NCBI RefSeq assembly: GCF_013184775.1
Contig: NZ_JAATVV010000002.1
Span: forward strand, 1 to 64,000
DNA length: 64,000 bases
DNA from: Martelella sp. HB161492
GTDB lineage: Bacteria; Pseudomonadota; Alphaproteobacteria; Rhizobiales; Rhizobiaceae
Direction of reading: 5' to 3'
Shown here: one piece after another, positions 1 to 64,000 of the stretch
Position numbering within the stretch: the stretch's first letter is position 1
Layout of the letters: every line of letters begins with the position of its first letter
Translations under genes and position numbers: made by a program
The notes under the pieces: model-generated
What the model was told of the DNA's origin: nothing
Database searches by the model: none
The model's input: the letters and a program-made list of their open reading frames with translations, nothing else

Positions 1-185
1 TGTCGGGATTATTTACCGCAGTGGCAGCACAATGGCGCTGCTGCGGCCGTCACTTTTCGCTTGACTGGAACGGCCCCTTTACCGAAGTCCTGACCCTAAG
101 TCGACGGCCGGCAGTGCGGACTTTCCTGCCGTTCGCTGCAGTCCGTACGAAGAGACCGGTTCCATACGATATAGTCATATGAAGA
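1..185. other. Left edge of window, no gene recognised
   Basis: This stretch lies downstream of the minus-strand cassette. No reading frame with family resemblance, no tRNA-like fold and no clear terminator was seen. It could be the tail of a gene beyond the window edge, but no support for that is visible. Confidence 0.4.
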
Positions 186-692
186 TCATCGGTTCGAGAA
201 GACTACGTCGCGGCCGAACTCGAGTCCAGCTACGTCGCATGCGGCGCTCAGTATACGTTTCACATCGGCCTTTGAGCTGTTGGTGCTTATCCACCACCCT
301 GCGCCAGGCCAGAGTTCACGCGCGTATTGTTGGTTTAGGTCGGGACGACCCGGGTGGACGTCATCGAAGCCCGGAGTCACATAAGGCCTGATCCGACCGC
401 CACCTTTGCTCAACTGATGAAGGAAAGTGTCGTCAAGTTCCTCCAGCGTCGTGAGCGTGTAAGACAAGACGTCGGCCAAGGTCGCGCACGTCCGGTCATG
501 TCCAAGAACAGAGATCTTATAGCGGTCACGATTTCGTTTTGCAGGGATGGGAGTTGAAACTCCGACCGCGTTCTGGGCCGAGATGAGGCGCGCGACCACT
601 TCGGCGAGCGACTCGCCTGGGCGGGCGTGCCGCGCGAGTGCAACTATGGTCGCCTCCGGTAGCGCGACCGCAATGTGGTTTGACCTAGTCAT
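186..692 (-). CDS. Hypothetical protein resembling the replication modulator SeqA
   Basis: 168 residues, function not established. The first 40 residues look like a ribbon-helix-helix dimerisation unit ending GESLAEVVARLI, comparable with the GESASDILRRML stretch at the SeqA N-terminus. The C-terminal half (about 78-160) carries LTTLEELD, then GGRIRPY (Arg100, Arg102), then GWWISTNSSK (Asn138), in the same order as LSTLYSLD, GRTRVYF and YWVITNTNTGRK in E. coli SeqA. Those SeqA loops contact hemimethylated GATC. The start ATG (690-692) overlaps the TAA of the upstream gene as TAATG, so translation is probably coupled. SeqA is known mainly from Dam-containing gammaproteobacteria, so the match is unexpected; it was recognised by eye, and a generic RHH protein with an unrelated C-terminal domain remains possible. 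Confidence 0.6.
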   Translation of the reverse strand: MTRSNHIAVALPEATIVALARHARPGESLAEVVARLISAQNAVGVSTPIPAKRNRDRYKISVLGHDRTCATLADVLSYTLTTLEELDDTFLHQLSKGGGRIRPYVTPGFDDVHPGRPDLNQQYARELWPGAGWWISTNSSKADVKRILSAACDVAGLEFGRDVVFSNR

Positions 693-988
693 TATTGTAC
701 TCTCTCTTTTCCACTGTTGCGAAGCCGCCTCCGACCACGTTCGTGGACGAGGCAGCAGGTCACGACCGCGTCCCCCGCCAATACGACCTTGTGGTCCCGA
801 AGGCGCTCGAGGCGCGCAATTTCCTTTTTGTATTTGGCGATTTGCCCCGCAACGTCCTGGCCGCGCAGTACGTATGTATCTGCGCCGATCTGAGTACCGT
901 GAGCGACGATGACGCCAACATCGTCCTCGCGCATGCCCCTTTGTCGAATACGTGTCGCTGCATGACGCGTGAGTTCGAGCGCAATCAT
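692..988 (-). CDS. DUF4258-like small protein
   Basis: 98 residues counted from the ATG at 986-988, which overlaps the TGA of the XRE gene as ATGA. An in-frame extension to 1087 exists but would run far into the upstream gene, so the coupled start is preferred. The N-terminus (LTRHAATRIRQRGM) and the late segment DKVVLAG-type strand (HKVVLAGDAVVTCCLV) follow the DUF4258 plan: a His/Arg/Gln-Arg-Gly helix, a short Gly turn, then two strands ending in a viTv-like motif. DUF4258 proteins belong to the broad BECR/RelE-like group in which several toxins occur, but no toxin activity can be deduced. A charged helix (about 47-63, AKYKKEIARLERLR) separates the two parts. Confidence 0.6.
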   Translation of the reverse strand: MIALELTRHAATRIRQRGMREDDVGVIVAHGTQIGADTYVLRGQDVAGQIAKYKKEIARLERLRDHKVVLAGDAVVTCCLVHERGRRRLRNSGKERVQ

Positions 989-1962
989 TGGGCTGCTCCA
1001 GAATCTAAGGTCAGATCGAGGTCGAACGATGCGATCATTGAAGTCCAGCGGGACCATTCCGACTCGGGGACACGCTCTTCGATCCATCGGATGCGTTCTG
1101 CTGTAGCCTCGTGGTTCAGCAGTTCGTCGGGGACATCAGCCAAGTGCACATGCCCTTGCTCCAGGCCGAAACGCGCGCGATCCGAAGATGCGACGATCAA
1201 GTCGAGGTCCGCACCGCAAACCACGTATTCCGGGAAGCCATCCGGAGCATCGGCGTAGGCGGTACCTTCGTCGACCCTGACCTTTTCAGCGACCTCGAGC
1301 TTGTCGGCCAAGTCTTTCAGATAGTCGGCGAAGGGGTTTGTCGCGTCAAAGTTGCTTTCCGCCTCATAGGAAGCCTCAGGCACCATACGACCAAAAACGT
1401 CACCCGCTTCGATGGAGGCTTCTTCGCCATCTGCGATGTCCTCCGCCCTATAGGCGCCAAGCGCATACGCGAGTCGTCCCGCAGCGTCGTGCTGACCCCG
1501 CAGTTCAGCGATGGCCGCGCGAATTCGAGTTAGGTGCTCCCTCCGCTGGCGTAGACTGTCTTCGGCCAAAAGGGTGAAGAGTAACGGGGCCATCTCGATG
1601 AGGGCAGAAGCCGGTACGCCGTAGCGCCGCTTTATCAGCGCATAGGCAAGACGATACCGAGAACGGATGAGAGCAGAGATTTGAACAGAAGGTTTGCTGC
1701 CCTCCTGCTTCCGCTCACTAGGCATTGGCAATTCGCCAGTCAGAACCCCGCTCTCGACTCCAAGGGCCCTTGCAAGGCTGCACAATGTATTTGCGCGCGG
1801 CTTGTGATTATCGCTGCATTCTAGGCGCCGGATCGTCTTCGCGCTTATTGCGAGGGAACGCCCGTCTTCGCCCTTCAACTTGCTTGTCCGGCCAGCAAGC
1901 GCTTCTGGGGACCACCCCTTGTTCTCGCGTAACGTCCTGACGCGTTTTGGTTCGATGTGCAT
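985..1962 (-). CDS. XRE-family transcriptional regulator
   Basis: 325 residues from the ATG at 1960-1962, which has AAAAGGAG six bases upstream; an upstream in-frame ATG at 1995 lacks such a site. Residues 5-70 form a helix-turn-helix with an insertion in the middle (LRENKGWSPEALAG ... ISAKTIRRLE), followed by a helix typical of XRE proteins (NTLCSLARALGV). Residues 95-145 carry the segment LAYALIKRRYGVPASALIEM, seen in other uncharacterised XRE proteins. The long acidic C-terminal region has no recognised fold. It heads a coupled cassette with the two genes downstream and probably autoregulates through repeats just upstream of its start. Confidence 0.72.
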   Translation of the reverse strand: MHIEPKRVRTLRENKGWSPEALAGRTSKLKGEDGRSLAISAKTIRRLECSDNHKPRANTLCSLARALGVESGVLTGELPMPSERKQEGSKPSVQISALIRSRYRLAYALIKRRYGVPASALIEMAPLLFTLLAEDSLRQRREHLTRIRAAIAELRGQHDAAGRLAYALGAYRAEDIADGEEASIEAGDVFGRMVPEASYEAESNFDATNPFADYLKDLADKLEVAEKVRVDEGTAYADAPDGFPEYVVCGADLDLIVASSDRARFGLEQGHVHLADVPDELLNHEATAERIRWIEERVPESEWSRWTSMIASFDLDLTLDSGAAQ

Positions 1963-2001
1963 CTTTAGCTCCTTTTGACGAGAGGAAAAGTACATAATTT
2001 C

Positions 2002-2102
2002 GACAATTTTTTAATAGTACAAAATTGGACAATTATTGAAAAAATGACCGATAGATGCATGATTTTGGGCCATTTCTTGGACAAAAATGGTCACTTGAGT
2101 GA
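2002..2102 (-). promoter_or_regulatory. Candidate operator/promoter region of the XRE cassette
   Basis: This AT-rich stretch directly precedes the XRE gene. GACAATT occurs at 2002-2008 and 2028-2034. TTGGACAA occurs at 2025-2032 and 2077-2084. AATTG-GA-CAATT (2023-2034) is an inverted repeat, CCATTT...AAAATGG forms a second dyad at 2070-2090, and TCACT-TG-AGTGA a third at 2091-2102. Such a cluster suits autorepression by the XRE protein, but binding is inferred. Confidence 0.35.
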
Positions 2103-3336
2103 AAATGGCACTATGAAAGAGCCGTACCTAGCAGCGCCTTTCGCCGGAACGGTTTGGCCACTCCACTAGGCTCGGTTCGGCGTTTCATCTATTTTCCAGA
2201 TGTCTCGTCAGACTCTGATTTCATGGCTGCATTCCCAGTTCTTGAGTATGCAGCGGAAGCCGATTTGCGTCTCAATTAGTGGTTCACATAAACGCAACAA
2301 AAAACGTAACAAAACGTGTAACAACTTTTAGATAGAAATAGCTTTATCATTCATTTTCAATGCCCTGATAGAATTCAGGTTGCATCTCGACCGCACCAAA
2401 AACTAGCCACTCATAGTGCGCTAAGTTTCTAATTTTATTTCATTAAAATTCTACACCCTCATTCAAGATGCGTAGTTCGCACTATGTGTGTAACAAAACC
2501 TGTTACCGGCGCGCAAATTGACCTCCAAGAGAAGCGATCATCCTGACCGGTCTCTCGCCTTAGGCGGCATGTCATTCGGCGTGGTGCTTGCCTGGTCGGA
2601 CGATGCTGTGGTGCCGTCGGTGCGGCATTTGTCGAGACTACCTTGAATGGGTCTAGATCAGAATAAAGGGATTTTAGGAGATCCCCAAAATCAACTATAG
2701 AATTAGCTATAGCTTGATCCTTTTCTGATTATAAATTGTCGCTACCCGAGACCTTGGCGCCGGTCTGAGGCTGGCAGCATCAGCCCGAACAGTTGGCCGC
2801 CCCATCAGTCAGAGGGACCAAGCCCTCCGCCCGGCACGGTCCGGCGCGTCTTGCCTGTACAACGGCTTTCCGGCCCGTTCACGCAGACTTTCCGTTCAAA
2901 GCAACAGCTGATGGAGACCCAGAGGGTTTTACAATAAAAACCAGCCAATTCAGCCTCTTAACTAAACACTACAATTTTCGTCATCATTGAAAATAATTGA
3001 TAAGACGCATTTCTACTTTGTATTATGCAGTTATTTATTGCGAAAATTTCATGATTTATTGATTTTCATATAATTTAGCTATAGATTTCTACTTGTATAG
3101 AATAGCAAATCCGAAAAATAGACTCATGGGCAGATAAATCGATTTAGATCTGTTGTCTGCCGATCAGAAGCCGCAAGGGTTCTGCATCAGAGCAAGGGGC
3201 GGGCGGCCTGTTGGCGTGAAACGTCAGGATTAAGCACGACCAGGATCCCGTTGATGTGTGGGAGGTCTGTTTTCACAGATGAAGGCCGATCTCTGCAGAT
3301 AATCTGAAATGCAAGCATCCAGATTGGAGATACGGG
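2103..3336. other. Long AT-rich intergenic region without a recognised gene
   Basis: About 1.2 kb with base composition clearly lower in GC than the rest of the window, and no open frame that looks like a protein. It contains GTAACA repeats (2306-2506), the palindrome AGCTATAGCT (2705-2714), a repeated TTAGCTATAG (2703-2712 and 3075-3084) and a degenerate repeat of ATTTCTACTTTGTAT near 3009 and 3085. It looks like decayed or acquired DNA. The promoter of the downstream sulfatase presumably lies near its right end. Confidence 0.5.
2306..2506. repeat. GTAACA short repeats and dyad
   Basis: GTAACAAAAC is at 2306-2315, GTAACAA at 2318-2324, and GTAACA-AAACC-TGTTAC, a dyad with perfect 6-bp arms, at 2490-2506. 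The copies are too few to call iterons; they may be binding sites for an unknown protein. Confidence 0.4.
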
Positions 3337-4983
3337 ATGAAAACGTCATCGATCGCTGCATCGCTTTTTGCCTGTTCAGCCATTGCCCTGACGGCCGGGC
3401 AGGCGGCCGCACAGCAACAGACCAAGCCGAATATTCTGCTGATCGTCTCGGATGATACGGGCTGGGGCGATCTCGGACCTTATCTCGGTGGTGCCGCCCG
3501 CGGCATGCCTACACCGAACTTTGATAAATTTGCCTCGGAAGGCATGTTCTTCACGAATTTCTATGGCCAGCCGAGCTCGACACCCGGTCGCGCGGCCATG
3601 CAGACCGGGCGCATCCCCAACCGCTCCGGCATGACCACCGTGGCGTTTCAGGGGCAGGGCGGCGGACTGCCGGCTGCCGAGTGGACGCTCGCTTCCGTTC
3701 TGAAGACGGGGGGCTACAAGACCTATTTCACCGGGAAGTGGCACCTGGGCGAGGCCGACTATGCCCTGCCGAATGCGCAGGGCTATGACGAGATGAAATA
3801 TGCCTTTCTCTATCATCTCAACGCCTACACCTATACCGACCCCAAATTCTTCCCCAATATGAGCCAGGATATCCGTGATGTTTATGTGAAGACGACCACG
3901 GGCGCGCTTTCCGGCAAGGCTGGCGAAAAGGCAACCGAAGACTTCAAGGTCAATGGTCAGTATGTCGACACGCCGGACAAGGGCATTGTCGGCATTCCCT
4001 ATCTGGATGCCTATGTCGGACAGGCGGCAATGGGCTTCCTTGAAGAGGCGGCCAAGGACAAGTCCGAACCGTTCTTCATCAATGTGAACTTCATGAAGAA
4101 CCACCAGCCGAACCTTCCGCACCCCGATTTCATCGGCAAATCGGTATCGAAATCGAAATATTCCGATTCGGTCGTGGAACTGGATTTCCGCGTCGGCGAA
4201 ATCCTCGACAAGCTGGACGCGCTCGGTCTTTCCGAAAACACCCTCGTCTTCTACACCGTCGACAATGGCGCATGGCAGGATGTCTATCCGGATGCCGGCT
4301 ATACGCCGTTCCGTTCGACCAAGGGAACGGACCGCGAAGGCGGCAGCCGTGTTCCGGCGATTGTCCGCTGGCCCGGCCATGTGAAGCCCGGCACGCGCAG
4401 CGATGACATTGCTGGCGGATTGGATCTGATGGCCACATTCGCTTCTGCTGCGGGCGTTACCCTGCCGACGGAAGATCGCGAAGGCAAGCCGACCATCTTC
4501 GACAGCTATGACCTGACGCCGGTGCTTGAGGGCACAGGGCCGGATGAACGCCGCGAATGGTTCTACTTCACCGAAAACGAGCTGACGCCCGGCGCCGTGC
4601 GTGTCGACAACTTCAAATATGTGTTCAACCTTCGCGGCGACAATGGCATGACAACCGGCGGCCTGGCCGTCGATACCAATCTCGGCTGGAAAGGCGCTGA
4701 AAAATACGTTGCAACGGTCCCCCAGGTCTTCGATCTGGCCGCCGACCCGCAGGAACGCTACGACATCTTCATGAACAATTTCACGGAAAGCACATGGGCG
4801 ACGATCCCCGCCAATGATGCGATGGCCAAGATCATGAAGACCTATCTGCAATATCCGCCACGGAAGCTGCAGAGCGAAACCTATACCGGCCCGATCACGA
4901 TCACCCAGTATCAGAATCTGAAGTTCGTTCAGGATGCACTCAAGGAGAAAGGGTTCAGCATCGGTCTTCCGACCGGAAACTGA
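3337..4983 (+). CDS. Exported arylsulfatase, serine type
   Basis: 548 residues. Residues 1-26 are a signal peptide (ending GQAAAQ), so the enzyme acts in the periplasm, hydrolysing sulfate esters of unknown natural substrate. The sulfatase signature is S81-T-P-G-R85 followed by AAMQTG: the residue converted to formylglycine is serine rather than cysteine. Metal and active-site residues of the alkaline-phosphatase superfamily are visible: Asp39/Asp40, Lys134 and His136 (GKWHLG), His256, Asp309-Asn310, Lys329. Ser-type sulfatases need a radical-SAM maturase, and one is encoded two genes downstream. GGAGA lies six bases before the ATG. The gene follows a long AT-rich gap and is probably first in its operon. 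Confidence 0.9.
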   Translation: MKTSSIAASLFACSAIALTAGQAAAQQQTKPNILLIVSDDTGWGDLGPYLGGAARGMPTPNFDKFASEGMFFTNFYGQPSSTPGRAAMQTGRIPNRSGMTTVAFQGQGGGLPAAEWTLASVLKTGGYKTYFTGKWHLGEADYALPNAQGYDEMKYAFLYHLNAYTYTDPKFFPNMSQDIRDVYVKTTTGALSGKAGEKATEDFKVNGQYVDTPDKGIVGIPYLDAYVGQAAMGFLEEAAKDKSEPFFINVNFMKNHQPNLPHPDFIGKSVSKSKYSDSVVELDFRVGEILDKLDALGLSENTLVFYTVDNGAWQDVYPDAGYTPFRSTKGTDREGGSRVPAIVRWPGHVKPGTRSDDIAGGLDLMATFASAAGVTLPTEDREGKPTIFDSYDLTPVLEGTGPDERREWFYFTENELTPGAVRVDNFKYVFNLRGDNGMTTGGLAVDTNLGWKGAEKYVATVPQVFDLAADPQERYDIFMNNFTESTWATIPANDAMAKIMKTYLQYPPRKLQSETYTGPITITQYQNLKFVQDALKEKGFSIGLPTGN

Positions 4984-5001
4984 TCAGGTTTCCCAGCACA
5001 T

Positions 5002-5027
5002 CCCCGTCACGCCCGAGCGTGGCGGGG
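5002..5027 (+). terminator. Hairpin between sulfatase and phosphatase genes
   Basis: CCCCGTCACGC and GCGTGGCGGGG pair around the loop CCGA with a single T-G wobble. No T-run follows, only CTTTGG, so it may be a weak terminator, an attenuator or an mRNA-stabilising stem that lowers expression of the downstream genes relative to the sulfatase. Confidence 0.5.
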
Positions 5028-5079
5028 GCTTTGGAAGTTGCGTCAAGATCCCACCATTTCCAGCGGAGGAAAGATAACC

Positions 5080-6078
5080 ATGCGTCACCGCTCTGTGTTC
5101 ATAACCGCGTCTGTCGTCATCTGCAGCGCGATATCGGTATCGGTTGCCGCATTTGCCCAGGACGCCGCGCTGCCCTCCTGGCAGGATGGTGCCAGCAAAC
5201 AGGCTATCGTCGATTTTGTCACAGACGTCACGAGCGAAGGCAGTGCCGATTTCGTTCCGGTTCCGGAGCGTGTGGCGACCTTCGACAATGATGGTACGCT
5301 CTGGGTCGAGCAGCCTATGTATACGCAGCTGGCCTTTGCGATCGACCGCGTCCATCAGCTTGCTCCGCAACATCCCGAATGGCAGACGACGCAGCCATTT
5401 CAGTCCATTCTTGAAAATGACATGGAAACGCTCAGCGCATCCGGCGAGCAAGGCCTCATGGAGATCGTCGCCGCGACCCATGCCGGCATGAGCACGGATG
5501 CATTTGCGGAGATCGTGACGCGCTGGATCTCCACCGCCAAAGATCCCCATTTCGACAAGGCCTATACCTCGCTGGTCTATGAGCCCATGCTTGAACTGAT
5601 GGATTATCTGCGGGCAAACGGTTTCAAGACCTATATCGTCTCCGGCGGTGGCATCGAGTTCATGCGTCCCTGGACGGAAAAGGTTTACGGTATCCCGCCC
5701 GAGCAGGTCGTCGGCTCATCCATCGTCTCCGAATACAAGGTGATCGACGGCGTACCCAGCCTGGAGCGCACCGGAAAGATCGGTTTCATCGACGACAAGG
5801 ATGGCAAGCCTGTCGGCATCCTGTCGCATATCGGCCGCCGCCCGATCGCTGCTTTCGGCAATTCCGACGGCGATTACCAGATGCTGCAATGGACCACGAA
5901 TGGCGCGGGCAAGCGGCTCGGCATGATCGTCCATCACGATGACGGCGTTCGCGAATATGCCTATGACCGCGACAGCCATTTCGGTCGGCTCGACAAGGGG
6001 TTGGATGATGCCGAAAGCCAGGGCTGGCACATCATCAGCATGAAAAATGACTGGATGACGGTCTTTCCGCAGGAATGA
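5080..6078 (+). CDS. Exported HAD-superfamily phosphatase
   Basis: 332 residues from the ATG at 5080, which has GGAGG at 5065-5069; an upstream in-frame ATG (5038) would bury the signal peptide. Residues 1-27 form a signal peptide (SVAAFAQ), so the product is periplasmic. HAD motif I is TFDNDGTLW (DxDGT pattern), motif II lies in YIVSGGG, and motif IV is GNSDGD. The aspartate nucleophile and metal-binding acidic pair are intact, pointing to phosphoryl transfer from an unidentified phosphomonoester. It sits between the sulfatase and its maturase, so it may take part in the same scavenging pathway, although no shared substrate can be named. Confidence 0.82.
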   Translation: MRHRSVFITASVVICSAISVSVAAFAQDAALPSWQDGASKQAIVDFVTDVTSEGSADFVPVPERVATFDNDGTLWVEQPMYTQLAFAIDRVHQLAPQHPEWQTTQPFQSILENDMETLSASGEQGLMEIVAATHAGMSTDAFAEIVTRWISTAKDPHFDKAYTSLVYEPMLELMDYLRANGFKTYIVSGGGIEFMRPWTEKVYGIPPEQVVGSSIVSEYKVIDGVPSLERTGKIGFIDDKDGKPVGILSHIGRRPIAAFGNSDGDYQMLQWTTNGAGKRLGMIVHHDDGVREYAYDRDSHFGRLDKGLDDAESQGWHIISMKNDWMTVFPQE

Positions 6079-6213
6079 ACGGCCTATAGGCAACGAAGCG
6101 TTCGCATACCGGATCGACAAGCCCGGGCACGGGCGCAGCGGAAGATTTCGCAAGCCCATTGACATGTCAGCTCTTTTCTCAAACTCTTGAAGACGTGAAA
6201 TATGGAGGGCGCC

Positions 6214-7485
6214 ATGGATCTGACCGATACGGCGACGGACCAGCAAGAAACCTTTCCCAGCCTTGACCCCGATCGCTACGCGGCCAAGGGTCAGGCGCAC
6301 CGCTTCCATGCCATGCTGAAGCCCTCCGGTGCACAGTGCAATCTCGACTGCACCTATTGTTTCTACCTGCACAAGGAAGGGCTCCTCCATCAACCCAAGG
6401 CGCCGCGCATGAGCGATGCCGTGCTTGAGCAGCACGTCCGTCAGTATATCGAGGCTCAGGATGGCGACGAGGTTGTCTTCAGCTGGCAGGGCGGCGAGCC
6501 GACCTTGATGGGGCTCGATTTCTTCAAGAAGGTGGTCGCGCTGCAGAAACGCTACGCCAAGCCGGGGCAGCGAATCGAGAATGACCTGCAGACCAATGGC
6601 GTCCTTTTGGACGAGGAATGGTGCCGTTTCCTCAAGGACCATAATTTTCTGGTCGGTCTTTCGATCGACGGTCCGGAACATCTGCATGATCTCTACCGCG
6701 TCAACAAGGCCGGCCGGCCGAGCTTCCAGAAGGTGCTCGCCGCAGCAAAGCGTCTTAAGGCCTATGAGGTTCCCTTCAGCGCGCTCTGCGTGGTCAACAA
6801 TGCCAATGCCGAACATCCGCTCGAGGTCTACCGCTTCCTGCGCGACGAGATCCAGCCGCGGCTGATCCAGTTTATTCCCGGCATGGAAAAGAAGGATTTC
6901 TTCCAGACGGCCCCGCAGCATTGGGACCCCAACCTTCTGCCGCGCGAGAATGCGCCCGCCGCTCAGCCCGGGAAATCATGGTCGGTGGTCGCCGACTGGT
7001 CGGTCAGCCCCAAGCAGTGGGGTCGGTTCCTGAATACGATTTGGGATGAATGGCAGGAGCGGGATTTCGGCAAGGTCTTCGTCGATCAGTTCGAAAACAT
7101 CCTCTCTATGCTGCTCGGACGCGGTTCACAGCAATGCGTCACCAGCCGGATCTGCGGCAAGGCCGTGGCCGTCGAACATAATGGCGACGTCTATAGCTGC
7201 GACCACTTCGTCTATCCGGAATTCAAGATCGGAAACATTCTCGAACAGCATGAGGGCAATCTCGCTTTCGGCGAGAAGCAGATGCGATTTGGCTTCGACA
7301 AATCAAAAGACCTGCCGAAGAAATGCCAGCAATGCCGCTATCTCCAGCTCTGCTGGGGACACTGTCCGAAGGACCGATTTCTGAAGACATCCGATGGCGA
7401 AGCCGGTCTCCACTATCTCTGCCATGGGTTGCAGGACTTTTATGGTCACGTGATCAAATCTTGTAATGACCTGGTGGCCAGATAA
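6214..7485 (+). CDS. Anaerobic sulfatase-maturating enzyme, radical SAM
   Basis: 423 residues from the ATG at 6214, with GGAGG at 6204-6208; the ATG at 6202 overlaps that site and is less likely. The radical-SAM cluster motif is C42-NLD-C46-TY-C49. A C-terminal SPASM region holds further cysteines (CGKAVAVEHNGDVYSC, CQQCRYLQLC, GHCPKD) for auxiliary iron-sulfur clusters. The family oxidises the active-site Ser or Cys of sulfatases to formylglycine in the cytoplasm before export. The sulfatase at 3337 has a Ser-type motif and is the obvious client. A gap of 135 bp follows the phosphatase gene. Confidence 0.9.
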   Translation: MDLTDTATDQQETFPSLDPDRYAAKGQAHRFHAMLKPSGAQCNLDCTYCFYLHKEGLLHQPKAPRMSDAVLEQHVRQYIEAQDGDEVVFSWQGGEPTLMGLDFFKKVVALQKRYAKPGQRIENDLQTNGVLLDEEWCRFLKDHNFLVGLSIDGPEHLHDLYRVNKAGRPSFQKVLAAAKRLKAYEVPFSALCVVNNANAEHPLEVYRFLRDEIQPRLIQFIPGMEKKDFFQTAPQHWDPNLLPRENAPAAQPGKSWSVVADWSVSPKQWGRFLNTIWDEWQERDFGKVFVDQFENILSMLLGRGSQQCVTSRICGKAVAVEHNGDVYSCDHFVYPEFKIGNILEQHEGNLAFGEKQMRFGFDKSKDLPKKCQQCRYLQLCWGHCPKDRFLKTSDGEAGLHYLCHGLQDFYGHVIKSCNDLVAR

Positions 7486-7600
7486 GCGTAAATCGATCGA
7501 AATATTTTACTCAGGGTTGTTTTTCTTTTCGGCTATTATTGCCAAAAATTTAGATTTCCATTAGTTGACAACATTCAGTCAACAAATGTTACCTAGCATC

Positions 7601-8692
7601 ATGAATTTTGAGAAATTTCTTCTGGCGCGACCGCTGGGCGGATTGAATGACAGCCTCGTGCAGCTCGAGCTGAGCAGAAGTTATGCGCAGCGTTTCGGAA
7701 GAACGCTCGTCATCGATACCAGCGCAGGCAACCTCAAAGACGCGTTTAGCAATTATTTTGAACCGCTTCCTCACTTTGGCACGGTGCTGAAAACCTATAC
7801 GCCCGACCTTCTTCAGGCGCTCGACCAGATGGACAGCGTCAGACCCGCAGCGGTGGCTCACCGACTTTCAAGTTATGAACTCAAATTCGTCGAGCAGGGT
7901 TATGTGCTGACGGACCTTGAAGAGCCGGTCCAATTTGACATGTCAGCAGACCACGAAGAACAACTTCTGGTTCACGAGCAATGCGGTGGTGGCCGCGACT
8001 CCTTCAATTTCCTGCAGCATGTCTGCTTTCAACCGCTAATAGCAACGGAAATTGTCAGGCGTCTGCTGGCACTCAAGCTTGGCTATGATGCCGTTCATGT
8101 GCGTCACACCGATTACCAGACGGATTATCGGACCTTTCTGAAACGCTTGTCGCCGTCATTGCGGGGCCGTCGCGTGCTGCTGTGCACCGACAGCCCGCAA
8201 GTCCAGGCGGAAGCGCCGGGACTTCTGAAAGGCTGCGCCGATGTGCTGATGCTGAGCGAAGTGCCTGACAATGGCGGGTTGTTCGGCCATCAGCTTGGGC
8301 ATCAGGGCGCTTTCCAGCGCAATCTCGCAGCGCTAACCGATCTTGTGGCAATGGCATGCGCCAAGCGCTTCTATTTCACCAATGTCTCGCTCGGCAATAT
8401 TTCCGGTTTCTCGATGCTGGCGGAAGCCCTCAGGCTCAATCCGACATTGACGTTGAGCCTTCTGCGCAAGGCAGATCCGCAACTGCTCGACGTCTTTCGC
8501 CGTGATCTTGGCAGAGCACAGCGCGCAATCGGCAGCCCGGCTGATGAGTTTCGTCTTTTCATCGCCGACAAGCTGCAATGGCGCTGGAACCGCGCCGCCA
8601 AGCATCTGACCAAGCGATTGCGCAAGAAACAGGTTCTGATCCCTGCATTGCAGCCCATACCGAAATGGGCGTTCTGGCGGCGTCAGGCGTAG
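7601..8692 (+). CDS. NodZ/fucosyltransferase-like glycosyltransferase (putative)
   Basis: About 363 residues from the ATG at 7601. Alternative starts are ATG 7586 and TTG 7565; none has a good ribosome site and the leader is AT-rich. The N-terminus PLGGLNDSLVQLELSRSYAQ, followed by a strand (TLVIDT), resembles the GGxGN nucleotide-binding opening of fucosyltransferase-like GT-B enzymes. Around residue 166 comes HVRHTDYQTDY, then RVLLCTDS, comparable to the HxRxxD and cTDs motifs of NodZ-type alpha-1,6-fucosyltransferases. The donor sugar and acceptor cannot be read from the sequence. The C-terminus is basic (KHLTKRLRKKQ), which might hold the protein at the membrane. It lies 115 bp after the maturase gene and may be a separate unit. 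Confidence 0.55.
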   Translation: MNFEKFLLARPLGGLNDSLVQLELSRSYAQRFGRTLVIDTSAGNLKDAFSNYFEPLPHFGTVLKTYTPDLLQALDQMDSVRPAAVAHRLSSYELKFVEQGYVLTDLEEPVQFDMSADHEEQLLVHEQCGGGRDSFNFLQHVCFQPLIATEIVRRLLALKLGYDAVHVRHTDYQTDYRTFLKRLSPSLRGRRVLLCTDSPQVQAEAPGLLKGCADVLMLSEVPDNGGLFGHQLGHQGAFQRNLAALTDLVAMACAKRFYFTNVSLGNISGFSMLAEALRLNPTLTLSLLRKADPQLLDVFRRDLGRAQRAIGSPADEFRLFIADKLQWRWNRAAKHLTKRLRKKQVLIPALQPIPKWAFWRRQA

Positions 8693-8700
8693 AACTGCAA

Positions 8701-8730
8701 AAGGCCCGAAGCGCTGACGCTTCGGGCCTT
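8701..8730. terminator. Bidirectional terminator
   Basis: A perfect 13-bp stem, AAGGCCCGAAGCG with CGCTTCGGGCCTT, around the loop CTGA, lies between two convergent genes. It can serve the glycosyltransferase-like gene on the plus strand and the transporter operon on the minus strand. Confidence 0.8.
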
Positions 8731-8806
8731 CTTCATTGAGCCTTGTCCGGCAGCTGCGACAGAACGGCTAACGCCTGCCGGCGCCGCGCTCCATCAGCAC
8801 CGGTGA

Positions 8807-9808
8807 TCAGTTGGCTGCAGCACGGGCGGCGTCGAGCCAGCCGTCAACCTGCTCCTGATGTGCCTTGATCCAGGCGGTGGCCTGTGCCTTGACGTCATCG
8901 TCACCATTATTCATGGCAGAATTCTGCGCAAAGATATCCTCAAGCGGGATTGATGCGGCCTGAAGCAGGGCATCAACGGCCGGATTGGCTTCCTTGAACT
9001 TGGTGTTGATCACCGGAACGATATCGTTGGCAACAAAGCCCATCGAGCAGGGATCGGCAACGCAGGTATCAAGGCCCTCAGCCGGAGCCGGCATGTCTAC
9101 GCCGTCCTTCTGCGGGACTTCAATCCACATGACATCCTTGCCGGGCTTGAGCTCGTTCACGGTCCAGTTCGGCGTCCAGGTGTAGAACAGGATATGTTCG
9201 CCGTTCTGATAGGCGGCGATCGCATCAGCCATTGACGCAGAATAGCCCGCCTTGATCGCTTCGATGTCGTCATTGAGATCGAAATCGTTCAGCGTGTCAG
9301 TGATGGTGACTTCGCAGCCCCAGCCGGGCGGGCAGGCAACGAGATCGGCACGGCCGTCGCCGTCGCGGTCAAACGCCTTCTTGACTTCCGGACGCTTGAA
9401 GTCATCCAGCGTCTTGATGCCGAATTCGTCGATGGCGGCCTTGTCGACCAGATAGCCCTGCAGCGCGCCGCCAACGGCGACGGCACCGTCAACTTCGGCA
9501 TAGCCTTCGAATGTCGGCTTGTAGGTTTCATGCAGCGGGAACCAGCCGTTGACCCAAAGGTCGACATCGCCCTGCGAAACAGCCTGATAGAATGCCGATG
9601 CATCGAGTGTCATCGGTCCGCTGACGCTGTAGCCGAGATCTTCAAACATCTGCTTGTAGATTTCAGCCTGGAACCAGCCGGTGTCCCAGGTGGCCTGAGC
9701 CATCTTGATGGTCTTGCCGGCGCCGGGCTGGTCGGCGGCCATGGCCGGAGCCATCGAGGCCAGCGACAATGCAATGGCTGCACCGATCGTGGTGAGTTTG
9801 AGATTCAT
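8807..9808 (-). CDS. proX: Glycine betaine/choline ABC transporter, substrate-binding protein
   Basis: 333 residues from the ATG at 9806-9808, with GGAG eight bases upstream; the frame runs on to 9841, but that would add residues before the signal peptide. The signal peptide ends at AMA-ADQ, giving a periplasmic (not lipid-anchored) protein. Segments such as WDTGWFQAEIYKQMFEDLGY and WVNGWFPLHETYKP are typical of OpuAC/ProX-type quaternary-amine binders, whose Trp residues cage the trimethylammonium group. It binds glycine betaine, proline betaine or choline; which one is not readable. It is the last gene of proV-proW-proX, 348 bp behind proW. Confidence 0.88.
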   Translation of the reverse strand: MNLKLTTIGAAIALSLASMAPAMAADQPGAGKTIKMAQATWDTGWFQAEIYKQMFEDLGYSVSGPMTLDASAFYQAVSQGDVDLWVNGWFPLHETYKPTFEGYAEVDGAVAVGGALQGYLVDKAAIDEFGIKTLDDFKRPEVKKAFDRDGDGRADLVACPPGWGCEVTITDTLNDFDLNDDIEAIKAGYSASMADAIAAYQNGEHILFYTWTPNWTVNELKPGKDVMWIEVPQKDGVDMPAPAEGLDTCVADPCSMGFVANDIVPVINTKFKEANPAVDALLQAASIPLEDIFAQNSAMNNGDDDVKAQATAWIKAHQEQVDGWLDAARAAAN

Positions 9809-9841
9809 GAGTGTCTCTCCGTTTCGTTCGTGTTGCGTCAT

Positions 9842-10156
9842 TGCCGCAGAAAAGGGCGGCAGTGCCTCTAGAGCGGGATCGGAGATCCCTTGGGACGGCA
9901 GTGCCGTCCGGTCTTGCGGCAGGCGAATTCGTGCCTGCCGAAACGGTTCTTCCTTCGGGCCTCTGCGTCATTGAAGACGCCCGAAAGATGCTCGGACATA
10001 TCCAAGCTGCACGCCCCTTGATCCGAAAAACAGTTCGGCCACCGGGGCATTGCGCTAGAGCGCCGTGCGTCCTTTTGGACGCACCAGGACGCTCTATCGT
10101 CTTGAATCAACGCATCGTCCTTTTCGAAAATCGATTCCGATTTTCGAGCCGATGCG
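9842..10156. other. Hairpin-rich spacer between proW and proX
   Basis: No gene is seen here. Dyads are dense: GGACGGCA-G-TGCCGTCC near 9893, CGGCAGGC...GCCTGCCG near 9918, the hairpin at 10058-10094 and the interspersed element at 10111-10160. Stems of this kind inside a transporter operon often give the binding-protein mRNA a different stability from the permease mRNA. Confidence 0.6.
10058..10094. repeat. Two-tier hairpin in proW-proX spacer
   Basis: GTGCGTCC-TTTT-GGACGCAC (10065-10084) forms a perfect 8-bp stem, enclosed by GAGCG (10058-10062) and CGCTC (10090-10094). Confidence 0.65.
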
Positions 10157-10160
10157 CTAG
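10111..10160. repeat. Interspersed palindromic element, copy 1
   Basis: The core CGAAAATCGATTCCGATTTTCG is a dyad flanked by CGCATCG and CGATGCGCTAG. Read on the minus strand it begins CTAGCGCATCGGCTCGAAAA, and its TAG is the stop codon of proW. A second copy lies at 30923-30968. Confidence 0.7.
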
Positions 10161-11068
10161 GCCTCATCCGTCTTCTGGCCGCGCACGAAGGTGGCAAGCG
10201 CCTGCCACAACGTCATGCGGCTGGACGAACCGGGTTCGGCAAAGCCCTGGGTGATGCGGTCGAGCACGATGGCGAGAATGACAATGCCGACACCGCCGGC
10301 CGTTGCACCGCCCACATCCAGCCGGCCCAGGCCGGTATTGACCACCTGGCCAAGTCCACCGGCACCAATCAGCGCCGCAATCACAACCATCGACATGGCC
10401 AGCATCAGGGTCTGGTTCAACCCGGCCATGATGGTGCGCATGGCCAGCGGGATCTGCACTTCAATCAGGGTCTGCGATCCGGTTGCACCAAAGGCTTCCG
10501 CGGCCTCGATCAGATCCTTTCGGACATTGCGAATGCCCAGATTGGTCATGCGGATGATCGGCGGCAGGGCAAAGATGATCGTTGCGATGATGCCAGGCGC
10601 CATGCCAACGCCGAACAGCATGACGATCGGCACCAGATAGACGAAGCTCGGAACGGTCTGCATGATGTCGAGGATCGGCCGGATGATCTTCCAGCCGGTG
10701 TCGCTGCGGGCCACCAGAATGCCGACAGGAACACCGATAATGGTACAGAACAGTACCGAGGTGATGATCATTGCCAGCGTCGTCATCGTATCCGGCCAGA
10801 GCTGGATAAGGTCGACAAACAGAAAGCCAAGCACGGTGATGATGGCCATGGACCGGCCGACGACACGCCAGGCAATCAGCGCGAAGATCACCATTGTCAC
10901 CAGCATCGGCATCCAGTTGAAGAACGAATCGAACGCCGTCAGGACTTCGTTGACCGGAACCTGCAATGCGCGGAAGAACGGTCGGAAATTCGGTACCAGA
11001 AAGCCGCGGACGAAATGGTTGACCCAATCGTCAAAGGGAATGGTAAGGTAGTCGGAAGGATCGAACAT
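10157..11068 (-). CDS. proW: Glycine betaine/choline ABC transporter, permease
   Basis: 303 residues. The hydrophobic segments between about 50 and 280 form an inner-membrane MetI-like permease domain. The EAA-type loop that docks the ATPase is visible around EAAEAFGATGSQTLIEVQIPLA. An N-terminal stretch before the first membrane helix is typical of ProW-type subunits. The start lies 14 bp after proV. The stop codon falls within an interspersed palindromic element, so the last codons may have been set by insertion of that element. Confidence 0.9.
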   Translation of the reverse strand: MFDPSDYLTIPFDDWVNHFVRGFLVPNFRPFFRALQVPVNEVLTAFDSFFNWMPMLVTMVIFALIAWRVVGRSMAIITVLGFLFVDLIQLWPDTMTTLAMIITSVLFCTIIGVPVGILVARSDTGWKIIRPILDIMQTVPSFVYLVPIVMLFGVGMAPGIIATIIFALPPIIRMTNLGIRNVRKDLIEAAEAFGATGSQTLIEVQIPLAMRTIMAGLNQTLMLAMSMVVIAALIGAGGLGQVVNTGLGRLDVGGATAGGVGIVILAIVLDRITQGFAEPGSSSRMTLWQALATFVRGQKTDEA

Positions 11069-11082
11069 ATAAGCTCCTGAGA

Positions 11083-12309
11083 TTACTCGGCAACCTTGCC
11101 AGCGGGGGCTGCGGGTTCGCTGTCCGCGCTCTCCTCTTCGGCAGGGCCGCTTGCGAGCTGCTCGAAAATCTGTTCCTGCGAAACGACGCCGACGAGCTTG
11201 CCGTCCTCATTCGTCACCGCCATGGGAACACCTGTCTGTGCAGCCGCGTAGACTTCATTGAGATAGGCCTCTTCCGCAACCACCGGCGGCTCGGCATGCA
11301 TGATGTCGCGCACGGGCGTGGTTCTGGCGCATTCCATCGCATCAGAGCGGATCAGCAGCCCGACCGGAACACCGGCCCGCACCACATAGGCAAGGTCGCT
11401 CTTCTGGCGGTCCATGACCTTGAGCGCATCGGAAGCCGTCGCATCGGCATTCACCCAGGCAGCGTCCGAGGCGATATCAGACACCTTGAAGACACGCGAG
11501 CGATCGATATCGGCGACGAAGGCGCGCACATAATCGTCTGACGGCTCGGAAACAATTTCCTGCGCGGTACCCACCTGCACGAAAGCGCCATCCTTCATGA
11601 TGGCGATCCTGTCTCCGAGGATCATGGCTTCGTTGAGATCATGGGTGATGAAGATGATGGTCTTTTTCAGTTCGCGCTGCAGGCCGATCAGCTCATCCTG
11701 CATTTCGCGGCGAATGAGCGGGTCGAGCGCCCCGAAGGGTTCGTCCATCAGCAGGATTTCGGGATCATTGGCGAGGCCACGCGCCAGGCCAACACGCTGC
11801 TGCATGCCACCGGATAGCTGGTCGGGAAGGCTGTCGGCATAGGCATCGAGCCCGACCTTGGCGAGAGAGTTCAGCGCCGCCTTGTTCCGATCTTCGCGCG
11901 CTATGCCTTTCAGCTTCAGGCCGAAGGCAACATTCTCCAGAACTGTTTTATGCGGAAACAGCGCAAAGTGCTGGAAAACCATGGTGATTTTCTTCCGCCT
12001 CACATCGCGCAAGGCATCCTTGCTGCACGAGGCGACATCCGTATCGCCAATCAGGATCTTGCCCGAAGTCGGACGGATAAGACCGTTCAGCGTGCGGACG
12101 AGCGTTGATTTTCCGGAGCCGGACAGTCCCATGATGACGAAGATCTCGCCTTCATTGACGTCAAAGCTGACATTGTTGATGCCGACGGTCACGCCGGTTT
12201 CCCGGAAGATCTCTTCCTTGGACTGTCCCTTTGCAAGCCGGGATGCGCCTTCACCCTGCTTGTCGTTGAACAGTTTCGATACGTTCTGAGCACTCAGTTT
12301 AACGTTCAT
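11083..12309 (-). CDS. proV: Glycine betaine/choline ABC transporter, ATP-binding protein
   Basis: 408 residues from the ATG at 12307-12309, with AAAGGA five bases upstream; an ATG at 12315 overlaps that site. Walker A is GLSGSGKST (61-69), the signature is [16 protein letters not shown] and Walker B is [13 protein letters not shown]. The N-terminal [11 protein letters not shown] segment and the C-terminal pair of CBS domains (about 275-390) define the QAT/ProV class, in which CBS domains sense ionic strength and gate transport during osmotic stress. It is the first gene of the operon. Confidence 0.92.
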
Positions 12310-12776
12310 GCACATCCTTTGCCCGCATTGCCGCGAGACTGCGCGTCAATGACGTGGCCGGTTTGATTGTTGTCGGCGCAAGGTCCCGGAAAGGGCCGGG
12401 ATAACGCACGTAAAACGGAACGGCATTTCTGTAGAAAGCCGACGGGTTTGAAACCCTTTGCAGCGCCAAGGCTTCTGCGCCTGCTGCCATCGGAGACGGC
12501 AAATGCTGCAAACCGTGAGGACCAGATAGCGATCCGTGTCGCAAGATGACGATCGTCAACACGCGTCTAAAGCGACTGCCGCTGTTTAGAATTATGGCGA
12601 AGAAATGTCAAATCGGCGCGGCCGTCATAAAACCGCCCCTTCATGAATCAATGACAAACCAGCCGTTCAAAATCTTTGTGAATAGCGGCAATGACCGGGT
12701 TGCTGCTTTGTGCCTTGAACCCATCATGACGGCGCGCTAGTGGAAGAGCACCAAACTGGATCTCAAAGCGGGTGGA
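12310..12776. promoter_or_regulatory. Divergent intergenic region proV / J-domain gene
   Basis: 467 bp without a convincing gene. Dyads TCCCGG...CCGGGA (12385-12402) and GGGTTT-G-AAACCC (12444-12456) lie on the proV side and could be operator or leader elements for the osmoprotectant transporter. A 64-codon frame at 12546-12740 lacks a ribosome site and family resemblance. Confidence 0.4.
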
Positions 12777-13409
12777 ATGTTGATCGACCCTTATGAAGTA
12801 CTCGGCCTTGATCGCAATGCCGACGAGAAGGCAATTCGCACGGCCTACCGGCGTCTGGCGAAAGAAGCACATCCTGACAGTGGCGGCGATGAAGAACAGT
12901 TCGCCCGGCTGCAGGCATCCTATGACCTGTTGAAGGATCCGGTTCGCCGCAAGATCTTCGACGATACCGGCTTCGACCCGGAACTGTCCGATCCGAAGGA
13001 TCTGAAGGGGCTGATGCTGCTTGAGCCGCTGGTCAACGAGATGATCCTCGATGAGCGCGAACCCGGCAGTTTCGATCCGGTTGCGGCAATGCGCCGCAAA
13101 TTGTCGGACGACATTCTCAAGAACCGGTTCCATATTCTCGAGCTTGAACGCCATCGCACGCGGGTCCGCAAGCATCTCGACCGGCTGGCGCGCAAGAAAA
13201 ACAAGGCCGGGGCCAGTGATGTGCTCGGCTCGATGCTGCGCGCGCGCTCCGAATCGATATCCGATGCCATCCACAGCGCCGAACAGCAGATCGAGTTCAT
13301 CGAGCAGGCCTATGCCATGCTCGAAAGCTATGCCTATGAGCTGGAGAGCGATGACGATCCGGACGACAGCTATTCGCTTGAATCTCCGCCCGGCAAAGCC
13401 GCCGAGTAG
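12777..13409 (+). CDS. J-domain (DnaJ-like) protein
   Basis: 210 residues. Residues 4-65 form a J domain with the invariant H32-P33-D34 in AKEAHPDSGGDEE, the motif that stimulates DnaK ATPase. There is no Gly/Phe-rich linker, zinc finger or DnaJ C-terminal domain. The remainder (70-200) is charged and helical (ERHRTRVRKHLDRLARKKNK), so this is a type III J-protein that probably recruits DnaK to a particular client. It lies 68 bp before the dGTPase-like gene on the same strand. Confidence 0.82.
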   Translation: MLIDPYEVLGLDRNADEKAIRTAYRRLAKEAHPDSGGDEEQFARLQASYDLLKDPVRRKIFDDTGFDPELSDPKDLKGLMLLEPLVNEMILDEREPGSFDPVAAMRRKLSDDILKNRFHILELERHRTRVRKHLDRLARKKNKAGASDVLGSMLRARSESISDAIHSAEQQIEFIEQAYAMLESYAYELESDDDPDDSYSLESPPGKAAE

Positions 13410-13477
13410 CGCCGACAGGGCGCAGGCGCACGGGCAGGGGCTGCAGCGATAATTCACATGAAAGGACGGGGTGAGGG

Positions 13478-14818
13478 ATGACGCAGATGATGGAATGGGA
13501 CCGGCTTCTCGATCTCGGCAGGCTCGGCCATCCGTCCTACCGGCACCAGCCGCACCGGCCAGCCTTCGATCAGGATGCCGACAGGATTTCCTTTTCCGCG
13601 CCTTTTCGGCGTCTGGCCAACAAGACCCAGGTCCATCCGCTCTACGATAATGACCATATCCATCACCGCCTGATCCACAGCGTCGAAACGGCAAGTGTCG
13701 GTCGCTCACTTGGTATTGATGTCGGACACTATCTCGAAGAGCAGAAGCTTATTGCCGAAGGCGGTCGCATGACCCTTGCCGGGGTCGTCCATGCCGCCTG
13801 CCTTGCCCATGACATCGGCAATCCGCCCTTTGGTCATTCGGGCGAGGATGCAATCGGCGCCTGGTTCGCCGAACGGTTTGATTCCGGGCGCGGTCTGTTT
13901 GCCGATCGCCAAGCCGCTTTTGCCGAGGAATTCGAAGCATTCGAAGGCAACGCACAGGGTTTCCGCATCCTCACAAATCTCGAAATGTATCGCGGCGAGG
14001 GCGGCATGCGGCTCACCCATGCCACACTTGCGACCTTCACCAAATATCCGGTGACGGCGCGATCCAGGACGTCGCTCACCGAGCGCTATTGCGGCCTGAA
14101 GAAATTCGGCATTTTCGCAAGCGAAGCGGAAAACTTCGCGAAAGTCGCGGAGCAGACCGGGCTTGTCGCGGAGAGATCGGCCTCCGGTACGCTCTGGTGG
14201 CGGCGCCATCCGCTCGTCTTTCTCGTCGAGGCGGCCGACGACATCTGTTACAACATCCTCGATCTTGAGGATGCCTTCACATCGCGTGATCTCGGCTACC
14301 ACGAAGTGTCGCAGCTTCTGTCGGAGCTGGCCGGGCGCGAGCCGATCGAAGGGAACAGCGAAGCGGAAAATATCGCCTTTCTGCGCGCCACGGCGATAAG
14401 CCAGTCGATCGCGGCCAGCGTCGAGGCATTTCGTGATCACTATGATGCGATCATGACCGGCGCATTTTCCTCCGGCCTCGTCGATGTCTCGCGGCTCGGG
14501 GAGCGTTTCGGCACGATCAAGGACCTCGCAAACGCCCGCATTTTCACCTCGCCGCGCAAAACCGAACTCGAAGTGATGGGCCGCAATGTCGTTCATCAGG
14601 TTCTCGACGGGCTGATGCCGGTCTTGGATGCGCTGGCCGCTGCCGGCTGGGATGCAGAGCAGCTGAAATCCTATCCGCAGCAGCTCGCACGGGCGACCGG
14701 CATCGATCTGCGCAGCGTGACCGATCACTATAGTGCGCTACACGCATTATCGGACTATGTTTCCGGCATGACAGATCGCTATGCGGTCAAGATTGCCCAG
14801 ATGGTGCGCGGCGCATGA
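13478..14818 (+). CDS. dGTP triphosphohydrolase-like HD protein
   Basis: 446 residues, with GAGGG before the ATG. The HD-domain metal ligands are visible: His67 (HHRLIHSVE) and His111-Asp112 (CLAHDIGNPPFGHSG). The family converts dGTP to deoxyguanosine and triphosphate and helps set the dNTP pool; this shorter type (about 440 residues) often acts on several dNTPs. The stop codon overlaps the start of the next gene (ATGA), so translation is coupled. Confidence 0.88.
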   Translation: MTQMMEWDRLLDLGRLGHPSYRHQPHRPAFDQDADRISFSAPFRRLANKTQVHPLYDNDHIHHRLIHSVETASVGRSLGIDVGHYLEEQKLIAEGGRMTLAGVVHAACLAHDIGNPPFGHSGEDAIGAWFAERFDSGRGLFADRQAAFAEEFEAFEGNAQGFRILTNLEMYRGEGGMRLTHATLATFTKYPVTARSRTSLTERYCGLKKFGIFASEAENFAKVAEQTGLVAERSASGTLWWRRHPLVFLVEAADDICYNILDLEDAFTSRDLGYHEVSQLLSELAGREPIEGNSEAENIAFLRATAISQSIAASVEAFRDHYDAIMTGAFSSGLVDVSRLGERFGTIKDLANARIFTSPRKTELEVMGRNVVHQVLDGLMPVLDALAAAGWDAEQLKSYPQQLARATGIDLRSVTDHYSALHALSDYVSGMTDRYAVKIAQMVRGA

Positions 14819-15792
14819 GCGAAAATTCGCATAGGCTTCAGGGAAGGACAGCCTGGCTGCTCACCGATGGCAAGATCGGTGATCGGGTGCAATGCCTCGG
14901 CGTGGCCAATCGTCTTGGCCTTCGCGTCACCGAGAAAACCATCCTTCCGGGCCGGCCCTGGGAATGGTTCATGCCGCGCGGCCCGATCCCTCTGCGACAT
15001 CGCTCGGGCGCAGCAGATAGCCCGATCGCTCCGCCCTTTCCTGATATCGCCATCGCCTCCGGGCGACGGCTGGTGGCCTATCTGCGGGCGATCAGAAAGG
15101 CATCCGGCGGCAGGACCTTCACCGTCTTCCTCAAGGATCCGCGCGTTGCTCCGTCTTTTGCCGATCTGATCTGGGTACCGGCACATGACGGCTTGCGCGG
15201 CGATAATGTCTTCGTCACCGACACGGCGCCCCACCGGCTGACACATGAGGGGCTGAATGAGGCGCTTCAGGCGCAGGTCTGGCCATTCATGCAACAGCCG
15301 GCGCCGCGTCTTGCGCTGATCCTCGGCGATCCGCTGTCGCGCGCGCGCAGCCGGCAATCAGCGCTCTCGGCCTTTCTCGATACGATAAGCGAAGCCTTGC
15401 CGGCCGTTGGCAGTGTCGCCGTGGTGACATCGCGCCGGACGCCGCAAGACCTGGTCGCAGCCATCAGTTCGCTGCTTGAAGAGAAGCCGCACTGGATCTG
15501 GTCAGGCGAGGGGGCGAACCCCTATCCGGCACTGCTGGCGGGGGCGGACTATCTGGCCGTGACCGGCGACAGCCACAATATGGTCGGAGAGGCGCTTTTT
15601 ACCGGCAAGCCGGTTTTCACCATCCGCCCCGAGGGCATTAATCCCAAGCTTGACCGGTTTCTGACCAACATCACGAAAAAAGGGCTCGTTCGCCCGCTTT
15701 CGGGAAAGATCGAACCCTATTCCTATGCGCCTGTCGACGCGACATTGGCAATCGCCGCGAAGATCGAGGAAAGCTTCTCAGAGCGGCGCTGA
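14815..15792 (+). CDS. ELM1-like (DUF1022) protein
   Basis: 325 residues starting at the ATGA overlap with the dGTPase-like gene. The N-terminus WLLTDGKIGDRVQCLGVANRLG and the later segment YLAVTGDSHNMVGEALFTGKPVFTI identify the mitochondrial-fission ELM1/DUF1022 family. The second segment resembles nucleotide-sugar-binding loops of GT-B glycosyltransferases. The bacterial role is unknown. The last 15 bp overlap the 3' end of the convergent oxygenase-like gene. Confidence 0.8.
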   Translation: MSENSHRLQGRTAWLLTDGKIGDRVQCLGVANRLGLRVTEKTILPGRPWEWFMPRGPIPLRHRSGAADSPIAPPFPDIAIASGRRLVAYLRAIRKASGGRTFTVFLKDPRVAPSFADLIWVPAHDGLRGDNVFVTDTAPHRLTHEGLNEALQAQVWPFMQQPAPRLALILGDPLSRARSRQSALSAFLDTISEALPAVGSVAVVTSRRTPQDLVAAISSLLEEKPHWIWSGEGANPYPALLAGADYLAVTGDSHNMVGEALFTGKPVFTIRPEGINPKLDRFLTNITKKGLVRPLSGKIEPYSYAPVDATLAIAAKIEESFSERR

Positions 15793-16482
15793 GGCGCTCG
15801 GATGTGCATTTCCCACCGCGCAGTCAGGGAAAGCGAGCTGCTCGCGGCTACGCCAATCAGCGGTGACATAGTTGACGATCAGCGATTTCCTGACAGCCCG
15901 GATCGGGCGTCGCTCAAAGCCGTGCCATGTGTTGTCGCCCGGAATGAAAACGGTCGCACCATTGGCCACAAACGGCGTTCGTCCGACATGCTGGGTGGCT
16001 GAGGCATAGATATCCGTGCCCAGCGTATCATGCCCCTCATCATCAGACAGACAGACCAGCATCGTGAAGCATTTGACACCGATATCCGTGTGCGGCTCAA
16101 GCCAGAACCCATCGACATCCTGCGTATATTCCAGCCGCAGGTAGGTACCATCCAGTGAGGCTCCGAAACACCGCTCGAGCAGATCCGTCGTCTGCCTTGC
16201 CTGGAAAGCCGCTGCAACCGCACGGCAAACCGCATGGCGCTGAATGTTCTCCTGATCGAGATAATGCCTGCTGTCATTGTGCAGTTCGCGCCGTCCGGAC
16301 AGACCGCTCAAATCACCGACCGGGAATTTCAGCGTCTGCAGTGCTTGAAGGGTCGATCGCGGAAAGATGTCCGTGAGAAACCAGTGCTGATAAGGCCAGG
16401 AATTGACCTTGGCAGAAAGGCAAGCGTCGGAAATCGCCGACGACATGCGATCGTCTTCGAGAAAAGCATCAGATTGTTTCAT
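15778..16482 (-). CDS. 2-oxoglutarate/Fe(II) oxygenase-like protein
   Basis: 234 residues from the ATG at 16480-16482; ATG 16446 is an alternative and the ribosome site is weak in both cases. The double-stranded beta-helix residues are present: His131-x-Asp133 (EPHTDIG), His187 (TWHGF) and Arg198 (VRKSLIVNY), the last expected to bind 2-oxoglutarate. It would hydroxylate or otherwise oxidise an unknown substrate; similar proteins occur in carbohydrate and lipid-modification loci. It lies 198 bp downstream of uvrB on the same strand and overlaps the convergent neighbour by 15 bp at its 3' end. Confidence 0.68.
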   Translation of the reverse strand: MKQSDAFLEDDRMSSAISDACLSAKVNSWPYQHWFLTDIFPRSTLQALQTLKFPVGDLSGLSGRRELHNDSRHYLDQENIQRHAVCRAVAAAFQARQTTDLLERCFGASLDGTYLRLEYTQDVDGFWLEPHTDIGVKCFTMLVCLSDDEGHDTLGTDIYASATQHVGRTPFVANGATVFIPGDNTWHGFERRPIRAVRKSLIVNYVTADWRSREQLAFPDCAVGNAHPSASAPL

Positions 16483-16680
16483 AAATACCGAGTTTGCGTT
16501 GGAGAAACTCCGACGGCGCGTTCCGGCACACGACAATGCATCCCAACGGGCAGTCGCTCCCATCGGTGTCACCAAAGCCGTGAGCCTGCAGCTTCCGCCT
16601 TTTCGGCATTACAAGACATCAAGACGGCGATGGCTGCCAATATTAAGCAAAAATAAAATTGGTAAATATATACAATGGGT

Positions 16681-19458
16681 TCAGCGTCCTGGCTTGCCGG
16701 TCTTGCCCGTTCGCCGCCCGCGCGCCTTTGCCTCGCCAGGATCCTCATAGCTGCCAGCACCGATCTTGCCGCGCTGAACGGGTTTTGCGTCGCCGCCAGC
16801 CGGCTTCTCAGTGCGACCAACGGTCATTTCATCCAGCGTGTTCTTGCGGAAAAGCGGTCTGGCCGTATCCGTGCCGGGGCCCATATCATCAAGCGACGGC
16901 TTGGCAAAATAGCCTGACGCCGATTTGCGTGTCTCGGCACCGCGCGCCGCCTCCTTCGCCATCGGATCATCCATATTGGCGAGCTCGGCCGCCTTCAGCC
17001 GTTTGATCTCGTCGCGCAGGCGCGCTGCCGTCTCGAAGTCGAGATCAGCCGCAGCATCGCGCATGTTCTTTTCAAGCGCGTCCAGATGGGCCTGAAGGTT
17101 ATTGCCGACCAGATGGCCGCCTGTGGCGAAGCCCTTGCCGTCCTTGCCGCCAATATCGGCACGGACATGATCCTTTTCATAAACCGAATCAAGGATATCG
17201 GAAATCTTGGCCTTGACCGATTCCGGCGTGATGCCATGCTCTTCATTATAGGCCAGCTGCTTCTCGCGCCGACGCGCCGTCTCGTCCATCGCGCGCTGCA
17301 TCGATCCGGTCATCTGATCGGCATAGAGAATGACCTTGCCATCGACATTTCGGGCCGCCCGGCCGATGGTCTGGATGAGCGAGGTTTCCGAGCGCAGGAA
17401 GCCTTCCTTGTCGGCATCGAGAATCGCGACAAAACCGCATTCGGGAATATCAAGGCCTTCGCGCAGCAGGTTGATGCCGACGAGCACGTCGAAAGCGCCG
17501 AGCCGCAGATCGCGAATGATCTCGATCCGCTCCAGCGTGTCGATATCGGAATGCATGTAGCGGACCCGGACACCCTGTTCGTGCAGATATTCGGTAAGGT
17601 CCTCGGCCATACGCTTGGTCAGAACCGTGACCAGCGTGCGGTAGCCCTTCTGCGCCGTTTCGCGGATCTCGCCGAGCACATCGTCGACCTGCGCCTTGGC
17701 CGGCCGGATCTCCACCGGCGGATCGATCAGCCCGGTCGGGCGGATAACCTGTTCGGCAAAGACACCGCCAGCCTGCTCCATCTCCCAGTTGCCCGGCGTC
17801 GCGGAGACGGCAACCGTGTCTGGCCGCATCGCATCCCACTCCTCGAAGCGGAGCGGTCGGTTGTCCATGCAGGAGGGCAGGCGGAAACCATATTCCGCAA
17901 GCGTCGCCTTGCGCCGGAAGTCGCCGCGATACATGCCACCGATCTGCGGAATGGTGACGTGGCTTTCATCAATGAAGATCAGCGCATTATCGGGAATATA
18001 TTCGAACAGTGTCGGCGGCGGCTCGCCAGGCCGGCGCCCGGTCAGGTAGCGCGAATAATTCTCGATACCGGCACAAGATCCCGTCGCCTCCATCATCTCG
18101 AGATCATATCGCGTGCGCTGCTCCAACCTTTGCGCCTCAAGAAGTCTTCCTGCTTTTTCAAGTTCTTGAAGACGTTGCCTCAACTCTTCCTTGATCGCTT
18201 TGATCGCCGCATTCAGGGTTGGACGCGGTGTCACGTAATGTGAGTTGGCGTAGATCTTGACGGATTTCAGATCGCCGGTCTTCTGCCCGGTCAGCGGATC
18301 GAATTCGGTGATCTGGTCGATCTCGTCGCCGAACATCGAAATGCGCCAGGCCGCGTCTTCAAGGTGGGCCGGAAAGATCTCGATCGTATCGCCGCGCACG
18401 CGGAAGGAGCCGCGCTGAAAGTCCATGTCGCGCCGCTTATATTGCTGGGCCACGAGATCGGCGAGCAGCTGACGCTGATCAAGCACATCGCCAACCTGCA
18501 TCTGGAAGGTCATCGCCGTATAGGTTTCGACCGAGCCGATACCATAGATGCAGGAGACGGAGGCGACGATGATGCAGTCATCCCGCTCGAGGATGGCACG
18601 CGTTGCGGCGTGACGCATGCGGTCGATCTGTTCGTTGATCGACGATTCCTTTTCGATATAGGTGTCCGAGCGCGGCACATAGGCTTCAGGCTGATAGTAG
18701 TCGTAATAGGAGACGAAATACTCAACCGCATTGTCGGGGAAGAAATTCTTGAACTCGGAATAGAGCTGCGCCGCCAGCGTCTTGTTGGGTGCCAGAATGA
18801 CGGCGGGACGCTGCGTTTCCTCAATCACCTTCGCCATGGTGAAGGTTTTGCCCGAACCGGTTACCCCGAGCAGCACCTGGCTGCGCTCGCCGGAATTCAG
18901 CCCCTCGACGAGATCTGCGATCGCGGTCGGCTGGTCACCCGAGGGCTTGTATTCGGTCACCATCTTCAGCTGGATTCCGCCTTCCGACTTTTCCGGCCGT
19001 TCGGGGCGGTGCGGCGTCCAGATCTTGCCATCCTTGAACAGCGGGTTGCCGCTCTCGATCAGTTTCGAAAGCGCATCCACCGTGGCCGTGACGGCACCGG
19101 TTGCAAGCGCACCGGCCTCTTCCAGCGAAACATCGACGCCAGCAACCGGGTTGAGACCGGCGGCGGCGCGTGTCTTCGGGTCGTTTGAAGCACCAAGCGA
19201 AACCCCGCGCGCGGTCCGTCCCGCAGTCGGGCTCTCCTTGCCGCCGCGGGTGCTGGCGCCATCGGACGCGCGTGCACGATGCTTTCCCGCCCGGGAGGCA
19301 AGCTTGCGCTGCGAATCGGTCGCCTCCGCCTCTGCCTCGCGCTCGAGATCTTTCACCCAATCACTGACAGAGCCTTCGAAAGGGGCTGCCTCGAAGGGAG
19401 CCTGAGGCGCTTCTTCAAAGCCGTTGTCGGATGCAGGTTTCTTCGGTGTTCTGGCCAT
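16681..19458 (-). CDS. uvrB: Excinuclease ABC subunit B with long N-terminal extension
   Basis: 925 residues from the ATG at 19456-19458 (MARTPKK). The frame extends to 19557, but a LexA-type box at 19514-19528 lies in that extension, which argues for the shorter start. UvrB receives damaged DNA from UvrA and presents it to UvrC. Visible are Walker A ([14 protein letters not shown]), the damage-probing beta-hairpin ([12 protein letters not shown]), the DEAD-type motif (FIDESH), the helicase C motifs ending IGRAARN, and a UVR helix pair ([20 protein letters not shown]). About 160 low-complexity, charged residues precede the conserved core and about 100 basic residues follow the UVR region; E. 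coli UvrB is about 670 residues. Confidence 0.95.
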
Positions 19459-19513
19459 GGCCGGACTATGGACGCTTCCCCGCAGAATTGGAAGAGCCCG
19501 GCCGGGAAAAATA

Positions 19514-19528
19514 GAACGAAAGAGGAAC
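19514..19528 (-). promoter_or_regulatory. Candidate LexA (SOS) box of uvrB
   Basis: GAACGAAAGAGGAAC matches GAAC-N7-GAAC, the reverse complement of the alphaproteobacterial SOS box GTTC-N7-GTTC. It ends 56 bp before the uvrB start. UvrB is a classical SOS gene, so repression by LexA is expected. Confidence 0.75.
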
Positions 19529-19759
19529 TTTCTTATTGACGTTCGGCAACGCCTCACCGATCACAGAAACGCGAAATCGGCTGAATACCGGGCCAGCTGT
19601 CGTCGCATTGCAACAAATTGCCCAGAAGTTCCTTAATTTTCTCCACATTTACTGTGTAATCATCATCGAACAGAACGACATGCCTGGTGCCAGCTCAGCC
19701 GAACCCCGATCGGGTCGGATACCGTCCTGAAACGACACAAGCCCGGATTTCGAAAGCTC

Positions 19760-21130
19760 ATGCCTGATAATCAAGCCGCCATAGCTTCTATACGCTTCGG
19801 TTACGGATTGCCGGCAGATCACGGCAAATTCGCCAGTCCTGACTCGATCCTGGCGATGGCACATGCCGTTGCCCGCACTCAGGCGCCTTATCCGGTCGAA
19901 GGCATTGGCAAGCGTAAACAGCAACTCACAAGTTACATTCAGCATTTTGCTGCAGAGCAAGAGAAGCAGCGACAGGGCAGCCGCGACAAGGACGGTATTC
20001 GTCAGCTGCGTGGCTCCGCCATTCGCGCGTTTCAGCAGGACCGGACAGCGATGCTGGCTGATGCCGTGACCTCATCTGACGGGTTTGGCCAGCGGCTTGT
20101 CCGTTTCTGGTCTGATCATTTCAGCATCGCCAGCAGCAAAGTCTCGGAACTCTTGCTCATGGTTCCGCTGTTTGAAGCCGAGAGCATCAGGCCGAACATC
20201 GCCGGCCAGTTCGGCACGCTTCTGCGCGCGGCAACCCTCGATCCGGCCATGCTGATCTATCTCGATCAGACCAAATCGATGGATCCCGATTCCCGCATCG
20301 GCCAAAAGCAGGGCCGGGGCATCAACGAAAATCTCGGGCGTGAGCTGCTTGAGCTGCATACGCTGGGCGCTGGCAGCGGATATACGCAGGATGACGTCCG
20401 ACAGACCGCCTATCTGCTTGCGGGACTGACCGTGGAAAGACCGAAAATGCGAACTGTCTTCGATCCCGCCCGCAGCGCGGCGGGACCGTTTACCGTCATG
20501 GGGCAGCACTATGCGACCGACAGGCACAGCCTGGCCGAGATCGAGCGTCTGCTGACAGATCTCGCTGTCGCTCCGCAAACCGCCAGAACCATAAGCCGCA
20601 AGCTGGCGGTGCATTTTATCTCCGACCAGCCGGATGAGCAGCTGGTCTCTGCCATGGCACAGACCTGGCTCGACAGTGGCGGGGCTCTGGATCAGGTCTA
20701 TGCGGTCATGCTGCGCCACCCGTCGGCGTGGTCGCCCGCATTCACCAAGGCGAAACAGCCTTGTGACTATCTTGTTTCATCACTGCGTGCGCTCACGGTC
20801 AGCCGCAAGGCGCTCGCCGGTCATGAGATCGACCAGCTATTCAATGCGGTGCTTCCGTCGATGGGGCAGGCGATATGGGATCCGCCAAGCCCCGAGGGCT
20901 TTGATGAACGCCGCGAGAGCTGGATTACCGCCCATCAGCTGGCCGCCCGGCTGCAGCTTGCACAGCAGCTGACCCAGCATGTCAACTCGCGCATCGAGCC
21001 TGCACAGCTGGCCGAAAACGCATTGGGGCCGCTTGCGTCCGCGTCGCTTCAAACGGCCATTGCGCGGGCACCAAGCCGCGAGGCGGGACGGCTCGCCGTT
21101 CTGGCTTCCCCGCAATTCAATCAGCGATGA
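19760..21130 (+). CDS. DUF1800 family protein
   Basis: 456 residues. The order of motifs (RFGYG at the N-terminus, then FWSDHFSI, then GRELLELHTLGAGSGYTQDDVRQTAYLLAGL, then the C-terminal WDPPSPEGFDE) is that of DUF1800. The biochemical role is unknown. Its gene is followed 10 bp later by a DUF1501 gene, a pairing seen in many bacteria and suggestive of joint function in the envelope. No clear signal peptide is visible, so it may be cytoplasmic or carried out with its partner. It is divergent from uvrB across about 300 bp. Confidence 0.85.
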   Translation: MPDNQAAIASIRFGYGLPADHGKFASPDSILAMAHAVARTQAPYPVEGIGKRKQQLTSYIQHFAAEQEKQRQGSRDKDGIRQLRGSAIRAFQQDRTAMLADAVTSSDGFGQRLVRFWSDHFSIASSKVSELLLMVPLFEAESIRPNIAGQFGTLLRAATLDPAMLIYLDQTKSMDPDSRIGQKQGRGINENLGRELLELHTLGAGSGYTQDDVRQTAYLLAGLTVERPKMRTVFDPARSAAGPFTVMGQHYATDRHSLAEIERLLTDLAVAPQTARTISRKLAVHFISDQPDEQLVSAMAQTWLDSGGALDQVYAVMLRHPSAWSPAFTKAKQPCDYLVSSLRALTVSRKALAGHEIDQLFNAVLPSMGQAIWDPPSPEGFDERRESWITAHQLAARLQLAQQLTQHVNSRIEPAQLAENALGPLASASLQTAIARAPSREAGRLAVLASPQFNQR

Positions 21131-21140
21131 AGGAAGATCA

Positions 21141-22310
21141 ATGGACCTTGCCACGACCAGCAGTCGCCGTGCCTTTCTCACCGGTGCCTGCTCGCTTGCC
21201 GCCTTGCCGCTGACCAGCCGTTTCGCGCTCGCCAAAGGGCCGGGGGAGAACCGCTTCGTCGCCATCGTTCTGCGCGGAGCCATGGACGGGCTGGATCTGG
21301 TCCAGCCCTATGGTGATGCGCGTCTTTTTTCCCTGCGCCCGGAGCTGGCCCTGACGCCGGACAAGGGCCTGCTTGATCTTGACGGACGCTTTGGCCTGCA
21401 TCCGGCAGCAAAAGAGCTCTTTCCCCTGTTTAAGGCGCAGGAGCTGAGCTTTGTGCACTCGGTTTCAACCCCCTATCGCAATCAGCGCAGCCATTTCGAC
21501 GGTCAGGACATTCTGGAAACCGGTGGCAACAGCCATGCCGAAAGCAGCGGCTGGCTGAACCGTGCCGTCGGCCTGGTGCGCGGCGGTGATATCCGCGCCA
21601 TTGACGTTGCAACCGGCGCTGACCTGATCCTTCAGGGCGACAGTCCGGCAGAGATCTGGTCACCGCACGACAGTGTCGGCATGTCGGGTGATGAGATTGC
21701 CATGCTGCAGCACTTGTTTTCCGACGAACAGGACTTTGCCACCGCCTTTCAGCAGGCACTGGATGCCGATCAGAACACACGATCCACGTTCGGCAAGCGC
21801 AAGCCAGGCGCCTCGACCACCGGTCTTGCCCGAATGGCCGGCGGCTTCCTGAAGACCGACTATCGTATGGCGGCCTTCTCGGTGCTGGGCTGGGATACTC
21901 ATATCGACCAGACGCGGCAGTTTGCCAGCGCCACCGACACGCTGGCCAGCGCCATTGTGACGCTAAGGCAGGCAATGGGCGAAGATGCATGGCGTCACAC
22001 GGCTGTGGTCGCATCAACCGAATTCGGCCGCACGGCCCGCCAGAATGGTACGGGCGGCACGGATCACGGAACCGGCAGCTGTGCCATTCTGGCCGGCGGC
22101 GCAATTCCCGGCGGCCGGGTCATCACCGACTGGCCCGGACTGAAGGATGGCGACCTGCTTGACGATCGCGATCTGAAGCCGACGGCCGACATCCGCGAGA
22201 TCTTCGCACTGATGCTGAACCGGCAGTTCGGGATTTCCCGCAATGCGCTGGCGAGCACAGTCTTTCCCGGTCTCAGCTATACCAGCATGGAAACGCAGCT
22301 GCGCGGGTAG
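21141..22310 (+). CDS. DUF1501 family protein, Tat-exported
   Basis: 389 residues from the ATG at 21141, with AAGGAAGA just upstream; the longer frame from 20979 overlaps DUF1800 and is rejected. The N-terminus SRRAFLTGACSLAALPL is a twin-arginine signal followed by a hydrophobic stretch and an ALA site, so the protein is exported folded. Family motifs are HFDGQDILETG and TEFGRTARQNGTGGTDHGTG; the latter resembles metal-binding motifs of the sulfatase/alkaline-phosphatase fold. Substrate and reaction are unknown. It ends 8 bp from the convergent RDD gene. Confidence 0.87.
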   Translation: MDLATTSSRRAFLTGACSLAALPLTSRFALAKGPGENRFVAIVLRGAMDGLDLVQPYGDARLFSLRPELALTPDKGLLDLDGRFGLHPAAKELFPLFKAQELSFVHSVSTPYRNQRSHFDGQDILETGGNSHAESSGWLNRAVGLVRGGDIRAIDVATGADLILQGDSPAEIWSPHDSVGMSGDEIAMLQHLFSDEQDFATAFQQALDADQNTRSTFGKRKPGASTTGLARMAGGFLKTDYRMAAFSVLGWDTHIDQTRQFASATDTLASAIVTLRQAMGEDAWRHTAVVASTEFGRTARQNGTGGTDHGTGSCAILAGGAIPGGRVITDWPGLKDGDLLDDRDLKPTADIREIFALMLNRQFGISRNALASTVFPGLSYTSMETQLRG

Positions 22311-22317
22311 CGCCGCA

Positions 22318-23166
22318 TCAGTTGCGCAGCACGACGAAACTGCCGCAGATGGCATCGTGATACATACGGCCGCGCCACAATGCCATCGGGAAGACCCACC
22401 AGACGAACAATACCAGAAGAGTGGCCGAGCCGGACAGGAGCGACAGGCCGAGTGCACGCGAGGGCGCGCCCATCGTCTCCAGCAGTGCCACGCCCTCTGC
22501 GACCGAATGGATTTCGGGAGTGGCGCCCGACAGGATGAACTGGATGACGGCGAAGACGCAGATCGGCCAGAACTTCAGATATTCACGCATTGCCGAGACG
22601 TAGAAGCCGATCGACGCTGGCGCCTTTTCATAGGGCTGCCGCGTGACGATGAGCGAGAGCGCGCGCTTTCCCGGAGTCCAGCCGAACAGACCTGTGGCGG
22701 CAGCGAAGTAGAGTGGAAGAATGGCAATATCAAGCAAGCTCGTCAGACGGGTCGCCAAGGTCGACGGGAAGATCGGCGTGCCATTCGCATCGGTCTGGAT
22801 CGATACCGAGCGCGTTTCACTGGATTGCTCGTCTACCTTCCGGCTTTCAGTGACCACGACAAAATATTTCTTCGCCATGAAGACACTGTCGACGATACAG
22901 CGCTGCGCCTTGAGGCCATCGCCGCTGGTATCGGGCCAGAGCGATTCGATCTCGCCGGCAATGTCCGGCACATCGGTACTGGAACAGGTGCGACTGTTCA
23001 GAAAGGATGTTCCAAGTGCCGGCTGCAGCGATGGCACGAGAAAGCCGAGGGCCCCGACCAGAAAGGTGAACAACACCGAGTAGATCAGACTGTCGATGAT
23101 GAAGGCGCCAGCGCGGCGCAGAAAAAAGCGTGGCGGTCCGGATTTCGTCGGCGTTGTGGCAGGCAT
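22318..23166 (-). CDS. RDD-domain membrane protein
   Basis: 282 residues. RDD-type features are RRAGAFIIDSLIYSVLFTF near the N-terminus and GWTPGKRALSLIVTR before the later helices. About four to five membrane spans are visible, with a 100-residue soluble loop between the first and second containing Cys pairs (SRTCSS, QRCIVD) that could form a periplasmic disulfide. RDD proteins have been linked to ion transport in a few cases, but no function is assigned here. Confidence 0.75.
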   Translation of the reverse strand: MPATTPTKSGPPRFFLRRAGAFIIDSLIYSVLFTFLVGALGFLVPSLQPALGTSFLNSRTCSSTDVPDIAGEIESLWPDTSGDGLKAQRCIVDSVFMAKKYFVVVTESRKVDEQSSETRSVSIQTDANGTPIFPSTLATRLTSLLDIAILPLYFAAATGLFGWTPGKRALSLIVTRQPYEKAPASIGFYVSAMREYLKFWPICVFAVIQFILSGATPEIHSVAEGVALLETMGAPSRALGLSLLSGSATLLVLFVWWVFPMALWRGRMYHDAICGSFVVLRN

Positions 23167-23250
23167 CAGGTCATTCCGATTCGTCGCATTTGCTGTGTAA
23201 ACAAGCTGTAACGCGAGATCGCCCCGTGCTTCAACGCCAAAGGCGCCGCC

Positions 23251-23640
23251 TCAGTGCTGCGGTGGCACCGGTGTTGGCTGTCCGTCCTTGTCGACAGCAA
23301 CCATGACGAACTGCGCCTCGGTCACCTTTTCACGCTTCGGCTTGTCATGACGATGCACCCAGGCTTCGACATCCACGGTCATCGAGGTCCGGCCGACGCG
23401 GTCGAAATGCGTGTAGACGCAGAGCGTGTCGCCGATCTTGACCGGGAGCTTGAAGGACATTGAATTGACAGCCGCCGTCACCGTGCGGTTTCCGGCCCGC
23501 TCCGAGGCGCGGACGAAAGCGGCAAGGTCCATCTGCGACATGACCCAGCCGCCGAAAATATCACCTGCCGGATTGGCATTTGCCGGCATCGCAACCGTCC
23601 GCATGGTCAGCTCGCCCTTGGGCGATCCATTGTCAATCAT
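23251..23640 (-). CDS. Acyl-CoA thioesterase, YciA-like hotdog fold
   Basis: 129 residues from the ATG at 23638-23640, with AGGAG six bases upstream; a TTG at 23646 overlaps nothing better. The hotdog helix and its catalytic surroundings are NANPAGDIFGGWVMSQMDLAA, with Asn and Asp in the positions used by YciA/acyl-CoA hydrolases. It hydrolyses short- to medium-chain acyl-CoA in the cytoplasm. The gene stands alone, 84 bp downstream of another transcription direction change. Confidence 0.87.
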   Translation of the reverse strand: MIDNGSPKGELTMRTVAMPANANPAGDIFGGWVMSQMDLAAFVRASERAGNRTVTAAVNSMSFKLPVKIGDTLCVYTHFDRVGRTSMTVDVEAWVHRHDKPKREKVTEAQFVMVAVDKDGQPTPVPPQH

Positions 23641-23833
23641 CTCCAACTCCTGAAACTATCGTGTCGCACGTCGCGCGTGTCCTGAACATGTGCTGCAAGA
23701 TGAGAAATCCGACCCGCCTGTACAAGATGACAAAGCGCAAGCCAGCCATGCAAAAGCGCCGTCAGAAAAGCATTTGTTTACGCTTCTCTGCTTTACTCGT
23801 TCCATCGGTTTGAGAAAAAAAGAGCGGAATAGT

Positions 23834-24901
23834 ATGGCGTATCCCTCGCTCCTTAGGCGGACGGCTTCCGTGGCCGCCCTTGCAGCTGCCTTGACTTCAT
23901 GTTCGGTCTCGGGGCTGATGACCTCGTTTTCAATCGACACCAAGGACAACTCGCCGCCGCCGCAAACCAGAGTGGCCGCCACTGTGCCCGAACAGCCCCC
24001 GGTTCCGACACCGGCGCCGGGTCGGGCAGCATCGCCTGCGCCATCAATCGCGAAAGCCGCAGCAACACCGACGGTTGGCCAGGATGTCGCCCAGGCATCG
24101 GCCGGGCAGGGCACATCCATTGACGGCTATCTCGGCTTTGCCGCCGAAACGCCCGCAGTGACCATTGCCACCACGGACATCACCACCACCGGTCCGACTG
24201 ACGATGCCGTGGCTGCCGTCATCGCCGAAGCCAAGACCGATATCGACCCGATCGAAACCGCATCGATCACGCCCGTTGCACCTCCGGACATGTCACAGAT
24301 GCCGCCGGCATCGCAGTCGCCCTCGCAAAGCAAGATGCCGCAGATCATGCCGCTCGCCGAGCGCCAGTGCCGCAGCGAGCTCGCCAAGATGGGGGTCAGC
24401 TTCGCCGAAATGGAGGCGATCGCCAACGGCGTCCACTGCGACGTTCCCTATCCGATCAAGCTCAAGGGACTTTCGGGCGATATCAAGGTATCGCCGGCCG
24501 TCACCATCAACTGCGAAACCGCGCTCTCGCTTGCCGAATGGGTGCAGAACGATGTCGCTCCTGCCGTGCGGGTACGCTATCTCACCGGCATCGCCTCCAT
24601 CAACACAATGGGCGGCTATTCCTGCCGCCGGATGAATAATGGCAGCAAGAATCCCGGCTGGTCCGAACATGCCTCGGGCAATGCGATCGATGTTGGCGGA
24701 CTGACCCTGAACAGCGGCAAGACCATCGACGTCTCGAAGAAGAGCATCTTCGCCTTCCGGGAGCGGGGCTTGCTGACGGCCATCAGAACCGACAGCTGCT
24801 CCTATTTCAACACCGTGCTCGGCCCCGGCTATCCTGAGCACGACGATCATCTGCACCTTGACCTGATGCAGCGCAATTCCGGCAAGCACTATTGCGAATA
24901 G
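23834..24901 (+). CDS. Extensin-like domain lipoprotein
   Basis: 355 residues from the ATG at 23834; a longer frame from 23690 lacks a signal. Residues 1-23 are a lipoprotein signal ending in LTSC, so the product is probably anchored to a membrane in the envelope. A Pro/Ala/Thr-rich spacer (45-180) precedes the extensin-like C-terminal domain (about 190-355), with conserved features CRSELAKMGV, SYSCR-type SCRRMNNG, WSEHASGNAIDVGG and HDDHLHLD. The last two resemble metal-binding motifs of peptidoglycan DD-peptidase-like folds (HxxxxxxxD and HxH), so cell-wall binding or hydrolysis is plausible. Confidence 0.82.
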   Translation: MAYPSLLRRTASVAALAAALTSCSVSGLMTSFSIDTKDNSPPPQTRVAATVPEQPPVPTPAPGRAASPAPSIAKAAATPTVGQDVAQASAGQGTSIDGYLGFAAETPAVTIATTDITTTGPTDDAVAAVIAEAKTDIDPIETASITPVAPPDMSQMPPASQSPSQSKMPQIMPLAERQCRSELAKMGVSFAEMEAIANGVHCDVPYPIKLKGLSGDIKVSPAVTINCETALSLAEWVQNDVAPAVRVRYLTGIASINTMGGYSCRRMNNGSKNPGWSEHASGNAIDVGGLTLNSGKTIDVSKKSIFAFRERGLLTAIRTDSCSYFNTVLGPGYPEHDDHLHLDLMQRNSGKHYCE

Positions 24902-25376
24902 GGGGAGGGGTATACAAGCTCATCCTTCCTCCCCGGGTCAGTCGATAAAAAATATTTATCGCCAAGGAAGCCGGCGCCGGACCGGTTGAAATCGCCTCCC
25001 ATAAACCCCATCTGAAACCCTTCAGGCGCACCAAAAGGGATCGTCCAGCGGTGTGCCTGCCATCGTTTTCGTCGTCCTCAAGCCCACCTTATACCCCATC
25101 CGCCCGGCGCATCACCGCAGGTGCAGGCAGACTGAAGAGATCTCTTCAGAATCTCCGAAACCGGCCTGAAACCAACTGGTAATGTTCCGGCTTCACTGCG
25201 CTGACGTTCCATGGGTGACGGATATTTTCTTAATGACAACATCGCGGGATGAGCATTAAGATCGTATCTGTCGAAGGGAGCTTGAAAACGAACTCGGAAC
25301 GAACAGATAGAGATAAGAAGCATGGGCCTGATGATATCTTCGTTGAGACCCGAAAGGATAAACGGAGCCAGATGAA
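24902..25376. other. 475-bp intergenic region before clpS
   Basis: No gene was recognised. It holds a 7-bp dyad CGATAAA-AAATA-TTTATCG at 24943-24961 (possible terminator of the extensin-like gene) and the 18-bp perfect palindrome at 25132-25149. The length leaves room for a small RNA or a long clpS leader. Confidence 0.45.
25132..25149. promoter_or_regulatory. 18-bp perfect palindrome upstream of clpS
   Basis: CTGAAGAGATCTCTTCAG reads identically on both strands and has no loop, so it is a better candidate for a dimeric protein-binding site than for an RNA hairpin. It lies about 230 bp before clpS. Confidence 0.45.
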
Positions 25377-25730
25377 ATGATCGCGATGCCGATCCGGATG
25401 CAAGATGATCCACCCGAAAAAGGGGGCAATCCGAGCCGCGGAACAGCGGTGATCGCGCGCACAAAGCCCAAGGCTAAAAAACCCAGCCTCTACCGGGTTC
25501 TCCTGTTGAACGATGACTACACGCCAATGGAATTCGTGGTTCACATTCTGGAGCGCTTTTTCCAGAAAGATCGCGAGGCGGCTACCCGCATCATGTTGAA
25601 CGTACACAATAATGGCGTCGGCGAATGCGGTGTTTATACCTATGAGGTGGCTGAGACCAAGGTCAGTCAGGTCATGGATTTTGCCCGCCAGCATCAGCAT
25701 CCATTGCAATGTGTCATGGAAAAGAAGTGA
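25377..25730 (+). CDS. clpS: ATP-dependent Clp protease adaptor ClpS
   Basis: 117 residues, with GGAG nine bases before the ATG. The conserved face [20 protein letters not shown] forms the N-degron pocket that binds proteins with destabilising N-terminal residues and delivers them to ClpA. The [10 protein letters not shown] linker and the C-terminal [19 protein letters not shown] are typical. It lies 10 bp before clpA, giving a conserved operon. Starts a few codons downstream (Met4, Met8) cannot be excluded. Confidence 0.93.
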
Positions 25731-25740
25731 GGTTCTGATC

Positions 25741-28146
25741 GTGCCAACATTTTCTCCCAGTCTTGAAAAGGCGCTGCATCAGGCTCTGACCTATGCAAAT
25801 GAACGGCATCACGAATATGCAACGCTGGAACATCTTCTTCTGGCGCTGATTGATGATTCGGATGCTGCTGCCGTCATGAGCGCCTGCAGTGTAGACCTCG
25901 ACGTCCTGCGTACCAGCGTGACCGAATATGTCGATACCGAGCTCGCCAATCTGGTCACCGGCTATGACGAGGATTCCAAGCCGACCTCCGGCTTTCAGCG
26001 CGTGATCCAGCGTGCGGTGATTCATGTCCAGTCGTCCGGTCGCGAAGAGGTGACCGGTGCAAACGTTCTTGTGGCGATATTCGCCGAACGTGAAAGCCAT
26101 GCCGCCTTCTTCCTGCAGCAGCAGGAAATGACCCGCTATGACGCCGTGAATTTCATCTCCCATGGTATCGGCAAGAAGCCGGGCACATCGGAGAGCCGGC
26201 CGCCGCGCGGGATTTCGGGCGCGTCGGAAGAGAACGAAACCAGCCAGTCGCGCGACAGCGAGGAGACCAGCCGCAAGCAGCCGGATGCGCTGAAGGCCTA
26301 TTGCGTCAACCTCAATGAGAAGGCGATGGGCGGCAAGATTGATCCGCTGATCGGCCGCGAGGCCGAAGTCAACCGGACCATTCAGGTTCTGTGCCGCCGT
26401 TCCAAGAACAACCCGCTTTATGTGGGTGATCCGGGCGTCGGCAAGACAGCGATTGCGGAAGGTCTTGCCAAGCGCATCGTCGAGGGCAAGGTGCCTGAAG
26501 CGCTGCTTGATGCGACGATCTTTTCGCTCGACATGGGCACGCTCCTGGCCGGAACGCGTTACCGCGGTGACTTCGAGGAGCGCCTGAAGCAGGTGGTCAA
26601 GGAACTCGAAGAATATGACGGCGCCGTGCTGTTCATCGACGAGATCCACACGGTGATCGGCGCCGGTGCGACGTCCGGCGGCGCGATGGACGCCTCCAAC
26701 CTGTTGAAGCCGGCACTTTCCTCTGGTTCGATCCGCTGCATCGGTTCGACCACCTACAAGGAATACCGGCAGTTCTTTGAAAAGGACCGGGCTCTGGTGC
26801 GTCGCTTCCAGAAGATCGACGTCAATGAACCAAGCGTTGATGATGCCATCGAGATCATGAAGGGCCTCAAGCCCTATTTCGAGGAATATCACAACCTGCG
26901 CTACACGAATGAGGCCATCAAGGCAGCCGTCGAGCTGTCTGCCCGCTACATCACCGACCGCAAGCTGCCCGACAAGGCGATTGACGTGATCGATGAGAGC
27001 GGTGCAGCACAGATGCTGCTGCCGGCATCGCGCCGCCGCAAGATGATCACCGAAAAGGAGATCGAGGCGACGATCGCGACCATGGCCCGGATCCCGCCGA
27101 AGACGGTTTCCAAGGATGACGAGCAGGTGCTTGCCAATCTGGAAAAGGAATTGCGTTCTGTCGTTTACGGTCAGGATGCGGCGATCGACGCGCTGGCAAC
27201 CGCCATCAAGCTCGCCCGTGCGGGCCTGCGCGAGCCCAACAAGCCGATCGGCTCCTATATCTTCTCCGGCCCGACCGGCGTCGGCAAGACCGAGGTGTCA
27301 AAACAGCTGGCCTCCTCGCTTGGCGTGGAACTGCTTCGCTTCGACATGTCGGAATATGGCGAACGCCATACGGTATCCCGCCTGCTTGGCGCACCTCCCG
27401 GCTATGTCGGCTTTGATCAGGGCGGTCTTCTGACGGATGGCGTCGATCAGCACCCGCATTGCGTCGTGCTGCTGGACGAGATCGAGAAGGCGCATCCGGA
27501 TATCTACAATATCCTGCTGCAGGTGATGGATCACGGAACGCTGACCGATCACAACGGCAAGAAGATCGATTTCCGCAATGTGATCCTGATCATGACGACC
27601 AATGCCGGTGCGACAGAGATGTCCAAATCGGCCATCGGCTTTGGCTCTTCGAAGCGCACAGGTGATGACGAAGAGGCGCTGAACCGCATGTTCACGCCGG
27701 AGTTCCGCAACCGCCTCGACGCGATCATTCCCTTCGCGCCGCTGCCGACCGAAGTCATTCATCAGGTCGTGCAGAAATTCATCATGCAGCTGGAAACCCA
27801 GCTCTCTGATCGCAACGTCACCTTCGAGCTTGAAGATGCGGCAATCGAGTGGCTGGCCGAGCGCGGCTATGATGAGAAGATGGGCGCACGGCCGCTCTCG
27901 CGTGTCATTCAGGAGCATATCAAGAAGCCGCTGGCCAATGAGATCCTGTTCGGCAAGCTGAAGAAGGGCGGTATCGTCCGCGTTTCCGTCAAGACGACAG
28001 AGGGCGGTCCCAGCGCGCTGCTGCTGGAAGCGATTTCGGACACGACCCCGGTCAAGCCGTCGGAACTCAAGGCCGACGCGCCGAAAGCCGAAGGCAAGTC
28101 GAGCAAGGGACGCAGCCGCAGCCGCAAGTCTGAAGCCAGCTCGTAA
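25741..28146 (+). CDS. clpA: ATP-dependent Clp protease ATP-binding subunit ClpA
   Basis: 801 residues from a GTG at 25741 preceded by GTGAGG; a longer frame from 25612 overlaps clpS and does not match the family. Residues 1-145 are the Clp N-domain that receives ClpS (SLEKALHQALTYANERHHEYATLEHLLLAL). Two AAA+ modules follow: Walker A GDPGVGKTAIAEG with FIDEIHTVIGAG, and Walker A GPTGVGKTEVSKQ with LLDEIEKAHPDIYN. The IGF-type loop (KSAIGFGSS) that docks ClpP is present. The C-terminus carries a basic, Lys/Ser-rich tail. Confidence 0.96.
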   Translation: MPTFSPSLEKALHQALTYANERHHEYATLEHLLLALIDDSDAAAVMSACSVDLDVLRTSVTEYVDTELANLVTGYDEDSKPTSGFQRVIQRAVIHVQSSGREEVTGANVLVAIFAERESHAAFFLQQQEMTRYDAVNFISHGIGKKPGTSESRPPRGISGASEENETSQSRDSEETSRKQPDALKAYCVNLNEKAMGGKIDPLIGREAEVNRTIQVLCRRSKNNPLYVGDPGVGKTAIAEGLAKRIVEGKVPEALLDATIFSLDMGTLLAGTRYRGDFEERLKQVVKELEEYDGAVLFIDEIHTVIGAGATSGGAMDASNLLKPALSSGSIRCIGSTTYKEYRQFFEKDRALVRRFQKIDVNEPSVDDAIEIMKGLKPYFEEYHNLRYTNEAIKAAVELSARYITDRKLPDKAIDVIDESGAAQMLLPASRRRKMITEKEIEATIATMARIPPKTVSKDDEQVLANLEKELRSVVYGQDAAIDALATAIKLARAGLREPNKPIGSYIFSGPTGVGKTEVSKQLASSLGVELLRFDMSEYGERHTVSRLLGAPPGYVGFDQGGLLTDGVDQHPHCVVLLDEIEKAHPDIYNILLQVMDHGTLTDHNGKKIDFRNVILIMTTNAGATEMSKSAIGFGSSKRTGDDEEALNRMFTPEFRNRLDAIIPFAPLPTEVIHQVVQKFIMQLETQLSDRNVTFELEDAAIEWLAERGYDEKMGARPLSRVIQEHIKKPLANEILFGKLKKGGIVRVSVKTTEGGPSALLLEAISDTTPVKPSELKADAPKAEGKSSKGRSRSRKSEASS

Positions 28147-28171
28147 GGCTTGAGGCAGGCAAGACAAAAGC

Positions 28172-28194
28172 AAAGCCGGGTTCTGCCCGGCTTT
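28172..28194 (+). terminator. clpA terminator
   Basis: AAAGCCGGG and CCCGGCTTT pair around the loop TTCTG, 25 bp after the clpA stop codon. The T-run is formed by the stem end. Confidence 0.75.
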
Positions 28195-28210
28195 CATGAT
28201 CGGCGACACA

Positions 28211-28346
28211 GTCATTCAGAGTGTCTGTTCGGGGGAGAATAGCCGCCCCTTCCGTCGTCATCCCCTTGCGCGTCACGGGGATCCAGGCCCTTCAGGACAT
28301 TGGATTGAAAGAGTCATTCGCCGTGCATCTGCATGGCGAATGACTC
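28211..28346. repeat. Dispersed intergenic repeat, copy A
   Basis: It begins GTCATTCAGAGTG and contains GTCATCCCCTTGCGCGTCAC, GGGGATCCAGG and a hairpin GAGTCATTCGCC...GGCGAATGACTC with perfect 12-bp arms (28311-28346). It aligns over most of its length with the element at 52512-52640. The remainder of the 454-bp gap between clpA and purQ shows no gene. Confidence 0.7.
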
Positions 28347-28600
28347 ATTGTTTCAAGATTGCAGATTTGGATTCACCTGACCGGCCAGGCTGCTGTCCGG
28401 TTCACGTCATCGATCTCATGGGCTGGCACGGCAAATTCTGTATTCGCCGGCAGGGTTCACCCTCTGCCCCTATCGGAGCTATGTCCCTCAAGGGGAGAGA
28501 TCGTTTGCTACCGGACGGACCGACCGGGGGTCCGCCCGTCTAGCGGCCACGCCGGATAGCCGACTGACAGGCGCGGAATGACGGCAGACGATAAAGTGTG

Positions 28601-29275
28601 TCAGGCTGGCTCGACAATACCCAGCGCGGCTTCGAACAGAGCGCGGCCATCACTGCCGCCATGGGCGGCTTCGATCAGATTTTCGGGATGCGGCATCATG
28701 CCGAGAACATTTCCGGCCGCGTTGACGATACCGGCAATATCATGGACCGACCCATTGGGATTGGTGCCTTCTGCGTAGCGGAAGACAACCTGGCCCTTGT
28801 CTTCCATCGCTGCAAGCGTCTCGGGCTCGGCGAAATAGTTGCCGTCATGATGGGCGACCGGGCAGCGGATGATCTGGCCTTCGGCGTAATTGCTGGTAAA
28901 GGCCGTCCGGTTGTTGGCAACCTCAAGCTTGACCTCACGGCAGACGAATTTCAGCGAGGCATTGCGCATCAAGGCGCCGGGCAGGAGACCGGCCTCAACC
29001 AGGATCTGAAAACCATTGCAAACACCGATCACGCGCACGCCCTGACGCGCCTTTGCGGCCACGGCCTGCAGCACCGGCATGCGGGCTGCAATGGCGCCAC
29101 AGCGAAGGTAATCGCCATAGGAAAAGCCGCCCGGAATGACAATCAGATCAACATCGGGCAATTCCGTTTCCGTCTGCCAGACCGTCACCGGGGCAATGCC
29201 GGAGATCTTGGTGATGGCAGCCATCATGTCGCGGTCACGATTGAGGCCGGGAAGCTGGATCAGCGCGGTTTTCAT
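28601..29275 (-). CDS. purQ: Phosphoribosylformylglycinamidine synthase, glutaminase subunit
   Basis: 224 residues. PurQ releases ammonia from glutamine for PurL in the fourth step of purine synthesis. The nucleophile is Cys86 (GVCNGFQIL), and the His-Glu of the triad lie in [11 protein letters not shown] near the C-terminus. [14 protein letters not shown] forms the oxyanion region. It is the third gene of purC-purS-purQ; the small PurS subunit upstream shows that the three-part form of the enzyme is used. A separate purL is not in this window. Confidence 0.96.
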
Positions 29276-29297
29276 GGCAGGTGTCCTTCAGCCTGGC

Positions 29298-29540
29298 TCA
29301 GGCAATCTCGATTGCGTAGTTCTCGATGACCGTATTGGCCAGAAGCTTCTCGCACATATCGGCGATTTCGGCGCGGGCGGCCTCTTCGTCAGACGTATCG
29401 ACCGACAGTTCAAACACCTTGCCCTGACGTGCTTCGGCGATATTGCCGAAGCCGAGCGTGCCAAGCGCTCCCTGGATAGCCTTTCCCTGCGGATCGAGAA
29501 CGCCGTTCTTCAGGGTGACGATTACGCGAGCTTTGATCAC
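29298..29540 (-). CDS. purS: Phosphoribosylformylglycinamidine synthase subunit PurS
   Basis: 80 residues from a GTG at 29538-29540, with GGGGA upstream; the longer frame to 29642 overlaps purC. The sequence VIKARVIVTLKNGVLDPQGK followed by GFGNIAEARQGKVFEL is the PurS plan. PurS bridges PurQ and PurL and helps channel ammonia. It lies 16 bp after purC and 22 bp before purQ. Confidence 0.95.
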   Translation of the reverse strand: MIKARVIVTLKNGVLDPQGKAIQGALGTLGFGNIAEARQGKVFELSVDTSDEEAARAEIADMCEKLLANTVIENYAIEIA

Positions 29541-29556
29541 TGCTATTTCCCCAACA

Positions 29557-30321
29557 CTATTTAACCAGAACCGGTCCGCTGGCGCGGGCAGGCTCGTTTT
29601 CATTGATGATGCCCAGCCGGCGGGCCACTTCGGAATAAGCACTCAAGAGACCGGTCTTGTCCAGTCGCATCCGGTCCCGATCGAGCCTTTCATGGCTGGA
29701 AATATCCCACAGACGGCACGAATCCGGCGAGATCTCGTCTGCCAGAATGATGCGCATCAGGTCGCCCTCATAATAGCGGCCGCATTCGATCTTGAAATCG
29801 ACCAGCTGAATTCCGGCGCCGAGGAAAAGACCCGAGAGAAAATCATTGACCCGGATCGCCAGCGCCATCATGTCATCGAGCTCCGGCGGGCTTGCCCAGC
29901 CGAAAGCGGTGATGTGTTCTTCGGAAACCAGAGGGTTGTTCAGCTCGTCAGACTTCAGATTGAACTCGATGATCGAGCGCGGCAGAATTGTCCCTTCCTC
30001 GATGCCGAGACGGCGTGAAAACGAACCGGCAGCGACATTGCGTACCGCTATCACGAGCGGGATCATCTCGACTTCCTTGATCAGCTGCTCGCGCATGTTG
30101 AGCCGCCGGATAAAGTGGGTCGGAATGCCCATCTGGTTGAGATGGGTAAAGACATATTCAGAGATGCGGTTGTTCAATACGCCCTTGCCATCGATGGTCT
30201 CAGCCCGGGCTTCCGGTACGGTGATGGCGTCATCCTTGAAAAACTGAATCAATGTTCCGGGCTCGGGGCCCTCGTAGAGGATCTTGCCCTTGCCCTCATA
30301 GACGCGGCGGCGACGATTCAT
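29557..30321 (-). CDS. purC: SAICAR synthetase
   Basis: 254 residues, the usual length. PurC ligates aspartate to CAIR with ATP. The opening [20 protein letters not shown], the segment [18 protein letters not shown] and the substrate-binding [32 protein letters not shown] are diagnostic. It is first in purC-purS-purQ and divergent from the ATPase zeta-subunit gene across about 290 bp. Confidence 0.97.
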
Positions 30322-30608
30322 GATGAACTCGCTTCGTTGGCGCAGCAGAATGGCTGCGCAGTTCTTTTATTAAGCGCCGCAATAGCGAAAATGCAATTCA
30401 TACTCAATGCGGGCGCACATCTTTCCAACCTTAATCACCTATTGTGGCAGGAAGCCGAGCCATAAAAATCGATTAAGCCAATTTATTTCAATCGAATTAG
30501 CTCTCAAGGGGTGCTTTTCAATCGTCAGTTTTAGCGTCATCCTTTTGACAATTCCAAAGAAATCGCACCGCTTGTGGCTTGCGACAACCAGGACAAGGGA
30601 GACGTGAC
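30322..30608. promoter_or_regulatory. Divergent promoter region purC / zeta subunit
   Basis: 287 bp without a gene and richer in AT than its flanks (around 30360-30560). Promoters of both genes presumably lie here. No riboswitch-like fold or PurR-type dyad was recognised. Confidence 0.4.
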
Positions 30609-30926
30609 ATGGCCAATCTGCTTCACGACCGTGAACAAGCCTTCGAGGCTGCCTTTGCCCACCAGGAAGCCATGCGCTTCCGCAATACTGCCCGTCGGAA
30701 CCGGATGCTGGCCGCCTGGGCCGCACAATTGCTCGGACGGGAAGATCTCGAAGTCTATGAAAGCGAAGTCATTGCCGCCGATTTTACCCGGCTCGGTGAT
30801 GAAGATGTTCTGCGCAAACTGATGCGCGATTTTGCCGAGGCCGGGATCGCCATGGAGGAGGAGGTTCTGCGGATCAAGATGCTGGCCTTTGCCAATGCTG
30901 CGCGCCAGCAGGCCGAATGGGTCTAG
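30609..30926 (+). CDS. F1-ATPase inhibitor zeta subunit (DUF1476)
   Basis: 105 residues from the ATG at 30609, with GGGAG at 30598-30602; an earlier in-frame codon at 30579 is unlikely. The opening NLLHDREQAFEAAFAHQEAM and the body RNRMLAAWAAQLLG...EVIAADF are typical of the DUF1476 family. In Paracoccus denitrificans this protein inserts its N-terminus into F1 and blocks ATP hydrolysis. The stop codon TAG lies at the edge of an interspersed palindromic element. Confidence 0.88.
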   Translation: MANLLHDREQAFEAAFAHQEAMRFRNTARRNRMLAAWAAQLLGREDLEVYESEVIAADFTRLGDEDVLRKLMRDFAEAGIAMEEEVLRIKMLAFANAARQQAEWV

Positions 30927-30968
30927 CGCACCGGCTCGACAATCGGAATCGATTTTCGAAAAGAACGC
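30923..30968. repeat. Interspersed palindromic element, copy 2
   Basis: CTAGCGCACCGGCTCGACAA followed by a dyad around CGGAATCGATTTTCG matches the reverse complement of 10111-10160 with few differences. Its TAG is the stop codon of the zeta-subunit gene. Confidence 0.7.
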
Positions 30969-31030
30969 ACCAGGTCGGCCATTAAGGCGATCCATCAGCC
31001 AGACCCAGCAAGCCATTGTTTTTCATGTAT

Positions 31031-32251
31031 TCATGAGTCGAGAATAAGCACGTCTACCGGGTCGCCATCTTTTGCCTCTGGCGCATGCGGCGCCCGGATC
31101 AGCAAGGCGTCAGCCAGCGCCAGAACGCTGAGCAGGGAGGAATCCTGCTGAAGCAGCGGTTCCGCCACATCTCCACCATTGGCATCCTGGTCAATCCGCG
31201 CCCTGAGATAGGCTTGACGCGGACCGTTCGGCGGCAGCTTTCCGGAAAGCCGCGCCTTCAGCAAGCGCTTCGCTGGCGGCAAGCCAGCCATCATGCGCAT
31301 CAAGGGTTCAAGGAAGACCAGCGCACAGACAAAGCTGGAGACCGGATTGCCGGGCAGGCCGACGATGATGGTGCCGTCCAGTTTTCCAACCATCAACGGT
31401 TTTCCGGGGCGCATGGCGATGCGCCAGAAGTCCAGCGTCATGCCCATGGATTGCAGGACCGGTCGCACCAGGTCGTGATCGCCGACAGACGCGCCGCCAA
31501 TGGTGACCAGCACATCGGGCGCCGTCGCCAATGCCGCAGCAATCGCCGTTCGCGTCGCCGCTTCACTGTCGCCGGCGATCCCACAATCAACGACATCAGC
31601 GCCGCTGCCGCGCATCAGGGCCGAAATGCCCGTTCCGCTTGAGGCGACGATCTGGCCGGTTCCGGGTGTTGTTCCCGGTGGCACGAGCTCGTTGCCCGTC
31701 GCGAGAATGGCGAGTTTCGGCTTGCGATAGACTTCAACTCGGTCATGCCCCGCAGCAGCAGCCAGAGAAAGCGCGCGAAAATCAAGTTTCAGACCTGCGC
31801 CGAGGATCGGTTGGCCAACGGAAAAATCGAGCCCGGCGGTACGCACATTGGCGCCGGCCGCGACCGCCTCCGTGACCGCAATTGCACCGTCGGGACGGCG
31901 TTGCGTATCTTCCTGAATAATCACCGTATCGGCATTTGCGGGCAGAGGCGCACCCGTGAAAATGCGCATGGCCTCACCGGAGCGAAGGTTCGATGCGGGC
32001 GGATCTCCGGCGGCCGTCTCGCCAATCACGCTGAACACGCTAGAAGCAGCAACGCCGTTCGGCGCGGTCACGGCATAGCCGTCCATGGCGGATGCGGCAA
32101 AGGGAGGATGGGTCAGCCGGGAAGACAGATCATGCGCAAGCACACGCCCGTCGGCAGCGCTCAGAGACACGGTTTCAGGGCTGCTCACCGGTGAGGCCAT
32201 TGCCAGAAGCCGCTGCAGGGCCTCTTCTACGGGAAGGAGGGGCGCTTTCAC
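31031..32251 (-). CDS. moeA: Molybdopterin molybdenumtransferase
   Basis: 406 residues from a GTG at 32249-32251 placed 4 bp after the moaC stop codon; the frame extends to 32320 but that would overlap moaC. MoeA inserts molybdate into adenylated molybdopterin. Recognisable are PPFAASAMDGYAV, IFTGAPLPANADTVIIQEDT, the GGASVGDHD motif and GLPGNPVSSFVCALVF. The ribosome site is weak, so translation is probably coupled to moaC. It is the last gene of trpD-trpC-moaC-moeA. Confidence 0.93.
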   Translation of the reverse strand: MKAPLLPVEEALQRLLAMASPVSSPETVSLSAADGRVLAHDLSSRLTHPPFAASAMDGYAVTAPNGVAASSVFSVIGETAAGDPPASNLRSGEAMRIFTGAPLPANADTVIIQEDTQRRPDGAIAVTEAVAAGANVRTAGLDFSVGQPILGAGLKLDFRALSLAAAAGHDRVEVYRKPKLAILATGNELVPPGTTPGTGQIVASSGTGISALMRGSGADVVDCGIAGDSEAATRTAIAAALATAPDVLVTIGGASVGDHDLVRPVLQSMGMTLDFWRIAMRPGKPLMVGKLDGTIIVGLPGNPVSSFVCALVFLEPLMRMMAGLPPAKRLLKARLSGKLPPNGPRQAYLRARIDQDANGGDVAEPLLQQDSSLLSVLALADALLIRAPHAPEAKDGDPVDVLILDS

Positions 32252-32255
32252 GGGC

Positions 32256-32750
32256 TTACAAGGCCTCGCGATTGAAATCACCGCTCTTGCCGCCGCTCTT
32301 TGCAACAAGGCGTACCGCACCGATCTCCATGGCGCGGTCGACGGCCTTGGCCATGTCGTAAATGGTGAGGCAGGCGACGGAAACGGCGGTCAGCGCCTCC
32401 ATCTCAACCCCGGTCTGACCGGCCAGCCCGACGGTTGCAGTCACATGAAGGCCAGGCAGATCCTCCATTGGCGTGATATCGACGGCGATCCTGGTCAGCA
32501 TCAGCGGATGGCACAGAGGGATAAGGTCAGCAGTCTTCTTTGCCGCCATGATGCCGGCGAGCCGGGCTGTCGCAATGACATCACCCTTTTTCGCATTGCC
32601 GCTGAGGATCAGGGCCAGCGTCTCCGGCTGCATGCGGATCGACCCTTCCGCCGTCGCCCGCCGCTCGGTGACGGCCTTCTGGCCGACATCGACCATATCC
32701 GCCTTGCCGGTTTCGGAAAGATGCGTCAGGCACGGAGCGTCGTCACTCAT
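32256..32750 (-). CDS. moaC: Cyclic pyranopterin monophosphate synthase
   Basis: 164 residues from the ATG at 32748-32750, which overlaps the trpC stop as ATGA; the in-frame extension to 32876 is rejected. MoaC closes the pyranopterin ring in molybdenum-cofactor synthesis. Family signatures are [14 protein letters not shown], the active-site region [10 protein letters not shown], and [23 protein letters not shown]. The coupling to trp genes is conserved in Hyphomicrobiales. Confidence 0.96.
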
Positions 32751-33562
32751 TGGGCCGCAACATCCTCGGCACGGCCAAACAGCAGACTGCGGGTCGCGGT
32801 GGCGATATCCTTCTGGCGCATCAGGCTTTCGCCAACCAGGAATGTCGAAATTCCGGATTTCTCGAGCTTCAGGCAATCATCATGGGTGAAAATGCCGCTT
32901 TCACCGACCATGAGGCGATCATCCGGGATCATCCGCGACAGCCGCTCGCTGGTTTCCAGTGAGACCTCGAAATTGCGCAGATTGCGATTGTTGATGCCGA
33001 TCATCGGCGAGGAGAGCTTCAGCGCCCGCTCGCATTCTTCGGCATTATGCACCTCGATCAGCGCATCCATGCCCAGCTCAAAGGCGGTATCCTGCAGACG
33101 TTCGGCGTCGTCATCGGAAAGGCTGGCCATGATGATCAGAATGCAGTCGGCGCCCCAGGCCCGCGCTTCGTAAACCTGATAGGGCTCAAACAGGAAATCC
33201 TTGCGCAGCGCCGGCAGGCTGCATGCCGCCCGTGCTGCCATCAGAAACTCGGGCGCGCCCTGAAAACTCGGGGCATCCGTCAGCACCGAAAGGCAGGCCG
33301 CGCCGCCATCCTCATAGGCGCTGGCGAAAGCCGGCGGGTCGAAGTCGGCACGGATCAGCCCCTTGGACGGGCTCGCCTTCTTGATCTCTGCAATCAGCCC
33401 GAACAGGCCTGCCTCCTGCTTGGCCCGCAGCGCCTTGTAGAAGCCGCGCGGCGCATCCTGATCGGCGGCCTTTGCCTTGATGTCGTTGAGCGGGCAGGCG
33501 GCCTTCGCAGCGGCGATTTCCTCGCGCTTGTAGGCCTCGATCTTCTTGAGAATATCGGTCAT
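32747..33562 (-). CDS. trpC: Indole-3-glycerol phosphate synthase
   Basis: 271 residues. TrpC performs the ring closure of CdRP to indoleglycerol phosphate in tryptophan synthesis. The TIM-barrel motifs are [18 protein letters not shown] (catalytic Lys residues), [21 protein letters not shown] and [12 protein letters not shown], then VGESGI. It overlaps trpD and moaC by four bases at each end (ATGA), so the operon is fully coupled. The protein is a single domain, not fused to TrpF. Confidence 0.97.
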
Positions 33563-34590
33563 GGTTTCGCGGCCTCTTCTTCCTCGTTGGAGACGGCGAC
33601 GAGGCGATCGAGCGCCGCCGCTGCATTGCCGCTGTCAAGCGCATCGGCAGCGATCGCCATGGCATCGGCAATGGTTTCACCCCGGCCGGTGATCAAAAGT
33701 GCGGCGGCGGCGTTGCAAAGTGCCACATCACGATAGGCATTGCGCGCGCCCGACAGAACGTCGCGCAGCGCTTTGGCATTGACCTTGCCATCGCCACCCT
33801 GAAGCGCTGACAAAGCGACCGTCGGAACGCCGAAATCATCCGGTGTCAGTTCCAGGGTCCTGATCTTGCCATCACTCAGTTCGGCGACATTGGTTCGGCC
33901 TGTCGTGGTGATTTCGTCCATGCCTGAACCATAAACGATCCACACATGCTCGGAGCCGAGATCGCGCAGCACTTCAGCCAGCGGCTCCACCCATTCCTGA
34001 GAATAGACACCGAGCAGCTGGTGCTTGACGCCTGCCGGGCTGGAGAGCGGCCCGAGAAGATTGAAGATCGTGCGGGTTCCGAGCTCGACCCGTGACGGCC
34101 CGACATGGCGCATGGCCGCGTGATGGGTCTGGGCAAACATGAAGCCGATACCGGCTTCGGCAATGCAACGGCTGATCAGCGCCGGACCGATATCAAGCCT
34201 GACCCCAAGTTCGGACAGGCTGTCTGCCGCGCCCGATTTCGATGAGAGCGCCCGGTTGCCATGCTTGGCAACCGGCGTGCCGGCCCCCGCCGTGATGAGA
34301 GCGGCGAGGGTAGAGATATTGTAGGTTCCGGTTCCGTCACCGCCCGTGCCGACAATATCGACAGCGCCTTCCGGCGCTGCAACCGTCAGCATCTTGGCGC
34401 GCATGGTCGTCACCGCGCCGACAATCTCGTCAACCGTCTCACCCTTCACCCGGAGCGCCATCAGGAAGCCGCCGATCTGCGATGGCGTGGCTTCTCCCGA
34501 CATGATGATATCAAAAGCGCGCTCGGCCTCCGCGCTTGTCAGGGACTGACGCGCGGCGACTTTGGCGATGAAGGGCTTAAGTTCAGACAT
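33559..34590 (-). CDS. trpD: Anthranilate phosphoribosyltransferase
   Basis: 343 residues. TrpD adds ribose phosphate from PRPP to anthranilate. The glycine-rich [17 protein letters not shown] loop binds PRPP, followed by [17 protein letters not shown] and the acidic metal-binding region [12 protein letters not shown]; the GASSTFG-like anthranilate segment is visible. It lacks a fused glutaminase domain. It lies 15 bp after the PpiD-like gene, which suggests a longer transcript. Confidence 0.97.
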
Positions 34591-34605
34591 AATCTTTCCA
34601 GTCGA

Positions 34606-36498
34606 CTACATATTGGTGATCTGCTGCGCCAGCGTCTGGTTGATCTTGACACCATATTCGCTTCTCAGCTTGTTGACCATTTCGTCGAGGATATCGTCCC
34701 CGGCAGCCGTCGCAACCTGATTGATTGACTGTTCGTCGGCATTGGAGGCGATGGCATCACCCGCATCGACAATCGCCGTCACCTTCAGCAAGATCTGCTC
34801 GTCGCCATTGTCACGCGGGGCCGTGGCGACGGTTGAAAGCTGACCCGAAAAGGCAGCAGCAACCGCATCGGGACCGAGATCCGGATCCTGGCTGTTGCGG
34901 CGGATCGGCTTGCTTTCCTGAACGCTGATCGCCAGGTCATCGGCAATGTCCTGAAGGCTGGTGCCGGCTTCAACTTCAGCCTGAAGCTCCTTGGCCTTGG
35001 CTTCCAGTTCCTTCTTCTGCTCGGCAGCAGCCCAATCGGCCTCCACCTTGCTGCGAACTTCGTCAAAGGTCCTGTCGCGGGAAGGGGTTACATCGGTTAC
35101 CTCATACCAGACATAACCGCCGTCACTCAGCCGGAGCGGCAGATTTTCAGTGCCCTGTTCGGCGGCGAAGGCAGCGGAGATCAGCTGCGTGCCCAGCGGT
35201 ACATCGGGAACCTGATCACCATTCTGATCCAGCCCCTTGCTGTCGACATTGTCGATTGTCTTCGGCTTCAGGTTCAGCGCTTCGGCAGCCTCTGCCAGCG
35301 TCTTGCCGGAGGCGCGCAGGTCATCATACTGATTTTCGACATTCAGGATGTCATCCGAGGCCTGCTGGATCGCAAGATCCTGGCGGATCTGAGCCTTGAC
35401 GCTATCGAAACTCGCGACAGATTCGGGCGTGATATTGCTGACACGGACGATGACCGGACCGAATGCGCCCTGAACCACGCCGCTGGTGCCGCCAGACTTC
35501 TGGATGGAAAAGGCGGCCTCATCAACGGCAGCATTGGGAAGCTCACCCTTTGCAAATGTCCCGAGTGACACGTCGTCAATCGTCGCGCCCTGATCCTTGA
35601 CCAGCTGATCGAAGGTCTTCGAACCGTCCTTCAGCGCTTCAGCCGCCGCTTCTGCGTCGGCCTGATTGGCGAAGGTCAGCTGCTCGATGGTGCGCTTTTC
35701 CGGCGTCGTGTAATTGGCGATCCGCGATTCGTAATCAGCCTTTACATCAGCGTCGGAAATAGCAGCCGGATCGGCGATATCGGCAGGCTTCAGCTCAACA
35801 TAGGAGATACCGCGATATTCCGGTGCCTTGTAGATCGGCTTGCGCTCTTCGAACCACGGCTTGAGCACGTCATCGCCCGGAGACTTGATCGGATCGATGA
35901 AGGCGTTGGTGAGCACGAGATAGTCAACCACGCGCGACTGCGTCCTGAACTCGCGAATGGCATCGACCAGCGTCTTGGGCGGCGTGAATCCATCAGCAAG
36001 CGCATCGACGATCTGGCTGCGCACGGCGATCTTGCTGGTCGCGGCGACATAGTCATCCTCACTCAGCCCGGCATTGCGAAGCAGCGCGGTAAACTGCTGG
36101 CGGCTGAACTGGCCATTTGCACCCTGGAAAGACTTGTCTTCGGAAATGATCTGGGCGAGGCGGTCTTCCGACAGTCCAAGCTTCATTTCCGAGGCGATCT
36201 GATCAAGCGCGGCACCGGCAATCAGCTGGGCGTAGACCTGCTGGTCGACACCAAGCATGCGCGCCTGTTCACTGCTCAGCTGCCGGCCATATTGCTGCGA
36301 CAGACTGTTGAGCTGGCGCTGATAGGCAAGCCGGAACTCATTGGTGGAGACTTCCTGGTCGCCGACCTTGATCACCACATCCGAGCTGCCCGACAGCAGC
36401 GAGCTTGAAACACCCCAGATGCCAAATGAGACAACAAGGACAATCAGCAGAAGTTTTGCCACCCAGGTCTGGGCGCCTTTTCGCATGACATCGAGCAT
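34606..36498 (-). CDS. PpiD/SurA-type periplasmic folding chaperone
   Basis: 630 residues. One membrane helix near the N-terminus (WVAKLLLIVLVVSFGIWGV) anchors it in the inner membrane, with the rest in the periplasm. A SurA_N-type domain (about 35-210) is followed by a parvulin-like region (about 250-370, RTIEQLTFANQADAEAAAEAL) and a second helical region. The protein resembles PpiD in size and layout and probably assists folding of exported proteins; parvulin residues are poorly kept, so isomerase activity is doubtful. It is divergent from the autotransporter gene and upstream of trpD. A start at Met5 (36486) is possible. Confidence 0.85.
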   Translation of the reverse strand: MLDVMRKGAQTWVAKLLLIVLVVSFGIWGVSSSLLSGSSDVVIKVGDQEVSTNEFRLAYQRQLNSLSQQYGRQLSSEQARMLGVDQQVYAQLIAGAALDQIASEMKLGLSEDRLAQIISEDKSFQGANGQFSRQQFTALLRNAGLSEDDYVAATSKIAVRSQIVDALADGFTPPKTLVDAIREFRTQSRVVDYLVLTNAFIDPIKSPGDDVLKPWFEERKPIYKAPEYRGISYVELKPADIADPAAISDADVKADYESRIANYTTPEKRTIEQLTFANQADAEAAAEALKDGSKTFDQLVKDQGATIDDVSLGTFAKGELPNAAVDEAAFSIQKSGGTSGVVQGAFGPVIVRVSNITPESVASFDSVKAQIRQDLAIQQASDDILNVENQYDDLRASGKTLAEAAEALNLKPKTIDNVDSKGLDQNGDQVPDVPLGTQLISAAFAAEQGTENLPLRLSDGGYVWYEVTDVTPSRDRTFDEVRSKVEADWAAAEQKKELEAKAKELQAEVEAGTSLQDIADDLAISVQESKPIRRNSQDPDLGPDAVAAAFSGQLSTVATAPRDNGDEQILLKVTAIVDAGDAIASNADEQSINQVATAAGDDILDEMVNKLRSEYGVKINQTLAQQITNM

Positions 36499-36800
36499 TC
36501 TTGAGCAGTTCCTGTTCGCAGTCTTTGGTTATCGAGCAAGCTTCTTAGACCAAGACGAAACGGAATTGAAGCCGCAGCGCCAATCATTGAAAGCCAATGC
36601 AGCCGAATTGCGGTCAGATCGGCCGCAGACGGCAACCCTTTATTAACCATAACCCCGGGGAGCGCCACAACAGCCGAGGATGCAAGAGCTTTTTAAGGCT
36701 TCGCTGTCAAAAGAGAACTGTTCCGAACCAAGTTGAGTCGAATGAACGGGGTTTCACTCAACACAAGACGACCGATAGCAGGCGAGCGGGGAGAATCAGC

Positions 36801-39800
36801 ATGATAAAGCGCAAGAGAGCGAGCCAGACCTTGAAGGGGCTCTTTCTGTGTTCGTCAGCATTGTCGCTTTTGCTGCCTGCCCAGAGTTTTGCCGCCACTT
36901 TCGATTGGCTTGGCACCGATACATCCTGGTATAACGCTGATAACTGGTCGACGTCGGACACAACCACAAACACGTATCCGGGCTACGACGATACCGCTAA
37001 CATCAACGACACAAGCGTCTACCCGTCTCTTGCAACTGACGGCGGCGTCAATGTCGGAACGCTGGTGATAGGCACCACCGGCACGGGCTCGATGACATCG
37101 GTCGCCGCTCTTCAGACCCAGTCGATCACAATCGGCCAGGACACGGACAGCACCGGCACACTCTCGATTTCAACATCTGGCGGCTATTTCTCCAATACGG
37201 GCGCAATTTATGTCGGCGATGGAGGCACGGGAACGCTCAGCATCACCGATGATGCGGATGGCAATAGTCAGGGCCTTGTTATCGGCAACGCTTCGACAGG
37301 TTCGGGAACCGTAACGCTCAGCGGGAGCGGTTCGTCCCTCAACATTTACGGCTCGCTGAGTCAGGTTGGCCTTCGCGTCGGCAATTCGGGAACGGGTACG
37401 CTGACGGTTTCAGACGGCGCCTATCTCCTGACCAACGACACGACCATCGGCTTATTCTCCACCGGAAACGGCACCATGACGGTGACCGGCAGCGGCACGA
37501 CCTGGGAAGGGTATGGCGATCTCGAGATCGGTCGCGGCGGCACGGGAACACTGACGATCTCCGACGGCGCAGCCGTCATCAGCGACAATGTCAGCATCGG
37601 CCTTTTCAGCGACGGAACAGGAACGGCGACCGTCACGGGCAGCGGTTCGACCTGGACCGTCTATAACGACATTGTCCTCGGCGGTAATGTTGCTGGCACG
37701 GGAACCTCGGGCGACGGAACGCTTTCCGTCTTGGATGGCGCGATCATGTCTGCCACCAACGCCACGGTTGGCTCCGCAGAAGGGTCCACCGGCACAGTCA
37801 ATGTCGATGGTGCCGGATCGCAATGGGCGCTGCGCGGCACGCTTTCCGTCGGCGCTTCCGGCACGGGCGAGGTCGATATCAGCAATGGCGGCGCGGTAAC
37901 GGCAGATTCGGCAGTTATCGGCGATTCGACCACCGGAGACGGCTCCATTCAGCTCACCGACAGCGACAGCAGCCTGACAACCACCAATGCCATCACGGTC
38001 GCCAATGCCGGCACGGGGTCTGTGTCAGTCAGCGACGGGGCAACGCTTTCGACCAATGGCGCCGTCATCGGCGCGAGCGAAGGCGCCGATGGATCGGTTA
38101 CGGTTTCCGGAGACGGAGCAAGCTGGGCCAACAGTTCGACACTTGTCGTCGGCCAGTCCGGCACGGGATCGCTCACCGTCGAGAATGGCGCAACGGCGAC
38201 CAACACCACCACGACGATCGGTGCAGATGCCACGGGTGACGGCAGCGTGACCGTGACAGGATCCGGCTCGACCTGGACGGTCAATGGCGATCTCACAGTC
38301 GCAGACAGCGGCACAGGCTCGCTCTCGGTGGAGGATGGCGGCACAGTCACCAGCACCCAGACCGTGATCGGCTCTGCCAGCGGCTCAACGGGAAGCGTCA
38401 GTGTCAGCGGCGCGTCCAGCACATGGACAGTGACGGGCGGCATCACCGTCGGCGCCTCGGGCACCGGCAGCCTTACCGTCGCCGATGGCGCAACAGTCAC
38501 CGCTGACAGCCTCACCATCGCCTCTGAAAGCGGCTCGACCGGCTCGCTCAACATCGGCGCAGCGGATGGTGAGACCGCTGCGGCGGCGGGTACGCTCGAC
38601 ATTGACACCGTCAGTTTCGGCAGCGGCACGGGAACCCTGGTCTTCAATCTCACCGACAGCGACTATGTCTTCGACACGGTCATATCCGGCACGGGGACCA
38701 TTCTGGTTGAAAGCGGCACAACCATTCTCACCGCTGAAAACACCAATGACGGCACCACCTCGATTTACGATGGCGCCACGCTTCAGATCGGCAATGGCGG
38801 GACGACGGGCACACTTGGCGGTAACGTGACGATCGAAGACGGCGGCACACTGGCCTTCAACCGCTCCGACACCACCAGTTTCGCCGGCATCATTTCCGGC
38901 GATGGTACCCTGGTCAAGGACGGCGCGGGCACGCTGTCACTGACAGCCGACAGCAGCTTTTCCGGCACGACCGATGTCGTCAGCGGCACGCTTCTGGTGG
39001 ATGGCTCGCTCGCCGCATCGACCTTCAGCGTGGGCTCCGGGGCTACGCTTGGCGGCTCGGGCACGGTTGGCGATGTCGCGGTTGCAACCGGCGGCACCTT
39101 CCAGTCCGGCGATGAAAACGGTGCCATCAGCGTTGATGGCGACCTGACCTTTTCGACCGGCGCCACCTATGTCGCCTATATCGCCGATGGCTCCGACACC
39201 GCGACGGTCAGCGGCGATGTCAGCTTCGACAGCACCGAAGTCGCCGTCACCTTCGCGCCCGGCGGCACGCTGAAGCAGAGCTATACGCTGCTTGAGGCCG
39301 GCAGCATCTCCGGTGACTACAGCGCAACGGTCAGCAACCTGCCGAGCCATTTCAAGGGAACGGTCACGGATGACGGCAGCAATCTTGATTTCTCCCTGGT
39401 TTATGTCGGCGGTGACTACAGTTTCTCCACGCTCGGCCAGGGCGTGAACACCGCACTCGTCAATGCATTCAATGACGGAAATTCACTGTCGGGAGCACTG
39501 TCTGCGGCAATGCTTCTTGATGGCAGCGACTACGAAAATGCCATGACCACGCTCGGTGGCGAGCTCGGTGTCAATGCCACCACGACTGCCAGCTACGCCA
39601 TGCAGGGCTTCCTGAGCCGGGCAACCAATCCCTCCCGGATGACGAATGCCTGGCGGCCGATCTCGGAAAAATCCGGCGACAGCAGTGATGCGCTGCCGAC
39701 CGTTGCAGCCGGCTACTGGACAACCCAAACCCGGGCGCAGCCGCAATGGGATTGGGCCTATGCCGGCCGCGGATCGGTTTACCGGGATTTCGCCCCCAGC

Positions 39801-40643
39801 CATTCGGGCTGGTTCGAATACAGCCATCAGGCAAGCAGCATCAGCGGCGACAGCCAGGCAGGCAATTCGTCTGCCGATATCAGCGGCAATGTGTTCGAAG
39901 GCGGCTTCATGGCCTCGCTCGATGCCGGCAGCCAGATCGGCGTGGTGATTGGCGGCGGCAACAGCCGCTACGACCAGAATGATCAGGATGGCTATGCCAA
40001 CGACACCAGCTTCCACGCAGCGCTCGTTGCGATGGGACAGACGGAAGAGGGCGCCTATGGCACGGCGGCACTTGGCGTCGGCGTTGACGGCGTCGACACC
40101 AATCGCACTGTCTCGCTCAACGGCGTCACGGACAAGCTGCGCGGCAGCTACAACGCCACCAGCGTCGGCGGCCGGGCGGAAGGCGGTTTCCGCATTGCCG
40201 CAGACGACTTTGCCGTGATCCCCTTCGCCGCCGCCAGCATCGCCTATACCAGCGCGCCCGGCTATCATGAAAAAGTCTCCTCCGGCACGGGCACGTCGGC
40301 GCTTGCCTATGGCGGCAGCGACATCCTGCGCGGCACGGTCGAAGCAGGCATCGGCTTCGACACCGCCGCCGGACGCGTCCCGCGCAGTTTCTCGATCAAT
40401 GGCCGCGCCTCTTACCTTTATCGCTATGGCAATGCCAGTGGCGCGACCGCAAGCTTTATTGCCCTGCCGGGCTACGGCTTCACGATCGCCAGCAACGCCC
40501 CCACGGGCAGTGCCGTCGCAGCCAATCTCGGTGCAACGGTGCGAATCTCGACCCAGACGGACATTTCCTTCACCGCCTATGGCGAGTGGTCGCCGGACTA
40601 TGCGACGCTGATCGCCTCGGCCAAGCTGCGCTACATCTGGTAA
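36801..40643 (+). CDS. Autotransporter with repeat-rich passenger (type Va)
   Basis: 1280 residues from the ATG at 36801, with GGGGAGA upstream; an in-frame extension begins at 36597 but would put 68 residues before the signal. The signal peptide ends at SFA-ATF. The passenger (about 30-960) contains at least seven units of about 48 residues with the pattern IG-GTGTLTISDGA-IG-GTGTVTGSGSTW, giving a right-handed beta-helix. Later come autotransporter-associated beta-strand motifs (TLVKDGAGTLSLTADSSFSGTTDV). The C-terminal 310 residues are the beta-barrel, starting near GYWTTQTRAQPQWDWAYAG and ending in RYIW, the aromatic end used by the Bam complex. It probably lies on the cell surface as an adhesin. 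Confidence 0.93.
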   Translation: MIKRKRASQTLKGLFLCSSALSLLLPAQSFAATFDWLGTDTSWYNADNWSTSDTTTNTYPGYDDTANINDTSVYPSLATDGGVNVGTLVIGTTGTGSMTSVAALQTQSITIGQDTDSTGTLSISTSGGYFSNTGAIYVGDGGTGTLSITDDADGNSQGLVIGNASTGSGTVTLSGSGSSLNIYGSLSQVGLRVGNSGTGTLTVSDGAYLLTNDTTIGLFSTGNGTMTVTGSGTTWEGYGDLEIGRGGTGTLTISDGAAVISDNVSIGLFSDGTGTATVTGSGSTWTVYNDIVLGGNVAGTGTSGDGTLSVLDGAIMSATNATVGSAEGSTGTVNVDGAGSQWALRGTLSVGASGTGEVDISNGGAVTADSAVIGDSTTGDGSIQLTDSDSSLTTTNAITVANAGTGSVSVSDGATLSTNGAVIGASEGADGSVTVSGDGASWANSSTLVVGQSGTGSLTVENGATATNTTTTIGADATGDGSVTVTGSGSTWTVNGDLTVADSGTGSLSVEDGGTVTSTQTVIGSASGSTGSVSVSGASSTWTVTGGITVGASGTGSLTVADGATVTADSLTIASESGSTGSLNIGAADGETAAAAGTLDIDTVSFGSGTGTLVFNLTDSDYVFDTVISGTGTILVESGTTILTAENTNDGTTSIYDGATLQIGNGGTTGTLGGNVTIEDGGTLAFNRSDTTSFAGIISGDGTLVKDGAGTLSLTADSSFSGTTDVVSGTLLVDGSLAASTFSVGSGATLGGSGTVGDVAVATGGTFQSGDENGAISVDGDLTFSTGATYVAYIADGSDTATVSGDVSFDSTEVAVTFAPGGTLKQSYTLLEAGSISGDYSATVSNLPSHFKGTVTDDGSNLDFSLVYVGGDYSFSTLGQGVNTALVNAFNDGNSLSGALSAAMLLDGSDYENAMTTLGGELGVNATTTASYAMQGFLSRATNPSRMTNAWRPISEKSGDSSDALPTVAAGYWTTQTRAQPQWDWAYAGRGSVYRDFAPSHSGWFEYSHQASSISGDSQAGNSSADISGNVFEGGFMASLDAGSQIGVVIGGGNSRYDQNDQDGYANDTSFHAALVAMGQTEEGAYGTAALGVGVDGVDTNRTVSLNGVTDKLRGSYNATSVGGRAEGGFRIAADDFAVIPFAAASIAYTSAPGYHEKVSSGTGTSALAYGGSDILRGTVEAGIGFDTAAGRVPRSFSINGRASYLYRYGNASGATASFIALPGYGFTIASNAPTGSAVAANLGATVRISTQTDISFTAYGEWSPDYATLIASAKLRYIW

Positions 40644-40710
40644 GACGGGTGATAGCAGGCCGAGGCGCGATGGTGGCCATCTTCTGGCCGTTCGGACTGC
40701 TGATAGACCT

Positions 40711-40758
40711 CGCCCCTTTTTCTGACGTCATGCCCGTGCCTGTCACAGGCATCCAGCC
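40711..40758. repeat. Dispersed repeat, partial copy B
   Basis: CCTTTTTCTGACGTCATGCC with CGTGCCTGTCACAGGCATCC matches, in reverse orientation, the right part of the element at 52636-52684. Together with the palindrome at 40806-40842 it fills much of the 351-bp gap after the autotransporter gene; no gene was seen in that gap. Confidence 0.6.
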
Positions 40759-40805
40759 GCCACATGTCGGCGCGGCGAAAGAACGTCTCTATTCAATGCC
40801 TTAGG

Positions 40806-40842
40806 CATCGTCATCCCCGTGGCAAGCACGGGGATGACGATG
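40806..40842. repeat. Perfect 16-bp inverted repeat
   Basis: CATCGTCATCCCCGTG and CACGGGGATGACGATG pair perfectly around the loop GCAAG. The TCATCCCCGTG core is shared with the dispersed repeats at 28211 and 52512. It could also stop transcription from the autotransporter gene, though no T-run follows. Confidence 0.75.
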
Positions 40843-40994
40843 GAGAGAGGGCTATTTCATCGCAAACATGCAATATGAACGGCCTTGTCAGCAGTCTTTG
40901 CGGCCATGTTTTGGCCGCTTGCCCTTTCGATACTTGCAAATCGAGACAAGCGCGCCCATGCTTCCACTATCGGCTTTTCGCAAGGGAGGAAATC

Positions 40995-41876
40995 ATGGCA
41001 TCCATAAGCCATCGATCGGTCGATCACCTGGTCTTGCCGGTCGTTGATCTCGCAACCGCAAGGCTGCGTCTTTCCGCACTCGGTTTCGCCGTCGCGCCAG
41101 AGGCACGTCATCCCTTCGGCACGGAAAATGCCTGCGTCTATTTCACTGATTCGACCTATCTCGAGCCGCTGGCCATCGCCGACCTGAAGCTCTACCGGCA
41201 GTCGGCGCAAAACGGTAATCCCTTTGTCAAACGCGACGCTGCCTATCGTTTTCGCCGCGGCGAAGACGGCATGTCGGCGATTGTACTGACGAGCGAAGAT
41301 AGTGAGGCGGATGAAGCAGTCTTCAGGGAAAAGGCTATTGCCGCCGGTTCCTTGCGCTTTTCGCGGCCTTATCTTGACGCTGACGGGCTTGAAGGCACGG
41401 CAAGCTTCTCGCTTGCCTTCGCCGCAGACCTGCGCGCGCCCGATCTGTTTTTCTTCACCTGCCAGCGGACCGCACCGCTGACCGTGCCCGGCGCGCTGCT
41501 GTCACACCCCAATGGCGTTACCGGCATGGCCGAAATCATCTTGGGGGAGGTGAGGCCGATGGATTTCGAACCTTTCGTGCATACCGTGTCCTTCAGCCAT
41601 GACGTGACGCTCCACCCGCATGGTGTCTGTTTTTCCACGGGGACGGCCACAATTTCGGTATTCGAACATGGCCAGGCCGAAACCATGCTGAATTCGGCCA
41701 CGGACACCCGCGAGCGCGGGCTTGTTGCGCGTGGTGTCGTTTTCGATGTTGCTGATCTTGCCGCCTGCGACAATTTGCTTGACGCCAATGGCGTAAATCA
41801 CCATGCAGGGGACGGACTGATCACCGTTCCGCCGGCGCCCGGTCAGGGCGTCACCTTCGCGTTCAGGGAAGCATGA
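40995..41876 (+). CDS. VOC/glyoxalase-like domain protein
   Basis: 293 residues from the ATG at 40995, with GGGAGGAA upstream; the frame from 40764 is rejected. The opening [26 protein letters not shown] and the segment [15 protein letters not shown] form a first beta-alpha-beta-beta-beta unit of the glyoxalase-like (PF13468-type) fold, with a divergent second unit in the C-terminal half. A metal site cannot be assigned with certainty and the substrate is unknown. One base separates its stop codon from kdsA, so the two are co-transcribed. Confidence 0.75.
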
Positions 41877-41877
41877 C

Positions 41878-42717
41878 ATGACCAATTCTACCGTAATTGC
41901 AGGCAGCGGCGAAAAGGCCGTGGCCTTTTCCAGCAGCGCACCGCTTTCGCTGATTGCCGGGCCGTGCCAGATGGAAAGCCGCGACCATGCTTTCATGATG
42001 GCTGGCAAGCTTACCGAAATTTGCGCCGAAGCGGGCATCGGTCTGGTCTACAAATCCTCCTTCGACAAGGCCAACCGCACCTCACTCGGGGCAGCGCGCG
42101 GCATCGGCCTCGACAAGGCGCTCGAGATCTTTGCCGATCTCAAGAAGGAATTCGGCTTTCCGGTTCTCACCGACATTCACACGGAAGAGCAATGCGCCGA
42201 AGTCGCCCCCGTTGTCGACGTGCTGCAGATCCCGGCCTTTCTTTCGCGTCAGACCGACCTGCTGATTGCCGCCGCCAGGACCGGCCGAGTCATCAACGTC
42301 AAGAAGGGCCAGTTCCTGGCGCCCTGGGACATGAAGAACGTGCTCGCCAAGATCGTTGACAGCGGCAATCCCAATGTTCTGCTCTGTGAGCGCGGTGCAT
42401 CCTTCGGCTACAATACGCTGGTCTCCGACATGCGCTCGCTACCGATCATGGCCGCAACCGGTGCGCCGGTGATCTTCGACGCCACCCATTCCGTGCAGCA
42501 GCCGGGCGGGCAGGGCGGCTCGACCGGCGGTCAGCGCGAATTCGTTGAAACCCTTGCACGCGCGGCTGTTGCCGTCGGCGTTGCGGGTGTTTTCATCGAG
42601 ACACATGAAGATCCGGACAATGCGCCTTCAGACGGTCCGAACATGGTTCCCCTTGCTGAAATGCCACGCCTGATTGCCAAGCTTATGGCTTTTGACGCGC
42701 TGGCAAAGGCAGGGTAA
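41878..42717 (+). CDS. kdsA: 3-deoxy-8-phosphooctulonate synthase
   Basis: 279 residues. KdsA condenses phosphoenolpyruvate with arabinose 5-phosphate to give KDO 8-phosphate for lipopolysaccharide. Signatures are [55 protein letters not shown] and [16 protein letters not shown] has the non-metal type Asn/Cys question unresolved: the residue after GP is Cys, as in metal-dependent forms. It precedes eno, the source of PEP, on the same strand. Confidence 0.96.
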
Positions 42718-42827
42718 TGTCACGCATGCATGCAAAGGTTCCACCAGCGTTTTTTCGCATTCAATCGATCGAAATTTTTCAATCGTCATAGTACTGGCGG
42801 AGAAACTGCATTATGCGTTTTGTCGCA

Positions 42828-42889
42828 GTGAGCCGGGCCGACGGCCCGCATCTGCGGGAAATGCTCCCGCCGCCTCCCAAGCGGCTCAC
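42828..42889 (+). ncRNA. Candidate structured RNA element in the eno leader
   Basis: GTGAGCCG (42828-42835) pairs perfectly with CGGCTCAC (42882-42889). Inside are two smaller hairpins: GGCC-GAC-GGCC (42836-42846) and GCGGGA-AATGC-TCCCGC (42854-42870). The result is a three-way-junction-like fold about 35 bases before the enolase start codon. No known riboswitch was recognised. An interspersed repeat or a kdsA terminator is possible, but no T-run follows. Confidence 0.5.
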
Positions 42890-42918
42890 ATTGGTTTAAA
42901 AGCAAAGTCGACAGGTAA

Positions 42919-44199
<1,281 letters not shown>

Positions 44200-44247
44200 G
44201 CGAAACGGTCAAGGCAACCACCTGTTATGGTTGCATAAAATTCAAAG

Positions 44248-44281
44248 CAAAGCCCGCGATTTTCTGTAATCGCGGGCTTTG
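44248..44281 (+). terminator. eno terminator
   Basis: CAAAGCCCGCGATT and AATCGCGGGCTTTG form a perfect 14-bp stem with the loop TTCTGT, 48 bp after the eno stop codon. Confidence 0.88.
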
Positions 44282-44354
44282 TCATTCAAGCCTTGTTAAG
44301 CTTATCCGAATAACGTGAAACGGTATTGTATTGCGTTATTTACTGGTAGGCCTC

Positions 44355-44672
44355 ATGTGGACCCGTCATCATAAAGCTCGAATCTACGGACGTCTTGTTG
44401 TCCCGGCTATTGCCGCCTGCTTCATGAGCTATTTTGTCTATCATTCCATCCATGGCGACTTCGGCATGATCGCGGCCAAGCAGTTCGATGAGCACAAGGA
44501 GCTCAACCAGCGCCGACTCGACAAGCTGGTCGCCGAGCGGGAAGCCCTTCAGCTGCAGGTCAAAGCGCTTTCCGATGGCTCGCTGATGAAAGACGCACTT
44601 GACGAGCGCGCCCGCTATTCCCTCAACATGTCGAGACCGGACGAAATCGTTATCTTTGACAGAGACCTCTAA
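44355..44672 (+). CDS. Septum formation initiator FtsB/DivIC
   Basis: 105 residues from the ATG at 44355 (preceded by TAGG); a TTG at 44331 is rejected. One membrane helix (about 15-35, VVPAIAACFMSYFVYHSI) is followed by a coiled coil (HKELNQRRLDKLVAEREALQLQVKAL) and a short conserved end DALDERARYSLNMSRPDEIVIF. FtsB-type proteins join FtsL and FtsQ in the divisome. Its place between eno and the pyruvate dehydrogenase genes is usual for Hyphomicrobiales. Confidence 0.88.
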   Translation: MWTRHHKARIYGRLVVPAIAACFMSYFVYHSIHGDFGMIAAKQFDEHKELNQRRLDKLVAEREALQLQVKALSDGSLMKDALDERARYSLNMSRPDEIVIFDRDL

Positions 44673-44824
44673 TTAACTGAAATCAAGCTAATTACTATTT
44701 TATCATTTGATAACATATAGATAAGTCTAGTTTTTTTGTCCTAAATCTAGCATTGCCGTCGCACATAAAACTCCCTATGTTGAGCGTCACATTATAAGTG
44801 TATCCTTCAAAAAGGGAGGTTCGC
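44673..44824 (+). promoter_or_regulatory. AT-rich leader of the pyruvate dehydrogenase operon
   Basis: 152 bp of low GC between ftsB and pdhA contain TTGATAACATATAGATAAG-like promoter-rich sequence. GGGAGG at about 44813-44818 is the pdhA ribosome-binding site. No regulator site was identified with confidence. Confidence 0.4.
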
Positions 44825-45856
44825 ATGGCGCCCCAGAATTCAGCGTCCGGCACATCTCGTAAATCATCCAAAAAAGACAATGGCGCACCGATTGTGGATT
44901 TCGACCGCGATCAGGAGCTTCACGCCTACCGCGAAATGCTGCTGATCCGGCGTTTCGAGGAAAAGGCCGGCCAGCTTTACGGTATGGGTTTCATCGGTGG
45001 TTTCTGCCACCTTTACATCGGCCAGGAAGCCGTTGTCGTCGGCATGCAGATGTCTCTGAAGGACGGCGACCAGATCATCACCAGCTATCGTGACCATGGC
45101 CACATGCTCGCCACCGGCATGAATGCCCGCGGTGTCATGGCTGAGCTCACCGGCCGCCGCTCGGGTTATTCCAAGGGCAAGGGCGGTTCGATGCACATGT
45201 TCTCCAAGGAAAAGAATTTCTATGGCGGACACGGCATCGTCGGTGCCCAGGTTCCGATCGGAACCGGTCTCGCCTTCGCCAACAACTACCGCGGCAACGA
45301 CAATGTTTCGGTCGTCTATTTCGGTGACGGTGCATCCAACCAGGGCCAGGTCTATGAAAGCTACAACATGGCCAAGATCTGGGACCTGCCGGTCATCTAT
45401 GTGATCGAAAACAACCGCTATGCCATGGGCACGTCGGTTGCGCGCTCCTCGGCGCTGGGTGATTTCTCGAAGCGCGGCTCGTCCTTCAACATTCCCGGTC
45501 TTGCCGTGGATGGCATGGATGTGCGCGCCGTCAAGGCCGCCGCTGACGAGGCGGAAGCCCATTGCCGCGCCGGCAAGGGGCCGATCATCCTTGAAATGAA
45601 CACCTATCGTTACCGCGGTCACTCGATGTCCGACCCGGCGAAGTATCGCAGCAAGGACGAAGTGCAGAAGATGCGCTCCGAGCATGACCCGATCGAACAG
45701 GTCAAGGCCCGCCTTCTCGACAAGGAATGGGCGAGCGAAGACGAACTCAAGAATATCGACAAGGACGTTCGCGGTATCGTCGCTGACGCTGCCGATTTCG
45801 CCCAGACCGATCCCGAGCCCGATGTATCCGAGCTCTACACCGATATTCTGCGTTAA
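44825..45856 (+). CDS. pdhA: Pyruvate dehydrogenase E1 component, alpha subunit
   Basis: 343 residues from the ATG at 44825. E1 decarboxylates pyruvate with thiamine diphosphate and acetylates the lipoyl group of E2. The TPP-binding segment is [31 protein letters not shown] (GDG...NN motif), and the phosphorylation-loop region [14 protein letters not shown] is conserved. A 30-residue Ser/Lys-rich N-terminal extension precedes the fold. It is first in pdhA-pdhB-pdhC-SGNH-DUF465-lpdA. Confidence 0.97.
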
Positions 45857-45876
45857 GACGGGGAGGGACAAGAACA

Positions 45877-47253
45877 ATGCCCACCAATATCCTTATGCCT
45901 GCGCTCTCTCCGACGATGGAAGAGGGCAACCTTTCCAAATGGCTCAAGAAGGAAGGCGACAGCGTTTCCTCCGGTGACGTGATTGCTGAGATCGAAACCG
46001 ACAAGGCCACGATGGAAGTTGAAGCCGTTGACGAAGGCGTTATCGGCAAGATCCTGATTGCCGAAGGCACTGAAGGCGTGAAGGTGAATACACCGATCGC
46101 CATTCTGCTCGAAGAAGGCGAAAGCGCTGACGACATTTCGGCCGCTGCCGCCGCACCGGCTCCCGAAGCGGCAGCACCTGCCGCAGCTCCCGCAGCAGCG
46201 CCTGCACCGGTTCCGGCCCAGCCGATCGCCGTGGAAGTTGCTTCCGACCCCGATATTCCCGCTGGCACCGAAATGGTCAACATGACCGTTCGTGAAGCGC
46301 TGCGCGACGCCATGGCCGAAGAAATGCGCGCCAACCCGGACGTTTTCGTCATGGGTGAAGAAGTCGCTGAATATCAGGGCGCCTACAAGGTAACCCAGGG
46401 CCTGCTGCAGGAATTCGGCGCCAAGCGCGTCGTCGACACGCCGATCACCGAACATGGCTTTGCCGGTATCGCCGTCGGTGCTGCCCTTGGCGGCCTGCGC
46501 CCGATCGTCGAGTTCATGACCTTCAACTTCGCCATGCAGGCGATTGACCAGATCGTCAACTCCGCGGCCAAGACCCATTACATGTCCGGCGGCCAGATGG
46601 AATCGCCGATCGTATTCCGTGGTCCGAATGGTGCCGCTGCCCGCGTTGCAGCCCAGCATTCCCAGTGCTACGCCGCTTGGTACAGCCACATTCCGGGCCT
46701 CAAGGTCGTCATGCCCTACACGGCTGCCGATGCCAAGGGCCTGCTGAAGGCTGCGATCCGCGATCCGAACCCGATCATCTTCCTGGAAAACGAAATCCTT
46801 TACGGTCACAAGTTCGATGTGCCGAAGCTCGATGATTTCGTCCTGCCGATCGGCAAGGCCCGCATCCACAAGCCGGGTAAGGATGTCACGATGGTATCCT
46901 TCGGCATAGGCATGACCTACGCCATTGAAGCAACTGAAAAGCTTGCTGAAATGGGTATCGACGTCGAGCTGATCGATCTGCGCACCATCCGTCCGATGGA
47001 TCTGCCGGCGATCATCGAATCGGTCAAGAAGACCGGTCGCCTGGTCACCGTCGAAGAAGGCTTCCCGCAGTCTTCCGTCGGAACCGAAATCGCCACGCGC
47101 GTCATGCAGCAGGCCTTCGACTATCTCGATGCGCCGATCCTGACGATTGCCGGCAAGGACGTTCCGATGCCCTACGCCGCGAACCTCGAAAAGCTGGCCC
47201 TGCCCAACGTCGGTGAAGTCATCGATGCGGTCAAGGCTGTCTGCTACAAGTAA
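45877..47253 (+). CDS. pdhB: Pyruvate dehydrogenase E1 component, beta subunit, with lipoyl domain
   Basis: 458 residues. Residues 1-78 form a lipoyl domain (lysine in [13 protein letters not shown]) joined by an Ala/Pro-rich linker (90-120) to the E1-beta fold ([28 protein letters not shown]). Later come [30 protein letters not shown] and the C-terminal [10 protein letters not shown]1-beta fused to a lipoyl domain is known in alphaproteobacteria and Zymomonas and gives an extra acetyl carrier; most bacteria lack it. The linker and lipoyl domain resemble those of PdhC directly downstream, which suggests duplication. Confidence 0.96.
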
Positions 47254-47265
47254 GGGAGGCGTTCC

Positions 47266-48609
47266 ATGCCGATCAAGATCACGATGCCGGCGCTTTCGCC
47301 GACCATGGAAGAGGGCAATCTGGCCAAGTGGCTTGTCAAGGAAGGCGACACCGTCGCTTCCGGCGATGTGATTGCCGAGATCGAAACCGACAAGGCAACG
47401 ATGGAAGTCGAAGCCGTCGATGAGGGCACGGTTGCCAAGATCGTCGTTCCTGCCGGAACCGAAGGCGTCAAGGTGAATGCCCTGATCGCCATCCTCGCCG
47501 GTGAAGGTGAAGACGTCGCGGCCGCAGCGGCTGCTGGCAGCGATGACGCGGCTGCGCCAGCTGCTCAGGAAAAGCCGGCTGCCGAAGCATCGAAGGCCGC
47601 AACGCCTTCGGCCGACACGCCGGTTCCGCAGCCGGCCGCTCCGGCTGCACCGGCAACGGCTTCGGGCGAACGTGTCTTTGCCTCGCCGCTGGCGCGCCGT
47701 CTGGCCAAGGAAGCCGGTCTCGACCTCGCAGCAGTTGCCGGTTCCGGCCCGCATGGCCGGATCATCAAGTCCGACATCGAGAAAGCCAAGGCCGGTGGCG
47801 CCGCCAAGCCCGCCGCTGCCGCAGCACCGGTCGCCGAAGCTGCCGCGCCGGCACCCGCCGCTGCCAAGCCCGCCTCCGATGATGCGGTTCTCAAGCTGTT
47901 CGAGGAAGGTTCCTACGAGCTGGTCCCGCATGACAACATGCGCAAGACGATTGCCAAGCGGCTGCAGGAATCGAAGCAGACCATCCCGCATTTCTACGTC
48001 TCGATCGATTGCGAGCTCGATGCGCTGCTGGCGCTGCGCGGCCAGCTGAACAAGGCCGCGCCGATGAAGGGCGAGAAGCCGGCGTACAAGCTTTCCGTCA
48101 ATGACATGGTCATCAAGGCCATGGCACTGGCGCTGCGCGATGTTCCGGATGCCAACGTCTCCTGGACCGACAATAACATGGTCGTGCACAACCACGTCGA
48201 TGTTGGAGTCGCCGTCTCGATCCCCGGTGGCCTGATCACCCCGATCATCCGCAAGGCCGAGGAAAAGCCGCTGTCGGTCATCTCCAACGAGATGAAGGAC
48301 ATGGGCCGTCGTGCCAAGGAAAAGAAGCTGAAGCCCGCCGAATATCAGGGCGGTACAACGGCTGTTTCCAACATGGGCATGATGGGTGTGAAGGACTTTG
48401 CCGCCGTGGTGAACCCGCCGCATGCATCGATCCTTGCGGTTGGCGCAGGCGAGAAGCGGGCCGTCGTCAAGAATGACGAACTGACCATCGCCACGGTCAT
48501 GACTGTCACGCTGTCCACCGATCATCGTTGCGTCGATGGCGCTCTTGCCGCCCAGGTTCTGGGTGCCTTCAAGGGCTACATCGAAAGCCCGATGTCGATG
48601 CTGGTCTGA
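47266..48609 (+). CDS. pdhC: Dihydrolipoamide acetyltransferase, E2 of pyruvate dehydrogenase
   Basis: 447 residues. Order: lipoyl domain (1-78, Lys in [13 protein letters not shown]), Ala/Pro linker, peripheral-subunit-binding domain ([35 protein letters not shown], about 140-175), a second linker and the catalytic domain (about 215-447). The catalytic motif [12 protein letters not shown] lies near the C-terminus. E2 forms the core of the complex and passes the acetyl group to coenzyme A. It lies 12 bp after pdhB, and the N-terminal 60 residues closely match PdhB. Confidence 0.97.
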
Positions 48610-48627
48610 GGCTGAACGGAGCCGATC

Positions 48628-49266
48628 ATGAAGACGGTGCTGTGCTTCGGCGATTCCCTGACCTTCGGGCATGATCCCGCCGGCAACGGCGCCCATGCCC
48701 ACAGGGATCGCTGGCCGCTGGTTCTGCAGGAAAGGCTCGGGAATGACGTCTATGTCATTCCCGAAGGCCTTGGCGGCAGGACAACCATGTTTGACGACCA
48801 CTGCACCGATGCGGATCGCAACGGTGCGCGTGTTCTGCCAACGCTTCTGGCAAGTCACGCACCGCTTGATCTCGTGATCATCATGCTCGGCACCAATGAT
48901 CTGAAGCCCTGGACCGGGGCGGGCGCTCTGGGCGCTGCCCGCGGCATGTCACGGCTGATCGAGCTGGTCCGCCAGCGCGTCATTCCGATGAATATCGAGG
49001 TGCCCGAGCTTTTGATCGTTTCGCCGCCGCATATCGTCGAAACGGCCAATGACACCAGCATGGCGATCATGCCGGGGCTGATTGCCCAGTCGCAGATGCT
49101 TTCAACCCTTTATCGCGACCTCGCAGATAATAGCGGTTGCGGTTTCTTCGATGCGGCTTCGGTCGCCAAGGCAAGTCCGCTCGACGGTGTGCATATGGAC
49201 GCCGAGAATACGAGGGCACTCGGACGCGGTCTGGAACCGATCACACGTATGATGCTCGGCCTTTAG
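48628..49266 (+). CDS. SGNH-fold hydrolase/esterase
   Basis: 212 residues, 18 bp after pdhC. Block I is FGDSLTFGHDP with nucleophile Ser10, block III is MLGTNDL, and block V is DGVHMD (Asp186, His189). The Ser-Asn-His-Asp set of GDSL/SGNH esterases is therefore complete. No signal peptide is present, so it acts in the cytoplasm. It is a frequent companion of the pdh genes in Hyphomicrobiales, but its substrate is unknown. Confidence 0.85.
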   Translation: MKTVLCFGDSLTFGHDPAGNGAHAHRDRWPLVLQERLGNDVYVIPEGLGGRTTMFDDHCTDADRNGARVLPTLLASHAPLDLVIIMLGTNDLKPWTGAGALGAARGMSRLIELVRQRVIPMNIEVPELLIVSPPHIVETANDTSMAIMPGLIAQSQMLSTLYRDLADNSGCGFFDAASVAKASPLDGVHMDAENTRALGRGLEPITRMMLGL

Positions 49267-49356
49267 GGCGGGCGTCACATTCGGCAAACGGTCAAGGAGT
49301 GGACACACTTTTAGATTAGGCGCGGGCAAAAATACGCGTATGAGAGGAAATGCCCG

Positions 49357-49593
49357 ATGCCGATACCGCCCCGTGACCTTACGAAGCAGCTGCCCCGTTT
49401 CAGCAAACGCATGCGCGAACTGAGACAGCAGGACAGTCATTTTGACAGGCTTGTTCAGGCCTATCAGAGCATTGACCGCGCGATCTTTCGCGCGGAGACG
49501 AAAATCGAGCCGGCCGATGACAGGCACATGATGTTCATGCGCAGGCGGCGGATGGCTCTCAAGGATGAAATTTACGGGATGCTTGAGACCTGA
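49357..49593 (+). CDS. DUF465/YdcH-like small protein
   Basis: 78 residues. The body is helical and strongly charged (FSKRMRELRQQDSHFDRLVQAYQSIDRAIFR) with a second helix RRRRMALKDEIYGML, typical of the DUF465 (YdcH) family of short coiled-coil proteins. The function is unknown. It lies between the SGNH gene and lpdA. Confidence 0.72.
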   Translation: MPIPPRDLTKQLPRFSKRMRELRQQDSHFDRLVQAYQSIDRAIFRAETKIEPADDRHMMFMRRRRMALKDEIYGMLET

Positions 49594-49670
49594 CCGGTTG
49601 CGACATCCCTGACACTGGGCCGAACCGCCTGAAGGTGCGTGCCGGTCCGATCGAAGGAGATGGAAAGCCC

Positions 49671-51113
49671 ATGTCTCAGAATTATGATGTCATCGTCGTA
49701 GGTGCCGGTCCTGGTGGCTATATCGCAGCAATCCGCGCCGCGCAGCTCGGCCTGAAGACCGCCATTGTCGAGCGCGAACACATGGCCGGCATCTGCTCCA
49801 ACTGGGGCTGCATTCCCACCAAGGCATTGCTGCGTTCTGCCGAAATTCTCGACTTCGCTGAAAACGCCAAGGATTACGGCCTCGTTGTCGAAGGCCATGT
49901 CAAGGCAGACCTGAAGGCTGTCGTCGCCCGTTCGCGCGGCATTGCCGGCCGGATGAATGCCGGGGTCGGCTTTCTGATGAAAAAGAACAAGGTCGACATC
50001 ATCTGGGGTGAGGCGACGCTTTCCAAGCCCGGTGAGCTCACCGTCACCGATACCAAAAAGAAGGTTGTCGAGCCGCAGGCGCCAAAGCCGAAGAACACGC
50101 TCGGCGCCGGCACCTACACCGCCAAGCATATCATTGTTGCCACCGGCGCACGTCCGCGTTCGCTGCCGGGGATCGAGCCCGATGGCAAGCTGATCTGGAC
50201 CTATTTTGAAGCGCTGAAGCCGGAAACACTGCCGAAATCGCTTCTGGTGATGGGCTCTGGCGCCATCGGCATCGAGTTTGCCTCTTTCTACCGCTCGCTC
50301 GGCGTCGATGTGACGGTCGTCGAAGTGATGAAACAGATCATGCCGGTCGAGGATGTCGAGATTTCGGAATTCGCCCGCAAGCGTCTGGAAAAGCGCGGCA
50401 TCAAGATCCTGCTCGAAGCCAAGGTTGCCAAGGTTGAGAAGGGTGCCAACTCGGTGACCGCCTCGGTCGAGACCAAGGATGGCAAGGTGCAGCAGATCAC
50501 GGCTGACCGGATGATTTCAGCAGTCGGCGTTCAGGGCAATATCGAAAATATCGGCCTTGAGGCCCTTGGCATCAAGACGGATCGCGGCTGCATCGTCATC
50601 GACGACTATTGCCGCACCAATGTTGCCGGCATCTACGCGATCGGCGATGTTGCCGGACCGCCGATGCTGGCCCACAAGGCCGAGCACGAAGCCGTCATCT
50701 GCGTTGAGAAGATTGCCGGCCTTCACGTCCATCCGCTCGACAAGCGCAAGGTCCCGGGCTGCACCTATTGCCACCCGCAGGTTGCCTCCGTTGGCCTCAC
50801 CGAGGCAAAGGCGAAGGACGCCGGCTATGACGTCCGCGTCGGCCGCTTCTCCTTCGTCGCCAATGGCAAGGCCGTGGCACTCGGCGAAGACCAGGGCATG
50901 GTCAAGACCGTCTTCGACAAGAAGACCGGCGAGCTGCTCGGTGCCCATATGGTTGGTGCGGAAGTCACCGAACTGATCGAGGGCTTCGTCGTCGCCATGA
51001 ACCTCGAGACCACCGAAGAAGAACTGATGCACACCATCTTCCCGCATCCGACGCTGTCGGAAATGATGAAGGAAAGTGTGCTTGATGCTTACGGGCGTGC
51101 GCTCAACGCCTGA
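49671..51113 (+). CDS. lpdA: Dihydrolipoamide dehydrogenase, E3
   Basis: 480 residues from the ATG at 49671, preceded by AAGGAGATGG; the frame from 49635 lacks the site. E3 reoxidises the dihydrolipoyl group with FAD and NAD. The FAD fingerprint is VVGAGPGGYIAAI, the redox-active pair is Cys42/Cys47 (GICSNWGCIPT), the NAD-binding fold begins MGSGAIGIEFASF, and the C-terminal active-site His-Glu lies in HTIFPHPTLSE. A KKKVVEPQAPKPKNT insertion before the FAD-binding strand is typical of rhizobial LpdA. It completes the pyruvate dehydrogenase set. Confidence 0.96.
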   Translation: MSQNYDVIVVGAGPGGYIAAIRAAQLGLKTAIVEREHMAGICSNWGCIPTKALLRSAEILDFAENAKDYGLVVEGHVKADLKAVVARSRGIAGRMNAGVGFLMKKNKVDIIWGEATLSKPGELTVTDTKKKVVEPQAPKPKNTLGAGTYTAKHIIVATGARPRSLPGIEPDGKLIWTYFEALKPETLPKSLLVMGSGAIGIEFASFYRSLGVDVTVVEVMKQIMPVEDVEISEFARKRLEKRGIKILLEAKVAKVEKGANSVTASVETKDGKVQQITADRMISAVGVQGNIENIGLEALGIKTDRGCIVIDDYCRTNVAGIYAIGDVAGPPMLAHKAEHEAVICVEKIAGLHVHPLDKRKVPGCTYCHPQVASVGLTEAKAKDAGYDVRVGRFSFVANGKAVALGEDQGMVKTVFDKKTGELLGAHMVGAEVTELIEGFVVAMNLETTEEELMHTIFPHPTLSEMMKESVLDAYGRALNA

Positions 51114-51128
51114 TTTCTGCTAAGGTGG

Positions 51129-51155
51129 CAATCGCGGGTAGATTGCCCGCGATTG
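51129..51155 (+). terminator. Hairpin after lpdA
   Basis: CAATCGCGGG and CCCGCGATTG form a perfect 10-bp stem with the loop TAGATTG, just after the lpdA stop codon. No T-run follows, so it may be a processing or stability element rather than a strong terminator. Confidence 0.5.
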
Positions 51156-51174
51156 ACCTGAGGGAGACAGTTTT

Positions 51175-51420
51175 ATGGGTGTAGGCTGGATTACAGCAAT
51201 TATCATCGGCGGCATCGCCGGCTGGCTGGCGGAAAAAGTGATGAAGTCCGACATGGGCATCATCATGAACATCATTCTCGGCATCGTCGGCTCGATCGTC
51301 GCCAATGCTATTTTGAGCGTATTTGGTGTTTATGTCGCCGCCGGATGGCTCGGCTACCTGATCACCGGCTTTGTCGGCGCCGTCATCCTGATTTTCCTTG
51401 GACGGATCATCCGTCGCTGA
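51175..51420 (+). CDS. GlsB/YeaQ/YmgE-like stress membrane protein
   Basis: 81 residues, made of three hydrophobic segments with Gly zippers (ITAIIIGGIAGWLAEKVM, IIMNIILGIVGSIVANAIL, YLITGFVGAVILIFLGRIIRR). This is the transglycosylase-associated protein family, small inner-membrane proteins induced under stress in several bacteria. The role in this locus is unknown. Confidence 0.85.
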   Translation: MGVGWITAIIIGGIAGWLAEKVMKSDMGIIMNIILGIVGSIVANAILSVFGVYVAAGWLGYLITGFVGAVILIFLGRIIRR

Positions 51421-51441
51421 TTTCGCATTAAGATCGCAACC

Positions 51442-51464
51442 GGACCGGAGCCTGCCTCCGGTCC
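51442..51464 (+). terminator. Hairpin between glsB-like gene and lipA
   Basis: GGACCGGAG and CTCCGGTCC pair around CCTGC. No T-run follows. It could end or attenuate the upstream transcript. Confidence 0.55.
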
Positions 51465-51483
51465 ATAGCAGGTTCTAGATATC

Positions 51484-52458
51484 ATGGTCACACTTCTCGA
51501 CACCACCAAGACGGGCGAGCAGAAGCGCATCCGTCATCCGGAAAAGGCGCATAAACCCGATACCGAGGTGATGAAGAAGCCGGACTGGATCCGCGTCAAG
51601 GCACCGACATCGAAGGGTTATCACGAGACCCGCGGCATCGTGCGCACCAATAAGCTCGTCACGGTGTGCGAAGAGGCCGGCTGTCCCAATGTCGGCGAAT
51701 GCTGGGACAAGAAGCACGCCTCCTTCATGATCATGGGCGAGATCTGCACCCGTGCCTGTGCCTTCTGCAATGTGGCAACCGGCAAGCCCGGCGCACTCGA
51801 CCAGGACGAGCCTGAAAATATCGGCAAGGCCGTCAGCCAGATGGGGCTCATGCATGTGGTGATCACCTCCGTTGACCGCGATGACCTGGAAGATGGCGGC
51901 GCCGAGCATTTTGCCAAAGTGATCCGCGCCATCCGCGCCGCGTCGCCATCGACGACGATCGAGGTGCTGACGCCCGACTTTCTGCGCAAGCCCGGTGCGC
52001 TCGAGACCGTCGTTGCCGCGCGGCCGGATGTTTTCAATCATAATATGGAAACCGTACCGTCGAACTATCTGACGGTTCGTCCAGGCGCCCGCTATTTCCA
52101 TTCGGTGCGCCTGTTGCAGCGGGTCAAGGAACTTGATCCCAACATGTTCACCAAGTCCGGCATCATGGTCGGCCTCGGCGAAGAGCGCAACGAAGTGCTG
52201 CAGCTGATGGACGACCTGAGAACGGCAGACGTGGATTTCCTGACCATCGGCCAGTATCTCCAGCCGACCCGCAAGCATCACCGCGTCGTCAGCTTCGTCA
52301 CGCCTGACGAATTCAAATCCTATGAGACGGTTGCCTATACCAAGGGCTTTCTGATGGTATCGGCCAGCCCGCTGACCCGTTCATCGCATCATGCCGGTGA
52401 GGATTTTGCGCGGCTTCGCGAAAACCGCGCCCGCAAGCTGGCACAGGCCGCCGAATAA
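51484..52458 (+). CDS. lipA: Lipoyl synthase
   Basis: 324 residues. LipA inserts the two sulfur atoms of the lipoyl cofactor carried by PdhB and PdhC. The auxiliary cluster cysteines are Cys62, Cys67 and Cys73 ([12 protein letters not shown]), and the radical-SAM cluster is Cys88-TRA-Cys92-AF-Cys95. The C-terminal [10 protein letters not shown] contains the conserved Ser that ligates the auxiliary cluster. A long hydrophilic N-terminus (1-55) is usual for alphaproteobacteria. It is placed next to the complex that uses its product. Confidence 0.97.
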
Positions 52459-52511
52459 GCGGCGCATGTCGACCTCAAAAGCCGCCTTCGAGCGGCTCAG
52501 ACTGAGACAAC

Positions 52512-52684
52512 GTCATTCAGATTGCCTGCTTGGGGGAAACCACCCCGTCCGTTGTCATCCCCGTGCTCGTCACGGGGATCCAGGCTCTTCATAGCATTGA
52601 TTATAAGAGTCTTTCGCCGTGCAGACGCACAGCAACTGAATGCCTGTGGACCAAGCACAGGCATGACGTCAGAAAAGGGCCCCG
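52512..52684. repeat. Dispersed intergenic repeat, copy C
   Basis: It begins GTCATTCAGATTGCC and continues through GTCATCCCCGTGCTCGTCAC and GGGGATCCAGG to TTTCGCCGTGCA, parallel to copy A (28211-28346). The right part (52636-52684) matches copy B (40711-40758) in reverse. It fills most of the 280-bp gap between lipA and the DUF72 gene. Confidence 0.7.
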
Positions 52685-52738
52685 GTTTGCCAGCAGTCTG
52701 AGTCGCCTGCGGGCGGCTTTTTCATGTCAGCTAAAAGG

Positions 52739-53536
52739 TCAGGGTGACAGCATCGCCTGCAGCGCCATGGCACCCGCGGGTGCGTTGACCTTGCCGCCGG
52801 TAATGAAAAAGACATAGGCATCGCGCGGCACATCTGGCGCGCGCTCGTCGTCGAGATGCGGCAGGCCGGGGGCTGTGCCACCCGAAGCAAGCGCTGCGAT
52901 CCGTTTCCCCCAGACCGGCAATTCGGGTTCAGGGTAGCATTTCGGATTGTGGTCCTCGCCCTTTTGCAGGCGCAGATAGACGAAATCACCTGTGACATCG
53001 GCTATCAGCGGATAATCCGCATGGTCGGCAAGGACGATGGCGACGCCATATTGACGGGCCAGCGCAACAAATGTCGGCGTAAGGAAGGAAATGTGCCGCA
53101 CTTCAACGGCATGTCTGAGAGGCAACCCATCCTGTTTCTCGGGCAGAAGCTGCAGGAAGGCCTCGAAATCCTCCGCCTCGAATTTTTTCGTCGGCATGAA
53201 TTGCCAGAGGATCGGGCCGAGCCGGTCTCCAAGCTCGACAATGCCCTGTTTGAGAAATTTTCCAACAGACTCCGCCGAGTCCGCAAGCTTCTTGCGATTG
53301 GTGCAGAAACGGCTTGCCTTCAGCGAGAAGACAAACCCGTCCGGGACCGAGCTCGCCCATTTGGCGAATGTGGCGGGTTTCTGCGACGAATAATAGGTGG
53401 AGTTGACCTCGATGACGGCAAGCTGGCGGCTGGCAAAGTCCAGCTGCCGCGCCTTTGCCAGCTTTTCGGGGTAGAAAGAGCTATCCCACGGCTCAAAATT
53501 CCAGCCGCCGATTCCAACCCTTACAACACCAGCCAT
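52739..53536 (-). CDS. DUF72 family protein
   Basis: 265 residues from the ATG at 53534-53536, with AGGAGG six bases upstream. The family plan is visible: RVGIGGWNFEPWDSSFYP, VIEVNSTYYSSQKPATFAKWAS, FVFSLKASRFCTNRKKL, ILWQFMPTKKF and DFVYLRLQKGE. The fold is a TIM barrel of unknown function. It lies 10 bp after uvrA and may be co-transcribed with it, and so could be damage-inducible. Confidence 0.85.
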   Translation of the reverse strand: MAGVVRVGIGGWNFEPWDSSFYPEKLAKARQLDFASRQLAVIEVNSTYYSSQKPATFAKWASSVPDGFVFSLKASRFCTNRKKLADSAESVGKFLKQGIVELGDRLGPILWQFMPTKKFEAEDFEAFLQLLPEKQDGLPLRHAVEVRHISFLTPTFVALARQYGVAIVLADHADYPLIADVTGDFVYLRLQKGEDHNPKCYPEPELPVWGKRIAALASGGTAPGLPHLDDERAPDVPRDAYVFFITGGKVNAPAGAMALQAMLSP

Positions 53537-53546
53537 TATCCGCCTC

Positions 53547-56468
53547 CTATTCGGCCGCACTCAGCCGCTTCGTCGGTCGCCGCTCCAGAAGTTCCTTCAG
53601 GTAGTGACCGGTATAGGACCGCTCGGCCGCAACGATCTCCTCCGGCGTGCCGGTTGCGACGATCTCGCCGCCGCCGTCACCGCCCTCCGGCCCGATATCG
53701 ATGATATGATCGGCCGTTTTGATGACTTCGAGATTATGCTCGATGACAACGACCGAATTGCCCTGATCGACGAGCTTCTGCAGCACGTCAAGCAGCTTGG
53801 CGACATCATGAAAGTGAAGTCCCGTCGTCGGCTCATCAAGAATATAGAGTGTTCGTCCGGTCGAGCGCCGCGACAGCTCCTTGGCGAGCTTGACGCGCTG
53901 TGCCTCGCCGCCTGACAGCGTGTTGGCCTGCTGACCGATCTTGATATAGCCAAGGCCGACATCGGAAAGCGTCTGCAGCTTGTCGCGCACCGCCGGCACG
54001 GCGGCGAAGAAGCCGACGCCTTCCTCTACCGTCATGTCGAGAATGTCGGAAATCGACTTTTCCTTGAACTTCACTTCCAGCGTCTCGCGGTTATAGCGTT
54101 TGCCGTGGCAGACATCGCAGGTGACATAGACATCCGGCAGAAAGTGCATCTCGATCTTGATCAGACCATCGCCCTGGCATGCCTCGCAGCGCCCGCCCTT
54201 GATGTTGAAGGAGAAACGGCCAGGCTGATAGCCGCGCGCCTTCGCCTCTGGCAGGCCGGCGAACCATTCGCGGATCGGCGTGAAAGCGCCGATATAGGTC
54301 GCCGGGTTGGAGCGCGGCGTCCGGCCGATCGGCGACTGGTCGATATCAATCACCTTGTCGATGAATTCGAGCCCGTCAATCCGCTCATGCGGGGCAGGGT
54401 TCTCGCGCGCGCCCATGACCCGGCGCGCGGCAGCCTTGTAGAGCGTCTCGATCAGGAAGGTCGACTTGCCACCACCGGAAACCCCGGTCACGGCGGTGAA
54501 AACGCCAAGCGGAATCGAGGCCGTGACATTTTTCAGATTATTGCCGGTGGCGCCGACAATCTTGATTTCCTTGCCCTTCTTCGCCTTACGCCGTTCACCG
54601 GGAATGGCAACAAAGCGCGTGCCGGACAGATATTGCCCGGTCAGCGATTTCGGGTTGGCCATAATCTCCGGCGGCGTGCCCTCAGCAACAATCTCGCCGC
54701 CGTGAATGCCCGCGGCCGGGCCGATATCCAGCACATAATCGGCAGCCAGAATGGCGTCTTCATCATGTTCGACGACAATCACGGTATTGCCGATATCACG
54801 CAGATGCTTCAGCGTATCGAGCAGGCGGGTATTGTCGCGCTGATGCAGCCCGATCGAGGGTTCATCGAGCACATAGAGGACGCCCGTCAGGCCGGAACCG
54901 ATTTGCGATGCCAGCCGGATGCGCTGGCTCTCGCCGCCCGAAAGCGTGCCGGAATTGCGCGACAGCGTCAGATATTCCAGCCCGACATCGTTGAGGAACC
55001 GCAGACGCTCACGGATCTCCTTGAGGATCCGCACCGCGATATCATTCTGCTTCTGCGAAAAATGCGCCGGCAGGGTCTCGAACCAGCTGGCCGCATGACG
55101 GATCGACATCTGCGTCACCTGGCCGATATGCTGACCGTCGATCTTGACCGCCAGCGCCTCGGGCTTCAGACGGAAGCCGTTACAGGCCGGGCAGGGTGCA
55201 GCCGACATATAGCGCTCGATCTCCTCGCGCGCCCAGGCGCTGTCGGTCTCTTTCCAGCGCCGCTCGAGATTGGGAACAATGCCCTCGAAGGTCTTGGTCG
55301 TCTTGTAGCTGCGGGCACCGTCGGAATAGTTGAATTCGATCTTTTCCCGGGTGCCGTAAAGAATCGCCGCACGCGCCTCTTCTGCAAGCGCATTCCAGCG
55401 CGCCGTCAGCTTGAAGCCGAAATGGCCACCAAGCGCTTCCAGCGTCTGCTTGTAATAGGGGGAACTCGATTTCGCCCAGGGTGCTATGGCACCATCGGAG
55501 AGCTTGGCCGTGCTGTCCGGCACGACCAGGCCTTCATCGATCTTCTGCTGGAAGCCGAGGCCGTCACAGGTGGGGCAGGCACCGACCGGATTGTTGAAGG
55601 AGAACAGGCGCGGCTCAATTTCAGGAATGGTGAACCCGGAAACAGGGCAGGCAAATTTCTCTGAGAAAAGAATATGTTCATGCGTTTCGTTCAGAGACTT
55701 GTTTGCCGCACCGCCCGCCGCCGTTTCGGCTTCGGGCAGCGGCTTGTCGGCGAACTCGGCGACGGCAAGGCCTTCAGCAAGCTGCAGACAGGTTTCCAGG
55801 CTGTCTGCCAGGCGGGTCGCCAGATCGTCACGTACGGCGATGCGATCCACCACCACATCGATGTCATGCTTGTATTTCTTGTCCAGCTTGGGCGCGTCGG
55901 CAATCTCGTAAAAGGTGCCGTCGATCTTGACCCGCTGGAACCCCTTCTTCTGCAGATCCGCCAGTTCTTTCCGGAACTCGCCCTTGCGGCCGCGCACAAT
56001 CGGCGCCAGCAGATAGAGCCGGGTGCGCTCCTCAAGCGCCAGGATCCGGTCAACTATCTGCGTCACCGTCTGGCTTTCGATCGGCAGACCGGTCGCCGGC
56101 GAATAGGGAATGCCGGTGCGGGCGAAGAGCAGACGCATATAGTCGTAGATCTCGGTCACCGTACCGACAGTCGAGCGCGGGTTCTTCGACGTGGTTTTCT
56201 GCTCGATGGAAATGGCAGGCGACAGGCCCTCGATGCGGTCGACATCGGGCTTCTCCATCATCTCGAGAAACTGCCGTGCATAGGCCGACAGGCTCTCGAC
56301 ATAACGCCGCTGCCCCTCAGCATAGATCGTGTCGAAAGCCAGCGATGATTTGCCGGAGCCGGACAGGCCCGTCATCACGATCAGAGAATTGCGTGGCAGG
56401 TCGACGTCGACACCCTTGAGGTTGTGCTGGCGCGCACCACGGATGGAAATGGTTTTCAGTTCGCTCAT
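53547..56468 (-). CDS. uvrA: Excinuclease ABC subunit A
   Basis: 973 residues. UvrA scans DNA and loads UvrB. It has two ABC modules: Walker [21 protein letters not shown] and [16 protein letters not shown], each with an LSGGE signature ([17 protein letters not shown] and [16 protein letters not shown]). The second zinc module is intact (CEACQGDG...CDVCHGK). The first begins [20 protein letters not shown], with Ser where the second Cys of the usual CxxC stands, then CPTCDG. Length is usual. The divergent LexA box upstream fits SOS control. Confidence 0.97.
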
Positions 56469-56574
56469 GATATCTCGAAAAAGACGTTCGGAAACTCGGG
56501 CTCTATGTAGTTCGTCAATGTAAGGAGTCGAGGGGCGTCGACACGACTCTTGACACTATCGTAGCAGCATCCTA

Positions 56575-56589
56575 GAACAAATAAAGAAC
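56575..56589. promoter_or_regulatory. Candidate shared LexA (SOS) box of uvrA and ssb
   Basis: GAACAAATAAAGAAC is GAAC-N7-GAAC, the alphaproteobacterial LexA motif. It lies between divergent genes, 106 bp before uvrA and 121 bp before ssb. Both are SOS genes in many bacteria. The intervening 240 bp hold no gene. Confidence 0.8.
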
Positions 56590-56710
56590 ATTTTATTTGT
56601 GGATTTCGCTGCCAGTCTTCGCGCACATCTTCGCCCTCTGGCGCGGGATCGTTTACAGTTGCGCAAACTGATTTTGAAGCGCCGCGCAAGCGGTATAGCA
56701 GGTGGTGAAT

Positions 56711-57253
56711 ATGGCAGGTAGTGTAAACAAGGTCATTCTGATCGGCAATCTCGGAGCTGACCCGGAAATCCGCAGAACGCAGGACGGCCGGCCGATCGCC
56801 AATCTGCGCATTGCCACGTCGGAAACATGGCGCGACCGCAATAGCGGCGAGCGCAAAGAACGGACCGAGTGGCACCGCGTCGTGATCTTCAGCGAGGGGC
56901 TCTGCAAGCTCGCGGAACAATATCTGCGCAAGGGATCGAAGGTTTATCTGGAAGGTCAGCTGCAGACCCGCAAATGGACGGATCAGGGCGGTCAGGAACG
57001 CTTTTCGACCGAAGTCGTTCTGCAGGGCTTCAACGCGACATTGACCATGCTCGACGGCCGCGGCGAAGGCGGCGGCGGCGGCGGCGGTGGCTCGTCTTAC
57101 GGCGGCGGCTCTTCCGGCGGTAACTTTGGCGGCGGCTCTTCCGGCGGCGGTTATGATGATTACGGCTCGCAGCCCTCCGGCGGCGGCCGCAGCAGTGGCG
57201 GCGGCGGTGGCGGCGGTTTCTCGCCGGATCTTGACGACGACATTCCGTTTTGA
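56711..57253 (+). CDS. ssb: Single-stranded DNA-binding protein
   Basis: 180 residues from the ATG at 56711; an in-frame GTG at 56702 is possible. The OB fold (about 4-115) opens [19 protein letters not shown] and includes TEWHRVVIF and [14 protein letters not shown] low-complexity Gly/Ser linker (about 118-165) follows, and the C-terminus is DLDDDIPF, the acidic tip that binds partner proteins. The protein coats ssDNA during replication and repair. Divergent from uvrA. Confidence 0.97.
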
Positions 57254-57266
57254 GCAATCAGCACAG

Positions 57267-57294
57267 AAGAACCGGCCGCGATGGGCCGGTTCTT
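57267..57294. terminator. Bidirectional terminator between ssb and marC
   Basis: AAGAACCGGCC and GGCCGGTTCTT form a perfect 11-bp stem with the loop GCGATG. The trailing T-rich sequence TTCGTTTT serves ssb; the A-rich left side serves the convergent marC gene. Confidence 0.85.
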
Positions 57295-57305
57295 TCGTTT
57301 TGCTC

Positions 57306-57950
57306 TTAGCCCTGGACGAGATGAAGGCCGAAGGCCGTGACGATACCGTCGATCACGAACTGCACCGCCAGCGCCGTCAGCACCATGCCAAGGATCCGCG
57401 TCAGGATATTGCGCCCGGTCTGGCCAAGTGCGCGGTCGATCAGCCCCGCCAGCAGCAGAGAGGCAAAGGTGATCACGGCGGCGATCAGCAGAACAACAAT
57501 AAGTTGCATATTGGCGACGAAGCCATGCATGCGCGATCCAAGCAGGATGGTGGCAGAGATCGAACCTGGTCCGGCGATCAGCGGCATGGCCAGCGGAAAG
57601 ACGGCGATATTGGCGATATGATCCTGGGTGATCGCCACTTCGCTGACCTTCTCCTTGCGCTCCTGCCGCTTCTCGAAAATCATTTCAACACCGATCCAGA
57701 ACAGCAGAATGCCACCGGCGATGCGAAAGGCGCTCATGGAAATGCCAAGTGCATTCAGCACTTTCTCGCCAAAGACGGCAAAGACGACCAGCAACAGGAA
57801 CGAGATGACCGAAGCGCGAAACGCCACCTGGCGGCGCTGAAGCCGGTTCATGCCCGCCGTGAGACCGATGAAGAGCGGTATCAGGCCGGGCGGATCGATC
57901 GTCACCATCAATGTGGTGAAGCCATTGGCCAGGGTCGAAAGCGTTGCCAT
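57306..57950 (-). CDS. MarC family inner-membrane protein
   Basis: 214 residues with six hydrophobic helices. The N-terminus FTTLMVTIDPPGLIPLFIGLT and the repeat-like FPLAMPLIAGPGSI are the MarC/UPF0056 signatures. Despite its name the family is not linked to multidrug resistance in E. coli, and its substrate is unknown. Its promoter region holds a 16-bp dyad. Confidence 0.88.
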   Translation of the reverse strand: MATLSTLANGFTTLMVTIDPPGLIPLFIGLTAGMNRLQRRQVAFRASVISFLLLVVFAVFGEKVLNALGISMSAFRIAGGILLFWIGVEMIFEKRQERKEKVSEVAITQDHIANIAVFPLAMPLIAGPGSISATILLGSRMHGFVANMQLIVVLLIAAVITFASLLLAGLIDRALGQTGRNILTRILGMVLTALAVQFVIDGIVTAFGLHLVQG

Positions 57951-57975
57951 TAAGCCCCTTTCTCAGCGAAGAACG

Positions 57976-57991
57976 CACTTGATTTCAAGTG
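57976..57991 (-). promoter_or_regulatory. 16-bp dyad upstream of marC
   Basis: CACTTGA-TT-TCAAGTG has perfect 7-bp arms and lies 26 bp before the marC start. A second weaker dyad, AGTGG-TTACG-CCACT, follows at 58007-58021. Binding by a transcriptional regulator is plausible but unproven. Confidence 0.45.
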
Positions 57992-58168
57992 ATTTAGCTC
58001 ACATACAGTGGTTACGCCACTATGGCACAGCACAACCAAAGAATGCAGTGTTTTTTCGACGCGACGCTTTTGCCGATATCCACGGGCAATCCCGTCGGCA
58101 AATTGGCGTCTGACGCCTGTTTCGGCTATAAAAACACCAGTGATTCTAGCTTAAGATCGTGATTCGAT

Positions 58169-60952
58169 TTGACTGAACAAACGACATCTTCGGGCGGGGG
58201 GCTCCCGCCGGGTATCGAGCCCATATCCATTACGGAGGAAATGCAGCGCTCCTATCTCGATTACGCGATGAGCGTGATCGTTGCGCGCGCGTTGCCTGAC
58301 GTCCGCGACGGTCTGAAACCGGTACACCGCCGCATTCTCTATGGCATGTCCGAGCTCGGCGTCGACTGGAACAAGAAATACATGAAATGCGCCCGTGTCA
58401 CGGGTGACGTCATGGGTAAGTTCCATCCACACGGCAATGCTGCGATCTATGACGCGCTTGCCCGTATGGCGCAGGACTGGTCGCTCAGACTGCCGCTGAT
58501 CGACGGGCAGGGCAATTTCGGCTCGGTTGACGGCGACCCGCCGGCAGCGGAACGTTATACCGAATGCCGGCTCGAAAAGGCTGCGCATACGCTGCTCGAC
58601 GACCTCGACAAGGATACGGTCGACTTCCGTGAGAACTATGACGGCACGCTCTCCGAGCCCGTTGTTCTGCCGGCGAAGTTCCCGAATCTTCTGGTCAATG
58701 GCGCCGGCGGCATCGCGGTCGGCATGGCCACCAATATCCCGACCCATAATCTGGGTGAGGTCATCGACGGCTGTATCGCCATCATGGACAATCCGGGCAT
58801 TGAACTGCCGGAACTGATGCAGATCATTCCCGGCCCTGATTTTCCGACCGGCGCGCAGATCCTCGGCCGGGCCGGCATCAAATCGGCCTATGAGACCGGA
58901 CGCGGCTCCGTCGTCATGCGCGGCAAGGCATCGATCCAGCCGATGCGCGGTGACCGCGAGCAGATCATCATCACTGAAATTCCCTATCAGGTGAACAAGG
59001 CGACGATGATCGAGAAAATGGCCGAGCTGGTCCGCGACAAGCGGATCGAAGGCATTTCGGATCTGCGCGACGAGTCCGACCGCGAGGGCTATCGCGTCGT
59101 CGTCGAGCTGAAGCGCGATGCCAATGCCGAAGTCGTGCTGAACCAGCTTTACCGCTACACGCCGCTGCAGACCTCATTCGGCTGCAACATGGTGGCGCTG
59201 AACGGCGGCAAGCCGGAACAGATGACCCTGATCGACATTTTGAAGGCCTTTGTCGCCTTCCGCGAAAATGTCGTCAGCCGCCGCACCAAATATCTGCTGC
59301 GCAAGGCCCGTGATCGTGCGCACGTGCTCGTCGGTCTCGCCATCGCGGTTGCCAATATCGATGAAATCATCAGTCTGATCCGCCGTGCGCCTGATCCGGG
59401 CACAGCCCGCGAACAGCTGATGGAGCGCCACTGGCCGGCCCATGACGTGGAATCGCTGATCCTGCTGATTGATGATCCGCGCCACAAGATCGGCGAAGAC
59501 GGCACCTATCAGCTGTCGGAAGAACAGGCGCGCGCCATTCTGGAGCTGCGTCTTGCCCGACTGACGGCGCTTGGCCGCGATGAGATCGGCGATGAGCTGA
59601 ACAAGATCGGCGAGGAGATCCGCAACTATCTGGAAATCCTGTCCTCGCGCCTGCGCATTCAGGAAATCATCAAGGAAGAATTCGCCGCCGTGCGTGACGA
59701 ATTCGGCACACCGCGCCGCACCGAGATCCTCGATGGCGGCCCGGACATGGACGATGAAGATCTGATCGCCCGCGAAGAAATGGTCGTCACCGTTTCGCGC
59801 TTCGGCTATATCAAGCGCGTGCCGCTGACCACCTACCGGGCCCAGCGCCGCGGCGGCAAGGGCAGGGCAGGCATGTCGATGCGCGACGATGATTTCGTCA
59901 CCCGTCTGTTCGTTGCCAGCACCCATACGCCGGTTCTGTTCTTCTCCTCGCGTGGCATCGTCTACAAGGAGAAGGTCTGGCGCCTGCCGCTTGGCACGCC
60001 GCAATCGCGCGGCAAGGCCCTGATCAACATGCTGCCGCTGGAACAGGGTGAAACCATCACCTCGATCCTGTCGCTGCCGGAGGATGAGGAGAGCTGGGGC
60101 GAACTCGATGTGATGTTCGCAACGACCCGTGGCACGGTCCGCCGCAACAAGCTGTCGGATTTTGTCCAGGTCAACCGCAACGGCAAGATCGCCATGAAGC
60201 TGGACGATGAGAATGACCGCATTCTCTCGGTCTGGACCTGTACGCCGGATGACGACGTACTGATGACCACGGCGCTTGGCCAGGCCATCCGTTTCCCCGT
60301 TCCGAGCGTGCGTGTCTTTGCCGGCCGTAACTCGATCGGTGTCCGCGGTATTGCTCTTGCCGATGATGACCGCGTGATCTCCATGTCGATCGTCAGCCAT
60401 GTCGACGCCCAGCCCTGGGAACGCGCCGCCTATCTCAAGCGCTCGGCGCTTGAGCGGCGCACGGAAACAGGTGAAGCGGAAGAGATCGCACTGGTCGGCG
60501 AAGAGGTGGTGGAAGAAGGCACGCTTGTCGACGAGCGCTATGAAGAGCTGAAGGCACGTGAGCAATTCGTGCTGACCGTCTCCGAAAAGGGCTTTGGCAA
60601 ACGTTCGTCTTCATACGATTTCCGCATATCAGGCCGCGGCGGCAAGGGTATCCGTGCCACCGACACGGCCAAGGTTGCCGAAATCGGTGAACTGGTTGCC
60701 GCCTTCCCGGTTCTCGATACCGATCAGATCATGCTTGTGACCGATGGTGGCCAGCTGATCCGCGTCCCGGTTGACCAGATCCGCATTGCCAGCCGCGCCA
60801 CCAAGGGTGTCACGGTGTTCAAGACCGGAGCCGACGAAAAGGTCGTCTCGGTCGAAGGCATCAGCGAACCGGACGATGTGGATGGTGACGAGCTTGGCGA
60901 TGACGGGGAGGCCCCTGTCACCGGCTCAGACGCACCTGATACAGAAGAATAA
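58169..60952 (+). CDS. gyrA: DNA gyrase subunit A
   Basis: 927 residues from a TTG at 58169 (TTGACTGAACAAACG); no in-frame ATG lies near the expected N-terminus, and MTEQ matches rhizobial relatives. GyrA cuts and rejoins DNA for negative supercoiling. The catalytic Tyr130 lies in AERYTECRL (Tyr122 in E. coli). The quinolone-determining region reads HPHGNAAIYDALARMAQ, so Ala91 stands at E. coli position 83 and Asp95 at position 87. The C-terminal beta-pinwheel begins near 530 with the GyrA-box RRGGKGRAG-type motif. An acidic tail of about 30 residues ends the protein. Confidence 0.97.
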   Translation: MTEQTTSSGGGLPPGIEPISITEEMQRSYLDYAMSVIVARALPDVRDGLKPVHRRILYGMSELGVDWNKKYMKCARVTGDVMGKFHPHGNAAIYDALARMAQDWSLRLPLIDGQGNFGSVDGDPPAAERYTECRLEKAAHTLLDDLDKDTVDFRENYDGTLSEPVVLPAKFPNLLVNGAGGIAVGMATNIPTHNLGEVIDGCIAIMDNPGIELPELMQIIPGPDFPTGAQILGRAGIKSAYETGRGSVVMRGKASIQPMRGDREQIIITEIPYQVNKATMIEKMAELVRDKRIEGISDLRDESDREGYRVVVELKRDANAEVVLNQLYRYTPLQTSFGCNMVALNGGKPEQMTLIDILKAFVAFRENVVSRRTKYLLRKARDRAHVLVGLAIAVANIDEIISLIRRAPDPGTAREQLMERHWPAHDVESLILLIDDPRHKIGEDGTYQLSEEQARAILELRLARLTALGRDEIGDELNKIGEEIRNYLEILSSRLRIQEIIKEEFAAVRDEFGTPRRTEILDGGPDMDDEDLIAREEMVVTVSRFGYIKRVPLTTYRAQRRGGKGRAGMSMRDDDFVTRLFVASTHTPVLFFSSRGIVYKEKVWRLPLGTPQSRGKALINMLPLEQGETITSILSLPEDEESWGELDVMFATTRGTVRRNKLSDFVQVNRNGKIAMKLDDENDRILSVWTCTPDDDVLMTTALGQAIRFPVPSVRVFAGRNSIGVRGIALADDDRVISMSIVSHVDAQPWERAAYLKRSALERRTETGEAEEIALVGEEVVEEGTLVDERYEELKAREQFVLTVSEKGFGKRSSSYDFRISGRGGKGIRATDTAKVAEIGELVAAFPVLDTDQIMLVTDGGQLIRVPVDQIRIASRATKGVTVFKTGADEKVVSVEGISEPDDVDGDELGDDGEAPVTGSDAPDTEE

Positions 60953-60977
60953 GACATCTTCATAATCCACTGAAAAT

Positions 60978-61008
60978 AGGGCCCTTTTCGAAAGAAAAGG
61001 GCCCTTTT
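60978..61008. terminator. Bidirectional terminator between gyrA and modD
   Basis: AGGGCCCTTTTC and GAAAAGGGCCCT form a perfect 12-bp stem with the loop GAAA, followed by TTTT. It can serve gyrA and the convergent modD gene. Confidence 0.88.
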
Positions 61009-61029
61009 CGCTCCCCACATGGTCGCCGG

Positions 61030-61866
61030 TCACGCTGGTCCGATCGTCACCTGGACATCGCAGGGCCTGGCCGTATAGGGCGCAGAGGTCACAAGCACGG
61101 CGACGCCGGTTCCGGCATAGGCAGCAGCATTGTCAGCATTGATGCCGCCCGCAGCGATCAGTTTTGCAGCAAGGTCCGGCGTCTCCGCGGCCATCAGCGC
61201 GGCGATCTGCGCTGGGTTGAACTTTTCCAGCTGAACAATATCGGCCCCGGCATCGACGGCAGCCAGCGCCGCGTCCGCGCTCTTCACCTCGACAACGATC
61301 TTGCGTTCCGGGCAATTGCGTTTCAGACAACCGATCTGCGCGGCAAGCGGCTGCTGCGCAATGGCGCGGTGCTCCGGAAAGACAAGCAGGGTTTCGGAAA
61401 GCCCGGTGCGGTGGAGCTGCGCTCCGCCCGCCAGGACCGCCTTTGCCGACAGTGCCCGCGTACCGGGAATGGCCTTGCGCGTGCAGGAAACGACAATGTC
61501 TGACCGTGCCGCCCGCGCAGCCATGACAATCCGATTGGCCGAGCTCGCAATGCCTGACGCCCATTCAACGAGTGTCTGTGCGACCTTCCAGCCCGCCATC
61601 AACGCCTCTGCAGTGCCGGACGCGGTCAGGATCGGCTGACCGGGATCGAGTTGATCGGCGCTTTGCGCCGAAAGCGTGACCGTAGCGCCCGCGAGGACGA
61701 TCAGACGGGCCGCTTCCTCAACGCATGCCAGCGTCATTGCGCCACGGGCCGAAAACGTCATCACGCCTTGAACGGCATTGATGCCAAGTGATCGCGTCGT
61801 CAGGTCGCCAAAAGGCACGTCTTCCGCCAGAAAGCCCGCCAGTGTTTCATCGCTCACCGTCAGCAT
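61030..61866 (-). CDS. modD: ModD-like quinolinate phosphoribosyltransferase family protein
   Basis: 278 residues from the ATG at 61864-61866, with GGGG upstream. The layout is that of the NadC fold: an N-terminal EDVPFGDLTTRSLGI, an ASGIASSANRIV-type hinge, CTRKAIPGTRALSAKAVLAGGAQLHRTGLSE and the barrel AGADIVQLEKF, AAGGINADN. These identify the ModD branch, usually encoded with molybdate transporters, rather than NadC itself. No modABC genes lie nearby, so the assignment to molybdenum metabolism rests on family alone. Confidence 0.83.
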   Translation of the reverse strand: MLTVSDETLAGFLAEDVPFGDLTTRSLGINAVQGVMTFSARGAMTLACVEEAARLIVLAGATVTLSAQSADQLDPGQPILTASGTAEALMAGWKVAQTLVEWASGIASSANRIVMAARAARSDIVVSCTRKAIPGTRALSAKAVLAGGAQLHRTGLSETLLVFPEHRAIAQQPLAAQIGCLKRNCPERKIVVEVKSADAALAAVDAGADIVQLEKFNPAQIAALMAAETPDLAAKLIAAGGINADNAAAYAGTGVAVLVTSAPYTARPCDVQVTIGPA

Positions 61867-62121
61867 GTGATTACCCCTTTTTGAGCCAGCGGTCACCTTC
61901 CGTTATGCAGGCGACCTACATAACGACTGCCTAGCAGTTTCCATGCCAGACGGTAGAGCGGGAGGCTGCGCGGGGAAACGCGGGATCTCTGGCCCGATTT
62001 GTCGGTTTTGCCTCTTGCATTCAGGCCATGCCTGTCTCAATTGAAACAAACACCCGCGCTTTTTCTTGCAGATTGTCTGCTTACGTGACAAAAGGCCGGA
62101 AACCAAAACGGGCTCTTTCAT

Positions 62122-62616
62122 ATGGCGACAGCGTTTTATCCCGGCTCCTTCGATCCGATGACCAACGGCCATCTGGACGTCGTGCTTCAGGCGCTCAACA
62201 TCGCGGACAGGCTGGTTGTCGGCATCGGCATCAATGCCGGCAAGACACCGCTTTTCACGTTTGAGGAGCGCGCCGCCTTTATCACCCGTGCGGTTACCGA
62301 ACATCTTCCCGACCGCGGCGATGACGTGACGGTCGTCGCCTTCAGCGGCCTTGCGATCGATGCCGCGCGGCAGAACGCTGCGGGAATGATGATCCGCGGA
62401 CTTCGTGATTCCACCGATTTCGCCTATGAGATGCAGCTTGCCGGTATGAACCAGACCATGGCGCCCGACATTCAGACGGTCTTTCTGCCGGCAATGGCGC
62501 TTTCCCGTCCGATATCGGCCACATTGGTAAGGCAGGTCGCAGCCATGCGCGGCGATGTCTCCCGTTTCGTCCCGCCTTATGTCGCCGAAGCACTTGCTGC
62601 GCGGTTCAGCCGCTAG
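62122..62616 (+). CDS. coaD: Phosphopantetheine adenylyltransferase
   Basis: 164 residues. CoaD transfers AMP to 4'-phosphopantetheine in coenzyme A synthesis. The nucleotidyltransferase motifs are [16 protein letters not shown] (T/HxGH) and [19 protein letters not shown] near the C-terminus, where most relatives have ISST-VRE. The family's usual length fits. It begins a run of plus-strand genes leading to queA. Confidence 0.96.
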
Positions 62617-62661
62617 AAAGCGCAAGAGGCGCCCGTCATCCCTCAAATGGAGAAGAACGCG

Positions 62662-63234
62662 ATGAAGAAATTTGCAAGCCTTGCCGCTGCCGGACTGATG
62701 TTGGCCATGGCGGGTTCCGCCTTTGCTGAGGACGCGAAGGACCTGCTCAAGCTTCAGACCAGCCAGGGCCCGGTCACGATCGAACTCTACGACAATGTTG
62801 CGCCGAAGAATGTCGCTCGCGTCAAGGAACTGGCGCAAGAGGGTGCTTATAACGGCGTCGCCTTTCACCGTGTGATCGACGGCTTCATGGCCCAGACCGG
62901 TGATGTACAGTATGGCAACATGGACAAGGACTTCGATGACGCCCGCGTTGGTATGGGCGGATCGAACCAGCCGGACCTTCCTGCCGAATTTTCCGACATT
63001 CACTATGAGCGCGGCATTGTCGGCATGGCCCGTGCACAGGATCCGAATTCGGCAAATTCGCAGTTCTTCATCATGTTCGCCGATGCACCATTCCTGGATA
63101 ACCAGTATACGGTGATCGGCAAGGTCGTCGACGGCATGGACAATGTCGACAAGATCAAGAAGGGCAGCCAGGCCGATAACGGCAAGGTCGAGAACCCAGA
63201 CCGTATCGTGACTGCGACGGTTGAGAGCAACTGA
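62662..63234 (+). CDS. Exported cyclophilin-type peptidyl-prolyl isomerase
   Basis: 190 residues from the ATG at 62662, with GGAG upstream; ATG 62647 would place five extra residues before the signal. Residues 1-23 (KKFASLAAAGLMLAMAGSAFA) are a signal peptide, so it acts in the periplasm. The cyclophilin core holds FHRVIDGFMAQTGD, the residues SQFFIMFADAPFLDNQYTVIGKV and GMARAQDPNSANS. It sits 40 bp before a cytoplasmic paralogue of similar sequence. Confidence 0.92.
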   Translation: MKKFASLAAAGLMLAMAGSAFAEDAKDLLKLQTSQGPVTIELYDNVAPKNVARVKELAQEGAYNGVAFHRVIDGFMAQTGDVQYGNMDKDFDDARVGMGGSNQPDLPAEFSDIHYERGIVGMARAQDPNSANSQFFIMFADAPFLDNQYTVIGKVVDGMDNVDKIKKGSQADNGKVENPDRIVTATVESN

Positions 63235-63274
63235 ATAAATCCCTATAGACCGGAAACGCCACAAGGAGAGGACA

Positions 63275-63784
63275 ATGGCTGAGACCAGAGACCCCGAAAA
63301 CACCCTGATCATGGAAACCTCGAAGGGCAAGATCGTCATCGAGACTTTGCCCGGCGTCGCGCCGCTGCACGTCGCCCGCGTCAAGGAACTGACCCGCGAA
63401 GGCGCCTATGACGGCGTCGTGTTTCACCGCGTGATTTCCGATTTCATGGCCCAGGGCGGCGATGTGCAGTTCGGCAACAAGGAATCCTCAAGCTACCATC
63501 CCGGCCGCGCTGGCATGGGCGGTTCGGACAAGCCGGACCTTGCTGCAGAATTCTCCGCCGAACGCCATGTGCGTGGCACATGCTCCATGGCCCGCTCGCA
63601 GAGCCCGAACTCGGCCAACTCCCAGTTCTTCATCTGCTTTACCGATGCACCCTGGCTCGACAAGCAGTACACCGTCTGGGGCAAGGTCGTCGAAGGCATG
63701 GATATCGTCGACAAATTCGAGCGCGGCGAACCCGTCCGCAACCCTGACCACATCATCTCGGTCAAGGTTGAAGCCGACCTCTGA
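63275..63784 (+). CDS. ppiB: Cytoplasmic cyclophilin-type peptidyl-prolyl isomerase
   Basis: 169 residues, no signal peptide. FHRVISDFMAQGGDVQFGN, GGSDKPDLAAEFSAERH and SQFFICFTDAPWLDKQYTVWGKV give the same core as the upstream exported enzyme, with an alternative N-terminus. It catalyses prolyl cis-trans isomerisation in the cytoplasm. The pair probably arose by tandem duplication followed by gain or loss of an export signal. Confidence 0.92.
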   Translation: MAETRDPENTLIMETSKGKIVIETLPGVAPLHVARVKELTREGAYDGVVFHRVISDFMAQGGDVQFGNKESSSYHPGRAGMGGSDKPDLAAEFSAERHVRGTCSMARSQSPNSANSQFFICFTDAPWLDKQYTVWGKVVEGMDIVDKFERGEPVRNPDHIISVKVEADL

Positions 63785-63810
63785 GTGGCGTACTGAACGC
63801 ACGACTATGG

Positions 63811-63846
63811 CCCGACCGGCGCTTCAAGCAGCGCCGGCGGGTTTTT
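63811..63846 (+). terminator. ppiB terminator
   Basis: CCGGCGC and GCGCCGG pair around TTCAAGCA, with additional CCC/GGG pairing outside, and TTTTT follows directly. This is a standard Rho-independent terminator. Confidence 0.85.
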
Positions 63847-63865
63847 GAATTTGAAGGACATACCC

Positions 63866-64000
63866 ATGCGCGTCGATCTGTTCGATTTCGACCTCCCGGA
63901 TGAGCGGATTGCACTTCGCCCGGCCAATCCCCGTGACAGCGCCCGGCTGCTGCTGGTCGAGCCTGACGGCGAAACAACGCTGTCCGACCATCAGGTCTTC
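63866..64000 (+). CDS. queA: tRNA preQ1(34) S-adenosylmethionine ribosyltransferase-isomerase, 5' part
   Basis: The first 45 codons are in the window; the gene continues beyond the right edge. The start ATG at 63866 has AAGGA upstream. The sequence [20 protein letters not shown] is the conserved N-terminus of QueA, which transfers the ribose of S-adenosylmethionine to the queuosine precursor in tRNA. Only the family can be read from this fragment. Confidence 0.9.

Follow-up and report, generated by a model that had tools for sequence, protein, structure and literature searches.

A candidate structured leader ahead of the enolase gene in Martelella

The window analyzed here, a stretch of 64,000 nucleotides from Martelella sp. 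HB161492 (contig NZ_JAATVV010000002.1, positions 1 to 64,000), contains between a kdsA-like gene and eno a segment that an initial annotation described as a branched RNA-like structure. This locus raises the question of whether that segment belongs to a functional leader of the enolase mRNA and, if it does, which of its parts have been kept during evolution. The features on which the analysis relies are the following.

41878 to 42717, forward strand: kdsA-like gene, an open reading frame of the DAHP synthetase I family (Pfam PF00793, E 1.1e-68), which we take to be kdsA, following the initial annotation
42718 to 42924, forward strand: kdsA-eno spacer of 207 bp, 99.0% identical to M. alba
42771 to 42792, forward strand: conserved promoter-like block ending in CGTCATAGT, which is present in 13 of 13 leaders; putative promoter
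42807 to 42817, forward strand: P1, TGCATTATGCG, a small hairpin or a second promoter element (3-pair helix, 94.9% of cells paired)
42828 to 42889, forward strand: reported branched element with outer stem 42828-42835/42882-42889 (folding z -2.65)
42834 to 42848, forward strand: inner hairpin CGGGCC-GAC-GGCCCG of the minimum-energy fold
42854 to 42870, forward strand: inner hairpin GCGGGA-AATGC-TCCCGC of the minimum-energy fold, also compared with M. alba
42869 to 42885, forward strand: P3, GCCGC-CTCCCAA-GCGGC, counterpart of the third hairpin of the relatives (core helix with 84.6% of cells paired in 13 leaders)
42876 to 42881, forward strand: CCCAAG within P3
42907 to 42932, forward strand: start-site hairpin GTCG.CA.GT......AC.TG.CGAC over the ribosome-binding site and the AUG, from folding alone and from pairing in 13 leaders
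42925 to 44199, forward strand: eno, enolase (Pfam PF00113 and PF03952)

Conservation and distribution of the kdsA-eno spacer

Among the genomes compared, the closest is that of M. alba, whose enolase is 98% identical to that of the window. Only two of the 207 positions of the kdsA-eno spacer differ between them (42750 and 42859), and the spacer ranks first among the 25 spacers of the aligned window, the next one being 93.9% identical; genes for this ranking were called crudely, so that clpS went uncalled and became part of one spacer, whose true portion is 71.6% identical. By comparison, third positions of kdsA are 73.6% identical (26.4% differ) and those of eno 84.0% identical (16.0% differ), and the spacer after eno shows 16 differences in 131 positions. 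The final 118 bases of kdsA contain 14 differences, and the first 126 of eno contain four. This shift of divergence at the gene borders argues for selection and against a recombined tract, and indicates that the kdsA-eno spacer is under selection in the clade of the window. The single change inside the 62 bases of the element (42859) turns an A-U pair into G-U in the GCGGGA/TCCCGC hairpin. Since conservation also covers the 53 bases upstream of the promoter-like block (42718-42770, one mismatch), a function at the DNA level contributes as well. Among the 45 Martelella pairs with an eno third-position divergence of at most 0.30 (out of 78), the leader diverged more than eno third positions in 33 and less in 12, all of the latter inside close clades.

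Other parts of the window are also similar to M. alba. A 207-base stretch from 25248, reaching into a gene that we take to be clpS (25377-25730), is at least 99% identical, although overall identity in the spacer preceding clpS is 71.6%. Two further 207-base stretches (45749-45955 and 47242-47448) are at least 99% identical and lie in and around genes after eno that presumably encode pyruvate dehydrogenase subunits. Separately, the window contains at 36597-40643 an open reading frame of 1348 residues with repeated motifs, which we assume to resemble an autotransporter-type surface protein.

A query of 241 bases retrieved the region from 13 of 61 genomes, namely all 13 Martelella and none of the 48 others. 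Likewise, a covariance model of the 13 leaders gave one strong match (E 1e-20 or better) in each of the 13 Martelella genomes from which it had been built, and its search of 138 other relatives, with filters that lose weak matches, returned three matches with E 0.08-0.09 and nothing better. The CGTCATAGT motif lies 128-137 bases before the ATG in all 13 leaders. A pattern made by eye for a promoter-like CATTGTAATTT block was applied to 106 other eno loci, a set in which M. alba recurs and some species are present twice. It recognised the block in 28 loci, and in 23 of these 28 the block lies 68-79 bases before the ATG. The long eno leader thus looks like a Martelella feature. A sigma-70 scan of the window reported no site at CGTCATAGT.

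Two observations concern enolase loci more generally. Upstream of eno in four sister species (L018, L019, L020, and L022) we found TTCATTCG-N12-CGAATGAA, an 8-bp inverted repeat around CATAGT and a possible operator. In addition, the genome to which the window belongs has a second, divergent enolase gene (L028) at G000:C10:1838-3091, with a protein 55% identical; no eno-like leader was detected in the first 270 bases around its start.

Folding and conservation of the branched element

The reported element is confirmed in the sequence. The segments GTGAGCCG (42828-42835) and CGGCTCAC (42882-42889) are perfect inverted repeats of 8 bp, and the element ends 35 bases before the eno start at 42925, both as originally described. 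The 62-mer has a predicted folding energy of -31.2 kcal/mol, as compared with a mean of -22.98 for its shuffled versions (z -2.65), and 4 of 200 shuffles do equally well. In its minimum-energy fold, a 6-bp outer stem (GTGAGC/GCTCAC) encloses three hairpins of 6 bp (CGGGCC/GGCCCG), 6 bp (GCGGGA/TCCCGC), and 3 bp (CGC/GCG). The annotated architecture, an 8-bp stem enclosing two hairpins, holds as an inverted repeat but not as the best fold: it reaches -28.7, which is 2.5 kcal/mol weaker, and the 8-bp stem competes with P3. The 75-nt piece of the leader containing the element gave a z of -1.76 and the whole 129-nt leader -0.87, while across the 13 Martelella leaders whole-leader values ranged from -1.22 to +1.64, no better than shuffles. 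With whole-leader values this near chance, folding energy alone is weak evidence. The excess of the element over chance is modest and its conservation is strong.

In the 13-leader alignment, the 8-bp outer stem is complete in two leaders, those of the window strain and M. alba, whose stems are identical; in the other 11, between one and six of the eight pairs form. The initial annotation had proposed covariation in this stem as its check, and the outcome was divided. On the one hand, 51.5% of its cells are paired, inside the range of slid versions of the stem (39.4-58.6%). On the other hand, none of 500 shuffles attain this share of paired cells, and the covariation score (0.205, against at most 0.155 in six slid versions, and reached by 11 of 500 shuffles) and the number of double-changed cells (nine, against at most seven in the slid versions, and reached by 1 of 500 shuffles) exceed all slid versions and most shuffles; these controls leave relatedness in, two of the aligned leaders supplied the stem itself, and the alignment is uncertain in its middle part. 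Covariation in the outer stem appears to be largely, if not cleanly, absent, with a signal that is weak and mixed. We judge the complete stem to be private to the window/M. alba clade; elsewhere the alignment hints only weakly, if at all, at pairing. These comparisons do not support the view that the outer stem is what the leader mainly conserves.

The absence of a known riboswitch class was borne out, as no Rfam match reached the gathering score in the window; a search of 42600-43100 gave only a snoRNA match with E 2.1 on the other strand. An interspersed palindromic repeat was rejected, since the element is single-copy in its genome by both searches made: the next best genome match of a 91-base query had E 0.034 over 28 bases, and a 20-mer with three mismatches allowed found three other sites against six for a control. 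A transcription attenuator was also rejected, with no terminator-like site in 42600-43000 of the window.

A loop hairpin and a start-site hairpin

Leader positions are numbered here from the base after CATAGT. At +49 to +51, CCCAAG is present in nine of the 13 leaders and CTGAAG in two, and the leaders of the window and M. alba have CCCAAG at +84. The motif is enclosed by a hairpin in each of the remaining 11 species, with shuffled-arm p values from 0.002 to 0.208 that fall below 0.05 in 8 of 11. A scan of arm-to-arm pairing over seven representatives of the non-window clades peaked at the motif (mean z -2.50, with a negative value in every one of the seven), as compared with -1.44 at the adjacent offset and -0.77 at the next best place elsewhere; the corresponding Stouffer value is -6.6 and assumes independent clades, which is only roughly true. 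At the nominal motif place the window leader showed no peak (z +1.3), and the mean with the window included was -2.03. No column covariation was found in the five alignable loop hairpins, and the 13-leader consensus contains one double-changed pair, not beyond shuffles (65 and 43 of 500).

The third hairpin (core CGC/GCG) has 84.6% of its cells paired in the 13 leaders. In the window this hairpin is P3, GCCGC-CTCCCAA-GCGGC, as compared with ACCGC-N6-GCGGT in the relatives L017 and L025, a full-stem homology read by hand. The CCCAAG of the window was rejected as the counterpart of the relatives' loop, as the alignment puts it in the next hairpin; rows of the window clade treated as loop counterparts gave, with a longer flank, p values of 0.016 and 0.100. 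The chance expectation of a hexamer of this type in the window leader is 0.05, and its presence in the loop of the next hairpin may be chance. Pseudoknot partners of CCCAAG (CTTGG/TTGGG) were searched for in the leader and the first 240 bases of eno, and found in two of 13, at different places, with none in common.

A 34-nt model of the loop hairpin from five species was searched against the 13 Martelella genomes, where 20 rows reached E 2 or better. Five of these are the source eno leaders (E 7e-12 to 1e-8), whereas E values for the remaining 15 range from 0.065 to 1.84. Among these weak rows, three are orthologous places, and the one with its frames read falls inside a coding frame, presumably recN. 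No regulon for the loop hairpin was detected with this model in the 13 genomes; since it did not retrieve the eno leaders of the eight remaining species, loops carried by other stems may exist.

When folded alone, the start-site hairpin forms in all 13 leaders, three of which show small variations. Its energy is -4.4 to -5.9 kcal/mol in 12 leaders (-5.9 in the window) and -2.0 in one that has an inserted base. It is present in nine of 13 full-leader folds. Although 98.1% of its cells are paired in the 13 leaders, the sequence is nearly invariant, so paired cells do not prove pairing. Codons 2 and 3 of eno (ACG and ACA) are invariant in all 13, whereas only 35 of the 192 four-fold sites of eno are. 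A search of the 13 genomes with the start-site pattern found 12 places in 11 genomes, ten of these places being at eno; in the form used, the pattern is unable to match the window/M. alba pair or the eno leader of G008. We estimate the two places away from eno to be about the chance level.

Readings of the leader

In our preferred reading, which we consider about as likely to be right as wrong, the element is part of a structured eno 5' leader of ~100-130 nt that sets enolase output, occurs once per genome and, among the genomes searched, is confined to Martelella. The proposal of a functional leader is partly supported, as regards selection and RNA-like character (spacer conservation and the relatives' loop hairpin) but not as regards metabolite sensing. 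Transcription would start upstream of the hairpins, and the weak start-site hairpin would limit ribosome access. The upstream hairpins may modulate access to the start site or mRNA decay, and a trans-acting protein or small RNA could read the conserved loop. In the two-species clade of the window, the upstream module would have been rebuilt as a GC-rich branched fold, with CCCAAG in the loop of the next hairpin.

The foremost alternative holds that the spacer is mainly promoter or operator DNA, with transcription factors or polymerase explaining the conserved blocks and the hairpins incidental to a GC-rich sequence. The near-identity with M. alba over 42718-42770 (one mismatch in 53), the invariant CGTCATAGT in 13 of 13 leaders, and leader folding energies near chance are consistent with it. 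However, the loop hairpin retains both its position and its loop although the letters of its stem vary from clade to clade, and conservation at the start site extends into eno codons 2-3; both point to RNA. We regard this alternative as a serious possibility, if not a probable one.

Processing by RNase III or RNase E, or an mRNA-stability element, is a further alternative, in which cleavage of an upstream hairpin would raise translation by analogy with E. coli eno. There, RNase III cuts the eno 5' UTR, which is under RNase III/RNase G control, and this cleavage has been proposed to take away a hairpin that precedes the ribosome-binding site and so to raise Eno synthesis (PMC6872547). The likeness to Martelella consists of the same gene and a hairpin upstream of the ribosome-binding site, with post-transcriptional control proposed in E. 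coli; it is a precedent by analogy, homology between the two leaders is not claimed, and links to RNases, antisense RNA, and oxygen belong to the E. coli system. The window too has a stable cluster of hairpins upstream of its ribosome-binding site. Its stems are short (3-8 bp), whereas RNase III usually prefers a longer duplex, and we consider such processing unlikely here.

The position of the element, which precedes eno and adjoins a gene whose product uses PEP, suggested a riboswitch that responds to PEP, 2-phosphoglycerate, or another glycolytic intermediate. This seems very improbable: no Rfam class was matched, no terminator was found in the window, no second copy, other locus, or regulon was detected, no relative was found outside the genus among the genomes searched, the window-type fold occurs in only two species, and the middle of the leader is variable. 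Least credible of all is a translated leader peptide coupled to eno, which was rejected: an 84-codon frame of the window (42674-42928) terminates in the ATGA of eno and 43-codon ATG-started frames terminate at this ATGA in four relatives, but the upstream frame is not kept across species, being shortened to 10, 16, or 27 codons in three of them, and leader length modulo 3 is 0, 1, or 2.

Returning to the preferred reading of a structured leader, a more specific form of it would be a genus-specific post-transcriptional switch, in which a trans-acting protein or small RNA reads the CCCAAG loop and controls the opening of the start-site hairpin, and the clade of the window has shifted the loop to the next hairpin and rebuilt the rest as a branched fold. 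We put this forward speculatively, as a long shot. Two known kinds of leader invite comparison. Corbino et al. in 2005 reportedly found structured leader motifs by comparing alphaproteobacteria; the window differs in having no Rfam match, and the Martelella leader in being confined to one genus among the genomes searched. RNA thermometers (ROSE-like, FourU) place an imperfect hairpin over the ribosome-binding site and the AUG. The Martelella eno leader may resemble them in its predicted weak hairpin over the same sites, but it has no Rfam match and eno is not a heat-shock gene. No paper on the eno leader of Martelella or Rhizobiaceae was found among the matches listed from open-licence texts, and 'eno' does not occur as a whole word in the main text of PMC3616915.

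Judged from comparative sequence analysis, the eno leader is a new, genus-restricted candidate for a structured cis-acting mRNA leader. It also offers a lesson, in that a stem which stands out in a single genome is not necessarily what the leader has conserved. If real, it would be a compact example of a leader that retains a loop motif even though the stems and, in one clade, the whole architecture have been replaced, and it would add post-transcriptional control of enolase in an alphaproteobacterium.
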